From positions 1-47,176 of the forward strand of contig NZ_JRLB01000098.1 of assembly GCF_000764495.1 (NCBI RefSeq): a stretch of 47,176 nt of DNA. The letters run 5' to 3'. The notes beneath the pieces were generated by a model. That model was not told the DNA's origin, ran no database searches, and saw nothing but the letters and a program-made list of their open reading frames with translations. Made by a program: the position numbers and the translations under genes. Shown here in pieces: positions 1 through 47,176 of the stretch (within the stretch, counting starts at the first letter, position 1; each line of letters starts with the position of its first letter). This DNA is from Nitrincola sp. A-D6. GTDB lineage: Bacteria > Pseudomonadota > Gammaproteobacteria > Pseudomonadales > Balneatricaceae.

Positions 1-46
1 CTAGGGGGAAATGATTTGAAATATAGTAACAGGGTGTCCTAGACTC

Positions 47-52
47 TATAAT
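47..52 (+). promoter_or_regulatory. Possible -10 box of the XRE/ImmA gene
   Basis: A perfect TATAAT lies 27 bases before the ATG at 79. No good -35 box is seen at the usual spacing, so the promoter call is tentative. An AGGG at 65-68 can serve as ribosome binding site. Confidence 0.35.
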
Positions 53-78
53 TCAGGGATGAATAGGGATTAGATACC

Positions 79-1200
79 ATGGCAACAACCGCACAGATAA
101 ACAACAGAATGCTGACTTGGGCACGTGAACGCTCTGGCATTGCTGTGCCTGATTTTGCAGTAAAGTGTGGGATCAACGAAGAGCGCCTCCGTCTGTGGGA
201 GGAGGGTAAACAAGCATTGACCTTTAACCAGGCACAAAAATTTGCAAACAAGGCTCATGTCCCTTTTGGCTATCTGTTTCTCAGAGAGCCGCCTGTTGAT
301 GAACTACCCATCCCTGACCTGCGAACTATCGGTAGCCACGGTGTGAATCGTCCCAGCGCCGAACTACTCGACCTGATCAAACTCACTCTACAGCGCCAGC
401 AGTGGTACCGTGAGTACCTGACCAATGAACTGGCAAAACCTTGTGAAGCCGTTGGCCGTTTAAGGGCCAATGCTACAGTTCAAGTTATCGTAAACGACAT
501 GAGGGAGCTTCTTGGTGTGCCTGCGCATCCGCAACGTGGCAGTTGGGAAGACTATTATCGAGACTTGGTTCAGCGTATTGAGACCTTAGGGGTGCTGGTT
601 ATGCGTGAAGCCAACCTTGGCCACTATACCAGACCACTGCGTGTTGAGGAGTTCCGTGGCTTCTCTCTAGCCGATGAATATGCTCCGACTGTTTTTGTTA
701 ATCATGCCGATGCGCCGGGAGCCAGACTATTTACCCTTATCCATGAACTTTGCCATATCTGGTTGGGTATTTCCGGTGTTTCTGATGGCAGCGAGTCCTC
801 TGAGCGTGAAAGCGAAGTGAAATGTAATGCTGTCGCAGCAGAATTTCTCGTTCCCAAAACTGAATTCAGCCCCTTGTGGAAAAACTTCGATGTCTGGCAA
901 GACAACCTAGCCCCTCTTGAAGCACATTTTCACGTGAGCCAATGGGTGCTTGCCCGCCGTGCACTAACGCTTGGTTTTATCAATACAGATCAATACCGTC
1001 AGTTTATTGCAGAGCAAAAAGCCCTCTGGGATGCTCGTAAAAATAAGGGCGATAGCGGGCCCTCATTCCATAAGACTAAAAATGCCCAAATCAGCAAACG
1101 CTTTTCCAAAGCAGTGCTTTCTCAAGCGTTTAATGGGCAGATCTTATTACGAGAAGCGGGTCAGCTACTGGGAATTAACCCGGCTAAGTTGAAAAGTTAA
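79..1200 (+). CDS. XRE-family regulator with ImmA/IrrE metallopeptidase domain
   Basis: The protein has 373 residues. The N-terminal 60-70 residues look like a helix-turn-helix of the XRE type (AVKCGINEERLRLWEEGKQ). The C-terminal half carries the zinc-peptidase signature HELCHIW near residue 221, followed by the conserved NAVAAEFLVP stretch typical of the COG2856 / ImmA-IrrE family. Such proteins usually cleave or bind a repressor and are common near prophages, toxin-antitoxin loci and mobile elements. No partner toxin gene is visible directly downstream: the next gene is convergent. The ATG at 79 follows AGGG. The domain assignment is firm; the target and role are unknown. Confidence 0.85.
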   Translation: MATTAQINNRMLTWARERSGIAVPDFAVKCGINEERLRLWEEGKQALTFNQAQKFANKAHVPFGYLFLREPPVDELPIPDLRTIGSHGVNRPSAELLDLIKLTLQRQQWYREYLTNELAKPCEAVGRLRANATVQVIVNDMRELLGVPAHPQRGSWEDYYRDLVQRIETLGVLVMREANLGHYTRPLRVEEFRGFSLADEYAPTVFVNHADAPGARLFTLIHELCHIWLGISGVSDGSESSERESEVKCNAVAAEFLVPKTEFSPLWKNFDVWQDNLAPLEAHFHVSQWVLARRALTLGFINTDQYRQFIAEQKALWDARKNKGDSGPSFHKTKNAQISKRFSKAVLSQAFNGQILLREAGQLLGINPAKLKS

Positions 1201-1296
1201 AATCCCAAATATCTGCCAAGAGTTCGGTGTTCGTTGCATAAGTACTTTTGATCTCCTCAGCGAACTCAAGCCACAGTTTGTTCTGGAATAGCTGGA

Positions 1297-1722
1297 TTAT
1301 GCGCAATACTCCATAACCAGTTCCGGTTGCCCCGTATGCTCATCAATCTGTTCATCTATAACAACAAATCCCTGCTTTTCATAAAACAGGATACTTGAAT
1401 GGTTAGCCTTGTACACCGTTAAGCGCAGAATCTGCCGCTTGCGCATGGCATCACTCAATAAAGCCGTGCCTATGCCCTTACCCTGGTATTCAGGTGACAC
1501 AAAAATGGCCGCCAGCGTGTTAGCGTACAAGCTATAAAACCCAATAATGCCAGAAGCATTCTCAAACACCCGGGTCTCTGATGCCGGGATATATAGGTTA
1601 CGCATAGCATCCAGTTTTGACTTCCAGAACGCAGGCTCTATAAAATCATGCGCCTTAATCGACGCGGACAACCAGATATCAAGAATCTGATCGATATCTT
1701 CAGCAGAGTAATCACGCAACAT
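1297..1722 (-). CDS. GNAT-family N-acetyltransferase
   Basis: The protein has 141 residues, a normal size for a single GNAT domain. The acetyl-CoA binding motif A is clear: VSPEYQGKGIGTALLSDAM at about residues 74-92, with the Q/R-x-x-G-x-G/A core. A further GNAT feature is the C-terminal LFYEKQGFVVIDEQ stretch. The substrate cannot be told from sequence. It precedes nothing obviously co-transcribed except the monooxygenase-fold gene 15 bases upstream on the same strand, so the two may form an operon (monooxygenase first). It resembles the PhnO/YafP group of small-molecule acetyltransferases. Confidence 0.8.
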   Translation of the reverse strand: MLRDYSAEDIDQILDIWLSASIKAHDFIEPAFWKSKLDAMRNLYIPASETRVFENASGIIGFYSLYANTLAAIFVSPEYQGKGIGTALLSDAMRKRQILRLTVYKANHSSILFYEKQGFVVIDEQIDEHTGQPELVMEYCA

Positions 1723-1737
1723 CCAGCAAACCTTTCT

Positions 1738-2067
1738 TTATATTTTTTCGACCCAACTATAGTCTCGCTCAACCCTTGCGATCCTTGTTGTAAAACTGGC
1801 ATACCACTTCTCACGCCCCAGCTTCTGCGCTATTAAATGTTCAGCATGATTTTTCCACTGCTGGATAGCCTCCAGATCAGCCCAATATGAAATGGTTATA
1901 CCAACACCTTCACGTGCTGACTCCGCGCCCAGAAAGCCTGGTTGATCAGCAGCCAGTGCCAGCATTTTTTCCGCCATAGCATCATAACCATTAGCTTCCT
2001 CAGTACGTATTGAGGTAAAAATCACCGCATAATATGGTGGTTGGGGCGTGTTAGCGATCTTGGACAT
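1738..2067 (-). CDS. Antibiotic biosynthesis monooxygenase-fold (ABM/YgiN-like) protein
   Basis: This 109-residue protein has the ABM dimeric alpha-beta barrel pattern: YYAVIFTSIRT, then MLALAADQPGFLGAESAREG, then ISYWADLEAIQQWKNHAEHLIAQKLGREKWY. The PGFLGAES and SYWxDLEAIxxWKxHxxH blocks are typical of COG2329-type proteins, which often act as heme-degrading or quinone monooxygenases or have unknown roles. It lies just upstream of the GNAT gene on the same strand, with a 15-base gap that suggests co-transcription. The specific reaction is not predictable. Confidence 0.75.
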   Translation of the reverse strand: MSKIANTPQPPYYAVIFTSIRTEEANGYDAMAEKMLALAADQPGFLGAESAREGVGITISYWADLEAIQQWKNHAEHLIAQKLGREKWYASFTTRIARVERDYSWVEKI

Positions 2068-2165
2068 AGGTGTTAAACCACAAAAACTGAAAAATTCCGG
2101 TTATCTACAATATCACTCATCAACACCATCCCAAAGACGATTATTTTCGCCATAAAGCAATGCTC

Positions 2166-2206
2166 CGACTAAACTAAGCATCAGTCAGGTTATTTACACA
2201 CAAGGA
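2166..2206 (+). repeat. Leader direct repeat, copy 1 (before DUF3800 gene)
   Basis: This 41-base stretch matches 3212-3252 at 39 of 41 positions. Each copy ends in an AAGGA ribosome-binding-like sequence. Here the AAGGA is about 15 bases from the ATG at 2222, too far for an efficient start. In copy 2 it is ideally placed 8 bases before the GFA gene. Copy 2 therefore looks like the native leader. Confidence 0.85.
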
Positions 2207-2221
2207 AACGGTGACTGAGTC

Positions 2222-3091
2222 ATGACAGATAAGCAACAGCTGCCATTGTTTGAACAGGAATTATCTGAAAAAATTGTTGATCAAACGAACACTTCTTCTA
2301 CAAGCCAACCGGAAAGTCCGTTCAGTAAATATATAGTGTACGTGGATGAAAGCGGTGATCATGGTATGGAAACCATTGACCCTCAATACCCACTGTTTGT
2401 ATTGGCATTTTGTGTATTCCACAAACGGCACTACAGTGAACAAGTTGTCTCTTCGCTGGAAAAATTCAAGTTCAACCACTTTGGTCATGATCAGGTAGTG
2501 CTACATGAACATGAAATCCGCAAAGAAAAAGGCCAGTTCAACATTTTCCGCAGCCCTGAGCAAAAACATCAATTTCTCAACGAGCTCACACAGATTATTG
2601 ATCGCAGTAATTTTATTCTAATTAGCTGTGTCATAGATAAGAGGCACTTGAAGAAACAGGATGCTATTAACGCTAACCCTTATCATATTGCTCTGGGTTT
2701 CTGTTTGGAAAAACTCTATGAATTTCTTGCCGAAAAATGTCAGGAAACGCTTAAAACTCATGTAGTAGTAGAATGTCGTGGCAAAAAGGAAGATAACGAT
2801 CTGGAACTAGAATTTCGCAGGATATGCGACGGAAAAAATCGACTGGCAATCCCTCTATCATTTGATGTACTTTTCGCCGATAAAAAGGCTATGTCAACAG
2901 GTTTGCAATTGGCTGACTTAGTCGCGCGTCCAATAGGATTAAACCGTCTGCGCCCTGAACAGCCAAATAGATCCTTCGATGTGCTCAAAGAAAAATTCTA
3001 TTGTGAAGGTGGCAGGCAATGTGCTGGTGTAGGCTATGAAGAGAGAGGATTAATGATTTACCCGCCTTCAGAAAGCGAAAAGCCCCGATGA
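2222..3091 (+). CDS. DUF3800 domain protein
   Basis: The protein has 289 residues. After a 35-residue Gln/Glu/Ser-rich lead it shows the DUF3800 hallmark YVDESGDHG (about residues 40-48). Later come the acidic and basic motifs of this RNase H-like family: VVECRGKKEDNDLE and the C-terminal GLQLADLVARPIGLN, where the LQLADL-Ar block is the other family hallmark. DUF3800 proteins are often found in mobile and defence contexts, but no function is established here. The gene lies between two copies of a 41-bp leader repeat, which suggests it was inserted next to the GFA gene. The start is uncertain because the ribosome binding site is poor. Confidence 0.8.
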   Translation: MTDKQQLPLFEQELSEKIVDQTNTSSTSQPESPFSKYIVYVDESGDHGMETIDPQYPLFVLAFCVFHKRHYSEQVVSSLEKFKFNHFGHDQVVLHEHEIRKEKGQFNIFRSPEQKHQFLNELTQIIDRSNFILISCVIDKRHLKKQDAINANPYHIALGFCLEKLYEFLAEKCQETLKTHVVVECRGKKEDNDLELEFRRICDGKNRLAIPLSFDVLFADKKAMSTGLQLADLVARPIGLNRLRPEQPNRSFDVLKEKFYCEGGRQCAGVGYEERGLMIYPPSESEKPR

Positions 3092-3211
3092 AACTCACCG
3101 AGGCTATAACGCCGACCGGGCACCCCCAATCCATTTACAGTGAAGTATAGCAAGGACTCATTCAAGAACAACAGGAATTCAGAATATGCGCAAAGAAATT
3201 GGCATCGATTA

Positions 3212-3252
3212 CGACTAAACTAAGCATCAGCCAGGTTATTTATACACAAGGA
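3212..3252 (+). repeat. Leader direct repeat, copy 2 (before GFA gene)
   Basis: This is the second copy of the 41-base element at 2166-2206, 1046 bases downstream, with two T/C differences. It ends in AAGGA, placed correctly for the ATG at 3261. Confidence 0.85.
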
Positions 3253-3260
3253 GATGCGCC

Positions 3261-3659
3261 ATGAAAGCCAAATGTCTTTGCGGTTCAATCGAGGTCGTCG
3301 CGCCGGAGCATAAAGAAGTGGGGCTGTGTCACTGCTCGATGTGCAGGCGCTGGTCGGGTGGGCCGATGTTTGCGGTTCACTGTGGAGCGGATGTGCAGTT
3401 CAGTGGGGTAACGCCCTCGACCTATCGTTCATCGGATTGGGCCGAGCGGGGTTTTTGTCCAAGCTGCGGTACCCACTTGTTCTACCATCTGTTACCCAGC
3501 AATGAGTACATTTTACCGGCCGGGCTGTTTCAGGATCAGGCATTTCATCTGGCCAGCGAAATCTTTATCGATGAGAAGCCCGCCTATTATGAGCTGAAAA
3601 ATGAAACTCAGAAGATGACCGGACAGGAAGTCTTTGAACAGTTTGCCCCTCCTTCTTGA
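3261..3659 (+). CDS. GFA family (glutathione-dependent formaldehyde-activating-like) protein
   Basis: This 132-residue protein has the zinc-binding pattern of the GFA / CENP-V fold. CLCGSI lies near the N-terminus, then CHCSMCRRWSGG (about residues 24-35), and FCPSCGTHLF near residue 70. All cysteines expected for the two zinc sites are present. Members are annotated as formaldehyde-activating enzymes, but most have unproven substrates. The start follows AAGGAG 6-8 bases upstream. It is the last gene before the nif promoter region and there is no sign that it belongs to the nif regulon. Confidence 0.85.
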   Translation: MKAKCLCGSIEVVAPEHKEVGLCHCSMCRRWSGGPMFAVHCGADVQFSGVTPSTYRSSDWAERGFCPSCGTHLFYHLLPSNEYILPAGLFQDQAFHLASEIFIDEKPAYYELKNETQKMTGQEVFEQFAPPS

Positions 3660-3690
3660 GCCTGCTCCAGGGAAAGTAGCCAACCTTTCC

Positions 3691-3760
3691 TGTTACAAAT
3701 CCGACAAAACCCTGCCTAAGTGCCATTCAATACACGCTTTTCTTTGTCGGATTTGTAACA
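3691..3760. promoter_or_regulatory. Paired NifA activator sites (inverted pair) before iscAnif-nifU
   Basis: Two TGT-N10-ACA sites lie at 3691-3706 and 3745-3760, 54 bases centre to centre. The second is the exact reverse complement of the first over all 16 bases, including the normally variable N10 core. They lie 96 and 42 bases upstream of the -24 element at 3802. Between them and the promoter, 3772-3784 matches the IHF consensus WATCAA-N4-TTR at 12 of 13 positions. Confidence 0.85.
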
Positions 3761-3801
3761 CAACTCATATCTTTCAACCATTTAGACATGACTAGTCCAG
3801 C

Positions 3802-3817
3802 TGGCACAGGGTTTGCC
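3802..3817 (+). promoter_or_regulatory. Sigma-54 promoter of the iscAnif-nifUSVWZM operon
   Basis: TGGCAC-N5-TTGCC gives the -24/-12 pattern with correct spacing. It is 62 bases upstream of the ATG at 3880 and downstream of the NifA site pair. Confidence 0.9.
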
Positions 3818-3879
3818 ATATAACAGATATAGCGTCAGCGCCGTTCATGCGTTGTCAATCTGTATCCTGGAGGTCGGAA

Positions 3880-4203
3880 ATGGTCACTTTAACACCTGCT
3901 GCACAACTCGCGATCAGTCGCTTTATTGAAAACGCCGGTTCCCCTGTGGCTGGGTTGCGCGTCTCGGTATCCGATGGCGGCTGTTCTGGCTACAAGTACG
4001 GACTGCAACTGGAAACCGCTGTATCGGAGCAGGATACCAACCTGTCCTTCGGTGAAGTCTGCCTGTTGATCGATCCCGAGTCCCTGCCGCTGCTGCAGGG
4101 CTGTGTGATCGATTTTGTCGAATCGCTGGATGAAAGCGGTTTCAAGTTTGAAAACCCGAATGCCAAGGCCGCTTGTAATTGCGGTAAATCTTTTGCTGCC
4201 TGA
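3880..4203 (+). CDS. iscAnif: nif-specific A-type Fe-S carrier (IscA/HesB family)
   Basis: The 107-residue protein has the A-type scaffold fold: [18 protein letters not shown] with the first conserved Cys, and a C-terminal AACNCGKSF carrying the C-x-C pair. These three cysteines bind an Fe-S cluster. It likely carries or hands on clusters made by NifU/NifS for nitrogenase. I chose the ATG at 3880 rather than 3847 because GGAGG lies 5-9 bases before it and the N-terminus then matches the family. It is first in the operon and 11 bases from nifU. Confidence 0.9.
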
Positions 4204-4214
4204 GAGGTCATGTC

Positions 4215-5159
4215 ATGTGGAACTATTCTGAGAAAGTACAGGAACATTTTTTTAATCCCCGCAATGCTGGTGAGCTCGAAGGAGCAAACGGTATCGGCGA
4301 TGTTGGCTCGCTGTCCTGTGGTGATGCCTTACGCCTGATGATCAATGTTGACCCGGACACCGAAGTGATTCTGGATGCACGCTTCCAGACCTTTGGTTGC
4401 GGTTCGGCCATCGCCTCTTCGTCAGCCTTGACGGAAATTATTAAAGGCAAAACACTCGATGAAGCGCTGCAGGTGAGTAATCAGGAGATTGCCGACTTCC
4501 TCGACGGTCTGCCACCAGAGAAGATGCACTGCTCGGTGATGGGACGTGAAGCGCTGCAGGCGGCTGTCGCCAACTACCGCGGAGAAGTCTGGAGTGATGA
4601 CCACGAAGAAGGTGCGCTGATCTGTAAGTGTTTTGCCGTGGATGCGGTGCTGATCGAAGAAACTATCCGCGCCAACAACCTGACCACGGTGCAGGATGTG
4701 AGCTTCTATACCAAAGCCGGTGGTGGCTGTTCGGCGTGCCATGAAGGCATAGAGGAAATTCTCAACAAGGTGCTGGCAGAAACCGGCCAGTCGTTTCAGG
4801 CGGATGTTGCCAGGGTGCAGGCCGATGCCGAGAAGGCCCTGACGCAAATCGACATGCCAGCTGTTAGCGCTCCCCATGCGACAGATGCCGCCGCAAGTGG
4901 CCTGAGCACGCTGCAGCGCATTCGCAAGATCGAAGCAGTGATTGAGGCGGTCCGGCCGCAACTGCAACGTGACAAGGGTGATATAGAACTCATCGATGTG
5001 GTTGGCAAAACCGTGTATGTCCGCCTGACAGGTGCCTGTACCGGCTGCCAATTGGCCAGTGTCACCTTGAGTGGCATCCAGCAACAGTTGATCGAATCAC
5101 TGGGTGAGTTTATCCAACTGCTGCCTGTCAGCAAATCAGCCGTTACCGCAGGAGCCTGA
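4215..5159 (+). CDS. nifU: NifU, Fe-S cluster scaffold protein
   Basis: The 314-residue protein has all three modules of a full NifU. The N-terminal IscU-like domain (about 1-130) contains [34 protein letters not shown] and [11 protein letters not shown]. The central [2Fe-2S] BFD-type domain (about 135-185) contains ICKCFAVD and [12 protein letters not shown]-terminal Nfu domain contains [12 protein letters not shown], the C-x-x-C pair that binds a transient [4Fe-4S] cluster. It assembles clusters for nitrogenase using sulfur from NifS, which is encoded three bases downstream. Confidence 0.97.
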
Positions 5160-5162
5160 AGC

Positions 5163-6362
5163 ATGGATACTATATATCTGGATAACAACGCGACCACTCA
5201 GGTCGACCCACAGGTGGTCGAGGTGATGCTGCCTTATTTTACTGAACAGTTTGGTAACCCGTCATCCCTGCACCAGTACGGCAACCGGGTCGGGCTGGCG
5301 CTGAAGCAGGCCCGCCAACAGATTCAGGCACTGCTTGGGGCTGAACAGGATACTGAAATTGTCTTCACCTCCTGTGGCACCGAAAGTGATTCGACGGCTA
5401 TCTTGTCGGCGCTGAAAGCTCAGCCGGAACGTCGGGAGATTATCACCACGGTTGTGGAGCACCCTGCCATTTTGTCGCTGTGTGAGTATCTGGAGAAAGA
5501 TGGCTACACAGTGCATTATCTGGAAGTAGACGGCCAGGGTCGACTGGATCTGCAACTTTACCAGTCACTCCTGAGTGAGCGGACCGCCATTGTCAGCATT
5601 ATGTGGGCAAACAATGAGACAGGTACGTTTTTCCCGGTGCTGGAAATGGCCGAAATGGCTTATCAGGCGGGAGTCATGTTCCATACCGATGCGGTTCAGG
5701 CGGTTGGCAAGGTGCCGATTGATCTGAAAAACAGCAAGATCGACATGCTGTCGCTATCCGGGCATAAACTCCATGCACCGAAAGGTATCGGTGTGCTTTA
5801 CCTGCGCCGCGGCACGCGTTTTCGTCCATTGTTACGTGGCGGTCATCAGGAACGCGGGCGTCGTGCCGGTACCGAAAACTCTGCCTCTATTGTCGCGCTG
5901 GGTAAAGCGGCTGAGCTGGCACAGCAATCACTGACTCATGAAAATACCGTCGTCAAAGCGCTGCGTGACCGTCTGGAGCAGGGCATCCTGTCTCAGATTG
6001 AACACGCCTTTGTCACCGGAGATGCGGCTAATCGCCTGCCCAACACCTGCAATATCGCCTTTGAGTATATCGAAGGGGAATCGATTCTGTTGCTGTTGAA
6101 CAAGTACGGCATTGCCGCCTCCAGTGGCTCGGCCTGCACCTCTGGATCGCTGGAGCCATCCCATGTGATGCGGGCTATGGGGCTGCCATACACCGCCGCT
6201 CACGGCACGGTACGTTTCTCACTATCGCGTTACACCACCGAGGCGGAGATAGACCGCGTGATAGAGGTAATGCCGGGCATTATTAGCCAGCTACGTAGCC
6301 TGTCACCCTATTGGAAAAACGATGCGCCGGTTCAGGAAGCTTTTGATCCGGCCTATGCCTGA
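5163..6362 (+). CDS. nifS: NifS cysteine desulfurase
   Basis: The protein has 399 residues and is a PLP enzyme that turns cysteine into alanine and delivers persulfide sulfur to NifU. Seen features are the N-terminal YLDNNATTQVDP, the cofactor-binding HTDAVQAVGK, the PLP lysine in SLSGHKLHAPKG (about residue 200), RRAGTENSASIVALG, and the active-site loop SSGSACTSGSLEPSHVMRAMG that contains the catalytic Cys (about residue 325). The short group-I loop fits NifS/IscS. It starts three bases after the nifU stop codon, with GGAG upstream. Confidence 0.97.
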   Translation: MDTIYLDNNATTQVDPQVVEVMLPYFTEQFGNPSSLHQYGNRVGLALKQARQQIQALLGAEQDTEIVFTSCGTESDSTAILSALKAQPERREIITTVVEHPAILSLCEYLEKDGYTVHYLEVDGQGRLDLQLYQSLLSERTAIVSIMWANNETGTFFPVLEMAEMAYQAGVMFHTDAVQAVGKVPIDLKNSKIDMLSLSGHKLHAPKGIGVLYLRRGTRFRPLLRGGHQERGRRAGTENSASIVALGKAAELAQQSLTHENTVVKALRDRLEQGILSQIEHAFVTGDAANRLPNTCNIAFEYIEGESILLLLNKYGIAASSGSACTSGSLEPSHVMRAMGLPYTAAHGTVRFSLSRYTTEAEIDRVIEVMPGIISQLRSLSPYWKNDAPVQEAFDPAYA

Positions 6363-6371
6363 GGTTGACTT

Positions 6372-7549
6372 ATGTCTGAGAGCGGCCTGGATATAGTGAT
6401 TGATGACACCACCCTGCGTGATGGTGAACAAACCGCCGGGGTGGCCTTCTCGCGCGATGAAAAATTGCAGATTGCGCAACAGCTGGATGCACTGGGTGTG
6501 CCTGAACTGGAAGTCGGCATTCCGCCCATGGGGGAATCCGAATGCGAGGATATCCGCGCATTGGCAGATCTGCAGCTGTCCGCACAGCTAATTGCCTGGT
6601 GCCGGATGCGAGCGGATGATCTGCACGCCTGTCAGGGTTTGCCGGTACAACTGCTCGATCTGTCGGTGGCCGTGTCCGATCTGCACATCCACAAGAAACT
6701 GGGAAAATCACGTCCCTGGGTGCTGCAGCAGATCAGGCAACTGGTTCCCGCCGCCGTTGACCAGGCTTTGCCGTGATTGTCGGCTGCGAAGACGCCTCCC
6801 GTGCTGACCCGGAGTTTTTGCTGCAGGTGGCAGAAACGGCCCAACAAAGTGGCGCCCTCCGACTGCGCTTTGCCGATACACTGGGCATTATGGAACCTTT
6901 CGGTGTTTTTGCCATTATCAGCCGCTTGGCAGCCGCCACAGATCTGCAACTGGAGATGCACGCGCATGATGATCTGGGGCTGGCGACGGCTAACAGCCTC
7001 GCCGCGGCCAAAGCCGGGGCCAGCCATATCAACACCACCGTCAATGGACTGGGCGAGCGTGCAGGTAATGCGGCCCTGGAGGAGGTGGTACTGGGGCTAA
7101 GCCAACTCTACGGCCTGTCGACCGGTATCAATCTGCAGCATTTTCCAGCGCTCTCGTCTCTTGTAGCCGAAGCCTCGGGCCGACCGGTCAGCTGGCAAAA
7201 AAGCCTGGTGGGCGCCGGTGTATTTACCCACGAAGCCGGTATTCATGTCGATGGTCTGCTCAAGGACCCGTTGATCTACCAAGGGGTCGATCCAGCCCTT
7301 CTCGGCCGTCAACATGAGCTGGTTCTGGGTAAACATTCCGGCAGTAAGGCAGTGCAAGCACGTTTCGCTCGGTTGGGATTGCCGATAAGCGCCGCCCAAG
7401 CCCAGCCCTTATTGACTGCCATTCGTCAGCAGATGCGGCTAAGCAAGCAACCGCTCAGCGATACCCAGCTTATGGCGTTACATCAGCAGTTGCTTGTTTC
7501 TTCCAACCTTTCACCGGATGTGGCCAAAACGGCACCCGCCCTTTGTTGA
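6372..7549 (+). CDS. nifV: NifV homocitrate synthase (one frame break near 6770)
   Basis: The restored product has about 392 residues. It condenses acetyl-CoA and 2-oxoglutarate to homocitrate, the organic ligand of FeMo-co. The N-terminal [15 protein letters not shown] and the metal-binding [13 protein letters not shown] are both present, followed by [14 protein letters not shown] and the C-terminal [18 protein letters not shown]. The frame breaks near 6770, where TTG-CCG should read TTG-GCC-G. Adding one G restores a continuous protein ([13 protein letters not shown]) with no other defects, so I read this as a base lost in sequencing. It starts 10 bases after nifS. Confidence 0.93.
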
Positions 7550-7564
7550 TATGAGGTGTTAAGC

Positions 7565-7927
7565 ATGAATGCATCAAGCCAATTTACCAGCACAAGCGCA
7601 TTAGAAGACGCGATGCAGGAGCTGGAAAGTGCCGAAGACTTCCTGGAATTCTTTGCCATAGAATTTGTTCCCTCGGTGGTACAGGTGAACCGCCTGCATA
7701 TACTGCAACGCTTTCATAACCATATCCATGCCGGTAAAGCCGACCTGCCGGATCAGCCAGACGCTCTGTTCAACGTCTACCGGCAACTGCTGGAGCAGGC
7801 CTATCAGAGCTTTATCAACTCCAGTGCCCAGCAGGAGAAGGTACTGAAGGTGTTCAACCGCGCTGAGCCGGGTAAAGGCTTTGTATCCCTGAGTGCCATT
7901 CAGCCTGTCGCTGGGGGTCCAAAATGA
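7565..7927 (+). CDS. nifW: NifW nitrogenase-stabilising protein
   Basis: The 120-residue protein matches the NifW family: LEDAMQELESAEDFLEFFAIEFVPSVVQVNRLHILQRFHNHI, followed by LPDQPDALFNVYRQLLEQAYQSF. NifW binds the MoFe protein and helps its maturation or protects it from oxygen. I chose the ATG at 7565 because GAGGTGTT precedes it and the N-terminus fits. Its TGA overlaps the nifZ ATG (ATGA), which implies translational coupling. Confidence 0.93.
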   Translation: MNASSQFTSTSALEDAMQELESAEDFLEFFAIEFVPSVVQVNRLHILQRFHNHIHAGKADLPDQPDALFNVYRQLLEQAYQSFINSSAQQEKVLKVFNRAEPGKGFVSLSAIQPVAGGPK

Positions 7928-8385
7928 TCCCGGTGTATAACTACGGCGACGAAGTCCGGGTGATACGCAATCTGCGTAATGACGGCAGCTTTCCGGGCGT
8001 GGACAAAGGGCAGTTACTGGTACGTCGGGGTGAAACCGGACATGTACGCAATCTGGGTACCTTTCTACAGGATCAGATTATTTATACCGTGCACTTTATT
8101 CAGGCCGATATCCAGGTAGGCTGTCGCGAAGAAGAACTCGTCCCAGCCAGCACACCCTGGATAGACAGCCGCTTTGAAAACCGCGACAAGGTTGTGGCCG
8201 CTCTGGCCTTGTCCCTGCGTGGTGAGGTAATCGTGCCGCTCGATACGCCCGGTGAAGTGTTCAAAGTCATCCGCCATGAGGACGCCGTTCACTACCATGT
8301 GCAGTTTCCCGGGCATCTTTTGATCGTGCCGGAAAGTGCGCTACACAGCCTCCATCAGGAGGAGGAGCTTAGCCATGCATCCTGA
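7924..8385 (+). CDS. nifZ: NifZ, MoFe protein maturation factor
   Basis: The protein has 153 residues. The start region YNYGDEVRVIRNLRNDGSFPGVDKGQLLVRRGETGHVRNLGTFLQDQIIYTVHF is the NifZ core, and a second, related segment follows (EVIVPLDTPGEVFKVIRHEDAVHYHVQFPGHLLIVPE). NifZ helps convert paired [4Fe-4S] clusters into the second P-cluster of NifDK. It overlaps nifW by four bases and nifM by eleven, so the three are tightly coupled. Confidence 0.93.
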   Translation: MIPVYNYGDEVRVIRNLRNDGSFPGVDKGQLLVRRGETGHVRNLGTFLQDQIIYTVHFIQADIQVGCREEELVPASTPWIDSRFENRDKVVAALALSLRGEVIVPLDTPGEVFKVIRHEDAVHYHVQFPGHLLIVPESALHSLHQEEELSHAS

Positions 8386-9213
8386 AGCAGCTGAAACGCT
8401 AGCCTACCTTGAACTGAAAATCGCTGAATCTCAATTCACCAGTACACCTGACCAGCTCGCTGCCGACCAGCGTGCACAGGTATCGCTGCTGGCAAAACGC
8501 CAATATCTTCTGGAGCAGAAAATTCTGGCCAGCCATGAGGCGCAACAGGTGTTCCTGCCGGATCCAACACTGGATGAAGCCTATGACCGTATTCAAAGCC
8601 GCTATGAAACCCCTGAGCTGTTTGCCCAGGCCCTGTCCAACTCGGAACTGACACCCACGGGCTTCAAAGCCGCCCTGAACCGGGAAATGCGTATCGAGGC
8701 GGTACTGGAAAGGGTGTCGGGTCAGATTGAGCCAGTCACGCAGGATGCAGCTGAAATCTATTACTACAACCACCTGGAACGCTTTCAGCTACCCGAAAAG
8801 CGCCAGGCCAGTCATTTGTTGATTACCGTTGATGACCAGGATGAGGGGCTGATCAACGTGTTTATCGCAAACTCAGCGGCCTGGAAGAAAAAATCAAACA
8901 AAAGCCCGCCCGCTTCGACAAACTGGTGCTTCGCTATTCGGAGTGCCCCACCGCTATGAATGGCGGCAACCTGGGACAGGTCACATCAGGACTTCTCTAT
9001 GACGCCCTGGATAAAGCACTGTTCAACATGCAACCGGGTGAAGTCAGTGCACCGCTGCGCTCCCCCATGGGCTACCATCTGTTGCGCTGTGATGCCCTGC
9101 ACCCGGCAACTCGGCAATCCTTTGCTGAGGTTTCAGCACGTATTATTGAGCTACTGACCGAACGCCAGAAAAGCAGGTTACAGAAAGACTGGATCCGCCA
9201 GTTGGGGCGCTAA
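8375..9213 (+). CDS. nifM: NifM peptidyl-prolyl isomerase for NifH maturation (one frame break near 8862)
   Basis: The restored product has about 279 residues. The N-terminal helical half (LELKIAESQF, EQKILASHEAQQVFLPD, ELTPTGFKAALNREMRIEAVLERV) and the C-terminal parvulin domain (RQASHLLITVDD, GGNLGQVTSGLLYDALDKALFNMQPGEVSAPLRSPMGYHLLRC) fit NifM, which folds the Fe protein NifH. The frame breaks near 8862, where one T appears lost from a T run. Restoring it gives VFYRKLSGLEEKIKQKPARFDKLVLRYSECP. The ATG at 8375 follows a GGAGGAGG inside nifZ. Confidence 0.9.
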
Positions 9214-9224
9214 TCACCGCACCT

Positions 9225-9506
9225 TCAGTCATCATCATCTTCTTCCGTTTTACGCCGTGGCACCTGAGTAGGGTCTGCCGTGATAGGTCGATAGATCTCC
9301 ACCCGATCATACTCAGCCAGGGGTTGATCCGGCTTGACCAGCTTGCCAAACACACCAATTTTCTGTTTTGACAGGTCGATATCGGGAAAACGATCGAGTA
9401 TGCCAGAGGCGTCGATAGCCGCCGCTGCGCTGGTGCCGACCGCCACATCCAGATTGATCCAACTCTGTTCACCACTGACACTGCTATACGCAACACTGAC
9501 TTGCAT
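9225..9506 (-). CDS. rnfH: RnfH-like protein
   Basis: The 93-residue protein belongs to the RnfH / UPF0125 family with a ubiquitin-like fold. The family pattern is [34 protein letters not shown], then [35 protein letters not shown], ending in an acidic tail. It is the last gene of the minus-strand rnf operon, 18 bases after rnfE, and meets nifM tail to tail with an 11-base gap. Its molecular role is unproven, but the gene is a regular companion of nif-linked rnf operons. Confidence 0.9.
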
Positions 9507-9524
9507 CTCAGACTCCTGACCCGA

Positions 9525-10213
9525 TTAACGGGTTGATTGGCACAGGGTTGTTGGTTGACTGGCCAACCGGCGTTTTCGTTGTTCGACCCGTCTATCTATC
9601 CAGCGCTTAGCTACCAGCAGAAAACCCACAGCAATAAAGCCGCCTGGTGGTAACACCATAATCAGGAAGCCGCGATAGTCGGGAATGACGGTTACTTCAA
9701 GAAAGGCGAAAGGAGCGCCCAGCAGCAGGTGTGCGTTGGCAAACAGGGTGCCGCTGCCGATCACTTCACGCACCCCGCCAATCATCACCAGGGCCCAGGT
9801 TAAGCCTATCCCCATCATCAGGGAGTCGACGATGGAGTCCCACAGGGTATTTCGCGAGGCAAAAGCTCGGCACGTCCTAAAATGGCACAGTTCACCACGA
9901 TCAGGGCGATAAACAGCCCCAGCACCTTGTAGAGTTCATAGGCAAAGGCATTGATCAACATATCTGTCAGAGTAACCAGGGTCGCAATAATGACAATATA
10001 CACAGGGATACGTATCGCCGGGCTGATAAGGTGTCGTAGCGTGGAGATAATCATATTGGCACCCAGCAGTACAAACAGGGTCGCCAGCCCCATACCCAAA
10101 CCATTGGTTGCGGTACTGGTCACCGCCATAACCGGGCAGAGCGCCAGCATCTGCGCAAACACCATATTATTGCTCCAGAGTCCATCCTGGGCTAAACGCC
10201 GGTAATCAGTCAT
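9525..10213 (-). CDS. rnfE: RnfE membrane subunit (one frame break near 9865)
   Basis: The restored protein has about 229 residues and several membrane helices. Landmarks are [37 protein letters not shown] near the N-terminus and [48 protein letters not shown] across the break. One G is missing near 9865 (GAG-CTT should be GAG-GCT-T). Together with RnfA it forms the Fe-S-carrying core of the ion-translocating ferredoxin:NAD oxidoreductase. It overlaps rnfG by eight bases. Confidence 0.92.
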
Positions 10214-10877
10214 GATGTTCTACTCCTTGCACTGAGTTAACAGTGCTGACGGTTTGTTCAGGCAATTTAAGCGGATACAGCAGTGTTGGTTGCTCGGCTT
10301 CAAAAAACAGCAATGCCCGTTTAATTTCAGCGACGATAGCGCGGGGGGTGATGGTGGCGCCGGTAAACTGGTCGAATTCGCCGCCATCCTTTTTCACCGC
10401 CCAGCCTGCTGGCAGAGGGTTGTGCAGCGACTTGCCGCTAAAGTAGGTAATCCAGGGGTCACGCGCCACTTCAATTTTGTCGCCCAGGCCAGGGGTTTCC
10501 TGATGCACCAGCACCCTGACACCTGATAATTCACCATTGGCCTTGATCGCCACCAGCATTTCTATTTTTCCAGCATAACCACTGGCCTGCATGGGAAACA
10601 CCACCGCAGTGATGTCACCCGCCAGGCTGGCCTGATAGTAGGTCAGGCTACCCCAGGGGGCTTCAATCTGACCGGCATGCTCGAGCAGATCATTGTCATA
10701 CAGATGATCCGGTAGTACCTGTGAAAAGCTTTGGCGCATATCTTCCGCCAGCGCCTGCTGTATCGGCTCACGGGTTAATTGATAGGCCACAGCCAGCAAG
10801 GCACAGGTCAGCATCACTACCAGACCCAACAACAGCGACTGATAATCCAGGCGCTCACGCATCACCGCCAGATTCAT
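10206..10877 (-). CDS. rnfG: RnfG FMN-binding subunit
   Basis: The 223-residue protein has one N-terminal membrane helix ([23 protein letters not shown]) and a periplasmic FMN-binding domain. The flavinylation motif is [12 protein letters not shown] near residue 175, where the Thr of the (S/T)GAT motif would carry covalent [17 protein letters not shown] is another family block. It overlaps rnfD and rnfE by a few bases, consistent with one polycistronic unit. No frame break is present. Confidence 0.94.
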
Positions 10878-11959
10878 AAGCGCTCTCCTGTGTTTATCTT
10901 CTGCACAGGTAGCGGCTGCCCCTTGCCGGAGCGGCCATAAATACGTGGGCGTACATAGCGGTCAATCACCGGCACCGCACTGTTCATCAGCATCACAGCA
11001 AAAGCGATGCCTTCAGGGTAGTTACCAAACGTGCGTATCAGGTAGGTCAACACGCCACAACCCAGGCCGAAAATAAAGCGCCCGGTGGCGGTTGCCGGCG
11101 CGGTCACCGGATCGGTGACAATAAACCAGGCGGCAAGCATGGCGCCACCGGTTAACAGGTGGAACAGGGCCCCAGGATGAGCGTCCGGGTAGAGGCTGCT
11201 TAACACCAGCGCCGGTGTCACCAGGCCAAGCATCAAGCCGACCGGTGCCTGCCAGGTAATCACACCGCGCCACAACAGAAACAAACCACCCAGCAGCAAC
11301 AGCAGTGCGCTGCTTTCACCCAGACTGCCCGCCTGCAGGCCTGTCAGCGTATCCAGCCAGGTGTAACTCTGGGTTCCGAGTATCTCCTGCACCGAATCAC
11401 CCAGGGCCAGACGGTTCTTAACATCGTCCAGCAGCGTCGCCCCGCTATAGCTGTCCAACAGGCCTGCTTGAGCAAAACTCTGCTGCAGGCTGGCACTGAA
11501 CTCCGGGCGCTGCTGTATCTGCTGCTCTGGTGCCACCCATTGGGTCATTTCGACCGGAAATGCGATCAACAGCATCACCCGTGCTGCCATGGCGGGGTTA
11601 AACACATTCTGGCCCAGTCCACCAAAGATCTGTTTCAGCATGGCAACCGCCAAAAAGGTACCGGTGACTGCGATCCACCAGGGAGCCCAGGGCGGTAAGC
11701 ACAGCGCCAGCAGCCAGCCGGTAACCAACGCCGAGCCATCAAATAGTTGCGTTTTTACTGGTTTTTTGAATAGCCTCAGAAATACGGCTTCCCAAACCAG
11801 GGCGCTGCTGAGACAGAGCAGCCAGAGATTAACCGCAGGCCAGCCATACAACCAGAAGCCATACAGGGTCGCTGGGGTCAGTGCCAATAACACCTGAAAC
11901 ATCATTACCGGCAAGCGCGCCTCGCTATGCGCATGGGGTCCATGAATCGGCTGCTTCAT
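10874..11959 (-). CDS. rnfD: RnfD membrane FMN-binding subunit
   Basis: The 361-residue integral membrane protein has about nine predicted helices. The covalent-FMN motif LDSYSGATLLDD is near residue 167. Other family blocks are IFGGLGQNVFNPAMAARVMLLIAFP, HLLTGGAMLAAWFIVTDPVTAPA and TFGNYPEGIAFAVMLMNSAVPVIDRYVRPRIYG. It forms part of the ion-pumping membrane module of Rnf. Its start overlaps the rnfC stop by four bases. Confidence 0.95.
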   Translation of the reverse strand: MKQPIHGPHAHSEARLPVMMFQVLLALTPATLYGFWLYGWPAVNLWLLCLSSALVWEAVFLRLFKKPVKTQLFDGSALVTGWLLALCLPPWAPWWIAVTGTFLAVAMLKQIFGGLGQNVFNPAMAARVMLLIAFPVEMTQWVAPEQQIQQRPEFSASLQQSFAQAGLLDSYSGATLLDDVKNRLALGDSVQEILGTQSYTWLDTLTGLQAGSLGESSALLLLLGGLFLLWRGVITWQAPVGLMLGLVTPALVLSSLYPDAHPGALFHLLTGGAMLAAWFIVTDPVTAPATATGRFIFGLGCGVLTYLIRTFGNYPEGIAFAVMLMNSAVPVIDRYVRPRIYGRSGKGQPLPVQKINTGERL

Positions 11960-13438
11960 GCCGAGGCCTCCTGTTTTGCCGCATCTTGCTCGGCTTGTTG
12001 CGCTTTTTTTTCAGCGGCAGCGGCACGCCGCGCTGCCATCAGCGCTTCGCGATCGCGTGCTTCTCGTTCCATACGCTGTTCACGCCGCTGAGCCAGTAAT
12101 TTGGTCGCCTCCATTTTCTGGCGCGCCTTGTCCTGTAAAATTAACTCGCCCTTGGCGTAATTGAATAAGTGCGTCAGTGGAATGGAGGAAGGGCAGATAT
12201 AACTGCAGGCACCACAACCCACACAGTCGCTCAAACCCAGCTTGCTGGCACCCTTCAGATCACCAGAACGTATACTGGCCGCCATATCCAGCGGCATCAG
12301 CCCATGGGGCAGGCACGCACACAGCGACTACAACGCACACAGGGGCTGCTCTGCTTATGGCTGATTTCCTGCTCGGTAAGTGCCAGGATGCCGCTGCTAC
12401 CTTTAATAATCGGCACATGCAGATCCAGCAGCTCTATCCCCATCATCGGCCCGCCCATCAACAGGCGTGCAGGCTTAGTATCAAAGCCACTGGCGCGATT
12501 CAGAAATTCACTGGCCAGGGTGCCCAGAGGCACCTCCCAGTTGCCCGGATGGGTCACCGCACCACCACTTAAAGTCACGATGCGTGAGATGAGTGGCTGA
12601 TCCTGATAAATAGCCATCGCCACGGCATAGGCGGTCGCCACGTTATGCACCAGAATACCGCTGTCTGCGGCACGGCTGTGCGCCGGTATCTCTATACCGG
12701 TTAGCTGCTGAATTAACTGTTTCTCTGAGCCCATGGGATAGCCACTGGGCACCGCTTTAACCGTCACCCCTGTACCCCGTGAGGCTTCGGTCATGATTGC
12801 CAGCGCTTCAGGCTTATTGTCCTCAATACCGACAATCGCCCGCTTGGCCTGCACCGCATGCAGATAATCTGTGCTCCGCGCATAATATCGGCAGCGGCTT
12901 CGCGCATCAGGCGGTCATCACAGCTTAGATAGGGCTCACACTCACCGCCGTTCAGAATCAGCGTATCCACCCCTGACTTTAAACTGAGATTCAGCTTTAC
13001 CGCGGCAGGAAAGGTGGCGCCGCCCAAACCCACAATACCCGCGGCGCCTATGCGATCGCAGATCGATTCTGGAGACAGGCTGAAAGGATCAGCTATCGGG
13101 TTACGGCTGATCCACTGATCACGGCCATCAGCCTCCAGTGTGACCACTAATACCGGCAAACCGGAGGGATGAGGTGCGGTATGCTCGGCAATTGCGGCGA
13201 CACGTCCGGATGTCGGGGCGTGCACCGGTGCAGAAATGGGCCCCTGCGCAACGGCCAGCAACTGTCCCTTAAGCACTCTGTCTCCGACCTTCACCACTGG
13301 CGAGGCAGGTACGCCCAGGTGCTGTTGCAGGGAGACATACAGGCGCTCCATCACCGGAAAGTGCTGGATTTTGGTGGTGTTGCTCAGTGCCTTGTAGCCG
13401 GCGGGATGAACCCCACCTCGTAAGGATTTCCACAACAT
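11956..13438 (-). CDS. rnfC: RnfC ferredoxin/NADH-side subunit (two frame breaks near 12860 and 12300)
   Basis: The restored product has about 494 residues. It starts with GGVHPAGYKALSNTTKIQHFP, typical of Rnf/Nqr soluble subunits, then GLGGATFPAAVKLNL and LILNGGECEPYLSCDDRLM. Two [4Fe-4S] motifs follow, CVRCSRCVRACPMG and CVGCGACSYICPSS, and a charged alanine-rich tail ends the protein. Single C losses near 12860 (TGC-CAT) and 12300 (GGC-CTG) split the frame. Both are repaired by one base with no other damage. This subunit probably exchanges electrons with NAD(H). Confidence 0.93.
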
Positions 13439-13450
13439 AATCGTCTCCTG

Positions 13451-13974
13451 TTACAGGGCGGGCTGACTCCACACCCAGGTTTGCAGCGTGGGCTGTACCG
13501 GCTCCAGATAGATACACTCAGTCGGGCACACGGCTTCACACTTGCCGCAGGCGGTGCAGGCATCCGCAAATACAACATGCATATGTTTCGCTGAACCCAA
13601 AATCGCATCGGTCGGACAGATTTTGAAACAGCGGGTACAGCCGATACACAGGGCTTCATTAATCCGGGCCACTTTGGGGCCTTCGTCACACAGGCCATTC
13701 AAATCCAGCGAAATACCCAGCTTTTCAGCAATAGCCTCAGCACCGCACGACCACCCGGAGGACAGAAGCTTGCGGGGAGATTGCCATCGGCAACCGCTTG
13801 GGCAGCCGCTCCACAGCTGGGATTGCCACACTGTCCACACTGAGTGCCGGGCAGTAACTGCTCAATCTCTTCCACCACATTACTGCGCTCAACTTTAAGC
13901 AGACGTGAGGCAATACCCAGCAACAGTCCCAGTATTAAACCCAACAAGGTTAACGGCATCACTGACATCAGCAT
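13451..13974 (-). CDS. rnfB: RnfB Fe-S electron-entry subunit (one frame break near 13744)
   Basis: The restored product has about 174 residues. An N-terminal membrane helix ([21 protein letters not shown]) is followed by the Fe-S domain [36 protein letters not shown]. Two [4Fe-4S] ferredoxin motifs then appear, [12 protein letters not shown] and [12 protein letters not shown]. RnfB is thought to hand electrons to or from ferredoxin. One G is missing near 13744 (GCG-GTG should be GCG-GGT-G). The start at 13974 is preceded by GGAGGAG. Confidence 0.93.
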
Positions 13975-13993
13975 GGTTAGTCTCCTCCAGAAT

Positions 13994-14568
13994 TCAGGCC
14001 AGCCCGGCAAATCCCATAAACGCCACCGATAACAGCCCGGCAACAATAAACGCAATCGGCGCACCCTGATAAAGCTCAGGCACCTGCAATACCGCCAGGC
14101 GTTCACGCAGACCTGCAAACAGCACCAGTACCAGGGTGAAGCCCATGGCTGAGCCAAATCCGTACATCAGGCTTTGAATAAAACTGTGCTGGTTTTGCAC
14201 ATTGAGTAAGGCAATACCCAGTACGGCACAATTGGTGGTAATCAGCGGCAGGTAGATACCCAGGATCTGATACAGCGATGGGCTGACTTTACGAATCAGC
14301 ATCTCGGTAAACTGTACAACGGTGGCGATCACCAGAATAAACGCCAGTATGCGCAAATATTCCAGCCCCAAAGGTTCAACAACCAGTTTTCCAGCATCCA
14401 GCTAGCTGCAGCCGCCAGACTCAACACAAAGGTAGTCGCCAAACCCATGCCCAGTGCGCCATCCATCTTGGTGGAGACACCCATCAACGGACATAAACCC
14501 AGAAACTTGATCAGTATCACGTTGTTTACCAGGGCGGTGGATACCAGTAACAAAATGTAATCAGACAT
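13994..14568 (-). CDS. rnfA: RnfA membrane subunit (one frame break near 14373)
   Basis: The restored protein has about 191 residues and starts [34 protein letters not shown], the usual RnfA N-terminus. Six membrane helices are expected, with NCAVLG in the middle and [21 protein letters not shown] near the end. One C is missing near 14373 (AAC-CTT should be AAC-CCT-T). I chose the ATG at 14568 over an upstream GTG because it matches the family start. It is the first gene of the operon, downstream of a strong sigma-54 promoter. Confidence 0.93.
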
Positions 14569-14604
14569 GCCTTTCCCCACTCAGAACTTTGCTGAGAGGT
14601 ATTC

Positions 14605-14620
14605 AGCAAAGTCTGTGCCA
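14605..14620 (-). promoter_or_regulatory. Sigma-54 promoter of the rnf operon
   Basis: Read on the minus strand, TGGCAC-N5-TTGCT has correct -24/-12 spacing. It lies 37 bases upstream of the rnfA ATG. The TGT-N10-ACA site at 14703-14718 is 83 bases further upstream. Confidence 0.88.
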
Positions 14621-14702
14621 TACACCTGATACCTTGTTTTACGCCTTATTTCAGTGCACCAGCGCCATTTCTGCATGGTGGAAATGCGACAAAATCACAG
14701 TT

Positions 14703-14718
14703 TGTTATTAACCCGACA
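14703..14718. promoter_or_regulatory. NifA activator site between rnfA and nifL
   Basis: This TGT-N10-ACA site has the core tattaacccg. It sits between the divergent rnf and nifL promoters and could serve either or both. An IHF-like sequence (12 of 13) follows at 14734-14746. Confidence 0.75.
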
Positions 14719-14773
14719 AAACATTTGTTCTTAAATCAATCCGCTATCACCGCCAGCATCACATCCATACAAA

Positions 14774-14789
14774 TGGTATGCCTATTGCA
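14774..14789 (+). promoter_or_regulatory. Possible sigma-54 promoter of nifLA
   Basis: TGGTAT-N5-TTGCA keeps the GG and GC bases at exact -24/-12 spacing but departs from the consensus at two -24 positions. It lies 41 bases before the nifL ATG. If real, nifLA would be activated by NtrC or by NifA itself. Confidence 0.6.
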
Positions 14790-14818
14790 TAGGCTTATTT
14801 ACAGATTGACTGTCATAG

Positions 14819-17933
<3,115 letters not shown>

Positions 17934-17942
17934 ACTTAGCAC

Positions 17943-17991
17943 TGTCTCAAAGCTGACATAGCGCCTGAGTGTAGCTGTCAGCTTTGAGACA
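17943..17991. promoter_or_regulatory. Paired NifA activator sites (perfect inverted repeat) before nifB
   Basis: Sites TGT-N10-ACA lie at 17943-17958 and 17976-17991, 33 bases centre to centre. The second is the exact 16-base reverse complement of the first. The pair starts 10 bases after the nifA stop and could also fold as a 16-bp stem with a 17-base loop in nifA mRNA. No T-run follows, so it is not a typical terminator. Confidence 0.88.
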
Positions 17992-18023
17992 AACCACGCA
18001 AAGCATCGCTTCATACCAAAACG

Positions 18024-18036
18024 AATCAATAACTTA
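18024..18036 (+). promoter_or_regulatory. IHF site upstream of nifB
   Basis: AATCAATAACTTA matches WATCAA-N4-TTR at all 13 positions. It lies between the NifA site pair and the sigma-54 promoter, 17 bases before the -24 element, as expected for IHF-assisted looping. Confidence 0.7.
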
Positions 18037-18052
18037 TAGCTATTTTATAAAT

Positions 18053-18068
18053 AGGCATGGAATTTGCG
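18053..18068 (+). promoter_or_regulatory. Sigma-54 promoter of nifB-fdxN-nifQ
   Basis: AGGCAT-N5-TTGCG keeps GG at -24 and GC at -12 with exact spacing. It matches less well than the other nif promoters but is supported by the NifA pair and the IHF site just upstream. Confidence 0.75.
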
Positions 18069-18102
18069 ACAGAGCAGATGAACCCAAGATGAGGATCTGA
18101 CC

Positions 18103-19589
18103 GTGAAACTGCCCGTTCTCAATAATACCCCTGCCACCAGCGAAGCCGGTGGCTGCGCTTCAGGTTCCTGCGGCAGCAGTGATGCCTCTGTTCAGAGCCT
18201 GCCTGAATCCATCCGGGCCAAGGTGGCCGATCATCCCTGCTTTTCCGAGCAGGCTCACCATTTTTTTGCGCGGATGCATGTAGCGGTAGCACCGGCCTGT
18301 AATATCCAGTGCAACTACTGTAACCGTAAATACGATTGCAGCAATGAATCCCGTCCAGGCGTGGTTTCTGAGGTCCTGACCCCGCAACAGGCGGTCAAGA
18401 AGGTTAAGGCGGTAGCGGCGGCTATTCCTCAGATGTCAGTATTGGGAATTGCCGGCCCTGGCGACCCGCTGGCCAATCCGCACAAGACCTTTGAAACCTT
18501 CCGACGCTTGAGCGCCGAAACACCGGATATCAAGCTGTGTGTGTCAACCAACGGCCTGACGCTGCCCGAGTGTGTGGATGAACTCTGCCAGCACAATATC
18601 GATCATGTCACTGTCACCATCAATTGTGTCGATCCAGAGATAGGCGCGAAGATCTATCCGTGGATTTTCTGGAAGAATAAACGTATTCGCGGGGTTGAAG
18701 CCGCCCGTATCCTGATTGAGCAACAGCAAAAAGGGCTGCAGATGCTGATTGATCGCGGCATTCTGGTGAAGGTGAATTCAGTACTCATCCCTGGCATCAA
18801 TGATCAACACCTGATCGAAGTTTCGCGGATCGTCAAAGAAAAAGGCGCTTTCCTGCACAATGTTATGCCGATCATTTCCGAACCGGAGCATGGCACCTAT
18901 TTCGGACTCACCGGGCAGGCTGAACCCACCGCTGCCGAGCTTCAAGCGGTACAGGATGCCTGTGCAGGCGATATGAATATGATGCGCCACTGCCGCCAAT
19001 GTCGCGCCGATGCTGTCGGACTTTTAGGCGAGGATCGTGGCGCTGAATTCACGCTGGACAAAATCGATGCCATGGAGGTCGATTACGAGGCCGCTATGGT
19101 AAAACGCGCCGAGGTTCATGAACAGTTGCTTGGGCAACTCTATGCACAGCGCGAATCTGCCTCGCAGCCTGCCAGGACGGCTCTACAGGGGCGCACCGTA
19201 CTCATGGCTGTATCGACCAAGGGTGGTGGCCTGATTAATCAGCACTTTGGTCATGCGACTGAGTTTCTGGTCTATGAAGCGAGTGATAATGGTGTGCGCT
19301 TTATTGGTCACCGGCAAGTTGACAAGCCTTATTGTGAAGGCGGCAGCAGCTGTGGTGAGGATGCTGAAACCCTGCTGGACACCTTGCTTAAAAGTCTGCA
19401 GGGCTGTGAAGTACTGTTGTGCTCCAAGGTCGGCTATGAGCCTGGAGTGCGCTGGAGCAGGCGGGTATCCAGCCCAATGGTGAGCATGCCCTGGAGCCGA
19501 TTGAAGATGCCATTTTGGCGGTATACCAGGAGATGCTGACGAAAGGCCTGTTGCACACACCCGATAACGTTGCTTTGAAATCAGCGTGA
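18103..19589 (+). CDS. nifB: NifB, FeMo-co core (NifB-co) synthase, with NifX-like C-terminal domain (one frame break near 19444)
   Basis: The restored product has about 495 residues. The radical SAM motif CNIQCNYCNRKYDC is near residue 66, followed by GIAGPGDPLANP and CRQCRADAVG, all diagnostic of NifB. After about residue 360 comes a NifX-like domain (VLMAVSTKGGGLINQHFGHATEFLVYE). One base is lost near 19444, and restoring it gives EPGSALEQAGIQPNGEHALEPIEDAILAVYQEM to the TGA at 19587. The start is GTG at 18103: the two upstream ATGs run straight into stops, and GAGG precedes the GTG. NifB makes the 8Fe core that NifEN matures. Confidence 0.95.
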
Positions 19590-19620
19590 TCCGACAAATC
19601 TGACCCAAGGAGTCTATCTT

Positions 19621-19872
19621 ATGGCTTTTGAAATTGTTGCCAGCTGTGTCAGCTGTACCGCCTGTGAGTCTGTCTGTCCCAATGACGCAATCACAGATCA
19701 ACAGGTTCAGTTCGTCATAGATCCGGACTTGTGTACAGAGTGTGCCGAATCCTATCCAGACCCCCAGTGTGCCAGCATTTGCCCTATCGAAGGGGCCATA
19801 GTCGACAGCCTGGGCAATGCTCTGAACCCACCCGGATCACTTACGGGAATTATTGCCCGAGTTGCCGCCTGA
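19621..19872 (+). CDS. fdxN: FdxN-type 2[4Fe-4S] ferredoxin
   Basis: The 83-residue protein has two cluster motifs: CVSCTACESVCP (residues about 9-20), and CTECAESYPDPQCASICP with the seven-residue insertion typical of nif-linked ferredoxins. Its place directly after nifB, with AAGGAG before the ATG, fits FdxN. In Azotobacter-type systems FdxN supplies electrons for NifB-co formation. It is probably co-transcribed with nifB and nifQ. Confidence 0.93.
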   Translation: MAFEIVASCVSCTACESVCPNDAITDQQVQFVIDPDLCTECAESYPDPQCASICPIEGAIVDSLGNALNPPGSLTGIIARVAA

Positions 19873-19887
19873 CAGAGGGGAAATGCC

Positions 19888-20469
19888 ATGAATGCGCTGA
19901 TCATGCCACCGCGAATACGACAGCGTTACTGCCACTGGATGGGCTTATCCCGCGGGGACTTTAATGCCGTGTACCTGGCGCGTATGCTGGCATCAGTTGA
20001 ACAGGGCCACAGCGTACTGGGTGAAACACTGGGACTGACTAAGACGCGTTTCCAAACTTTGATACAGCGCTACTTTCCCGAAAAGGACAAAGGCTTTCAG
20101 GCTCAGTTGGCAGACCCCCTCGGTGAGGCAGATAATCAAAATCTATCGGCTGAAGCTATTCAACTAACAAGCTTGTTACTTGGCTACCGTGCGCAACGCA
20201 GTAACAGTGAATATGCCCTGGCTCGTATTATCGCTTGCGCCTGTAATGGCAGAGACCACCTCTGGTACGACCTGGGCCTCTGGTCACGAGATGACCTGAA
20301 TGCCTTACTGCAGCACAATTTTCCAGAGTTGGTGAAAGCCAATCGCTTTAATATGCGCTGGAAAAAATTTCTCTATCGTCAGCTTTGCCTGGAATCTGAT
20401 GTAATGATGTGCCGCTCCCCCAACTGCCGTGACTGTGTTGATTACGCTGAGTGCTTTATTTCTGAATAG
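19888..20469 (+). CDS. nifQ: NifQ, molybdenum donor for FeMo-co synthesis
   Basis: The 193-residue protein ends with the NifQ signature C-x4-C-x2-C-x5-C (CRSPNCRDCVDYAEC, about residues 175-189), which binds an Mo-Fe-S cluster. The earlier SEYALARIIACACNGRDHLWYDLGLWSRDDLNALLQHNFPELVKANRFNMRWKKFLYRQLC block is also typical. NifQ passes molybdenum to NifEN/NifH. GAGGGG lies 8-13 bases before the ATG. The gene meets modC tail to tail, so molybdenum uptake and delivery genes sit side by side on opposite strands. Confidence 0.93.
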   Translation: MNALIMPPRIRQRYCHWMGLSRGDFNAVYLARMLASVEQGHSVLGETLGLTKTRFQTLIQRYFPEKDKGFQAQLADPLGEADNQNLSAEAIQLTSLLLGYRAQRSNSEYALARIIACACNGRDHLWYDLGLWSRDDLNALLQHNFPELVKANRFNMRWKKFLYRQLCLESDVMMCRSPNCRDCVDYAECFISE

Positions 20470-20489
20470 CCCGTTAGGTCAGCTATTCA
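20463..20489. terminator. Hairpin at the nifQ/modC convergent ends
   Basis: TGAATAGC (20463-20470) and GCTATTCA (20482-20489) form a perfect 8-bp stem that spans both stop codons. No clear T-run follows on either strand, so a bidirectional terminator or mRNA 3' end role is only inferred. Confidence 0.4.
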
Positions 20490-21573
20490 AGGCAACGCCT
20501 TTGATCAGGGCATAGATAATCTGACCAGGCAGCAGCTGTAACTGCCCGGCAGAACGCTTTGAAATACGTGCCAGCAAGGTCTGTTTTCCCAATTGCAAGC
20601 GCACCAGCATCTGGCTGTTATCTGTATCCCTATCCAATCCGATAACCCTGACCTCCAGCGCATTCAGCAAACTGATGGACTCAGGTAACTGCCTTGCCAA
20701 AACCACATCACGGGCCATAATACTCACTCTGACAGTAGCACCGGTGGTTATCGGCGCCAGGCGTCCAGGTGACAAGTGTGTCTGACTGATCAGCAAGTGT
20801 TGCTGCGCCAACTGCAACCTGGCCAGCCCATCACCGGCATCCGTCTCGATCACCTGGGCTTTGAGCAGGCTGGCGGCCTGTTCGCTATGGGCAAAGGGCA
20901 ATAGATGATCAGTTAACAGAGCCTGAAGCTCGCCCTGTGCACGCACCTCACCCTGCTCCAGCAGCACCATATAATCGGCCAGGCGCATCACCTCCTCAAC
21001 CGAATGGCTGACATAGATGATTGGCAGCTGTAGCTCCTCCGTCAGACGCTCCAGATAAGGCAGTATTTCCTGCTTGCTGGTCACATCCAGCGATGCCATA
21101 GGCTCATCCATCAGCAGCAACCTGGGGCTGGTCAGCAGAGCACGACCTATGGAAACCCGTTGACGCTGCCCGCCGGATAGCTGATCCGGATAGCGCGACA
21201 GGAATTCCTGTAACGACAACAGCGTCACCACCTCATCAAAACCGATACGACGATCGGCCACGGGGATGCGTTTAAACCCATAGTGCAGATTTTGCGCGAT
21301 GGTCAGATGCGGGAACAGGCTCGCTTCCTGAAACACATAGCCGATGGGCCGCTGATGCACAGGAACAAATTGTGTTGCCGATTGCCAGACCTGCCCCTGA
21401 AAGCTGAGTAAGCCACCTGGCAAGGCCTCCAGCCCGGCGATACAGCGTAACAGGGTGGTTTTTCCAGACCCGGAACGTCCAAATAATGCCGTGACGCCCT
21501 GATCCGGTAGTTCTAAATCAGCCTCTAAGCGGAATTCAGAACGGGTAACCTGAAAGTTCATTTTCAGTGACAT
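20479..21573 (-). CDS. modC: ModC, molybdate ABC transporter ATPase
   Basis: The protein has about 364 residues. Walker A FGRSGSGKTTLL (about 32-43), the ABC signature LSGGQRQRVSIGRAL, Walker B LLLMDEP and the switch His in IYVSHSVEEV are all present. A C-terminal TOBE (molybdate-binding) region follows (VSIMARDVVLARQLPESISLLNALEVRVIGL). I prefer the ATG at 21573, with GGAG five bases upstream, over a GTG two codons earlier. ModC energises molybdate uptake by ModAB. Confidence 0.93.
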   Translation of the reverse strand: MSLKMNFQVTRSEFRLEADLELPDQGVTALFGRSGSGKTTLLRCIAGLEALPGGLLSFQGQVWQSATQFVPVHQRPIGYVFQEASLFPHLTIAQNLHYGFKRIPVADRRIGFDEVVTLLSLQEFLSRYPDQLSGGQRQRVSIGRALLTSPRLLLMDEPMASLDVTSKQEILPYLERLTEELQLPIIYVSHSVEEVMRLADYMVLLEQGEVRAQGELQALLTDHLLPFAHSEQAASLLKAQVIETDAGDGLARLQLAQQHLLISQTHLSPGRLAPITTGATVRVSIMARDVVLARQLPESISLLNALEVRVIGLDRDTDNSQMLVRLQLGKQTLLARISKRSAGQLQLLPGQIIYALIKGVALNS

Positions 21574-21617
21574 ACTCACTCCAGTCTAAACCACACTCAC
21601 CACTTTGAAACGCCGAT

Positions 21618-22271
21618 TCAGGCAAATACCAGCAACAACAACAGAAACGATGCCAGCACCAGAATCAGCGATAGCTGATGTGCCGCGGTATAGTCCATAG
21701 CCTCGACATGATCATAGATGGCAATCGATGCCACCTGGGTGCGGCCGGGAATATTGCCACCAATCATCAGAATCATGCCAAACTCACCCAGAGTATGGGC
21801 AAAGGACAGTACCGCAGCCGTCAAAAAACCACGACGTGACAGCGGCAACACGATACTGAAAAAACGGTCAAAGGGAGACGCCTTAAGGGTTGCAGCCACT
21901 TCCAGCACCCGCCCTCCGGCTGTGGAGAAGGCATTCTGCAACGGCTGCACCACAAACGGCAAAGAAAACAGCATGGAACCTATCACCAGCCCGGTAAAGC
22001 TGAAGGCCAAATGGCCAACACCCACCGACTCCAGAAAACCACCCACCACACCACGCGGACCCAACAGGACCAACAGGTAAAACCCCATCACTGTGGGGGG
22101 CAGTACCAGCGGCAAAGCCACCAACGCCTCAACCAGCACCTTGGCTCGACAACGGGTATGCGCCAGCCACCAGGCAAGCGGGGCACAGAGCAACAACAGT
22201 ACCAGGGTGCTGATCAGCGCCAGCTTCAACGTAATCCAAAGCGCCTGAAGATCAGCACTACTGATTTCCAT
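21618..22271 (-). CDS. modB: ModB, molybdate ABC transporter permease
   Basis: The 217-residue membrane protein has about five predicted helices. The permease EAA loop is present (EVAATLKASPFDRFFSIVLPLSRRGFLTA). Other ModB blocks are ALVALPLVLPPTVMGFYLLVLLGPRGVVGG and FAHTLGEFGMILMIGGNIPGRTQVASIAIYDHVE. It lies three bases after modA and 44 bases before modC, consistent with one operon modA-modB-modC. Confidence 0.93.
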   Translation of the reverse strand: MEISSADLQALWITLKLALISTLVLLLLCAPLAWWLAHTRCRAKVLVEALVALPLVLPPTVMGFYLLVLLGPRGVVGGFLESVGVGHLAFSFTGLVIGSMLFSLPFVVQPLQNAFSTAGGRVLEVAATLKASPFDRFFSIVLPLSRRGFLTAAVLSFAHTLGEFGMILMIGGNIPGRTQVASIAIYDHVEAMDYTAAHQLSLILVLASFLLLLLVFA

Positions 22272-22274
22272 GTA

Positions 22275-23024
22275 TCAGAACCCGTAACCAGCGGCTTGTA
22301 TCAGCGCACGGGCTTCGTCTGTTTTCAACCAGTCCAGAAAGGCCTGTCCGGCCTCCGGCTGCGGTGAAGCACTCAAGACAACAGCTTGCTGTTCCAATGA
22401 GGCATAGCTATCGCTATCGGGTAGCCAGGCATTGCCACGTACCGAGCCATCGACCTCAACAACTTGTGACAAGGCCAGAAAACCGGCCTGCGCTGTACCA
22501 CTGGTAATGTATTGCATCGCCTGGGTCAGGTTTTCCGCCTGGGCGATATGACCTGCCTGCAGGCGTTCATACACACCAAGTAGCTGCATTACCTCGACAC
22601 CCGCCGCGCCATAAGGCGCCGTACGAGGGTTTACCAGCGCCAGATGCTGCAAAGCCTCGCTATGTAAAAACTCGCCTCCCTGCAACAGCAGATCGTCCTG
22701 ATCACTCCAGAGCACCAGCACACCGCGTGCGTAGGTAAAACGCGAATCAGCTAATGCCAGACCCTCCTCGACCAACAGTTCGGGACGAGCCACATCCGCC
22801 GACAAAAAAATATCAAAGGGCGCACCATTGTGTATCTGTGCATAATGCCTCCCGGTAGAACCGGAGCTGATCAACAGTGTCTGGCCAGAGTGGGCTTCAT
22901 ACAAAGGCGCCAACTGGTTTAGCGTACCCAGAAAGTTGGCTGCCACAGCGACACGCAGCTCATTGGCTGTCAGATGACTGCTGAATAACATAGCAAGGCA
23001 ATAGATACAGAATTTTTTCATCAT
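22275..23024 (-). CDS. modA: ModA, periplasmic molybdate-binding protein
   Basis: The 249-residue protein has a signal peptide (MMKKFCIYCLAMLFSSHLTA, cleavage likely near ANE). The substrate-binding family patterns are VAANFLGTLNQLAPLYEAHSG, SSGSTGRHYAQIHNGAPFDIFLSADVARP and NPRTAPYGAAGVEVMQLLGV. It is first in modABC and follows a sigma-54 promoter and a NifA site, so this transporter seems dedicated to nitrogen fixation. Confidence 0.93.
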   Translation of the reverse strand: MMKKFCIYCLAMLFSSHLTANELRVAVAANFLGTLNQLAPLYEAHSGQTLLISSGSTGRHYAQIHNGAPFDIFLSADVARPELLVEEGLALADSRFTYARGVLVLWSDQDDLLLQGGEFLHSEALQHLALVNPRTAPYGAAGVEVMQLLGVYERLQAGHIAQAENLTQAMQYITSGTAQAGFLALSQVVEVDGSVRGNAWLPDSDSYASLEQQAVVLSASPQPEAGQAFLDWLKTDEARALIQAAGYGF

Positions 23025-23073
23025 GAGATCCCCGTGTTTCCTTGATAATCAGCCTATGTCGACAGATGGGCGT

Positions 23074-23089
23074 TGCAATCACAATGCCA
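23074..23089 (-). promoter_or_regulatory. Sigma-54 promoter of modABC
   Basis: On the minus strand TGGCAT-N5-TTGCA has exact -24/-12 spacing. It lies 50 bases upstream of the modA ATG, with the NifA site at 23178-23193 about 89 bases further upstream. Confidence 0.8.
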
Positions 23090-23177
23090 ACACCATCTGG
23101 ATTATTTATCAGCCTATCTAGCGCAGCCTGGAGACAAACTCATCAACACTCAGACCTGGTAGGCATCACTTCAGGTT

Positions 23178-23193
23178 TGTCGGGTTTGTGACA
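23178..23193. promoter_or_regulatory. NifA activator site of modABC
   Basis: TGT-N10-ACA with core cgggtttgtg. It differs from the site at 3745-3760 at only two positions. No inverted partner is present here. The rest of the 343-base gap 23025-23367 holds the mod promoter and the thioesterase leader, and nothing else is recognisable. Confidence 0.8.
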
Positions 23194-23367
23194 AATGTCT
23201 GTCCTCTTCCATCAGGGTAAGGCCCAACAGCAAGTCGAGAAGGGGTGAAACGCCTGCAGTAGTAGGTGCTGGTTTTTAGGTAGAACATCTAATTTTCTGA
23301 CAAGGTTGCAGATTTTAACCTATGATTAGAAACACATTTAAACTCTCACAAGGTCGAGGAGACTACA

Positions 23368-23796
23368 TTGGATACCCACAGTCAGGAACATCCCGTCAGA
23401 GGCCGTTTAACCATTCGCACTCTGGCCATGCCAGCCGACACCAATCCTTCCGGGGATATCTTTGGTGGCTGGGTGCTGTCTCAGATGGACTTGGCGGCAG
23501 GTATTTGTGCCGGTCAACGTACGCAGTGCCGAGTAGTGACTGTGGCGCTGGATAGCATGAGCTTTATCCGACCGGTAAAAGTTGGTGATATTCTCGGTGT
23601 TTACACCGAAGTTTCACGCGTTGGCCGTAGTTCACTGGATATTCACGTTGAGTGCTGGGTAAGACGTGGACGTATTGGTATGCGTGAAAAGGTCACGGAA
23701 GCGGTGTTCAAGTTTGTGGCATTGGATGATAATGGCAAACCCACCAAAATACCCGACACAGGGTCACTGCCACCCTATGTCGAGAGTGAAATTTAG
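23368..23796 (+). CDS. Acyl-CoA thioesterase (YciA/hotdog family)
   Basis: The 142-residue hotdog-fold protein has the YciA family core MPADTNPSGDIFGGWVLSQMDLAAGICA, including the N-x-x-G-D/E-x-x-G-G catalytic region, then VTVALDSMSFIRPVKVGDILGVYTEV. It should hydrolyse acyl-CoA esters in the cytoplasm. The start codon appears to be TTG at 23368, with CGAGGAG 6-12 bases upstream. No ATG lies in a suitable position. It opens a block of genes with no visible nif role. Confidence 0.85.
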   Translation: MDTHSQEHPVRGRLTIRTLAMPADTNPSGDIFGGWVLSQMDLAAGICAGQRTQCRVVTVALDSMSFIRPVKVGDILGVYTEVSRVGRSSLDIHVECWVRRGRIGMREKVTEAVFKFVALDDNGKPTKIPDTGSLPPYVESEI

Positions 23797-23799
23797 CCA

Positions 23800-24444
23800 T
23801 TAGCGCTCGTAGGAAGGCATCTGCCAGGTTTCAGCGCGTGCCGATGTCAACCATGCCTGCATGGCCGGAAGGTCATACATCGCCTGCGCCCAACGATCAA
23901 ACGCAGGTGATACCTTCAAACCATAATTGCGTACACGCCACATCACCGGCGCAAACATAGCATCAACATTACTAAATTTACCTGCCAAAAATGGGCCAAC
24001 TGGCTTATCCGCTTGCTCAAAGCGCGCCCAAATCTGGGCTAAACGCTGCAACTCCTGAGTCACCGCTTCACTGGGTAGCACAGACTTTTCAGTACGGCAG
24101 TTCATTGGAAACTGACTGCGCAACGCACTAAAGCCGCTGTGCATTTCCGCCGCTGCCGAACGTGCCAAAGCGCGTAGCGCAGGCGATTCCGGCCATAACT
24201 GATGCTCTGGGTAGCACTCTGCCAAGTATTCCAGTATCGCCAGGCTATCCCAAATAACCAAGTCGTCAACGATCAGCACAGGCACCTGAGCGGGTATACC
24301 CTGCTGCTCACTGAACTGTTTTAGGCTGTCGCCATGCGCAAAGGGCAACAGCGTTTCGTCAAAGGGAATATCCGCGACTTTCATCGCCAGCCAGGGCCTT
24401 AAAGACCAGGATGAATAGTTTTTATAGGCTATATAGAGATGCAT
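23800..24444 (-). CDS. Glutathione S-transferase family protein
   Basis: The 214-residue protein has an N-terminal thioredoxin-like GST domain: LYIAYKNYSSWSLRPWLAMKVADIPFDE with the active-site-like Ser/Trp, then VPVLIVDDLVIWDSLAILEYLAE with the glutathione-binding D/E-S pair. A helical C-terminal domain follows. I chose the ATG at 24444 (GGAG upstream) over one 10 codons earlier. It is divergent from the LysR gene, so that regulator probably controls it. Confidence 0.85.
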   Translation of the reverse strand: MHLYIAYKNYSSWSLRPWLAMKVADIPFDETLLPFAHGDSLKQFSEQQGIPAQVPVLIVDDLVIWDSLAILEYLAECYPEHQLWPESPALRALARSAAAEMHSGFSALRSQFPMNCRTEKSVLPSEAVTQELQRLAQIWARFEQADKPVGPFLAGKFSNVDAMFAPVMWRVRNYGLKVSPAFDRWAQAMYDLPAMQAWLTSARAETWQMPSYER

Positions 24445-24551
24445 CTGACGCTCCTTGATGGCTTCTTTAATCAATGAGTATGTAGGCTAATCCGCTATAC
24501 TAAGCAATAAAAGCGAATTATTTGAAACAAATTAAATAGGATTTTCGAACA

Positions 24552-25454
24552 ATGACGCCGCGACAAGTACGTAGCTTATTAAAAGTGCTCGACTTAGGGA
24601 GTGTTCAGGCCGCCGCTAAAGCACTGCACCTTGCTCCCTCAAGTGTCTCGGCTCAGCTAAAAGAGCTTTCGGGCGAATTAGGTATACAACTCTTTGCAAC
24701 CTCAGGACGTGGCTTAGCGCCCACGGCGGCAACACACCAGCTTGAAACCGCATTTCGTGGTTTTATCCGCCAGGCTGATGAAATTCGATACCGTGCACAG
24801 CATCTTGGTAATGAAGCCCAAGGTCAGCTGCGGGTTTTTGCACCCAGTTCTATATGTATTTACCGCTTACCCGCCTTAATTGAAGCGCTGCAGCAAGATG
24901 CGCCGGGCATAGAGCTGTTACTCACACACGAACCCTTTGACTATAACCGCGCCTTTGCCCAGGGCGAACTGGATGCTGCCATTCTGGTGACACAGTCCCT
25001 GGCATCGGATCGGGACTGGCTACAGCACCCACTGCATAGGGAAGAGGTTATTTTTGTCTGCCATCGCCAACGGCTGCAGAATACCGCACTGACCCTGGCG
25101 CAATTAGCTGAACAGCCCTTAATCACCACAGAACCCGGATGTACCTACCGAGTACGTGCCGAAGCACACTTTCGCAGTCAGGGATTACAGCTAAAACCTC
25201 GACAAGCCTTTGCCAACGTTGAAGTCATACGTCGCTGCCTGTTTGCGGACATGGGTATCGGACTGCTGCCACGCTGCGTTGTTGAAGCCGACCTGGCGAC
25301 AGGACAGCTATGTGAACAGCCGGTTATTGATACGCCCTACAGGTTTCTTTCCAGTCTCGTGTATCCAGCTGAGCGCTTTCGTTCACCGCTATTGGACAGA
25401 CTGATTCAGGTGGTTGAAAACCAATCAACCTATGTAGCGGGTGACAGGCTATGA
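24552..25454 (+). CDS. LysR-family transcriptional regulator
   Basis: The 300-residue protein has an N-terminal winged helix-turn-helix (MTPRQVRSLLKVLDLGSVQAAAKALHLAPSSVSAQLKELSGELGIQLF) and a periplasmic-binding-like effector domain to the end. It is divergent from the GST gene across a 107-base gap, the classic LysR arrangement. Part of its 3' end is duplicated in decayed form at 26240-26290, beyond the toxin-antitoxin pair. The effector is unknown. Confidence 0.88.
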   Translation: MTPRQVRSLLKVLDLGSVQAAAKALHLAPSSVSAQLKELSGELGIQLFATSGRGLAPTAATHQLETAFRGFIRQADEIRYRAQHLGNEAQGQLRVFAPSSICIYRLPALIEALQQDAPGIELLLTHEPFDYNRAFAQGELDAAILVTQSLASDRDWLQHPLHREEVIFVCHRQRLQNTALTLAQLAEQPLITTEPGCTYRVRAEAHFRSQGLQLKPRQAFANVEVIRRCLFADMGIGLLPRCVVEADLATGQLCEQPVIDTPYRFLSSLVYPAERFRSPLLDRLIQVVENQSTYVAGDRL

Positions 25455-25528
25455 TAAATCACAGCGCCATTATACGCTTGAAGATATATAAGCCATAGAG
25501 TATATTTTACTCAAAGGAAGGGTGAGCT

Positions 25529-25888
25529 ATGACATGGAATGTACTAATCACAGATGAGTATGAAAGTTGGTTCTTAAACCTGACTGAAGCTGAACAGATT
25601 GATGTTCAAGCTATGGTGGATGTTTTAGAAATCAAAGGTCCGAATCTTGGTCGTCCTCAAGCCGACACGATAAAGGGAACAAAAAAGGTTAAAAATTTAA
25701 AAGAGTTGATCATTCAACACGCCGGAAAGCCTTACAGAGTTTTCTATGCCTTTGATCCCAAGCGCCAAGCTGTTCTTTTATGTGGTGGACGAAAAGATGG
25801 AGCAAAAGACAAACAGTTCTATAAACAAATGGTGCCGCTGGCTGAAGCTGAGTTTGCGGACCACTTAAAAAACGAAGGCACTGAATAG
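25529..25888 (+). CDS. HigB/Gp49-like toxin
   Basis: The 119-residue protein fits the RelE/ParE superfamily, Gp49/HigB subgroup: WNVLITDEYESWFLNLTEAEQIDVQAMVDVLEIKGPNLGRPQADTIKG, then LKELIIQHAGKPYRVFYAFDPKRQAVLLCGGRKDG and KQFYKQMVPLAEAEFADHL. These proteins cleave mRNA on the ribosome. The antitoxin follows 16 bases later, toxin first, as in higBA. The pair sits between lysR and a decayed copy of the lysR 3' end. Confidence 0.85.
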   Translation: MTWNVLITDEYESWFLNLTEAEQIDVQAMVDVLEIKGPNLGRPQADTIKGTKKVKNLKELIIQHAGKPYRVFYAFDPKRQAVLLCGGRKDGAKDKQFYKQMVPLAEAEFADHLKNEGTE

Positions 25889-25904
25889 TGCTTCGGGAGT
25901 AGAT

Positions 25905-26216
25905 ATGACAAAGCCCTTAAGCGAACTGCGCAAAAAAATGAGCCCAGAGGTTCAGGCAGCAGCCCGTGCGAAAGCAGTTGGAATTGTTGCCGAAATGTCG
26001 CTGGCTGAAACCCGTAAATTGCGAGGCCGCAGCCAAGCTGTGGTCGCACAAGCCTTAGGCATTGCACAACCCAATGTATCTCAAATTGAAAAACGTCCTG
26101 ACACAATGGTCAGCACCTTAGCCTCCTATATTGAAGCCTTAGGTGGGACGCTTGAAATCCATGCTAAGTTTCCTGATGGACAAGACGTTGAGATTACTCA
26201 GTTCAACAAAGCTTAG
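25905..26216 (+). CDS. XRE-family antitoxin (HigA-like)
   Basis: The 103-residue protein has a helix-turn-helix of the XRE type (LRGRSQAVVAQALGIAQPNVSQIEKRPDTMVSTLASYIEALGGTLEIHAKFPDG). The helix arrangement and the ending LEIHAKFPDGxDVEI are typical of antitoxins paired with Gp49-like toxins. It should neutralise the preceding toxin and repress the operon. It starts 16 bases after the toxin stop. Confidence 0.87.
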   Translation: MTKPLSELRKKMSPEVQAAARAKAVGIVAEMSLAETRKLRGRSQAVVAQALGIAQPNVSQIEKRPDTMVSTLASYIEALGGTLEIHAKFPDGQDVEITQFNKA

Positions 26217-26239
26217 ATTGGCAAGTGACTACTGAAAAC

Positions 26240-26290
26240 ACTGCTACCGCGCTTTGTTGTTGAAGGAAAACCAATCAACCTACGCAGCGG
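26240..26290 (+). pseudogene. Decayed duplicate of the lysR 3' end
   Basis: Bases 26240-26265 match lysR 25262-25287 at about 22 of 26 positions. Bases 26265-26290 match the lysR end near 25417-25442 at about 23 of 26. The intervening lysR part is missing. This looks like a deleted remnant of a second lysR copy next to the toxin-antitoxin module. Confidence 0.6.
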
Positions 26291-26300
26291 ATCAGGAAGG

Positions 26301-27244
26301 TTAAAATTTTCGGGGCACCCACCAGAGATAAAACACCATACCGAGTAATTCAACCAGGGATTGCAGCACTACCACCATAGCAACCAGCTCCCAGCCAGCA
26401 GGCAGAGCCAGTGCAATCGGCAGGACCACAAAGGAATTACGGGTACCAAAGCTGAAAGCCAGGGTACGTCCTTGCTCAACGGGTAGCTTAAACAGCCCTG
26501 ATAAGGCTTTAGCCAAGTAGAAAGCAGCGAACAGAAATACCACAAACACCAGTATCAATAGCGGCAACTGGCTGAGTAGCTGTTGTATCGATGCGGCTTG
26601 AGAGGCGGTGATCAACAGAATAACCAGCGCCAGCAAGGGCACTGGCCACCAACCAAGGCGCTCACGCCAGATCAGGCGCTGCGGTCGAGCTCCATCCAGC
26701 GTTCGCTAATAGCCGCACAGATCAATGGCAGCAGAATAATTAACAGAGCCGCCAACAGCGACTGTGGCATGCCCTCCAGCGAGAGATCCGCATCATTCAT
26801 CCCCCAGAGGTACACAGGTAACAGCAAAATTTGCAATAACAGCAGTACCGGTGCCAATGCCAGCGCATGCGCACTGCTGCCACGACCCAGTTGGGTAAAG
26901 GTGATAAACCAGTCGGTACAGGGCACCAGCAACACCAATAGCACACCAAGTCGCAACGCTGGCTGGTTTGGCAGAAACTCTACCAGGCCCCACACCAGTA
27001 ATGGCAGCAGGATAAAATTACCCAGCAAGGCCGCGCTGATAAAGCCTCTGTCTCTGAACGCATCGCGCAGATGCAGTAGTGGCACCTGCACAAAGGTTGT
27101 ATACAGCAGCACTATCAATACTGGCCAGAGCAGTTGTTCTAAAAACAGACCTATACTTGGCCATTGATGACTAATCACCAGGCCACAGAAGATCGCAACC
27201 AGATAAATCCAGACTTGTTGGCGCTCCAGGGTTATACGCAGCAT
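26301..27244 (-). CDS. Arsenite/bile acid:sodium symporter family membrane transporter (one frame break near 26679)
   Basis: The restored protein has about 314 residues and around ten membrane helices. The blocks LLYTTFVQVPLLHLRDAFRDRGFISAALLGNFILLPLLVWGL, LVPCTDWFITFTQLGRGSSAHALALAPVLLLLQILLLPVYLWG and FSFGTRNSFVVLPIALALP fit the ACR3-like branch of the BASS superfamily, which is often annotated as arsenic resistance. One base is missing near 26679, and restoring it joins ERWMELDR to RLIWRERLGWWPVPLLALV. No arsR or arsC is nearby, so the substrate is uncertain. Confidence 0.8.
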
Positions 27245-27308
27245 CTCTTACCACCGGCTTGTCAAATAACCCGGCCAGTATCGCATAGATCGATGCCCCG
27301 TACTGCAA

Positions 27309-27740
27309 TCAGCCCGCGACGCTAAGCACCACCTGCTCATGTGGATGCCAGCTGTGTGCATGACGCAGGTATTGCGCCAATGGGTCATCCCAGCTTTGCT
27401 GGTGCTCATCCTGCCACAGACACAACTGACTATGCAGTGTGAGGGCATCCGGCCCGGCCTGATGCTGTAGCTGCTGCTGATAATCCGCCAGCATTTTCAG
27501 CAACGCCTGGTGCTGTCGGCGGTGCGATTCGTAGCCGGGATACCCGGTCACCTGCATAAAGCGCTCTTCCTGATCAAAATGCTCACGGGCATTGAGGATC
27601 AAACTGTTCAGTAAGCAAGGGAGTGCCGTTGCTGACACCATCGGCAGGGCACCCAACAATGCCGTAAAGTGGTGGTGGGCACGATCCATGGCCGGTAAGT
27701 TGTAATGCTGCAAACGCAGTGTCGCGGTCATATCTGTCAT
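27309..27740 (-). CDS. Bacteriohemerythrin
   Basis: The 143-residue protein has a full set of di-iron ligands: MDRAH (His22), HFDQEERFM (His54, Glu58), ESHRRQH (His73, His77) and WQDEHQQSWDD (His113, Asp118). Bacteriohemerythrins bind O2 reversibly and can deliver, buffer or sense it. The ATG at 27740 has GAGGAGG about seven bases upstream; an ATG five codons earlier would place this sequence inside the gene. The gene directly follows the SIR2-like gene in a sigma-54-preceded operon divergent from nifH. Oxygen handling for nitrogenase is an inference. Confidence 0.92.
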   Translation of the reverse strand: MTDMTATLRLQHYNLPAMDRAHHHFTALLGALPMVSATALPCLLNSLILNAREHFDQEERFMQVTGYPGYESHRRQHQALLKMLADYQQQLQHQAGPDALTLHSQLCLWQDEHQQSWDDPLAQYLRHAHSWHPHEQVVLSVAG

Positions 27741-27755
27741 GATAAGCCTCCTCAT

Positions 27756-28616
27756 TCAGGCATAGCAGGGAGTGGTCGCTTCAATTAGCGCCGCCAGGCA
27801 TTCTTCGTGTGTTATAGGCAAAATTTCAAACCCCTTACGTTGCAAAAATTTCACCTCGTTAGCAGTCGGATCAGGCAAACAAGCCCACCCGGCAGGCTGT
27901 CCAGCACCATAAGCGATATCACTGAGCAGCATACGTGGGGTATCGCGGTTCAGGCGCAAGCCCAGTAACAGATACTGCTTTCCGAGTCGTTGCTGTTTCA
28001 GGAAGGGCGGCATACCAAACCCGCCCATCAATTCTGTCAGGTAATCGACATAATCTGCATCTGACGCAATATAAAGCGATTCAGGCAAAGGCGTTCCTAC
28101 TGGCTTGAACAACACCGGTAGCTCTGTATCCAGCCAGGACGCCTGAGTTGCCAGGTATTGGCTGCCGTTGTAATGAAACAGACGATAGCGCTCGCTACCA
28201 CCGCTAATGCGCGCTACGCCAACCACCAGAATATGTGGGGTGTCTTGCCATAACAGTTGTAACTGGGTATCACGGTTCATATCGATAATGTAATCCGGAT
28301 TCAGTGATGCCAGTTGCTGATGAAATTCGGAAACACTCCAGGTCGTATCACGGTAGGTGGTGTCGAGAAACCGCGTAACCGCTTTACGGCCTTTTTTCAG
28401 TTCGATATTCATCGCCGCGCGCGGAAACTCATACATCAGTTTGGGTGCCATGGGTCGTCCCTGATTCATGGCGATGATCAGACTGTCGCTATCAGCAGGT
28501 ATCGGATTGCCCTGCGAGTCGGTCACGTTGTTGAGTGCATCCGATCCTATTACCGGCACGCATTGTCCAGATTGCATGGCCTCCAGCAGGCTTTCAGGAA
28601 GTGTGTTATTCATCAT
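27756..28616 (-). CDS. SIR2-like (SIR2_2-type) protein, nif-linked
   Basis: The 286-residue protein resembles the SIR2-like domain: CVPVIGSDALN (about 19-29) for the glycine-rich NAD loop, FHQQLASLNPDYIIDMNRD (98-116) for the usual LxSLxPxxIITTNYD block, LFKPVGTPLPESLYIASDADYVDYLTEL (169-196) for KLHGxxxxPxxxVLTxxDY, and KQYLLLGLRLNRD (213-225). The catalytic His of the LHG motif appears replaced (KPVG), while the Asn at about 114 is kept. Any NAD hydrolysis is therefore doubtful and NAD binding alone is possible. It is first in an operon with hemerythrin and has its own sigma-54 promoter. Confidence 0.65.
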   Translation of the reverse strand: MMNNTLPESLLEAMQSGQCVPVIGSDALNNVTDSQGNPIPADSDSLIIAMNQGRPMAPKLMYEFPRAAMNIELKKGRKAVTRFLDTTYRDTTWSVSEFHQQLASLNPDYIIDMNRDTQLQLLWQDTPHILVVGVARISGGSERYRLFHYNGSQYLATQASWLDTELPVLFKPVGTPLPESLYIASDADYVDYLTELMGGFGMPPFLKQQRLGKQYLLLGLRLNRDTPRMLLSDIAYGAGQPAGWACLPDPTANEVKFLQRKGFEILPITHEECLAALIEATTPCYA

Positions 28617-28677
28617 CTGGTTCGCCCTTGTGTTGATTCATTCAAATAACTGTCATAACAGCGTTTAAACTAACAAC

Positions 28678-28693
28678 AGCAATTCACATGCCA
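28678..28693 (-). promoter_or_regulatory. Sigma-54 promoter of the SIR2-like/hemerythrin operon
   Basis: On the minus strand TGGCAT-N5-TTGCT has exact -24/-12 spacing and lies 62 bases before the ATG at 28616. The NifA site at 28783-28798 is 90 bases upstream, nearly mid-way to the nifH promoter. Confidence 0.8.
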
Positions 28694-28782
28694 TGATCAC
28701 CACAACGCCAATAAAGGGCGTAAAAGCCGATATTGTGCACCTTTCACCTGACAAGCCCCCTGTAGGTTACCCACCATTTTGT

Positions 28783-28798
28783 TGTCGCCAGTCCGACA
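28783..28798. promoter_or_regulatory. NifA activator site shared by nifH and the SIR2-like operon
   Basis: TGT-N10-ACA with core cgccagtccg. It is 97 bases from the nifH -24 element and 90 bases from the divergent one. An IHF-like site (12 of 13) lies at 28866-28878, 17 bases before the nifH -24 box. The 355-base gap 28617-28971 holds these elements only. Confidence 0.85.
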
Positions 28799-28894
28799 AG
28801 ATATTTAATTTTGTCAGCTCCATTACGACCACACTAAATACAGGGCTACTTTGCGTTTACTTAAATAACAATGACTTATAAGTTTTTTACGACT

Positions 28895-28910
28895 TGGCAC
28901 AGCCCTTGCC
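28895..28910 (+). promoter_or_regulatory. Sigma-54 promoter of nifHDK
   Basis: TGGCAC-N5-TTGCC has exact spacing and the full -24 consensus. It lies 62 bases upstream of the nifH ATG. Confidence 0.93.
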
Positions 28911-28950
28911 CTATTACCTGCAGCGGTGAGCAATTATGTTCACCAGATGA

Positions 28951-29847
<897 letters not shown>

Positions 29848-29889
29848 CAGCAACCCTTTATGCCGCTAGACCTCGTGCTGGGGTCAACA

Positions 29890-29906
29890 TGAGCAGTAAA
29901 TGCTCA
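29890..29906 (+). other. Hairpin in the nifH-nifD spacer
   Basis: TGAGCA and TGCTCA form a 6-bp stem with a 5-base loop. A weaker 5-bp stem lies just upstream (29869-29885). No T-run follows, so it may stabilise nifH mRNA rather than end transcription. This is inference from position. Confidence 0.35.
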
Positions 29907-29965
29907 CTTACTTATTCTCGATGGCGTTTCTGCAGATTAGCAGACGCCGCTGGAGGAAACCTGTT

Positions 29966-31436
29966 ATGGCTAAGTTAAACAAAGAAGAGGCTCAGGCACT
30001 CATTCAGGAAGTGCTGGAAGTCTATCCGGAGAAGGCGAAAAAGGAACGTGCCAAGCATTTAACGGTGAATGATACCGCTGCCGAGGCAAAAACCTGCGTC
30101 ACCTCCAACCGTAAATCCCTGCCAGGTGTTATGACCATCCGTGGTTGCGCCTATGCTGGCTCCAAGGGTGTGGTCTGGGGTCCCATCAAGGACATGATCC
30201 ATATCTCGCATGGTCCGGTTGGCTGCGGTCAATACTCACGTGCTGGACGACGTAACTACTATGTCGGTACTACCGGCGTGGACAGTTTCGGTACGATGAA
30301 CTTCACCTCGGATTTCCAGGAAAAAGACATTGTCTTCGGTGGTGATAAAAAGCTCAGCAAACTGATTACCGAGATAGAGCAGTTGTTTCCGCTCAACCGC
30401 GGCATCAGTGTTCAGTCTGAATGCCCTATCGGGTTGATCGGCGATGATATCGAAGCGTCTCCAAATCCAGTAGTAAAGAGATCGGCAAGCCGGTGATTCC
30501 GGTGCGCTGTGAAGGTTTCCGTGGTGTGTCTCAGTCACTCGGCCACCATATCGCCAACGATGCCATCCGTGATCATGTGTTTGATCGCGAGGGGGGTGGC
30601 AATGGTGTCGAGCCGGGCCAGTACGATGTCGCCATACTGGGTGACTACAACATCGGGGGTGATGCCTGGTCTTCGCGTATTTTACTGGAAGAGATGGGCT
30701 TGCGGGTTGTTGCCCAGTGGTCCGGTGACGGTACGTTAGCCGAGATGGAGCAGACGCCGAAGGTGAAGCTCAACCTGCTGCACTGCTACCGTTCCATGAA
30801 CTACATCTCACGCCATATGGAAGAAAAGTACGGTATCCCCTGGGTAGAGTACAACTTCTTTGGCCCCACCAAAATTGCTGAAAGCCTGCGTAAAATCGCT
30901 GCTTACTTTGATGACAACATCAAGGAAGGCGCCGAGAAGGTGATTGCCAAGTATCAGGCCATGTCAGAAGAGATTATTGCCAAATACCGGCCACGTCTGG
31001 AAGGCAAAAAAGTCATGCTGTATGTCGGTGGTCTGCGTCCACGCCATGTAATCGGTGCCTATGAGGACCTGGGCATGGAAGTGGTGGGTACCGGCTACGA
31101 ATTCGGCCATAACGATGACTATGACCGTACCCGTAACGATATCGGCAATGCCACACTGATTTATGACGATGTCACCGGTTTCGAGTTTGAAGAGTTCGTC
31201 AAACGCGTCAAACCCGACCTGGTCGGTTCCGGCGTGAAGGAAAAGTACATCTTCCAGAAAATGGGTGTGCCTTTCCGTCAGATGCACTCCTGGGACTATT
31301 CCGGCCTTATCATGGCTACGATGGCTTCGCCATTTTTGCCAAGGATATGGACATGACACTGAACAACCCCTGCTGGTCGAAACTGACACCGCCCTGGAAA
31401 CAACTTCCAGAAGCTGAACAGCAGGCTGTTGCCTGA
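29966..31436 (+). CDS. nifD: NifD, MoFe protein alpha subunit (two frame breaks near 30457 and 31306)
   Basis: The restored protein has about 490 residues. P-cluster cysteines are in [25 protein letters not shown] and [14 protein letters not shown]. Other landmarks are [13 protein letters not shown], the FeMo-co Cys in [13 protein letters not shown] and the FeMo-co His region [15 protein letters not shown]. One G is lost near 30457 (GCG-GTC) and one C near 31306 (GGC-CCT). Both repairs give the exact conserved sequence. The ATG at 29966 follows GGAGGAAA; the longer upstream frame is not part of the protein. Confidence 0.97.
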
Positions 31437-31495
31437 TTCCCTTATCACTACTCACGCCTGCGTCCGCAGATTAGCGGCCAGGCAAGGAGACGGTC

Positions 31496-33066
31496 ATGCA
31501 AGACATTGAAAATATCAAACAAAGCTTTCCCTTGTTCAGTAATGAAGAATACAAGGACGTGCTGGCGCGCAAGAAAGGTGACTATGAAAACGGACACCCG
31601 GTCGATACCGTGGATGAAACCTTCGCCTGGACCACATCAGTTGAATATAAAGAGCTGAACTTTGCCCGCGAAGCCCTGACAGTTAACCCGGCCAAGGCCT
31701 GTCAGCCACTCGGTGCGGTACTCTGTGCACTGGGATTTGAAAAAACCCTGCCCTATGTACACGGATCGCAAGGTTGTGTGGCGTATTTCCGCACCTACTT
31801 CAACCGTCACTTCAAGGAGCCGGTGGCCTGTGTCTCTGATTCCATGACAGAAGACGCGGCGGTGTTCGGCGGTCAGAAAAACATGATCGACGGCCTGGAA
31901 AATGCCAAGCACTCTACAAGCCGGAGATGATCGCTGTCTCCACCACCTGTATGGCCGAAGTTATCGGTGATGACCTGAATGCCTTTATCGGCAACGCCAA
32001 AAAAGCCGGCGCTGTCGCTGAAGACTTCCCCACACCCTTTGCGCATACGCCATCCTTTGTCGGCTCGCATGTAACGGGCTGGGACAATATGTTTGAAGGG
32101 ATAGCACGCTACTTCACCCTCAACCACATGGAAGGTAAAGAAGTCGGCAGTAACGCTAAAATCAACCTGGTACCCGGCTTTGAAACCTACCTGGGTAACT
32201 ACCGTGTTATTCATCGCATGATGCAGGAGATGGGCGTTGACTACAGTCTGCTGTCGGATCCCACTGAAGTGCTGGATACCCCGGCAGACGGTGAATACCG
32301 CATGTACTCCGGCGGCACCACACAGGATGAAATGAAAGATGCGCCCAATGCCATCACCACCATCTTGCTACAGCCGCTGCACCTGGTAAAAACGGCCAAA
32401 CTGCTGACCAACACCTGGCACCATGATGTTCCCAAGCTGGATATCCCGATGGGACTGGAACTGACTGATAATTTCCTTATGGAAGTGTCTCGTCTGACCG
32501 GCAAAGAGATCCCGGAAAGCCTGGCCAAAGAGCGTGGACGCCTGGTGGATATGATGACCGACTCGCACACCTGGTTGCACGGTAAAAAGTTTGCCCTCTA
32601 CGGCGATCCAGACTTCACTCTGGGACTGACCCGCTTCCTGCTGGAACTGGGTGCCGAGCCAACCCACGTGCTCTGTCAGAGTGGTGGTAAACGCTGGGAA
32701 AAACGCATGAAAAAAATGCTGCAGGATTCAGCGCCGGTCAACAATCAGACGCAGCTGTTTTCACGTCATGATCTGTGGCATTTCCGTTCATTGATGTTCA
32801 CCGAAAAACCGGACTTCATGATCGGCAACTCCTACGGCAAGTTTATTCAGCGTGACACCCTGCATAAAGGCAAGGAGTTCGAAGTACCACTCATCCGTAT
32901 CGGTTTCCCGATCTTTGATCGCCATCACCTGCATCGTTCAACCACGATGGGTTATGAAGGTGCCATGACGATATTGACCACCCTGGTGAACTCTGTCCTG
33001 GAGCGCATGGATGATGATACCCGTCTGATGGCGCAAACAGACTTTAACTATGATCTGGTGCGTTAA
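31496..33066 (+). CDS. nifK: NifK, MoFe protein beta subunit (one frame break near 31909)
   Basis: The restored protein has about 523 residues. P-cluster ligands are in [36 protein letters not shown] and [14 protein letters not shown], and the P-cluster Ser region is [11 protein letters not shown]. The N-terminal extension (about 60 residues) is of the Azotobacter type. One G is lost near 31909 (AAG-GCA), and its repair gives [17 protein letters not shown]. It follows nifD by 59 bases with AAGGAG before the ATG. Confidence 0.97.
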
Positions 33067-33093
33067 TCAGACAATTCAGTACAGGAGAAACCT

Positions 33094-33309
33094 ATGGCCA
33101 ACATTATCATCAGTCAGGCTGCAGACGGTGGATTAACCTTCTACATGCCGAAAAAGGATCTGGAAGTACCGGTAGAGTCGCTGGAATTTACGCAGCCGGA
33201 AAAGTGGGGCGGTGAACTGACCCTGGCCGGTGGCCAGCGTTATTACATCGACCCACTGGACAGCATACCGTCACTTCCCCGATCCCTGCGTGCCAGACGC
33301 ATGGACTGA
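33094..33309 (+). CDS. nifT: NifT/FixU family protein
   Basis: The 71-residue protein has the NifT pattern: MANIIISQAADGGLTFYMPKKDLEVPVESLE, then WGGELTLAGGQRYYIDP. Deletion of nifT in other diazotrophs has little effect and its function is unknown. It follows nifK by 27 bases with AGGAGA before the ATG, and is part of the nifHDKT operon. Confidence 0.93.
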   Translation: MANIIISQAADGGLTFYMPKKDLEVPVESLEFTQPEKWGGELTLAGGQRYYIDPLDSIPSLPRSLRARRMD

Positions 33310-33348
33310 AGGTCATAGGTTGCCTGGATAACTGTAGAGGATGTAACC

Positions 33349-33540
33349 ATGTCAATGAAAATAGATCCGGATATCTGCACCGCTTGTGGTGACTGTGAAG
33401 TGGAATGTCCCACTGTATCGATCAGTGCGAAGCGTGGAACCTATGTGATCAATGCCAGCAGCTGTGATGAGTGTGTTGACGAAGGTGAGCCGCGCTGCGT
33501 CGCGGTCTGCCCGGTCGACTGCATCACGCTGGCGGCCTGA
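33349..33540 (+). CDS. Nif-linked 2[4Fe-4S] ferredoxin
   Basis: The 63-residue protein has two cluster motifs: CTACGDCEVECP and CDECVDEGEPRCVAVCP, the second with the seven-residue insertion also found in FdxN. It lies between nifT and nifY and is probably expressed with nifHDK at high level. It could be a direct electron donor to NifH or to cofactor synthesis. Its partner is not predictable from sequence. Confidence 0.9.
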   Translation: MSMKIDPDICTACGDCEVECPTVSISAKRGTYVINASSCDECVDEGEPRCVAVCPVDCITLAA

Positions 33541-33614
33541 TCCATCCTATCCAGCCCGAAACTGGCCTTAACCGGTCAGTTTCGCTTTCACGCTTCCGAA
33601 GGGGGAGAAAACTC

Positions 33615-34321
33615 ATGTCCAGTATTAGCCAGGGTGCCGCGCGTCGCTTATCCCATGCCGCACGCCTACTGTCCGAACAGGACCCGGCCATATTTATAGT
33701 GGCAATAGGCTCCTACCTGGGTTTGCCAATTACCGAAGACAAGCTGCAAACCCTGACCGTAGAAGATATAAACCGTATTTTAAGTGGTGATGACGGCGAA
33801 CTGCCTGAAGACTATAACCGTGAAAGTATCAAAAATGCGCTGCAATACCTGTGGGGTGAACAGGAAGCCCAGGTCATGGCACCGGAAGTAGAGACTATGC
33901 CAGCCGCAATGCAGGATTCACCCAGTATCAAGGTCGCTGTTGCATCGAATAATGCCGAACAGCTGGATGGCCACTTTGGTTCCTGCCTGCGTTTTTTGAT
34001 TTACCGGGTCAACACCGAGGGCCTGTACCTGGCCGATGTGCGTGATGCCAGCAGCACGCATGCAGCCGATGACCGCAATACCGCCAGAGCTGAATTGATC
34101 AGTGATTGTCAGTTACTCTATGTACAGTCCATCGGCGGACCGGCGGCGGCCAAGGTAGTACGTGCGGGCGTACACCCGATTAAATTCCCTAAACCCGGAG
34201 CCGCTCGGGAAACACTGCAGACACTGCAAAACAGCCTGATCAGTCCGCCCCCTGGCTGGCCAAAATTCTGGGCAAGGAAAGTGCCTTGTTACAACGTTTC
34301 ACTGCCGAGGCTGAAGAATGA
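33615..34321 (+). CDS. nifY: NifY/NafY-type apo-dinitrogenase-binding protein (one frame break near 34250)
   Basis: The restored product has about 235 residues. The N-terminal half is a helical NifY/NafY-like domain (AARRLSHAARLLSEQDPAIFIVAIGSYLGLPITEDKLQTLTVEDINRIL). The C-terminal half is a NifX-like cofactor-binding domain (IKVAVASNNAEQLDGHFGSCLRFLIYRV...IGGPAAAKVVRAGVHPIKF). One C is lost from a C run near 34250. Repair gives PPPWLAKILGKESALLQRFTAEAEE to the TGA at 34319. It probably holds apo-NifDK ready for FeMo-co. Confidence 0.88.
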
Positions 34322-34593
34322 TCAGTCCCGGCACACTCAAGCAGCTGGCTCAGGCAATCGAGCAATCACCTCAGGCACAAAGGGATAATGTCAGCCTGTT
34401 TAAACCCTTGTTGCCAGACGCCAGCCTGACCTGCTGCAGTGACAACGACATCCCCGGACAAGCCAGGCCAGCTTATCAGGGAAGCGGATTTGACCTGTAT
34501 CTGGTCGATGCAACAGCCCACTGCGCCAGTCTGACCAATGACCTGACAATCGCCTGTGGTGTCGTGCTGGCCCTGCATGACGATGACGACTAG
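34318..34593 (+). CDS. Uncharacterised nif-cluster protein (91 aa)
   Basis: I do not recognise this firmly. It may belong to the small family found after nifY in Azotobacter-type clusters (possibly DUF6129). It has a helical N-terminus (ISPGTLKQLAQAIEQSPQAQRDNVSLFKPLLP) and a C-terminal part SLTCCSDNDIPGQARPAYQGSGFDLYLVDATAHCASLTNDLTIACGVVLALHDDDD with four cysteines and an acidic tail. Its ATG overlaps the repaired nifY stop by four bases (ATGA), which supports the repair and shows tight coupling. Confidence 0.7.
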   Translation: MISPGTLKQLAQAIEQSPQAQRDNVSLFKPLLPDASLTCCSDNDIPGQARPAYQGSGFDLYLVDATAHCASLTNDLTIACGVVLALHDDDD

Positions 34594-34618
34594 CCACGAG
34601 TTCGGCGAGGAGAACGCT

Positions 34619-35602
34619 ATGCAGAACACAGTATCTGCGGTATTACAGCCTGACAATCTGAAAAACTCCGGACCAGGCGTTGACTATCTGGCCAGGGGTA
34701 TTGCTCGCCTGCAGCCCCGTCCACACCACACCACACTGCTAACCTACCTTAATACCTGTTGGCCTGAAGCCAGTTTCAAGCACCGGCTCAGCCGTTCCGG
34801 CTGGTTCAGAAGCGGGGGCATTCGCCATCAGGATGGCACGCTGCTCAGCCAGGATATGCAGCAGTGGCTGGAGAGATCGCTACAGCAAAGTGGCGATTTC
34901 GAGCAGTTGCTGATTGACCTTGAGTCCTTGCAACCCCTGGTGACTCGCTTTAATGGCACCACGCACTTTTTTACCGCCAGTTACGGCCATGCACCAGAAG
35001 CTTGCTGGCAACTGGAAGTGGAAGAACTTCAGGAGGTGATGGACCGGCAGTTACTCAATCCAGCGGCCGCTCTACCCTTAGATCTGGCCGACCTGACCGA
35101 TCCACTGCACCCGGCTGAGCTGGATGGGCAGCCGCTGGGCTTTCCTGCCTACCGCCTCGGCTGCCTGATGAATCTGCATCTAGCACTGGATACTGCGGTA
35201 AACGCACCGGCATTACGACGCTTTTTCAGTGAATGGAACGAAGGACCCGGTAGCGGATTAACGGACTTTCACCGTCACTGGTTTTTTCAGCGCCATCAAA
35301 GCCGCAATAGCTATGGCGTCGATGAGCTGCGCCTGCAACCCCATGCCATCAAAGCCAGGATGTTGAAAACACACCCCTGGAACCTGCATGAGGACGTCAC
35401 GGGGATGGCCGCACAACTACGTAGTTTCGATAAAGCCGCGGGCTTTTTCGGAGCCTGGTACTTTGGCATGGTGGCTGGCAACCTGGTTCCCAGAGAACTC
35501 GCCGAGCGTTTACAGGATGACTGGCTCAAGGATTATCGCTACATCTCGGAGCGTCAGGCTATCTGGGTCCGTAACTGGTTACATAAGCCCTATACCTTAT
35601 AA
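34619..35602 (+). CDS. Uncharacterised nif-cluster protein (327 aa)
   Basis: I do not recognise a named family. The protein is soluble and rich in Leu, Gln, His and Trp. It has no signal peptide, no membrane helix and no clear Fe-S motif (only three Cys). Notable blocks are GWFRSGGIRHQDGTLLSQDMQQWLE, FFTASYGHAPEACWQLEVEELQEV, GLTDFHRHWFFQRHQSRNSYGVDELRLQPHAIKARMLKTHPWNLHEDV and GAWYFGMVAGNLVPRELAERLQDDW. The ATG at 34619 has GAGGAG upstream. It is the last gene before the nifE promoter and so should be co-expressed with nifHDKT-nifY. Confidence 0.7.
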   Translation: MQNTVSAVLQPDNLKNSGPGVDYLARGIARLQPRPHHTTLLTYLNTCWPEASFKHRLSRSGWFRSGGIRHQDGTLLSQDMQQWLERSLQQSGDFEQLLIDLESLQPLVTRFNGTTHFFTASYGHAPEACWQLEVEELQEVMDRQLLNPAAALPLDLADLTDPLHPAELDGQPLGFPAYRLGCLMNLHLALDTAVNAPALRRFFSEWNEGPGSGLTDFHRHWFFQRHQSRNSYGVDELRLQPHAIKARMLKTHPWNLHEDVTGMAAQLRSFDKAAGFFGAWYFGMVAGNLVPRELAERLQDDWLKDYRYISERQAIWVRNWLHKPYTL

Positions 35603-35611
35603 CTTCCCCCC

Positions 35612-35648
35612 GAGGCTGACAGCAGATTGCCCCATGTTTGTCAGCCTC
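35612..35648 (+). terminator. Hairpin after the nifHDKTY unit
   Basis: GAGGCTGACA and TGTCAGCCTC form a perfect 10-bp stem with a 17-base loop, starting nine bases after the stop codon. The downstream sequence is T-rich but has no pure run. It probably ends the nifHDKTY transcript before the nifE promoter. Confidence 0.5.
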
Positions 35649-35670
35649 ACTCTATTTATTAAAACCGCTT

Positions 35671-35686
35671 TGTCGCTTTTCAAACA
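35671..35686. promoter_or_regulatory. NifA activator site of nifE
   Basis: TGT-N10-ACA with core cgcttttcaa, 103 bases upstream of the -24 element. A reverse-oriented IHF-like match (12 of 13) lies at 35738-35750. Confidence 0.8.
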
Positions 35687-35788
35687 TTGTCTCCATCACG
35701 TACGACAAACACACCGAATGCCACAGAACAAAAAATACAAAACATTGTTTTAATTGAAAAATATAACAGGATTTTTTCAACTCTTCAG

Positions 35789-35804
35789 TGGCACAGCCTT
35801 TGCA
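35789..35804 (+). promoter_or_regulatory. Sigma-54 promoter of the nifENX operon
   Basis: TGGCAC-N5-TTGCA is a perfect -24/-12 element, 75 bases upstream of the nifE ATG. Confidence 0.93.
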
Positions 35805-35878
35805 AAACCCTGGATAGATACGCTGAAAGCGCCGGACCAGCCGGCACTCAGCCTCAGTTATCCACAGAGGAAGCGACT

Positions 35879-37278
35879 ATGCAGGCAAAACAACTGGCCG
35901 CCTTACTGGATGAGCCCGCTTGCAGCCACAACAGCAAAGCAAAAAGTGGCTGCACTCCACCCAAACCCGGCGCATCGGATGGTGGATGTGCCTTTGATGG
36001 GGCACAGATCGCCTTGCTACCCATTGCGGATGTTGCGCATATCGTGCATGGCTCCATAGCCTGTGCCGGTAGCTCCTGGGATAATCGCGGTACCCGCTCA
36101 TCTGGCCCAACCCTCTATCGTATCGGCATGACCACCGACCTGACTGAACAGGATGTCATCATGGGGCAGGGTGAGAAGCGCTTGTTTCACAGTATTGCCC
36201 AGGCCATCAGGGACTACTCACCGGCGGCGGTGTTTGTCTATAACACCTGTGTACCGGCCTTGATCGGCGATGACTTTGAAGCCGTCTGCCGGGCTGCCAC
36301 TACCCACTTCAGCCTGCCGGTTATACCGGTGGACTCGGCCGGATTCTACGGCACCAAAAACCTCGGTAACCGCCTGGCGGGTGAGGCGATGTTTAAACAT
36401 GTCATCGGCACCGCCGAGCCGGAGCCCGTAGCCGCTGAGCTTCAGCGCCCCGGCATTCAGGTACACGACATCAACCTGATCGGTGAATACAACATCGCCG
36501 GAGAGTTCTGGCAGGTACTGCCGTTACTGGATGAACTGGGGCTGCGCATCCTTTGCACCCTGTCCGGCGATGCGCGTTTTCATCAGGTGCAGACCATGCA
36601 CCGCGCTGAAGCCAATATGGTGGTGTGTGCCAAGGCGCTATTAAATGTCGCCCGAAAAATGCAGGAGCACTATGGCATCCCCTGGTTTGAAGGCAGTTTC
36701 TACGGCGTAGAAGACACCTCTGATGCCCTGCGTAGCCTGGCGCGTTTATTACAGGACCCTGACCTGACCCAGCGTACAGAACAGCTGATCGCACGAGAAG
36801 AGGCCCGTATCCACACCCTGCTTGCCCCTGGCGGGAGAGGCTAAACGGCAAACGCGTGCTGCTATATACCGGTGGGGTGAAATCCTGGTCCATTGTCTCG
36901 GCGCTGCAGGATCTGGGCATGGAGGTTGTCGCAACCGGCACCAAGAAGTCCACCGAGGAGGATAAACAACGCATTCGCGAGATCATGGGTGAGGATGCAC
37001 GCATGCTCGACGACGGCAGTCCGCGTGCGCTGCTGGACACCATCCGTGACTACCGTGCCGACATGCTGATTGCCGGGGGCCGTAATATGTATACCGCACT
37101 GAAAGCCCGGATTCCCTTTCTGGACATCAACCAGGAGCGCGAGTTTGGCTATGCCGGGTATGACGGCATGCTGGAGCTGGCACGTCAGCTTTCACTCACG
37201 CTGGAGTCGCCTATCTGGACATCACTAAGAACACCTGCACCCTGGCAGCACACAGCTGAAGGAGTTAAGCATGGTTAA
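35879..37278 (+). CDS. nifE: NifE, FeMo-co scaffold subunit (one frame break near 36827)
   Basis: The restored product has about 466 residues. Conserved parts are [80 protein letters not shown] and [24 protein letters not shown], then [36 protein letters not shown]. One C is lost near 36827, where repair gives [16 protein letters not shown]. With NifN it forms the scaffold where NifB-co matures to FeMo-co. It overlaps nifN by eight bases. Confidence 0.95.
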
Positions 37279-38692
37279 AATCATTAAACGCCAAAAGCCC
37301 ATGACGGTAAACCCACTCAAGGTCAGTCAGCCTACTGGCGCTATTCTGGCGTTTCTTGGCATACGCCACGCCTTACCCATGCTGCATGGCTCGCAGGGTT
37401 GCAGTGCCTTTGCCAAGGTGTTTTTTGTGCGCCATTTTCGTGAACCCATTCCCCTGCAAACCACCGCCATGGACCAGACCACCACGGTCATGGGGCTGAT
37501 GACAATGTGTTTCAGGGATTACGTACGGTGATCGAAAAGCGCCAGCCCGCCCTGATCGGCATTCCAACTACGGGCTTATCGGAAACCCAGGGCAGTGATA
37601 TCCACGGGCTGGTTAAACGCTTCTACCATCAACACCCTGAATACAGCAACACCCCGATCATTCCAGTCGTTACGCCGGATTATAGCGGCGGCCTGGAAAG
37701 CGGTTATGCCCTGGCGGTTGAAGCCCTGATCCAGCAGTTGGTCGCTGATGATCCAGGACACGCGGGTGAGCACCCACAACAGATTAATGTGTTGGTGTCC
37801 TCCATGCTGACGGCGGCTGACCTGGAATACCTGCGTGATCTGGTGGAAAGCTTCTCCCTGCAGCCGGTAATACTGCCCGATGTCGCGATGCCCTGGATGG
37901 TCATCTGACCGATGACGACTTTACCCCCTAACCGTCGGCGGCACCCCGGTAGAAGCCTTTGCCAGCCTGGGGAAAGCCCGCGCCACCCTGGTTATCGGCC
38001 GCTCCCTGCACAAAGCAGCCGATCTGTTACAGCAACGCACCGGTGTTGAAGATTACCGTTTCGACAGTCTGATGGGACTAGACGCCATGGATGCATTGGT
38101 AGAGACACTGCGCCAACTCAGTGGACAAGCCGTCTCCGTAAGGCTGGAGCGTGAACGTAGCCAGTTACAGGACAGCCTGCTGGATACCCATTTTATGCTG
38201 GGTTTTGCACGTTATGCCGTCGCCGCCGATCCGGACCTGCTGTATTCACTCAGCCAGTTACTGGTCAGCACAGGCGGGGAGGTTGTGGCGGCCGTGAGCC
38301 CACACCATGCGGCCCTGCTGGCTGATTTACCCGTTAACGAAGTGTTTATTGGTGATCTGGAAGACCTGGAACAAACCGCCCGAAGCCATCAGGCGCAACT
38401 GCTGATCAGTAATGCACACGCGGCTGAGACGGCAGCCAGGCTGCACATACCCTTAGTCCGCGCTGGCTGGCCTGTCTATGACCGACTGGGCGCACAGCAC
38501 CAGCTCTGGATCGGCTATCGTGGCACCCGCAATACCCTGACCCTACTGGCTAATCAGTTGCTGGAACAGGGACATCAGCACGCGATCAAAGCGCATGTAT
38601 CCATCTACGCCACTCGCCATGCCAATCAGACGACCTGCGTCAATCAACCTATAACAGGGGAGGCTGACCATGCGTCACTTGAAGTTAATTAA
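37271..38692 (+). CDS. nifN: NifN, FeMo-co scaffold subunit (three frame breaks)
   Basis: The restored product has about 474 residues. The N-terminal [67 protein letters not shown] is typical NifN. Losses are one G in the run at 37492-37495 (repair gives [17 protein letters not shown]), one G near 37890 (GTCGCG-ATG-GCC) and one C in the run at 37924-37928 (repair gives [17 protein letters not shown]). The whole frame then reads through to 38692 without other stops. It overlaps nifX by 23 bases. Confidence 0.93.
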
Positions 38693-39176
38693 GCCCGCTG
38701 AAGCGGATACCAGCCAATTGCAGATCGCCTTTGCCAGCAGCGATCGCACCCAGGTAGACCAGCACTTCGGCGCGGCAGAAGCCTTTGTTATCTATAGCCT
38801 AAGCGCGACTGGCTATCAGGTGGCTGAAGTGGCCGAATTTTCCGGCAATGACACTCTGAGAGACAAGCAGGAAGGCAAGCTGGAAGCCAAGGTTAAGCTG
38901 CTACGGGGCTGTGCGGCAGTTTATTGTATCGCTATCGGTGCCTCCGCTATTCGGCAGCTGTTAGCCGAGGGCGTGCAACCCCTGAAGGTAGAGCAGGGTG
39001 AGTTGATCGAAGATCTGCTTAAACAGTTGAACCTGTGCTGGCAAGAGGCTCCGCCCGTCTGGTTAACCCGGGCACTGCGTCAGCAACATAACGCCCGACC
39101 GGCTGATCAGCGCTTTACGGCCATGCTGGCTGAAGGCTGGCAAGAGGGCTTACAAGAGGACTGGCCAGCATGCTGA
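38670..39176 (+). CDS. nifX: NifX, FeMo-co precursor carrier
   Basis: The 168-residue protein has the NifX/NafY/NifB-C domain: LQIAFASSDRTQVDQHFGAAEAFVIYSLSATGYQVAEVAEF, then KVKLLRGCAAVYCIAIGASAIRQLLAEGVQPLKVEQG. It binds NifB-co and the VK-cluster and passes them between NifB and NifEN. It is intact and overlaps nifN at its start and the RseC-like gene by seven bases at its end. Confidence 0.94.
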   Translation: MRHLKLIKPAEADTSQLQIAFASSDRTQVDQHFGAAEAFVIYSLSATGYQVAEVAEFSGNDTLRDKQEGKLEAKVKLLRGCAAVYCIAIGASAIRQLLAEGVQPLKVEQGELIEDLLKQLNLCWQEAPPVWLTRALRQQHNARPADQRFTAMLAEGWQEGLQEDWPAC

Positions 39177-39636
39177 CAACCCAGGGAAAAGTTGTACGTT
39201 CAGCGGACGGCCACCTGGCAATGCAAGCCGAGTGTCTGGAATCCTGCAAGTCTTGCGGTGTCAGTAAAATCTGCTCTGGCAGCCGCCGCACTCAACAGCT
39301 GGATCTACCCTCCTCACAGCAGACATGGGCAGAGGGACAGCTAGTCCAGGCCGATGTAGAAGAGGGTGAACTGCTACGCATCGCCCTGCTGGTCTACAGC
39401 CTGCCCTGTGTCTTCATGCTGATAGCCGCTCTGCTGGCCTCCCCCTGGGGTGATCTGGCAACAGCCGCAGGCTGCCTGACCGGTCTGCAAGCGGCCTGGT
39501 GATCAGCAGCCTGATAGCCCTGCGCAAGCCACCCCAGGTCTATCTGACGCTTCAACAAAGCGATCCAGACCAGAATCCCAACCCCTTAGCCTATAACCCC
39601 GAACTTTTGGAGAAAGACTATGAGCCAATGCGCTGA
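39170..39636 (+). CDS. RseC/MucC-like membrane protein in the nifENX operon (one frame break near 39487)
   Basis: The restored product has about 155 residues. A cytoplasmic N-terminal domain has a cysteine cluster (ECLESCKSCGVSKIC), then two membrane helices (ALLVYSLPCVFMLIAALLAS and AAGCLTGLASGLVISSLIAL). This matches the RseC/MucC family, which in E. coli works with the Rnf-like RsxABCDGE complex to reduce SoxR. One G is missing near 39487, and repair runs to the TGA at 39634. Its end overlaps the next gene by 17 bases. Link to the nif Rnf complex is inferred. Confidence 0.78.
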
Positions 39637-40078
39637 AGCAACGCTGCCAGACCACCCTTTTATTGCCGAGATGATCCGCCAGACCCGCGCGTTTGACAGC
39701 TATGGCGTCAATGAGCAGCTCAGTACCACCGAGTTGCTGCAGCCTTATGTCGTCACCAAGGCTCAGCGCCGTGAGATTCCTATTATCGGTGATCCTGATG
39801 AAGAGATTCTGGCCCGTCTGAAAGCCTACTACAGTGCCATCGCCATGCGCATTGAAGCCGGTTGCGGCATGATGGCAACTCCCTTGTTTAATTTGTCTCA
39901 TGAAGGGTTTGGGCGCGTCATTATCAGCGTGGGTAAATTGCTGGTACTGGACCGCTCTCTTCGTGACGTACACCGCTTTGGCTTTGAATCCCTGGAACTG
40001 TTGTGCGAACAAGCTGACGTCTTGGTTAACAACGCATTAACTCTGGTGCGGCAGCATCCGGATGCCGCCGCAGCCTGA
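39620..40078 (+). CDS. NifX-associated nitrogen fixation protein (DUF269)
   Basis: The 152-residue protein matches the NifX-associated family: FIAEMIRQTRAFDSYGVNEQLSTTELLQPYVVTKAQRREIPIIGDPDEEILARLKAYYSAIAMRIEAGCGMMATPLFNLSHEGFGRVIISVGKLLVLDRSLRDVHRFGFESLE. It regularly follows nifX in proteobacteria. The function is unproven but tied to FeMo-co synthesis by position. GGAG lies before the ATG at 39620. Confidence 0.93.
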   Translation: MSQCAEATLPDHPFIAEMIRQTRAFDSYGVNEQLSTTELLQPYVVTKAQRREIPIIGDPDEEILARLKAYYSAIAMRIEAGCGMMATPLFNLSHEGFGRVIISVGKLLVLDRSLRDVHRFGFESLELLCEQADVLVNNALTLVRQHPDAAAA

Positions 40079-40101
40079 CCCGAGTACGAGGACACCTGAC
40101 A

Positions 40102-40326
40102 ATGAATGCTAATGAGATCAAAACACTGGAAAAACAACTGCGGCGTGCACGACGTATTGCTGGCGAACAGGCCATGGAGCTGCACGACCTGGTGGAGGAC
40201 GGACTGCCAGCGGCCTATGCCAGACTACCGGCGCTTTCAGCCTCAACCTATGCCGCCTGTGAAGACTGGGACAAAGCAAGACAAGCCCTGGAGCAGGCCC
40301 AGCAAGCAGAGGAGAGCACGGCATGA
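40102..40326 (+). CDS. Small nif-linked helical protein (DUF683 / CCE_0567 family)
   Basis: The 74-residue protein is helical: NEIKTLEKQLRRARRIAGEQAMELHDLVEDGLPAAYARLPALSASTYAACEDWDKARQAL. It matches the small DUF683 proteins that sit between the NifX-associated gene and fdxB. Its stop overlaps the fdxB ATG by four bases. No enzymatic motif is visible. Confidence 0.88.
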   Translation: MNANEIKTLEKQLRRARRIAGEQAMELHDLVEDGLPAAYARLPALSASTYAACEDWDKARQALEQAQQAEESTA

Positions 40327-40613
40327 GCCCGATTACTGGTCTGACGCGAGGTGGCAGCGAATGGGTGCCCGAGTTTGTGGTGCATCTGAATGACGAAACC
40401 TGTATTGGTTGTGGTCGCTGCTACAAAGTCTGTCCCCGCGATGTGTTCACGCTGGAAGAGCGAGAACCCGATGATGACGATGATATGGATGACGTGGTCA
40501 GTGTCATGGTGATAGCCAATGCCGCTGACTGTATCGGCTGCGGCTCTTGCGCCCGGGTGTGCCCAAAAAAGTGTCACACCCATGAAGCCAGAGCCTGGGT
40601 GAGGGTTAGCTGA
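40323..40613 (+). CDS. fdxB: FdxB, nif-specific ferredoxin III
   Basis: The 96-residue protein has two [4Fe-4S] motifs: CIGCGRCYKVCP (about 27-38) and CIGCGSCARVCPKKC (about 79-93). They are separated by the acidic EREPDDDDDMDD linker typical of FdxB. It is the last gene of the nifENX operon and a candidate electron donor to cofactor synthesis or nitrogenase. Confidence 0.94.
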   Translation: MSPITGLTRGGSEWVPEFVVHLNDETCIGCGRCYKVCPRDVFTLEEREPDDDDDMDDVVSVMVIANAADCIGCGSCARVCPKKCHTHEARAWVRVS

Positions 40614-40615
40614 AG

Positions 40616-40660
40616 TAAGCGCAGTTTGCCACCGCCATTGAAACTGGTAAGCTGCGCTTA
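40616..40660 (+). terminator. Strong hairpin after fdxB, end of the nif cluster
   Basis: TAAGCGCAG (40616-40624) pairs with CTGCGCTTA (40652-40660), and an inner TTGCCA/TGGTAA stem follows after a one-base mismatch. It starts three bases after the fdxB stop. The following ATTATCAATCATTT is only moderately T-rich. Confidence 0.6.
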
Positions 40661-40689
40661 TTATCAATCATTTCAGGAGCCCTGTATCC

Positions 40690-41348
40690 ATGCTATCCAG
40701 TGTTGTCATCGAACCGAAAAAACCAGCCGATAGCTGTGTCATCTGGCTACATGGCCTGGGTGCCAATGGCCATGATTTTGAGCCTATTGTTCCAGAGCTT
40801 GGGCTGCCCGACAGTCTGGCCACCCGGTTTATCTTTCCCCATGCGCCGGAAATGCCTGTCACCATTAATGGTGGCATGGTGATGCCTGCCTGGTACGATA
40901 TTCTGGAAATGAATATTGATCGCAAGGTCGACAGCGAACAACTGATCAAATCAGCCCAGGACGTCGCCCAGTTGATAGAACAGCAGATGGCCGCTGGCAT
41001 AGCACCTGAGCGCATTCTAATTGCAGGTTTCTCACAGGGAGGCGCCGTGGCCTACCATGTCGCACTGAGCTTTCCGCACCGGCTTGCCGGTCTGCTGGCA
41101 TTGTCGACCTATTTTGCCACGCTGATCTGACACAACGCCACCCCGCTAACCAGGCGCTGCCCATTCTGATTATGCATGGTACCCATGATGATGTTGTTCC
41201 TGAGGCATTGGGGCAGAAGGCCCGTGACCTGCTGACTGAAGCCGGGTACCCGGTAGCCTACACCAGCTACAGAATGCAGCATGCTGTATGTCTGGAGCAG
41301 ATTCGTGAAATCGGCCATTGGTTGGCAGAGCGGCTGAAAGCAGACTAG
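40690..41348 (+). CDS. Carboxylesterase/phospholipase family alpha/beta hydrolase (one frame break near 41120)
   Basis: The restored product has about 219 residues. The oxyanion region WLHGLGANGHDFEPIVPELGL, the nucleophile elbow GFSQGGAVAYH (Ser near 115), the acid in GTHDDVVPEALG and the catalytic His in YRMQHAVCLEQI all fit the YpfH / carboxylesterase family. One base, probably C, is missing near 41120 (GCC-ACC-GCT). Repair runs to the TAG at 41346. It is outside the nif operon. Confidence 0.87.
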
Positions 41349-41438
41349 ACTGGAGAGATACACCGCAGGAACGATGGATAGGCTTGCGAAACATTTCACA
41401 CCTTTTGATTCATCACTGATCCCAAGGAGGTGTTCGCC

Positions 41439-42377
41439 GTGAAAACGCTTAAGCTTATTTGTTTAGCTCAACTGCTAATTTTCAGTATAGCTTTAGCAGC
41501 TGAAGAGCCTTTCCCGGCGCGCCCTTTGACCCTGCTGATCGGATTTGAACAGGGTGGATCCATGTCTACTCAAGGCAGTGTATTGGCTGAGGTGCTATCA
41601 GAACAACTTGGACAACCTGTCAACATACAGTACCGACCAGGTATCGGTGGCGGAGCAGCAGCGGCGATGTTGGCAACAAGCCAGGAGCAAGGTTATATGC
41701 TGCTGTTTACTCCTTCTATGCCGTTTACCAACTACCCATTAGATATGCGCGCATCATATGACTTAAACGACTTTGTCTATATTGGGGCTTTTTCGAAGGA
41801 TCAGTTGGCATTGGTTACCCGTGATACTAGCCCATTCAGCAACTGGAATGAGTTCCTTGAATATGCTCGCCAGAAAGAAGAGATTTTATTTGCATCTCAA
41901 ACTCTGACAGACAGAAGAATCATGAATCAGATCGCCAAGCAGGAAGGCTTCATTGCCCGGACAATACCTGTTACGGGCGGCAGCGCCATGGCCACCTTAG
42001 TGATGGCAGGTGATGTGGACATTGGATTCAGTGGCGGAAGCCACTCCAAGCTTGTTGATGCAGGCAATATGCGTCTGTTAGCAGGATTGGGAAATAATCG
42101 GCTTAAGTTTTATAACTCTGTGCCGACGCTGAAAGAGCTGGGTTATGATTTACAAATGTCCTCTGTTCGCATGCTGGTTGCACCTGCTACAACGCCACTT
42201 TCACAGCAACAGACCCTGAGTTCAGCACTGCATAAGGCTATCAGTGATCCACGTTTCATTTATGTCACTGAAGAAATTATTCATCAACCAGTTGATTATA
42301 TGGACACAGAATCACTCACACTGTTTCTTCAACAGCAGCAAGCCTTCTATCTTAGATTAACGGAACTCGAACCTTAA
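41439..42377 (+). CDS. TctC/Bug-type periplasmic solute-binding protein
   Basis: The protein has about 312 residues. A signal peptide (VKTLKLICLAQLLIFSIALAA) precedes the Bug-family core: FPARPLTLLIGFEQGGSMSTQGSVLAEVLSEQLGQPVNIQYRPGIGGGAAAAMLATSQ, then SGGSHSKLVDAGNMRLLAGLG. I prefer the GTG at 41439, with AAGGAGG eight bases upstream, over a GTG three codons earlier that would overlap this site. No TctA or TctB permease genes are next to it. Instead a GGDEF/EAL gene follows, so it may act as a ligand sensor rather than in transport. Confidence 0.82.
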   Translation: MKTLKLICLAQLLIFSIALAAEEPFPARPLTLLIGFEQGGSMSTQGSVLAEVLSEQLGQPVNIQYRPGIGGGAAAAMLATSQEQGYMLLFTPSMPFTNYPLDMRASYDLNDFVYIGAFSKDQLALVTRDTSPFSNWNEFLEYARQKEEILFASQTLTDRRIMNQIAKQEGFIARTIPVTGGSAMATLVMAGDVDIGFSGGSHSKLVDAGNMRLLAGLGNNRLKFYNSVPTLKELGYDLQMSSVRMLVAPATTPLSQQQTLSSALHKAISDPRFIYVTEEIIHQPVDYMDTESLTLFLQQQQAFYLRLTELEP

Positions 42378-42470
42378 CGTGACGTCACTCATTTTTTCTG
42401 CCTATAATAAAACCTTAAAACTCAGCAATAGCAAAGTGGAAAACCGGGTTATGCAGATCTTGGGTAGTAT

Positions 42471-45162
42471 ATGACGACAGTCAAACCATGGGCACTGACA
42501 TTCACAACCCGGATATCGCTAATCTTTGGTTTTCTTGGCCTTATGGCTCTGCTGGCAGCGAGTCTCTACTCTGCAAAATCAAGTGAAGCCCAGCTACAGA
42601 GTGAAATCAGCAATACACTTGAACAGCGTCACAGAACCATTCAAAGCCTGATTGAAAATCGCCTGGGCCTGTTAAATGCCTATCTAGACGTAGCCTCTTT
42701 CAATCGAGTGTTTACTACTTTGCTCACCGACGATCCAGGATTTGACTCAGTTACAGACGATATGATTTTACTGTTTCAGGATTCTGACCGTGGCGCACTT
42801 CTGGACCTTTTTTTTCTACTCAGTCCAGATGGCAGGCTGATTTTTGATGCAGGGATGCCACTCTACAGTGCAGATAAAATTATTACTGAAATGGACTCAC
42901 CAATTCTCTATACATCAGAGTGGAAAACAGTCGGCTCAAATAACCTGTCTATTATCCGATCCGTTCCCATATTTGACCCTTCTACCATCCAGCTGAGAGG
43001 ATACATGGTTACTGGACTGGCGATAGGGCAGAACCGCTATTTTATTCAACAGCTACTGAATATGGCTGACCTGGATGAAATCAGTATTCGGGACAGTCAA
43101 AATAATGTATTGATCCGCGCCAGCCGTATCAATCAATCAAATGAGAATGACTATTTAAACTCTGGTGAACAACATGAGGCCAAGGCATATTCACAAAGTC
43201 AGCCATTGATAATTGCTGGAGAGGAAAGCTCTTTTTCTATATCTTTAAGTCTCGCCTCGGAACGATTCACTCATCGCAGCGAACATTTCACTCGCTCATT
43301 TGTGTTGTTTGCTATTGGCTTCGTGGTTTTGCTGATTATTGCTGGTTGGCTGCTGCATATAAGCCATAACCGTGCAATCTCCCGATTACTTGAATTTATC
43401 ACGGCTACCCAACGGGGTATCAAGGGGAGTATTTTTCAAACCACTGGCATTGCTGAATACAATCAAGTTGGCGACGCCATGCAGTCAATGGTCAACGACC
43501 TTAACATTGCGGCAACCGTTTTTGAGTCAGGCGAAGGCATACTGGTAACAGATCACAATCGCATCATATTGAGAGTTAATCAGGCTTTTACGCGCATAAC
43601 TGGTTACCTACCCGACGAAGTCACTGGAAAGAGCTTAGATTGCGTTAAAATCAAGGATGAAAACACCTGCTTTAATCTGATCAACGAAACACTGGAAAAG
43701 CACAGTGTCTGGCAGGATGAAATATGGAGCCAGCGTAAAGGTGGTTATGGTTTCCTGCAGTGGACCAGTATTTCTGCGGTGATCAATGACTATGACGGTT
43801 CCATCATCAACTATGTGGTCACCTTGCTGGATGTAACAGAGCGTAAGGAAGCTGAAATACGCATACGCAGCTGGCGTTTTATGACCAGTTAACGCTGCTA
43901 CCAAACCGGCAACTTTTGATGGATCGCCTGGAGCATGCTTTAGAAAACAGTCACCGCCACAAGAGTGTCGGTGGTATTCTCTACCTTGATCTGGATGACT
44001 TTAAAACACTGAATGATACGCGTGGTCATCATACTGGTGATCTACTACTGAAACAGGTTGCTGAGCGCTTATCAGCGTGTGTGCGCCGTGCTGATACTGT
44101 GGCCCGCCTGGGGGTGACGAGTTTATTATTCTACTGGAAGAGCTGGGTGATGAGATGGAACCTGCGTCAGTGATGATTGACAATTTGTGTCAGAAATTAC
44201 TGCACTCTCTCTGCCAACCCTATCATTTTGAAAACCTTGAGCACTTTAGTACCCTGAGTATCGGTGCCACACTGTTTCGGGGCAAAGAAGAAAGCATCGA
44301 TGAGTTGTTTAAACAGGCTGACCTTGCCATGTACCAAGCCAAGGCCGCTGGCCGAAACACCTTCCGCTTCTTTGATCCAGCCATGCAAATTCGTGTTACT
44401 GAACATGCTACATTAGCCAGAGATATACGCCAGGGTATTCAACAGAATACGTTTTTCCTGGTATTTCAGCCGCAAATCAGTCACCAGGGGCAGGTCTCCG
44501 GTGCTGAAATACTGTTACGCTGGCAGCATCCGGAAAGAGGAATTGTTTCACCCGTAGAATTTATTCCGGTCGCAGAAGAAACCGGTCTGATCCTGCCCAT
44601 CGGACACTGGGTTCTCGAGCAAGCCTGTTTGCAGTTAGCCGAATGGGAAACCGACCCCAGAAGGCGTCACCTGGAGCTCGCCGTTAATATCAGCCCTAAG
44701 CAGTTCCAGCAAACTGACTTTGTCAGCCAGATACTCACCACGATTGAACTGACGCAGTGCAATCCACACAGATTGAAGCTGGAAATCACTGAAAGTATGC
44801 TCCTCGATGATATCGATGATACCATCAAAAAAATGGACTTGCTGAAAGCTAAGGGAATCAGTTTCTCACTGGACGACTTTGGTACCGGATATTCATCACT
44901 TTCCTATCTGAAGCGCCTGCCGCTGGATCAGCTAAAAATTGACAAGTCCTTTGTCAGTGACATGACACATGACAAGCATCACGCCGACATTGCTAAAACT
45001 ATTGTGTCTCTGGCACGCAGCCTCGATCTGGCCGTTATCGCTGAAGGGGTAGAAACCGAAGAACAACGTAACATGCTGGAAGGCTTTGGCTGTTTCTCCT
45101 ACCAGGGCTTTCTGTTTAGCCACCCCTTGACCTTGGAAGCCTTTACCCGGCAATTTTTATGA
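42471..45162 (+). CDS. Membrane PAS-GGDEF-EAL protein (c-di-GMP turnover; two frame breaks)
   Basis: The restored product has about 897 residues. It has a membrane helix (about 12-32), an extracytoplasmic sensor region (to about 275), a second helix (about 278-300), a PAS domain (about 345-465), GGDEF (about 480-640) and EAL (about 650-895). The GGDEF motif is intact once one G is restored in the run at 44110-44114 (RLGGDEF). Another base is lost near 43868. The EAL signature reads EILLRW, with DDFGTGYSSLSYLKRLPLDQLKIDKSFV present, so both activities are possible. It follows the TctC-like gene by 93 bases. Confidence 0.88.
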
Positions 45163-45623
45163 TTAACATCGTCCTTTACCAGCCAGAAATTCCTCCTAAT
45201 ACAGGTAATGTGATTCGTCTGGCGGCCAATACCGGCTGTTATCTGCATCTTATTGAACCACTCGGATTCTCCATGGAAGAGAAGTCCCTGCGTAGAGCGG
45301 GCCTGGACTATCATGAATACGCCCAGGTACAGGTCTGGCCAGACTTTGAAACCTTTTTGCAGCAAGTTCTGCCAATGCGCCTGTTTGCCTTATCCACCAA
45401 AGGCACAAAACGTTATACCCAAGCCAGCTTTGAGCCAGGCGACTATCTGTTATTTGGTCCGGAAACACGCGGCTTACCAGAAGAGTTACTGGCCAGCTTA
45501 GAATCAGACAACATCCTTCGACTACCCATGCACCCTAACAGCCGCAGTCTTAACTTGTCCAACAGCGTCGCGGTACTGGTGTATGAAGCCTTAAGACAAC
45601 AGGAATTTGACGGATTAGGCTAG
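45159..45623 (+). CDS. trmL: TrmL, tRNA (cytidine/uridine-34-2'-O)-methyltransferase
   Basis: The 154-residue SPOUT methyltransferase has the knot motifs IVLYQPEIPPNTGNVIRLAANTGCYLHLIEPLGF, LLFGPETRGLPEELL and LRLPMHPNSRSLNLSNSVAVLVYEALRQ. It should methylate the wobble nucleotide of tRNA-Leu isoacceptors. Its ATG overlaps the stop of the GGDEF/EAL gene by four bases, so the two are translated together. Confidence 0.95.
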   Translation: MINIVLYQPEIPPNTGNVIRLAANTGCYLHLIEPLGFSMEEKSLRRAGLDYHEYAQVQVWPDFETFLQQVLPMRLFALSTKGTKRYTQASFEPGDYLLFGPETRGLPEELLASLESDNILRLPMHPNSRSLNLSNSVAVLVYEALRQQEFDGLG

Positions 45624-45631
45624 CCTACGCA

Positions 45632-45645
45632 TGTCATTAATGACA
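45632..45645. promoter_or_regulatory. Perfect 14-bp palindrome TGTCATTAATGACA
   Basis: This fully symmetric sequence lies between trmL and the sigma-54 promoter at 45798. It is a candidate operator. A second palindrome, TAGGCTAGCCTA, overlaps the trmL stop at 45616-45627. Only the symmetry is seen; no binding protein is known. Confidence 0.4.
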
Positions 45646-45684
45646 GTGCAAACAACTAAAGGCGACATAAATGACAGGAAAAGT

Positions 45685-45699
45685 TGTATAATTGCAACA
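45685..45699. promoter_or_regulatory. Near-match to a NifA site (TGT-N9-ACA)
   Basis: TGT and ACA are spaced nine rather than ten bases apart, 98 bases upstream of the sigma-54 promoter at 45798. Single-base losses are frequent in this sequence, so a true N10 site is possible but unproven. Confidence 0.3.
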
Positions 45700-45797
45700 G
45701 CGATTTGATTCAAAGCGCCAGTCGCCCAACTTGGCAAGAAATATTATTACTTAAAAATCAATATAATTGAGCTACAAAAAGGCTTTATAAACAAAAC

Positions 45798-45813
45798 TGG
45801 CACCCATTTTGCT
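45798..45813 (+). promoter_or_regulatory. Sigma-54 promoter before the 41-aa membrane protein
   Basis: TGGCAC-N5-TTGCT is a full -24/-12 element with exact spacing, 45 bases upstream of the ATG at 45859. Confidence 0.8.
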
Positions 45814-45858
45814 CTATTAGAAGTTAAACGCAAACATCTTGCACTTCAGGAGCTACCT

Positions 45859-45984
45859 ATGAGCCATACCACTGATGAAGCCTATGAAACTTTCGGACTA
45901 ATACCTTCTATTCTGCTGATCGTTGCAGCCTTTCTAGTCGCCATTTTACCTTTAGCTTTCCAGATAGGCGTTTTGGTCGTTTAA
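45859..45984 (+). CDS. Small single-helix membrane protein (41 aa)
   Basis: The reading frame encodes 41 residues: a short charged N-terminus (MSHTTDEAYETFGL), then a hydrophobic helix of about 25 residues (IPSILLIVAAFLVAILPLAFQIGVLVV) to the end. AGGAG lies about seven bases before the ATG, a perfect sigma-54 promoter precedes it and a strong terminator follows at 46066-46097, so it looks like a complete one-gene unit. I do not recognise the family. Small proteins of this shape often tune oxidases or transporters, but nothing here shows a partner. Confidence 0.65.
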   Translation: MSHTTDEAYETFGLIPSILLIVAAFLVAILPLAFQIGVLVV

Positions 45985-46065
45985 CCCACCGATTATTTAG
46001 CTGCAGTTGCTGGCACCTCATCCGGCCAGACAAGCACCGATCTCACCCATCCCAAGTTATGCAGC

Positions 46066-46097
46066 AGCCTACTCAGTCACCTGAGTGGGCTTTTTTT
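46066..46097 (+). terminator. Rho-independent terminator
   Basis: An 11-bp stem (AGCCTACTCAG with CTGAGTGGGCT, one mismatch-like wobble) with a TCAC loop is followed by seven T. It ends the 41-aa gene transcript. Confidence 0.88.
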
Positions 46098-46221
46098 ATG
46101 TACAGGATGTACGGACAGAAAACTGCTCCTGCATTTTCTGCATAAGCGCCGTCCTTGGCGCGATATGCCGCGGGCGCATGGATGCGCAAGAGCGGCGCAT
46201 GTACAGGATGTACGGACAGAG
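46098..46221. repeat. Intergenic direct repeats
   Basis: Two 22-base copies of an ATGTACAGGATGTACGGACA unit lie at about 46098-46119 and 46199-46220, 101 bases apart, with a GC-rich segment between them that contains several GCGC/CGCG self-complementary stretches. This resembles intergenic repeat elements common in marine gammaproteobacteria. I see no gene here; the rest of the 323-base gap 45985-46307 holds the terminator and nothing else clear. Confidence 0.7.
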
Positions 46222-46307
46222 AGAATCAGCATCACTTCGGACTGAAATCTGGTAACGAATAAATTTAGGATACGGATATAAGAACACAAGGAGGGTACAT
46301 CAAAGGT

Positions 46308-46394
46308 TGGTGCAGATGGGGAGACTCGAACTCCCACGCCCGTGAAGGCACTAGCACCTGAAGCTAGCGTGTCTACCAATTCCACCACATCTGC
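46308..46394 (-). tRNA. tRNA-Leu (CAG), copy 2
   Basis: On the minus strand the 87-base gene starts GCAGATGTGG, has a D-arm AATTGGTAGACAC, an anticodon loop with CAG (GCTAG-CTTCAGG), a long variable arm typical of tRNA-Leu, the T-arm GAGTTCGAGTCTC and an encoded CCA end. It is identical to the copy at 46429-46515 and follows it by 34 bases, so both are probably on one transcript. Confidence 0.96.
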
Positions 46395-46428
46395 AAAATC
46401 ACTTTTAACTTGCTGCACCACTGGTAAA

Positions 46429-46515
46429 TGGTGCAGATGGGGAGACTCGAACTCCCACGCCCGTGAAGGCACTAGCACCTGAAGCTAGCGTGTCTACCAA
46501 TTCCACCACATCTGC
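46429..46515 (-). tRNA. tRNA-Leu (CAG), copy 1
   Basis: This 87-base gene is identical to the copy at 46308-46394, with anticodon CAG, a long variable arm and an encoded CCA. It is the first of the pair after the promoter at 46532-46560. Confidence 0.96.
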
Positions 46516-46531
46516 GTCAAAAGTGGGGCGC

Positions 46532-46560
46532 ATTATATCCACCCCTTGGAGGCTTGTGAA
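46532..46560 (-). promoter_or_regulatory. Sigma-70 promoter of the tRNA-Leu pair
   Basis: On the minus strand TTCACA and TATAAT are separated by exactly 17 bases and followed by a GC-rich discriminator (GCGCCCC), as is usual for growth-rate-controlled stable RNA genes. Confidence 0.85.
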
Positions 46561-46584
46561 GCCCCCTGGGTGAATAAAACTCAA

Positions 46585-47176
46585 TCAATTGTTTAGGCAG
46601 TCCGCCATCGCTGTACCTATCGAGCGTAAATACTCAACATAAGCGGTTTTAGAAGGCGTTATATCACGCGCCAGGGGGTCCAAAACGCCCTGACTAACAG
46701 ACATACCACGGGTAATAGATTCTACTATAGCACTGGTGAATTGTGGCTCACTGAAGACACAACTGGCTTTTGCATCCTGCAACTGCTGACGAATCTGGGC
46801 TAAATGGCGTGCGCCGGGCTGTCTGGCTGGGTCAACGGTAAAATACCCCAACTGATTCAGGCCATAGTGCTCAACAAAATGACTGTAAGCATCGTGGAAC
46901 ACAAAGAAGCCTTTATCCTGAACCGGTGCTAACAGGACTTTCAGCTCGCTATCCAATTGCTCAAGGGAAGCCTTAAACTCATCCAGATTAGCGCGTAGCG
47001 CGGCTTCGTGCTCAGGCATAACCTGGACCAGCGCTGCTGTCATTTTCACGGCAATGTCAGCGGCATTATGCGGATCAAGCCAGATATGCGTATCATGGTT
47101 ATGCTCATCATGTGCATCACTGTGTGTATCGGCTGGTGCATGCTCGTCATGCTCGTCATGCTGGTCGTGGTCGTGG
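46585..47176 (-). CDS. znuA: ZnuA-like zinc-binding protein, N-terminus cut by the window edge
   Basis: The visible 196 or so residues run in from the right edge. A His/Asp-rich loop (HDHDQHDEHDEH...HDEHNHDTH, about 30 residues) is followed by IWLDPHNAADIAVKM, FFVFHDAYSHFVEHYGLNQLGYFTVDPARQPGARHL, CVFSEPQFTSAIVE and a final ARDITPSKTAYVEYLRSIGTAMADCLNN. The metal-ligand histidines in WLDPHN and FHDAYSHF are present. It captures zinc in the periplasm for ZnuBC. Confidence 0.92.
   Translation of the reverse strand, partial: HDHDQHDEHDEHAPADTHSDAHDEHNHDTHIWLDPHNAADIAVKMTAALVQVMPEHEAALRANLDEFKASLEQLDSELKVLLAPVQDKGFFVFHDAYSHFVEHYGLNQLGYFTVDPARQPGARHLAQIRQQLQDAKASCVFSEPQFTSAIVESITRGMSVSQGVLDPLARDITPSKTAYVEYLRSIGTAMADCLNN

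Follow-up and report, generated by a model that had tools for sequence, protein, structure and literature searches.

A pnfA-type gene for a predicted non-hydrolysing SIR2 protein and a nif-linked bacteriohemerythrin gene, divergent from nifH in Nitrincola sp. A-D6

Described systems close to the locus

The closest described system is pnfA (PST1325) of Pseudomonas stutzeri A1501, which was described in 2010 as a gene divergent from nifH that depends on NifA and RpoN and is induced 9.7-fold (PMC2820453). A non-polar pnfA mutant showed 23% nitrogenase activity at 0.5% O2 and equalled the wild type under argon; it also lost nitrate-supported fixation, failing with nitrate and no O2. The nifH mRNA was unchanged in the mutant, which was complemented, with the data not shown by the authors (PMC2820453). 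Electron transfer or oxygen protection was proposed as the role, from similarity to UspA and ETF (PMC2820453). PnfA was published with no analysis of a SIR2 fold or of catalytic residues, neither 'sir2' nor 'hemerythrin' occurs in the main text, and the neighbouring gene PST1324, induced 26-fold, is labelled only 'conserved hypothetical' (PMC2820453). Elsewhere, PST1325 is termed a SIR2 family protein (PMC11332353).

SIR2-like genes are also present in alphaproteobacterial nif clusters. The SIR2 family protein Rcc03262 was detected in the wild type and was absent from a nifA mutant (PMC6925177, Table 1), ZMO1821 increases on N2 (PMC8600466), and the nif operons of Rhodovulum include a SIR2-like protein (PMC9412634). 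These genes differ from the one studied here in their cluster positions, and the available excerpts mention no hemerythrin beside them; this comparison is one of published descriptions. A hemerythrin has been drawn within nif clusters (PMC11208148). Literature searches on hemerythrin with nif genes, and by locus tags, had most subscription journals outside their coverage and returned no paper on the pair among the matches listed, and the hemerythrin partnership of a pnfA-type gene seems to be undescribed. The first-pass annotation of the locus knew of no described role for it, which does not hold for the SIR2-like gene given the 2010 description of pnfA and the nif-cluster genes listed for Rhodobacter, Rhodovulum and Zymomonas. 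As pnfA was already known, the novelty of this gene is lower than was claimed; new here are the pseudoenzyme assignment, the near-restriction of the family to genomes with nif genes, the conserved pair and a nif-linked hemerythrin clade.

Layout of the locus and its promoters

The window (the whole stretch analysed, 47,176 nucleotides of contig NZ_JRLB01000098.1) carries the pnfA-type gene at 27756..28616 on the minus strand. It encodes a 286-residue, single-domain protein, and its homologues share approximately 50-71% identity with it. It is followed on the same strand by a bacteriohemerythrin ORF of 148 residues (27309..27755), whose start is probably at 27740, preceded by an AGGAGG that is placed right after the stop of the pnfA-type gene. 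The divergent neighbour is nifH (28972..29847, plus strand; PF00142 436.6 bits, TIGR01287 467.7 bits). Based on size, position, the published identities and the Pseudomonas kuykendallii homologue (61% identity), the gene is probably the orthologue of pnfA. The likeness to PnfA of A1501 covers the 31.7 kDa size, the divergence from nifH, a -24/-12 box with TGT-N10-ACA in the shared intergenic region, a reported restriction to diazotrophs and a second subfamily at approximately 20% identity (PMC2820453).

A sigma-54 promoter facing away from nifH, and a single central NifA site serving both promoters, had been proposed from the sequence. Both were recovered; the box of the pair, TGGCATGTGAATTGCT, lies at 28678..28693 on the minus strand and that of nifHDK, TGGCACAGCCCTTGCC, at 28895..28910 on the plus strand, each with one mismatch, and the putative NifA site at 28783..28798 is the sole TGT-N10-ACA in the intergenic region, 89 and 96 bases from the two boxes. 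Across the window TGT-N10-ACA is not enriched (15 found, 13.2 expected), and sigma-54 sites with at most one mismatch are (9 found, 3.5 expected; one of 100 shuffles reached as many). The box upstream of the pnfA-type gene recurs in relatives, as 62 of the 103 listed loci have a box scoring 9 or more out of 11, compared with 3.8% of 2060 shuffles that preserve base composition alone. Start codons in this count were set by a motif rule that failed elsewhere on six loci (L064, L065, L066, L106, L124 and L143), and the sigma-54 rows of such loci may therefore be misplaced; L065, for one, had a score of 0. A score of 9 is not reached by any of the nine clade II loci (see below). The promoter architecture thus supports the proposed wiring into the nif regulon, and the two genes are probably a NifA-controlled pair.

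Several further features of the window were recorded. A perfect sigma-54 consensus is present at 45798-45813, outside the recognised nif operons. The SBF transporter ORFs downstream of the pair (26301-27244) were rejected as conserved operon members because relatives (L064, L065 and L099) carry modABC at that place. Beyond them, at 25529-26216, is a Gp49-like and HTH gene pair (Pfam matches), which we take to resemble a HigBA-type toxin-antitoxin module. An Rfam search of the window returned two tRNAs only. Six nif genes are in at least two pieces each compared with intact relatives, namely nifV (6372-7549), nifB (18091-19586), nifD (29900-31433), nifK (31439-33066), nifE (35879-37260) and nifN (37271-38692), and a hemerythrin on contig C72 of the same genome likewise looks split. 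The split nif genes are probably assembly indels, the alternative being that the nif cluster may have lost its function.

The SIR2-fold protein, its family and the hemerythrin

Fold comparison with solved structures assigns a SIR2 fold to the window protein throughout its length, which upholds its initial description as SIR2-like. The best solved folds are those of anti-phage SIR2 proteins. As in the NADases KomC, ThsA and DSR2 the fold spans the whole protein, and KomC has the same one-domain size; unlike in these, the catalytic His is replaced, the NAD loop is altered and the gene belongs to the nif regulon and not to a defence locus. The column of KomC H146 holds N150 in the window protein, has His in none of the 108 listed members and has Asp or Asn in 98. 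The motif Asn is kept (N114) and is Asn in 99/99 members of clade I, with Trp in its place in 9/9 members of clade II. The original reading of a retained Asn and a lost His was therefore confirmed by column counts and by a profile alignment with KomC. A His stands two residues before the catalytic column in 42/108 members and one before in 20/108 (positions 148 and 149), neither position being conserved. Nine polar residues are invariant (E72, R77, H99, D116, D186, D188, R210, R228 and E254). The SIR2 loop motif GxG is found in 94/108 members (GPG 63, GAG 29, GSG 2); in the window protein it reads GSD, the second Gly having been lost.

PF13289 matches 25 of 27 family members (best 2.6e-25) but not the window member itself. 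No useful match was returned by Pfam and NCBIfam searches with the window protein alone, by phmmer against the PDB, or by NCBIfam across the family, and the window protein shows none of the paired Cys that form the zinc site of sirtuins. As the catalytic His is lost, the protein should bind a nucleotide without hydrolysing it, and the PnfA family should, judging from these residues, be a pseudoenzyme family. Because its loop is altered, NAD binding is not assured for the window copy.

The pnfA-type gene was found in 28 of the 369 genomes of the class, of which 32 have a true NifH and 27 carry both; the 28th (G268), where the gene is at a contig start, has NifD. Five class genomes have NifH without it (G057, G068, G177, G194 and G322). 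The phylum survey covered 398 genomes; the gene has matches in 20, of which 17 are strong, and 40 genomes have a strong NifH. Fourteen of the 17 have NifH; of the others G402 has NifD, and G425 and G603 have NifD-like matches, below the cut-off only. NifH counts are hand tallies, with a true NifH taken as at least 350 bits in the class and at least 287 bits in the phylum. The family is thus nearly confined to nif-bearing genomes, yet it is missing from many across the phylum (26 of the 40 with strong NifH). Two clades are seen, clade I with the listed homologues at approximately 50-71% identity to the window protein and clade II at approximately 22-26%, the latter located downstream of nifZ/nifS or nifB genes. 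NifH is encoded within five listed genes upstream in 43/105 listed loci, and the others have different gene orders, short stretches or spurious ORFs in between.

The gene for DraT, an NAD-dependent modifier of NifH, adjoins nifH in several relatives, often directly before pnfA, and is within five genes upstream of the pnfA-type gene in 26/105 listed loci. In five relatives (L040, L046, L086, L126 and L137) the order is nifH / draT - pnfA, with a sigma-54 box scoring 9 or 10 between draT and pnfA. The window protein was rejected as a DraT, as it has no PF07357 match at E 1. In the genome of the window draT is on another contig (G000:C4:35987-36751), away from nifH.

The hemerythrin passes TIGR02481 (53.3 bits, cut-off 51.75) and PF01814 (27.8, cut-off 25.3) and falls below the cut-offs of the stricter NF033749 and PRK models. 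Its full di-iron ligand set, as first described, was found in all seven positions (H27, H59, E63, H78, H82, H118 and D123). The set is complete in 47 of 50 hemerythrin rows, the window included, the exceptions being L049, L066 (P. kuykendallii, with the first His replaced) and L115. In this, and in its single domain, it resembles the bacteriohemerythrins DcrH and that of Methylococcus; it differs from these in belonging to a separate nif-linked clade. This clade (support 85, from 140 columns) contains 47 of the 48 adjacent hemerythrins, together with four more that are encoded in the stretches fetched for these loci. The hemerythrin of L135 was counted as adjacent, but is located further on and outside the clade. 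Of the other genome hemerythrins, for which 30 loci were fetched, 24/26 fall outside it; the remaining two are the window's own copy and its sister. In three genomes (G163, G184 and G138) the adjacent hemerythrin is the only one found.

A search for the pair in other genomes had been suggested as a check, and the pair does recur in other nif-bearing genomes. Of 78 named loci, 41 (38 when the limit is set at 1 kb) have a same-strand hemerythrin whose end lies no more than 3 kb downstream, compared with 6 of 17 clade I loci of the less biased class sample and none of the nine clade II loci. These counts are restricted to loci with a downstream stretch of 900 bases or more (78/80 named, 17/18 class-sample and 9/9 clade II), and the named loci lean towards relatives of the window because they are the best 80 of at least 588 confirmed; two contigs apparently occur twice among the loci (L037/L108 and L043/L137). 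On the pnfA-type gene tree, which leaves out L037, L043 and L106, the pair state changes 11 times compared with 34.6 in shuffles, and is stable over large clades. Chance neighbourhood was ruled out by this recurrence and stability.

Possible roles of the pair

The leading interpretation, which we tentatively put at about 45%, is a nitrogenase-accessory operon induced through NifA and sigma-54, in which a non-hydrolysing SIR2 protein acts with an O2- or NO-binding hemerythrin. The pair would be induced alongside nitrogenase; PnfA would hold a nucleotide, probably NAD or ADP-ribose, uncleaved and so read the respiratory or redox state, and would keep nitrogenase active post-transcriptionally during respiration, whether microaerobic or with nitrate. 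The hemerythrin may bind O2 (or NO) close to nitrogenase or to the source of its electrons, and the two proteins may cooperate. From the published phenotype of the probable orthologue, the pnfA-type gene would be needed for full nitrogenase activity with a respiratory acceptor present and not for nifH transcription. The first-pass suggestion of an oxygen or redox protection switch is consistent with pnfA genetics in its link to O2 or respiration, but the phenotype is wider than a pure O2-protection switch would explain, because the mutant is also defective in anaerobic growth with nitrate respiration (PMC2820453). Roles in NO handling or electron supply would be compatible with this.

It is possible, although unlikely, that the two genes share a promoter and have separate functions, with PnfA aiding cofactor assembly or the supply of electrons while the hemerythrin independently delivers O2 to a high-affinity oxidase, or buffers iron, during microaerobic growth. 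No hemerythrin adjoins the pnfA-type gene in 37 of the 78 named loci (from the best 80 of at least 588), 11/17 class-sample loci and 9/9 clade II loci, where PnfA must act in its absence; the hemerythrin would thus be an optional partner. In two loci a nif-type hemerythrin is in the same-strand run 3' of nifHDK, with none beside pnfA (L093, 536-943; L107, 167-559). Separate functions are harder to match with 47/48 adjacent hemerythrins in one nif-linked clade and a pair status that is stable over large clades.

The two remaining alternatives concern the SIR2 protein itself. That PnfA is an active enzyme of altered chemistry, for example a deacylase or an ADP-ribosyl transferase or hydrolase that has nitrogenase as its target and Asp or Asn standing in for the His, appears improbable. 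The prevalence of Asp or Asn at the His column (98/108), the Asn invariant in clade I, the invariant polar set, a His at 148 or 149 that could serve in part of the family and the draT genes upstream in 26/105 loci are compatible with it, and the Zymomonas authors suspect a deacetylase (PMC8600466). Against this, the motif Asn is Trp throughout clade II, the window protein lacks the paired Cys of the sirtuin zinc site, and KomC(H146N) is, by the structure title, the form solved with NAD fragments, so that loss of the His fits binding without turnover. Least probable by far is that the protein serves in defence as an NADase like KomC, ThsA and DSR2 and stands in the nif island by chance. The top solved folds are those of anti-phage SIR2 proteins, and PADLOC models of ThsA match 7/27 and 2/27 members (best 4.6e-6) and of LmuA 4/27 (best 7.6e-9), with no PADLOC match for the window protein. 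This explanation was disfavoured because the catalytic His is missing from all 108 listed members and hardly any genome without nif genes carries the gene; the sigma-54 box upstream and the nitrogenase phenotype of pnfA also stand against it (PMC2820453).

The accessory-operon interpretation can be extended, at a level we regard as doubtful, to a catalytically dead relative of anti-phage SIR2 NADases that nitrogenase has recruited as a nucleotide reader. With a dedicated hemerythrin it might then make up a module for post-translational O2/redox protection of nitrogenase, working in parallel with DraT/DraG and FeSII-type protection and not relying on either.

Damage by O2 is a major obstacle to moving nitrogenase into new hosts. 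Being small, probably under NifA control and recurrent among nitrogen fixers, the pair is a candidate protection or coupling factor, and is directly testable. One of its members, pnfA, has already been tied genetically to microaerobic nitrogenase activity (PMC2820453). The SIR2 NADase fold has apparently also been put to use outside defence, following the loss of one catalytic residue.
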